A DNA stretch of 6,456 nt. Source: Chloroflexota bacterium (lineage in GTDB: Bacteria; Chloroflexota; UBA6077; JADZDV01). Location: positions 1 to 6,456 of the forward strand of contig JADZDV010000080.1 of assembly GCA_020850915.1 (NCBI GenBank), in the 5' to 3' direction. The notes below the pieces were generated by a model that worked only from the letters and a program-made list of their open reading frames with translations, was not told the origin of the DNA and did not search any database. This document shows positions 1 through 6,456 of the stretch, in pieces; position 1 is the stretch's first letter, and the number at the start of each line of letters is the position of its first letter. The translations under genes and the position numbers were made by a program.

Positions 1-457
1 AAGGACCGAGGGCGAGGTACACCTCCCAGGTCGCGTCGGACTGGTCCCCCGGGTCGCGGCTGCGCTGGCGCTGCTCGAGGTGGCGACGAGCCGACTCCGG
101 CGACGTGGCCAGCGCCACGATCGCACTCTCCGCGCCGGCCTGCTCCGCCAGCGCGCAGGTCGGCTCCCGTTGGCGCTCCTTCAGGTTGGTGGCGTCGTAA
201 ATGACGGTCTCACCTCTCGCGAGGGCGGCACTCAGCAAGCGGCGACACTCGGCGTAGACCGCCTCACCCTCTGCCACGCTGTAGGCTGGCCTGGCGAAGA
301 GCTGGTGCCGGACGACGTCGCTCTGGACCATGCTCGCCCCCAGCCGCTCGGCCAGCCGGTAGCCGAGCCGCGTCTTGCCGGTGCCCGGCCGCCCAACGAG
401 CAGGACCAGGCAGGGGCGTGGAGGCGTGGGGTCCGGTGCGCTCCGATCATCGTGCAT
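1..457 (-). CDS. P-loop kinase (zeta-toxin/COG0645-like AAA ATPase), 3' part beyond left edge
   Basis: Reading leftward from an ATG at 457-455, the frame is open to the window edge, so the first 152 residues are visible and the C-terminus is missing. Seen directly: a Walker A motif GRPGTGKT at residues 22-29, SD at 46-47 followed by VVR, a DATN motif at 88-91, and a lid-like stretch with R130, R132, R134, DPGDQSDATW and VYL near 130-149. This motif order is typical of small predicted kinases of the zeta-toxin/COG0645/PNK-like group, which transfer the ATP gamma-phosphate to a small molecule or nucleic-acid end. The substrate cannot be told from the sequence. A GAGG lies 7 nt before the ATG, supporting this start. 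It diverges from the membrane-protein gene at 529. I see no antitoxin partner, so a toxin role is not supported. Confidence 0.85.
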   Translation of the reverse strand, partial: MHDDRSAPDPTPPRPCLVLLVGRPGTGKTRLGYRLAERLGASMVQSDVVRHQLFARPAYSVAEGEAVYAECRRLLSAALARGETVIYDATNLKERQREPTCALAEQAGAESAIVALATSPESARRHLEQRQRSRDPGDQSDATWEVYLALGP

Positions 458-483
458 GAGGTAGCCTCGGTGGCGAGGAGTCG

Positions 484-489
484 AGTATA
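484..489 (-). promoter_or_regulatory. -10-like element for the leftward kinase gene
   Basis: On the minus strand this reads TATACT, about 26 nt before the ATG at 457, so a start near 477 would give a leader of about 20 nt containing the GAGG. No convincing -35 hexamer is visible. The assignment rests on the -10 match and the position only. Confidence 0.35.
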
Positions 490-513
490 GCCACGCGGAC
501 GCCCCGGCACGGT

Positions 514-522
514 TGCTACAAT
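514..522 (+). promoter_or_regulatory. Extended -10-like element directly before the DUF624-like gene
   Basis: The sequence TGCTACAAT matches an extended -10 (TGnTAnnnT) and ends 6 nt before the ATG at 529. Transcription starting about 7 nt downstream would begin at or next to the start codon, giving a leaderless message. This agrees with the absence of a Shine-Dalgarno sequence in front of 529. No clear -35 is seen. Confidence 0.4.
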
Positions 523-528
523 CCAGCC

Positions 529-1257
529 ATGCTCGGCCCCGCCCGCGCGCTCTGGTGGGCGATCGTCGGCCTTCACGACGAGATCTTCCTCCTCCTGCGC
601 GCCAACCTCATCTGGTTCGTGACGGTGCTGCCAGTGGCCCTGCTCCTGTCCGGCACGCCGCTGGTGTCGATCGCCAGCCGCGAGACGGCGGTCTCGACGA
701 TTCCCCCCCTCTTCGTGACTGGCTTCCTGCTGCTCGTCGTGCCCGGGCCGGCAACGTTGGGCCTCTGCAGTCTGGCCGCCACGATGACCAGGCGTGACTC
801 GCCGCCGTTCTCGCAGCTCCTAACCACGCTCCGCCGCGACTGGCGACTGGGCCTGGCGACGATGTTCGTCGGCCTGCTGGGCGTAGGCCTGCTCGGCAGC
901 AACGTCTGGTTCTACTGGAGCGTGACGACTGGACTCGTGCGCTGGCTGAGCGTGCTGTGGCTGTACCTGCTCGTGTTCTGGATCGGCATGCAGCTCTACC
1001 TCGGTCCGGTCGCCGAGCTGCTGGGGGAGCGTCGGCTGTTCCATCTGTACCGGCGCGCCGCGGTCCTCGCCGTCGCGAATCCCCTGCAGACCTTCTGCCT
1101 GCTGCTAGTCGCGCTTGTCGTGGCAACGGCCAGCCTGCTCGCGGCGCCGCTGTACCTACTGGTTGCGATGGCCTACCTGGCGCTCGTCTCCACACGGATG
1201 CTCGACGACCTGCGCGCACGGTTTGACCGGAGCTCCGAGGCGGACAGCGCGCCGTGA
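529..1257 (+). CDS. DUF624/YesL-like multi-pass membrane protein
   Basis: The 242-residue protein has about five to six hydrophobic segments, near residues 22-41, 60-84, 108-130, 136-158, 178-200 and 203-221. Features resembling the YesL/DUF624 family are the early Asn-aromatic/Leu-Pro pattern (N26 IWF then LP at 34-35), a Gly-Pro-Ala at 73-75 after the second segment, and a basic RRDWRLG at 102-108 before the third. The length fits the family (about 200-240). YesL-like proteins are of unknown function and often sit beside transporters or signalling genes. There is no Shine-Dalgarno; the start was chosen because of the extended -10 just upstream and because the reading begins there. The Ser/Thr kinase starts 39 bp after its stop, so co-transcription is likely. 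The family call is by eye and could be a related but unnamed membrane family. Confidence 0.7.
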   Translation: MLGPARALWWAIVGLHDEIFLLLRANLIWFVTVLPVALLLSGTPLVSIASRETAVSTIPPLFVTGFLLLVVPGPATLGLCSLAATMTRRDSPPFSQLLTTLRRDWRLGLATMFVGLLGVGLLGSNVWFYWSVTTGLVRWLSVLWLYLLVFWIGMQLYLGPVAELLGERRLFHLYRRAAVLAVANPLQTFCLLLVALVVATASLLAAPLYLLVAMAYLALVSTRMLDDLRARFDRSSEADSAP

Positions 1258-1296
1258 GGCAGCCCGTGGGCGGGGCAGGCTGATGGAGCCCGGGCG

Positions 1297-3003
1297 ATGA
1301 CCGGCCGGGTCCTGAGCGGCCGGTACGAGCTGGGCGACCCGCTGGGAGAGGGCGGCATGGCGATCGTCTACCGGGGCCTTGACCGCGTACTGGGGCGCCC
1401 GGTCGCCATCAAGATGCTCCGCCCCCGGCTCTCTGAGGACCACGAGCTGATCGAGCGGCTGCAGCGGGAGGCCCGCGCCGCGGCGAAGCTCTCACATCCC
1501 AACCTGATCGACATCTACGATGTCGGCGAGGATCACGGTGACCACTTCATCGTGATGGCGCTGGCCGAGGGCGGGGATCTGGCGGAGCTCCTGGCCCACG
1601 AGGGCGCCCTGTCGCCGGCTCGGGTCGCCAGACTGGGGGCGCACCTGGCGCGAGCGCTGGACTACGCCCACAAGCACGGGGTGATCCACCGCGACGTGAA
1701 GCCGCACAACGTTCTCCTGGACGCGGAAGGACAGCCGAAGCTGACGGATTTCGGCATCGCGCGAGCCGTCGGCACCTCGCCGCTGACCACGGCTGGCATC
1801 GTCCTGGGAACGGTGCACTACATGGCGCCAGAGCAGGCGCGCGGGCAGCAGGTAGGACCGGCGGCGGACGTCTACAGCCTCGGCGCCATGCTGTACGAAG
1901 CGGCCACCGGCGAGCCGCCCTTCGACGCCGACAATCCGCTGGCGCTCGCCATGGCCCATGCCAGCCAGCCGCCGGTGCCGCCGCGGCAGCTCAATCCAAG
2001 CATTCCGCCGGCGCTGGAGCAGGTGATCCTCACGGCACTGGCGAAGGATCCGGCGGAGCGTCACGCCAGCGCCGCCGAGATGGCGATAGCGCTCGACGCG
2101 ATCGACAACCCGGTCAACCGGCGCACGGCCGTCATCGGCGCCGCGCCGGCCAGTGCGTCAAAGCCCACTGCGCGCCGCGCCGCCAGGCCAGCGCGCGGTG
2201 GGGCGCCAACCCCGGCCGCTGCCCCGCCCCCGCCCCCGCCACCGCACACCCCCGCCCCGCGACCCGCCCGGTCGGGCCTGGCCCCACAGCGCCGATCGTC
2301 CGGTTTCGGGCCGATGGTGCTGATCCTCATGCTGCTGGCAACACTCGGCTTCCTCGGTCTGGGCTGGATGCTGCTCGCTGGGTCCGGTCGCGGCAATCGC
2401 CCGCCGAGCACGCCGACGCCCGCTGTGTTGCCCACGCGAGCCGCCCCGGCTGTGGCCTCCCCGGCGGCGACGGCGACTCGTCAGGCATCGCCGACCGCCA
2501 CGGTCGCGGCCAGCCCAACAGCTTCGTCCACCTCAACCGCGGTCCCAACTGCTACTGCCAGGGTCACTGCCACCCCGGTTCCGCCGACCACGACGCCAGT
2601 GCCGCCCACGGTTCCCCCCGTCACCATGCCGGCCCTCATCGGCCGGCCGTTCGCCGAGGCCCAGGCCCAGCTCCGCGTGCGCCAGCTCCGTCCAGAGGTG
2701 ACGGAGGTCGCCGACCCGGCACGCCCGGACGGCGTTGTCCTGGACCAGGACCCGAAGCCGGATACGCCGCTCATCCAGGGATCGGCAGTCCGACTGACGG
2801 TGAACCGCCTGCCGATGGCTCCGGTGCCAAACGTCCAGGGCATGACTGAGGACGAAGCGCGGCGCGCCCTGGAGAGCAAGGGCTTCAAGGTTGCCACGGA
2901 CAGCGGGACCGGCGGGCGCAAGGGCGTGGTGTACGACCAGAGCCCGCAGCCAAACCTGCCCGCGCCGCCGGGCAGTACCGTTAAGATCACGGTTGGGCGC
3001 TGA
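1297..3003 (+). CDS. pknB: PknB-type Ser/Thr protein kinase with two C-terminal PASTA domains
   Basis: This is a 568-residue single-pass receptor kinase. The cytoplasmic kinase domain (about 10-270) has every catalytic element: glycine loop GEGGMAIV at 18-25, VAIK with Lys39, Glu58 in helix C, HRDVKPHN at 131-138, DFG at 151-153, activation-loop Thr164/Thr165, APE at 177-179 and Asp191. A Pro/Ala-rich, partly poly-Pro juxtamembrane linker (about 283-335) leads to one transmembrane helix (about 339-361). A Thr/Pro/Ala-rich extracellular stalk (about 366-442) then carries two PASTA repeats (about 443-505 and 508-567), each with the Asp-Gln-x-Pro signature (DQDPKP, DQSPQP). PASTA domains in this family bind muropeptides or lipid II, so the protein probably links cell-envelope state to Ser/Thr phosphorylation. 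Two repeats is at the low end of the usual range. GGAG lies 8 nt before the ATG. No partner phosphatase is visible. Confidence 0.96.
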   Translation: MTGRVLSGRYELGDPLGEGGMAIVYRGLDRVLGRPVAIKMLRPRLSEDHELIERLQREARAAAKLSHPNLIDIYDVGEDHGDHFIVMALAEGGDLAELLAHEGALSPARVARLGAHLARALDYAHKHGVIHRDVKPHNVLLDAEGQPKLTDFGIARAVGTSPLTTAGIVLGTVHYMAPEQARGQQVGPAADVYSLGAMLYEAATGEPPFDADNPLALAMAHASQPPVPPRQLNPSIPPALEQVILTALAKDPAERHASAAEMAIALDAIDNPVNRRTAVIGAAPASASKPTARRAARPARGGAPTPAAAPPPPPPPHTPAPRPARSGLAPQRRSSGFGPMVLILMLLATLGFLGLGWMLLAGSGRGNRPPSTPTPAVLPTRAAPAVASPAATATRQASPTATVAASPTASSTSTAVPTATARVTATPVPPTTTPVPPTVPPVTMPALIGRPFAEAQAQLRVRQLRPEVTEVADPARPDGVVLDQDPKPDTPLIQGSAVRLTVNRLPMAPVPNVQGMTEDEARRALESKGFKVATDSGTGGRKGVVYDQSPQPNLPAPPGSTVKITVGR

Positions 3004-3050
3004 CCGTCCATCGTTCCGCCGCCGAAACTCGACACGCCTGAGGAGAGCCG

Positions 3051-3584
3051 ATGCCGCTGCTGCACTACCTCGATCACTTCCCGACCGTGTCGGATGACAA
3101 CTTCATCGCGCCAGACGCCTACGTCGTCGGCCGGGTCACGCTGGGCCCCCAGAGCAGTGTCTGGTTTGGCTCAACGCTTCGCGGGGACGTCGAGCCGATC
3201 GCGCTCGGCCGGGGCGTGAACGTCCAGGAGCACTCTGTCATCCACACGGACAGCGGCCTGCCGGCCATCCTGGGCGACTACGTCAGTCTGGGCCATCACG
3301 CCATCGTCCACGGCGCCGTGCTCGAGGACCACGTCCTGGTCGCCATGAGCGCGACGGTGCTCTCCGGCGCGAAGATCGGCGCCGGTTCGATCGTCGCCGC
3401 GAACGCTCTGGTGCCCGAGGGGCGACAGATCCCGCCGCGTTCGCTGGTCGTAGGCACGCCGGGTAAAGTGCTCCGGGAGGTCACTGACGCCGAGTACGAG
3501 CGGATCGTCAGGACCGCCAGACACTACATGCAGCTCGCACAACAGTACCGTCAGACCGCCGAGCGGCGCGGCGCGAACGGATGA
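3051..3584 (+). CDS. Gamma-class carbonic anhydrase-like protein (YrdA/CamH-type left-handed beta helix)
   Basis: The 177-residue protein has repeating hexapeptides of a left-handed parallel beta helix through about residue 140 and a C-terminal helix (about 145-175). Putative metal ligands are His65 (in HSVIH), His82 and His87; the last two keep the 5-residue spacing of Cam His117/His122 as I recall it. RGD at 44-46 and Gln59 match other conserved positions. The acidic loop carrying the proton-shuttle Glu of archaeal Cam is absent, as in the CamH/YrdA subgroup, so reversible CO2 hydration is plausible but not certain; relatives include PaaY thioesterases and proteins with no known activity. 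AGGAG lies 5 nt before the ATG. The gene follows the kinase by 47 bp, and its stop overlaps the MeaB start (ATGA), which indicates translational coupling. It is probably cytoplasmic; no signal peptide is visible. Confidence 0.93.
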   Translation: MPLLHYLDHFPTVSDDNFIAPDAYVVGRVTLGPQSSVWFGSTLRGDVEPIALGRGVNVQEHSVIHTDSGLPAILGDYVSLGHHAIVHGAVLEDHVLVAMSATVLSGAKIGAGSIVAANALVPEGRQIPPRSLVVGTPGKVLREVTDAEYERIVRTARHYMQLAQQYRQTAERRGANG

Positions 3585-4534
3585 GCAATGCCCGTCCTGG
3601 CGACGGGAAGCCCCTGACGCCGGTCGAGGCCCGCCGCCTGGCGCGCCTGATCACCCGGGTCGAGCGCGGCGAGACCAGCCTGCCCGAGCTGCTCGGCGAA
3701 CGCGGCCGTCGACCGCGAGACGTCTATACGATCGGCGTGACCGGACCACCCGGCGCGGGTAAGAGCACCCTGGTGGACAAGCTGATCGGCGCGGCACGTG
3801 CCGCCGGGCTGACCGTCGGCGTGGGAGCGGTCGATCCCTCCAGCCCGTTCACGGGCGGCGCGTTGCTGGGCGACCGGGTGCGCATGCTGGCGCACTCGCA
3901 CGACCGGGGCGTCTTCGTCCGGAGCATGGCCGCGCGGCGGGCGCTGGGCGGGCTGGCGCCCGCGACGCGGGACGCCCTGCGACTGATCGGCGCGTTCGGC
4001 TTCGGCCTCGCCATGGTCGAGACCGTGGGGGTCGGCCAGAGTGAACTGGACGTAGTACGCGCAGTGGACACTGTGCTCGTCATCACCGTGCCCGGTCTGG
4101 GTGACGCCGTCCAGACGCTCAAGGCGGGTCTGCTGGAGATCGCGGACATCTTCGTCGTCAACATGGCGGACCGCCCCGGCGCCGACCGGACCGCGGCCGA
4201 GCTGTGCGCCATGCAGTCGCTCGCGCCGCGGGCGCGCGGCTGGACCGCGCCAGTCGTCCAGACCGTCGCCACGGAGCCGCGCGGCATCGACGAGCTGTGG
4301 GCCGCGATCGAGCGCCACCGCGCGTACCTGGAGCAATCCGGCGAAGGCGCCCGGCGCCGAGAAGAGCGGCGCGAGGAAGAGACCCTCGAGCTGGTCCAGC
4401 AGATGCTTCGAGCCCGCCTGGAAACGCGCCTGCGCGAGGAGCCCGAGTTGGCGGAAACGCTGGAGCAGGCAGCACAAGGCAGGGTCACGGCGCGCGAGGC
4501 GGCGGAGAGGATCGTGCGAGAGCTGAAAAGCTAG
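3581..4534 (+). CDS. meaB: MeaB/ArgK-family GTPase, methylmalonyl-CoA mutase chaperone
   Basis: The 317-residue length matches MeaB. Motifs in order: Walker A GPPGAGKST at 55-63, the family signature DPSSPFTGGALLGDR at 85-99, the switch region ETVGVGQSE at 147-155, and the G4 position NMAD at 194-197 followed by RPGAD. MeaB uses GTP hydrolysis to gate loading of adenosylcobalamin into methylmalonyl-CoA mutase and to protect that enzyme from inactivation. A charged helical tail (about 255-317) is consistent with the family's dimerisation segment. The G4 motif has Met where most GTPases have Lys (NKxD). The ATG overlaps the carbonic anhydrase stop by 4 bp with only a weak ribosome site, as expected for coupled translation. 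The mutase itself is not in the window. Confidence 0.95.
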   Translation: MSNARPGDGKPLTPVEARRLARLITRVERGETSLPELLGERGRRPRDVYTIGVTGPPGAGKSTLVDKLIGAARAAGLTVGVGAVDPSSPFTGGALLGDRVRMLAHSHDRGVFVRSMAARRALGGLAPATRDALRLIGAFGFGLAMVETVGVGQSELDVVRAVDTVLVITVPGLGDAVQTLKAGLLEIADIFVVNMADRPGADRTAAELCAMQSLAPRARGWTAPVVQTVATEPRGIDELWAAIERHRAYLEQSGEGARRREERREEETLELVQQMLRARLETRLREEPELAETLEQAAQGRVTAREAAERIVRELKS

Positions 4535-4853
4535 CAAGACATGTCACAAGGACGCCGAAGGAAGGATACCACGCCAACACGGCCAAGACTTGCTCTATGC
4601 GGTGCTCCAGAATCCCGCCGACTACATTCCCTGTCATCCGGACGCCCCCCATCATCCTGAGAGGGATAGAGTCCCGGGGAGTGTGAGTCATTATGGCGAA
4701 CCACCGAACTAGGCGGACGTGCTCGGGTCGGATCTAGACGGTACGCGGAATGGTCGTTCTGCGAACATGTCCTCCCACGTCAGAGTGTGCTCCACGCACA
4801 AGTCCGTGAGGCGGTGCCGCGCTGACAAAGGAGAACCCTGTCTGGCTGGGTAG

Positions 4854-4900
4854 AGACGGTCGTCGCTCGGGGGATCGCATGGGCAAGCGCGGGACCGTCT
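4854..4900. repeat. 8-bp inverted repeat upstream of the RAMA-methyltransferase promoter
   Basis: AGACGGTC (4854-4861) and its exact reverse complement GACCGTCT (4893-4900) are separated by 31 bp. A further direct copy of AGACGGT occurs at 4736-4742. The arms could form an operator or a long-loop hairpin, but arms of this length also arise by chance. Confidence 0.3.
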
Positions 4901-4921
4901 TGGCGCGCAACACTGATCCAT

Positions 4922-4944
4922 TTGGCCCCAAGGTGCGCTATGAT
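4922..4944 (+). promoter_or_regulatory. Candidate promoter of the RAMA-methyltransferase pair
   Basis: TATGAT at 4939-4944 is a good -10 match and would place transcription initiation near 4951, just at the first AAGATC repeat and about 46 nt before the ATG at 4997. No clear -35 hexamer lies 16-19 bp upstream, so activator dependence or a false match are both possible. A small dyad TTGG-CC-CCAA (4922-4931) lies just upstream of the -10 and could be an operator. Confidence 0.4.
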
Positions 4945-4951
4945 AGGCGCA

Positions 4952-4974
4952 AAGATCTAAAGATCCCAAGATCT
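4952..4974. repeat. Three tandem AAGATCY repeats at 8-bp spacing (RGATCY sites)
   Basis: AAGATC begins at 4952, 4960 and 4968. Each repeat holds an RGATCY hexamer: AGATCT at 4953-4958, AGATCC at 4961-4966 and AGATCT at 4969-4974. The array lies between the -10-like TATGAT (4939-4944) and the Shine-Dalgarno at 4987, so it would fall at the transcription start and in the early leader. The BglII/BstYI endonuclease family, to which the gene at 5956-6456 belongs, recognises AGATCT or RGATCY. Elsewhere in the window RGATCY sites are scattered singly (581, 1575, 2046, 3427, 4730, 5591, 6007, 6192). That the array is a regulatory site is an inference. Confidence 0.75.
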
Positions 4975-4996
4975 GGCAGAGCTTATGGAGGGGGGT

Positions 4997-5272
4997 ATGG
5001 CCCGGACCACTGGAACAACGTCGCTTGCGGACCTTATCCAGCGTGGACTGCTCCGAAGCGGGGAGCCCCTCGTACTCAGGCGTCGATCGGCGCCGCCGAT
5101 CGAGGGGAAGCTGGAGGGGGATGGGTCAATCACGATAGGTGGCATCTCATATTCAAGCCCCTCCACCGCGGCAAGGCATGTCCTTACTGGACACCCGATT
5201 GATGGGTGGCTCAGGTGGCGGGTGCCACGACTTGGAGACCGCAGTCTTGCTGAGCTTCGGGAGGGGAAGTGA
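4997..5272 (+). CDS. Small stand-alone RAMA-domain protein of the restriction-modification locus
   Basis: The 91-residue protein consists almost wholly of a RAMA-like (restriction enzyme adenine methylase associated) fold. It has SLADLIQRGLL near 9-19 with GEPL at 22-25, a strand pair around DGSITIGG (42-49), SYSSPSTAA at 51-59, and the closing GW..W signature at 70-74. RAMA domains usually occur fused to methylases or nucleases and are predicted to contact modified or target DNA. Here the domain is free and encoded directly before the methyltransferase, sharing a GTGA overlap. The start at 4997 was preferred over the in-frame ATG at 4985 because GGAGG ends 5 nt before it, whereas 4985 lacks a ribosome site. 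The role as methyl-DNA reader, specificity aid or autoregulator is inferred. Composition is less GC-rich than in the left cluster. Confidence 0.78.
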   Translation: MARTTGTTSLADLIQRGLLRSGEPLVLRRRSAPPIEGKLEGDGSITIGGISYSSPSTAARHVLTGHPIDGWLRWRVPRLGDRSLAELREGK

Positions 5273-5967
5273 GCGATGAACGAAAGACCGCGCTGGATGA
5301 CCTGGCCAGTACGCTGACGGTCGATAAGCTCGGCGGCCAGCTATTTGGCACGGTGCTAGCCGATCCGCCGTGGCGCTTCATGAATCGCACGGGGAAGGTC
5401 GCCCCTGAGCACTGGCGCTTGTCCCGTTACGATACGTTGTCGTGGGACGAGATCGCCGCTATGCCCGTAGCAGATGTCATGACCAAGCAGTCGCACTGCT
5501 ACCTTTGGGTTCCAAACGCATTGCTCGCCGAGGGTCTGCGCGTCCTGGAAGCCTGGGGCTTTATGTATAAGACCATGCTCATCTGGCACAAGATCCGAAA
5601 AGATGGGGGGAGCGACGGCCGAGGCGTCGGTTTCTACTTTCGTAATGTCACTGAGCCAGTGTTGTTCGGCGTTCGAGGTAAGCTCCGAACGCTTGACCCA
5701 GGCCGCGCCCAAGTGAACCTTGTCGCCACGCAGAAGAGAGAACACAGCCGCAAGCCAGACGAGTTGTATCCGATTATCGAAGCCTGCTCGTCAGGCCCGT
5801 ACTTGGAACTGTTCGCGCGCTACCCTCGACCTGGGTGGACTGCCTGGGGTAATGAGGCAGCTCCTGACGTGACACCGAGAGGTCGGCAGTACCCAGCGTA
5901 TGGAGCAGGGAGCAACGGGCGCGCTGCTGCCGCGGCTTTTCCGCGGCCACTCGAGCTAGGGCTCTGA
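5269..5967 (+). CDS. MT-A70 family adenine-N6 DNA methyltransferase
   Basis: The 232-residue protein carries the catalytic DPPW at 32-35, preceded by a beta strand (FGTVLA). Other MT-A70 features are YDTLSWDEI at 54-62, HCYLWVPN at 76-83, an EAWGF at 94-98 followed by IWHK, RNVTEPVLFG at 125-134, and the C-terminal motif with REHSRKPDELY (157-167), then YLELFAR (178-184) and GWTAWGNE (189-196). The family transfers methyl from S-adenosylmethionine to adenine N6; in bacteria and phages it usually acts on DNA. Its target here is unknown, but the neighbouring endonuclease suggests a GATC-core site. The start is GTG at 5269, overlapping the RAMA stop, with GGAGG 4 nt upstream. The last 35 or so residues are low-complexity (Ala run at 219-223). 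The stop overlaps the convergent endonuclease gene by 12 bp. Confidence 0.93.
   Translation: MSDERKTALDDLASTLTVDKLGGQLFGTVLADPPWRFMNRTGKVAPEHWRLSRYDTLSWDEIAAMPVADVMTKQSHCYLWVPNALLAEGLRVLEAWGFMYKTMLIWHKIRKDGGSDGRGVGFYFRNVTEPVLFGVRGKLRTLDPGRAQVNLVATQKREHSRKPDELYPIIEACSSGPYLELFARYPRPGWTAWGNEAAPDVTPRGRQYPAYGAGSNGRAAAAAFPRPLELGL
5929..5947. terminator. Perfect 7-bp GC hairpin at the convergent gene ends
   Basis: GCCGCGG (5929-5935) and CCGCGGC (5941-5947) flank a 5-nt loop CTTTT. The hairpin lies inside the end of the methyltransferase gene and 8 bp past the endonuclease stop at 5956-5958 when read leftward. Neither strand has a U-tract after the stem, so classical intrinsic termination is doubtful; it may serve as a transcript end or an mRNA stabiliser for the leftward gene. 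Confidence 0.4.
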
Positions 5968-6456
5968 TGGCTCGGTCGGTCCCTCCGGCACACCCTCGAG
6001 CGCGACGGATCCAGCGTAGGGAGGTAATTCAGGGTCACCCGGTTGAGGCTGGTAGCATTTCTCGGTGATGGCTATCACGAGAACGGGACATCCTCCACCG
6101 TCACCCCTCTCAAGCCGCGGAACCAATTTCTCCATGTTAGTCGTCGTCGTGGTGCCAAGCAGTACGATGCCATGGCCGCGGTTATCGTACCGGATCCTCC
6201 CAGCCGCCTCCGCGAGATAGTTAGCTGCCCACTTTGTACGCTCTTGGTGACGTGTGATGATGACGCCTACGTCGATGACGGCAGCCTCATGCAATGCTCT
6301 GAAGTTGGCAAGGTCCCTGTCCAGGTTACCGTCTTTCGCGTTCCATTCAACGTCCAGCGCTATTCTGCCTCGCACGTTGTCAACCATGTGACCTTCTGAC
6401 AGAAATCTCTGCGTGCGCTCAATGGGCCGCGTCTCACCGGCATCTCTATACGGAGA
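5956..6456 (-). CDS. BglII/BstYI-family type II restriction endonuclease, N-terminus beyond right edge
   Basis: The leftward frame has no stop from the right edge to TAG at 5956-5958, giving 166 visible codons. The Met codon at 6387 lies inside the conserved region, so it is not a credible start; the 23 codons before it (with YRDAGETRPIERTQRF) are in frame and the true start is outside. Recognisable family blocks are MVDNVRGRIALDVEWN, NLDRDLANFR, the IDVGVIITR strand, a GTTTTTNMEKL stretch and GGGCPVLVIAI. A PD-(D/E)xK-type active site can be proposed: Asp at 6379-6381, then Asp at 6352-6354 and Glu at 6346-6348, matching the spacing Asp84/Glu93/Gln95 that I recall for BglII. Family members cut RGATCY or AGATCT. 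The tail after GGGCPVLV is Pro/Glu-rich. It converges on the methyltransferase gene, and its promoter is not visible. Confidence 0.87.
   Translation of the reverse strand, partial: SPYRDAGETRPIERTQRFLSEGHMVDNVRGRIALDVEWNAKDGNLDRDLANFRALHEAAVIDVGVIITRHQERTKWAANYLAEAAGRIRYDNRGHGIVLLGTTTTTNMEKLVPRLERGDGGGCPVLVIAITEKCYQPQPGDPELPPYAGSVALEGVPEGPTEPSEP

What the first reader, a model, noticed from the sequence alone, without database searches (positions are those of the whole stretch)
4952..4974. Tandem array of the system's probable own recognition sites in its leader/promoter
Three AAGATCY units with an exact 8-bp period sit between a -10-like box and the ribosome site of the RAMA-methyltransferase pair. 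Every unit is an RGATCY hexamer, the site class cut by the BglII/BstYI family, whose member is encoded at 5956-6456. By hand count the window has 11 RGATCY sites, and three of them lie within these 22 bp. If the methyltransferase modifies the GATC adenine, promoter occupancy could depend on methylation, giving a feedback loop that sets methyltransferase level before restriction. The 8-bp spacing puts the sites on different faces of the helix, which favours a linear array of small binders over a helically phased operator.
Basis: partly seen in the sequence, partly recalled or inferred. Interest (0 to 1): 0.82.

Follow-up and report, generated by a model that had tools for sequence, protein, structure and literature searches.

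The report
Conserved AGATCT array before RAMA–methyltransferase genes
A short run of repeated AGATCT-type sites, spaced exactly eight bases apart, sits just in front of a small DNA-binding protein gene and its DNA methyltransferase gene; the same run recurs in the related gene pairs that were found, but not where the small protein is missing, which points to a self-regulating switch for a bacterial restriction-modification system.

Summary
The window carries three RGATCY units at an exact 8-bp period (4953-4974), 22 bp before the likely RAMA start codon (4997). All 8 RAMA + MT-A70 loci found, the window included, carry 2-4 RGATCY units at exactly 8 bp, 13-39 bp before the RAMA start (24 units, 19 of them AGATCT), although the 80 bp upstream of the array are no more alike than shuffled sequence. 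Controls: of 30 MT-A70 loci examined in one bacterial order, 5 of 5 with RAMA have the array and 0 of 25 without. None of 80 viral MT-A70 loci and none of 18 more distant RAMA loci without MT-A70 has an 8-bp pair. So the array tracks the RAMA gene when it is paired with MT-A70, not the methyltransferase alone or the endonuclease (3 of 7 array-bearing draft genomes give no BglII-family match). Best explanation: the operator of an autoregulated RAMA-MT-A70 operon, bound by RAMA, probably sensitive to adenine methylation of the units. Binding, sign of regulation, methylation sensitivity and the enzymes' recognition sequence are inferred. Published RAMA structures contact only the DNA backbone, the main evidence against. 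New variant of a known kind.

The parts
4953..4974 (+). Array of three RGATCY units (AGATCT, AGATCC, AGATCT), 8-bp period
   Evidence: counterparts in L001-L005, L131, L134
4939..4944 (+). TATGAT, -10-like box 8 bp before the first AGATCT; L134 has TATCAT 9 bp before its array; no promoter match on the + strand in the scan, so promoter unproven
4987..4994 (+). GGAGGGGG, likely ribosome-binding site of the RAMA gene
   Evidence: sequence
4997..5272 (+). RAMA gene, 91 aa (PF18755, 51.8 bits for the 95-aa reading from 4985); proposed array-binding controller
5269..5967 (+). MT-A70 family methyltransferase gene (PF05063, 103.7 bits), GTG start, overlaps the end of RAMA by 4 bp
5956..6456 (-). BglII-family endonuclease gene (PF09195, 78.2 bits), convergent, 5' end cut off by the window end

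Best explanation
The array is the operator of an autoregulated RAMA-MT-A70 operon in a BglII-family restriction-modification system. The stand-alone RAMA protein, encoded first in the operon, binds side by side on the AGATCT-type units near the transcription start and lowers transcription of its own gene and the methyltransferase gene. Because each unit is probably the methyltransferase's own target, binding is probably set by adenine methylation of the units, so the switch reads the product of the enzyme it controls. Shown: the array is a conserved cis element whose presence goes with RAMA in MT-A70 loci. Inferred, in falling order of confidence: RAMA is the binder; the effect is negative; methylation tunes it; the units equal the recognition sequence.
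For: 8 of 8 RAMA + MT-A70 loci have 2-4 units at exactly 8 bp, 13-39 bp before the RAMA start; all 16 unit-to-unit steps are 8 bp. The 80 bp upstream of the array are at shuffled-level identity (0.463 against 0.455) while the RAMA proteins are 42-63% identical, so the array is kept by selection. An agnostic scan of 150 bp upstream finds 8-bp repeats built on AGATC/GATCT in 8 of 8. In one order, 5 of 5 RAMA+ and 0 of 25 RAMA- MT-A70 loci have an array; 16 of those 25 have a BglII-family match (Fisher 7e-6, not corrected for kinship). 0 of 80 viral MT-A70 loci, 48 with a BglII-family match, have an 8-bp pair. 0 of 18 RAMA loci without an MT-A70 match have one. The predicted RAMA fold matches the CcrM DNA-binding domain (TM 0.78) and MPND. 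A natural RAMA-MT-A70 fusion exists (P0109). In L023 the whole unit, array included, lies between perfect 48-bp direct repeats.
Against: RAMA in CcrM and MPND is reported to contact only the DNA backbone, and 6mA did not change MPND binding in one study (PMC9963953 passages), so sequence- or methyl-specific binding by RAMA has no direct structural precedent. No promoter is established: only the window and L134 have a TATNAT box 8-9 bp before the array, and the one scan match in the window is on the - strand. The recognition sequence is unproven: RGATCY is near expectation in G003 and G005 (0.97, 1.01) and 0.88 in G004, AGATCT pooled 116 found for 144 expected. G003 has a second triple array upstream of dnaK, which a purely local operator does not explain. 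Only 8 loci, 6 of them in one order. Of the 25 RAMA-less cellular controls, 11 show an in-frame stop inside the matched MT-A70 stretch and may be decayed; the other 14 have no array either. The 18 RAMA controls are distant (mostly 28-46% identical).
Confidence: 0.6

Rival explanations
1. No reader protein: methylation of the units by MT-A70 directly changes RNA polymerase binding to the promoter, as described for CfrBI, AhdI and LlaDII; RAMA only helps methylation.
For: Precedents stated in a review (PMC12707154 passages). In the window and L134 the units follow a -10-like box directly.
Against: 25 cellular and 80 viral MT-A70 loci without RAMA have no array, so the methyltransferase alone does not explain its presence. 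A direct effect on polymerase would not need an exact 8-bp period (inference).
Confidence: 0.15
2. The methyltransferase (or a RAMA-MT-A70 complex in which RAMA is just a subunit) binds the array and represses itself, as helix-turn-helix methyltransferases such as those of the Ecl18kI and SsoII systems do.
For: Natural RAMA-MT-A70 fusion P0109; autorepressing methyltransferases are known (PMC3874152 passage).
Against: MT-A70 80% identical to the window's over most of its length (L200), and 84% in a shorter piece (L227), occurs without RAMA and without array, so MT-A70 can stand without RAMA and on its own does not bring an array.
Confidence: 0.15
3. The repeat works in RNA: palindromic AGAUCU units form leader hairpins.
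For: Of four leaders folded, the four-unit leaders of L003 and L004 fold better than shuffles (z -2.7 and -3.6).
Against: The three-unit window leader and the two-unit L001 leader fold no better than shuffles (z +0.9 and +0.1). No Rfam match at gathering score. The hexamer itself is kept. Palindromic repeats give hairpins for free.
Confidence: 0.04
4. The array serves the endonuclease: a cluster of cut sites or a decoy that ties promoter integrity to methylation.
For: AGATCT is the BglII site (recalled); a PF09195 gene lies convergent in the window and a match lies convergent in L002-L004 and L134.
Against: Three of 7 draft genomes with the array give no PF09195 match, and L135 shows none beside the array. 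64 RAMA-less loci with a BglII-family match (16 cellular, 48 viral) have no array.
Confidence: 0.04
5. Chance or inherited coincidence.
For: The loci share ancestry; 8 loci only.
Against: Triple arrays occur in 3 of 396 genomes. Flanks are diverged to shuffled level.
Confidence: 0.01

Closest known systems
Promoter-methylation-regulated type II systems (CfrBI, AhdI, LlaDII; PMC12707154 passages)
   Same: Sites in the promoter/leader of the methyltransferase gene, giving possible feedback from the enzyme's product.
   Different: Here a dense array of 2-4 units at a fixed 8-bp period, always with a separate RAMA gene first in the operon; methylation and effect untested.
Controller (C) protein systems, e.g. 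Kpn2I whose controller acts as an elongation roadblock (PMC6237814 passages)
   Same: A small protein gene in the restriction-modification locus, with its presumed operator near or after its own transcription start.
   Different: C proteins are helix-turn-helix proteins and their C-boxes are not arrays of the system's recognition site (both recalled); RAMA has the CcrM/MPND fold.
Omega repressor of toxin-antitoxin plasmids
   Same: Small first-gene protein that binds repeats in its own promoter, with affinity depending on number and orientation of repeats (PMC3874152 passage).
   Different: Ribbon-helix-helix fold (same passage); 7-bp repeats that are not a restriction-type palindrome (recalled).
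CcrM C-terminal RAMA domain
   Same: Same fold (Foldseek TM 0.78), DNA binding.
   Different: In CcrM it is fused to the enzyme and called nonspecific (PMC6787082, start of abstract); here stand-alone with a conserved site array.

Membership tests
RAMA domain (PF18755) | Pfam score above curated cut-off; CcrM/MPND fold | tested here: met
   51.8 bits against 35.2; Foldseek 6pbd, 7ydt, 7ydw at E up to 0.001
MT-A70 methyltransferase (PF05063) | Pfam score above cut-off; DPPW motif | tested here: met
   103.7 bits against 23.9; ADPPW in the translation
BglII endonuclease family (PF09195) | Pfam score above cut-off | tested here: met
   78.2 bits against 26, profile positions 71-162 only, because the window ends inside the gene
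BglII endonuclease family (PF09195) | Cuts AGATCT or RGATCY | not testable with these tools
   Composition tests did not discriminate
C-protein-controlled systems | Helix-turn-helix controller | tested here: not met
   Predicted fold is RAMA-like; the 4 confident Foldseek matches are CcrM and MPND
C-protein-controlled systems | Operator repeats at the controller's own promoter | tested here: inconclusive
   Array position fits in 8 of 8 loci; promoter and binding not shown
Promoter-methylation regulation (CfrBI/LlaDII type) | System's recognition site inside the methyltransferase promoter | tested here: inconclusive
   Sites present; recognition sequence and promoter not established
Promoter-methylation regulation (CfrBI/LlaDII type) | Methylation changes methyltransferase expression | not testable with these tools
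   Needs expression data

The most novel reading that the evidence does not exclude
Stand-alone RAMA proteins paired with MT-A70 are a new class of restriction-modification controller: methylation readers that coat a phased array of the system's own target sites in their operon leader and so set methyltransferase level by reading the mark it makes, including in units that have lost their endonuclease.
Probability: 0.42. Interest if true: 0.82.

Novelty: new variant of a known kind. Interest (0 to 1): 0.68.

Why it matters
RAMA has been proposed as an N6-methyladenine reader, but the structural study seen here in passages reports no base contacts and no methyl preference. A natural, minimal pairing of a stand-alone RAMA protein with a conserved array of candidate target sites would let one test directly whether RAMA reads sequence or methylation. 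If the model holds, it also adds a controller type without a helix-turn-helix to restriction-modification regulation.

Tried and rejected
Viral contigs: the RAMA alignment found no relative there, so viral sets serve only as MT-A70 controls. An exact AGATCT triple search of viral contigs gave 3 contigs (L017-L019) without a RAMA, MT-A70 or BglII-family match in the stretches held; L018 has a terminase gene. They are unexplained.

Recognition-site avoidance: in stretches of G003, G004 and G005, AGATCT is mildly low (116 found, 144 expected; 14th lowest palindrome), while RGATCY is 0.97, 0.88 and 1.01 of expectation. In the 80 viral loci AGATCT is the lowest of 64 palindromes (0.54), but it is low both with and without a BglII-family match (0.58 and 0.47, third lowest in each), so this says nothing about the system's specificity. 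Not used as evidence.

Background spacing count (7 RGATCY pairs at 8 bp in 723 kb, no triples) is biased upward, because several stretches were chosen on contigs that one search had listed with an 8-bp pair; not used.

Number of origins: the MT-A70 tree (53 rows: 8 RAMA+, 25 RAMA-, 20 of the 80 viral) needs 5 changes of the RAMA+array label on the best tree, but well-supported branches force only 1, and the bootstrap had not settled; repeated joint gain or loss is suggested, not shown.

RNA hairpin and Rfam: no general support. PDB sequence search of the endonuclease piece found nothing.

Literature: searches listed no title or abstract start that describes a RAMA controller or an AGATCT array in a restriction-modification leader. 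Passages only were seen of PMC9963953, PMC11037411, PMC3874152, PMC6237814, PMC12707154 and PMC12839542; other listed papers were seen as listing only. Most subscription papers are not held.

Full report
What is in the window. Three AAGATCY units stand at 4952-4974 with exact 8-bp steps; Tandem Repeats Finder reports the same array. They follow a TATGAT box (4939-4944) by 8 bp and end 22 bp before the RAMA start codon. Homologous RAMA proteins show that the gene most likely starts at ATG 4997, with GGAGGGGG before it, not at the upstream ATG 4985. The RAMA gene (PF18755) overlaps an MT-A70 methyltransferase gene (PF05063) by 4 bp, and a BglII-family endonuclease gene (PF09195) runs convergent and is cut by the window end. 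Upstream lie ordinary chromosomal genes: MeaB GTPase, a hexapeptide-repeat protein and a PASTA kinase. No whole genome is held for the window.

Is it conserved? A RAMA alignment found 5 loci in genome contigs, and genome searches added two more RAMA + MT-A70 loci, L131 and L134. With the window this makes 8, and all 8 have the array: window 3 units, L001 2, L002 3, L003 4, L004 4, L005 2, L131 3, L134 3. Of the 24 units, 19 are AGATCT, three GGATCT and two AGATCC; none is GGATCC. All 16 steps are 8 bp. The two spacer bases vary (AA six times, GT four times, and CA, AC, TT, GC, GG, CG once each). The array ends 13-39 bp before the RAMA start. The 80 bp upstream of the arrays have mean pairwise identity 0.463 against 0.455 for shuffles, while the RAMA proteins are 42-63% identical. 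So the sites and their period are kept while the surroundings have been randomised, which fits protein recognition of the hexamer.

What does the array go with? In 298 genomes of one order, a search for MT-A70 at E up to 1e-70 gave 33 matches, 30 with loci. Five of these carry RAMA and all five have the array. Twenty-five lack RAMA, and none has two RGATCY sites within 30 bp, although 16 of them have a BglII-family match and their MT-A70 is 64-84% identical to the window's. All 25 have at least 150 bp before the MT-A70 start. Eleven of the 25 show an in-frame stop inside the matched stretch, so some may be decayed; the other 14 have no array either. Fisher's exact test for 5 of 5 against 0 of 25 gives 7e-6, without correction for kinship. 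The five RAMA+ genomes were already known from RAMA searches, so their frequency in the sample says nothing; the contrast does not depend on it. None of 80 viral MT-A70 loci (the best 80 of 105; 48 with a BglII-family match, none with a RAMA match) has an 8-bp pair; 14 neighbouring RGATCY pairs at other spacings up to 24 bp were seen, three of them at 7 bp. None of 18 RAMA loci without an MT-A70 match has an 8-bp pair: 16 found and examined, and L132 and L133; these are distant relatives. L132/L137 is informative: its RAMA stands behind a D12-class methyltransferase and a gene without a Pfam match, and has no array.

An agnostic scan for any 6-mer repeated 6-14 bp apart finds 8-bp AGATC/GATCT repeats in 8 of 8 RAMA + MT-A70 leaders. 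In the 25 RAMA-less leaders it finds no palindromic repeat; three of them have an 8-bp repeat of some other 6-mer.

Background rarity. A triple at this spacing is found in 3 of 396 genomes of the phylum of G001; one is the G002 RAMA locus, the other two are made of GGATC units. In the seven genomes of the array loci, single 8-bp pairs occur elsewhere too, but only one other triple is listed: in G003 a second triple lies 142 bp before an Hsp70 (dnaK) gene. It may be chance or a second target.

The endonuclease. PF09195 is found in 4 of the 7 genomes and missed in G001, G005 and G767. In L005 a short piece of similarity remains. L135 (G767) shows no match within the 9 kb held; one neighbouring gene there is a phosphatidylglycerol lysyltransferase-like gene. 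In G001 the contig ends about 630 bp after the MT-A70 match, and all are drafts, so absence is not proven. The array nevertheless persists in all three, so it seems not to depend on the endonuclease.

Mobility. In L023 (the contig of L002) two perfect 48-bp direct repeats, 3960-4007 and 5944-5991, enclose endonuclease, MT-A70, RAMA and the array, as expected of a mobile unit that carries its own operator. The four other loci in that call show no such flanking pair.

How it most likely works. RAMA is a 91-residue protein whose predicted model (mean pLDDT 84; the five models range from 62 to 84) has the fold of the CcrM C-terminal DNA-binding domain and of MPND. Since MT-A70 of this kind occurs without RAMA and then without array, RAMA is best seen as an added regulator with its own operator rather than an essential enzyme subunit. 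The position before the ribosome site fits repression or a transcription roadblock, the latter known for the Kpn2I controller (PMC6237814 passages). If the units are the methyltransferase's targets, binding could follow their methylation, as promoter methylation affects the methyltransferase gene in the CfrBI, AhdI and LlaDII systems (PMC12707154 passages).

What speaks against it. CcrM and MPND RAMA domains are reported to touch only the DNA backbone, and one study saw no 6mA preference (PMC9963953 passages); an earlier report of 6mA binding is cited there and in PMC11037411 (passages). Specificity would have to come from residues of this subfamily, from packing, or from the methyl group. The recognition sequence of the enzymes is not known, and composition tests were uninformative. 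The promoter is unproven, and the only promoter-like match in the window's leader is on the other strand and overlaps the array. Six of the 8 loci lie in one order.

Verdict. The idea of a RAMA-bound operator is strengthened by the presence/absence contrast; the methylation feedback remains a good but untested hypothesis; the link to delaying restriction is weakened by loci that keep the array without a detectable endonuclease.

Noticed in passing
L020:4066-4087 (genome G003): A second triple, GGATCTTCAGATCTTCAGATCT at 8-bp period, 142 bp upstream of an Hsp70 (dnaK) gene in a genome that also carries the RAMA array; possible second target of the same binder, or chance.
   Followed up: partly
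L023:3960-4007 and 5944-5991: Perfect 48-bp direct repeats flank the whole endonuclease-MT-A70-RAMA-array unit, like an insertion with a long target duplication.
   Followed up: partly
L047-L126 (viral contigs): 48 of the 80 viral contigs kept with this MT-A70 family also have a BglII-family endonuclease match in the stretch held (tblastn E up to 0.01), so the pair seems common on viral sequence.
   Followed up: partly
L137:1985-4230 (minus strand): A different RAMA-associated locus: D12-class methyltransferase, a gene with no Pfam match (possible endonuclease), then RAMA; no AGATCT array.
   Followed up: partly
P0109: Natural fusion of a RAMA domain to MT-A70 in one 297-residue protein.
   Followed up: no
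L018:930-959: Four AGATCT units at 8-bp period in a viral contig with a terminase gene and no RAMA or MT-A70 match in the 4.8 kb held; unexplained.
   Followed up: partly
L136:1026-1125: A near-perfect 20-bp tandem repeat (GTGATCGTTTCGAGTGCGGG, about 5 copies) that ends about 175 bp upstream of the RAMA array in this locus.
   Followed up: no
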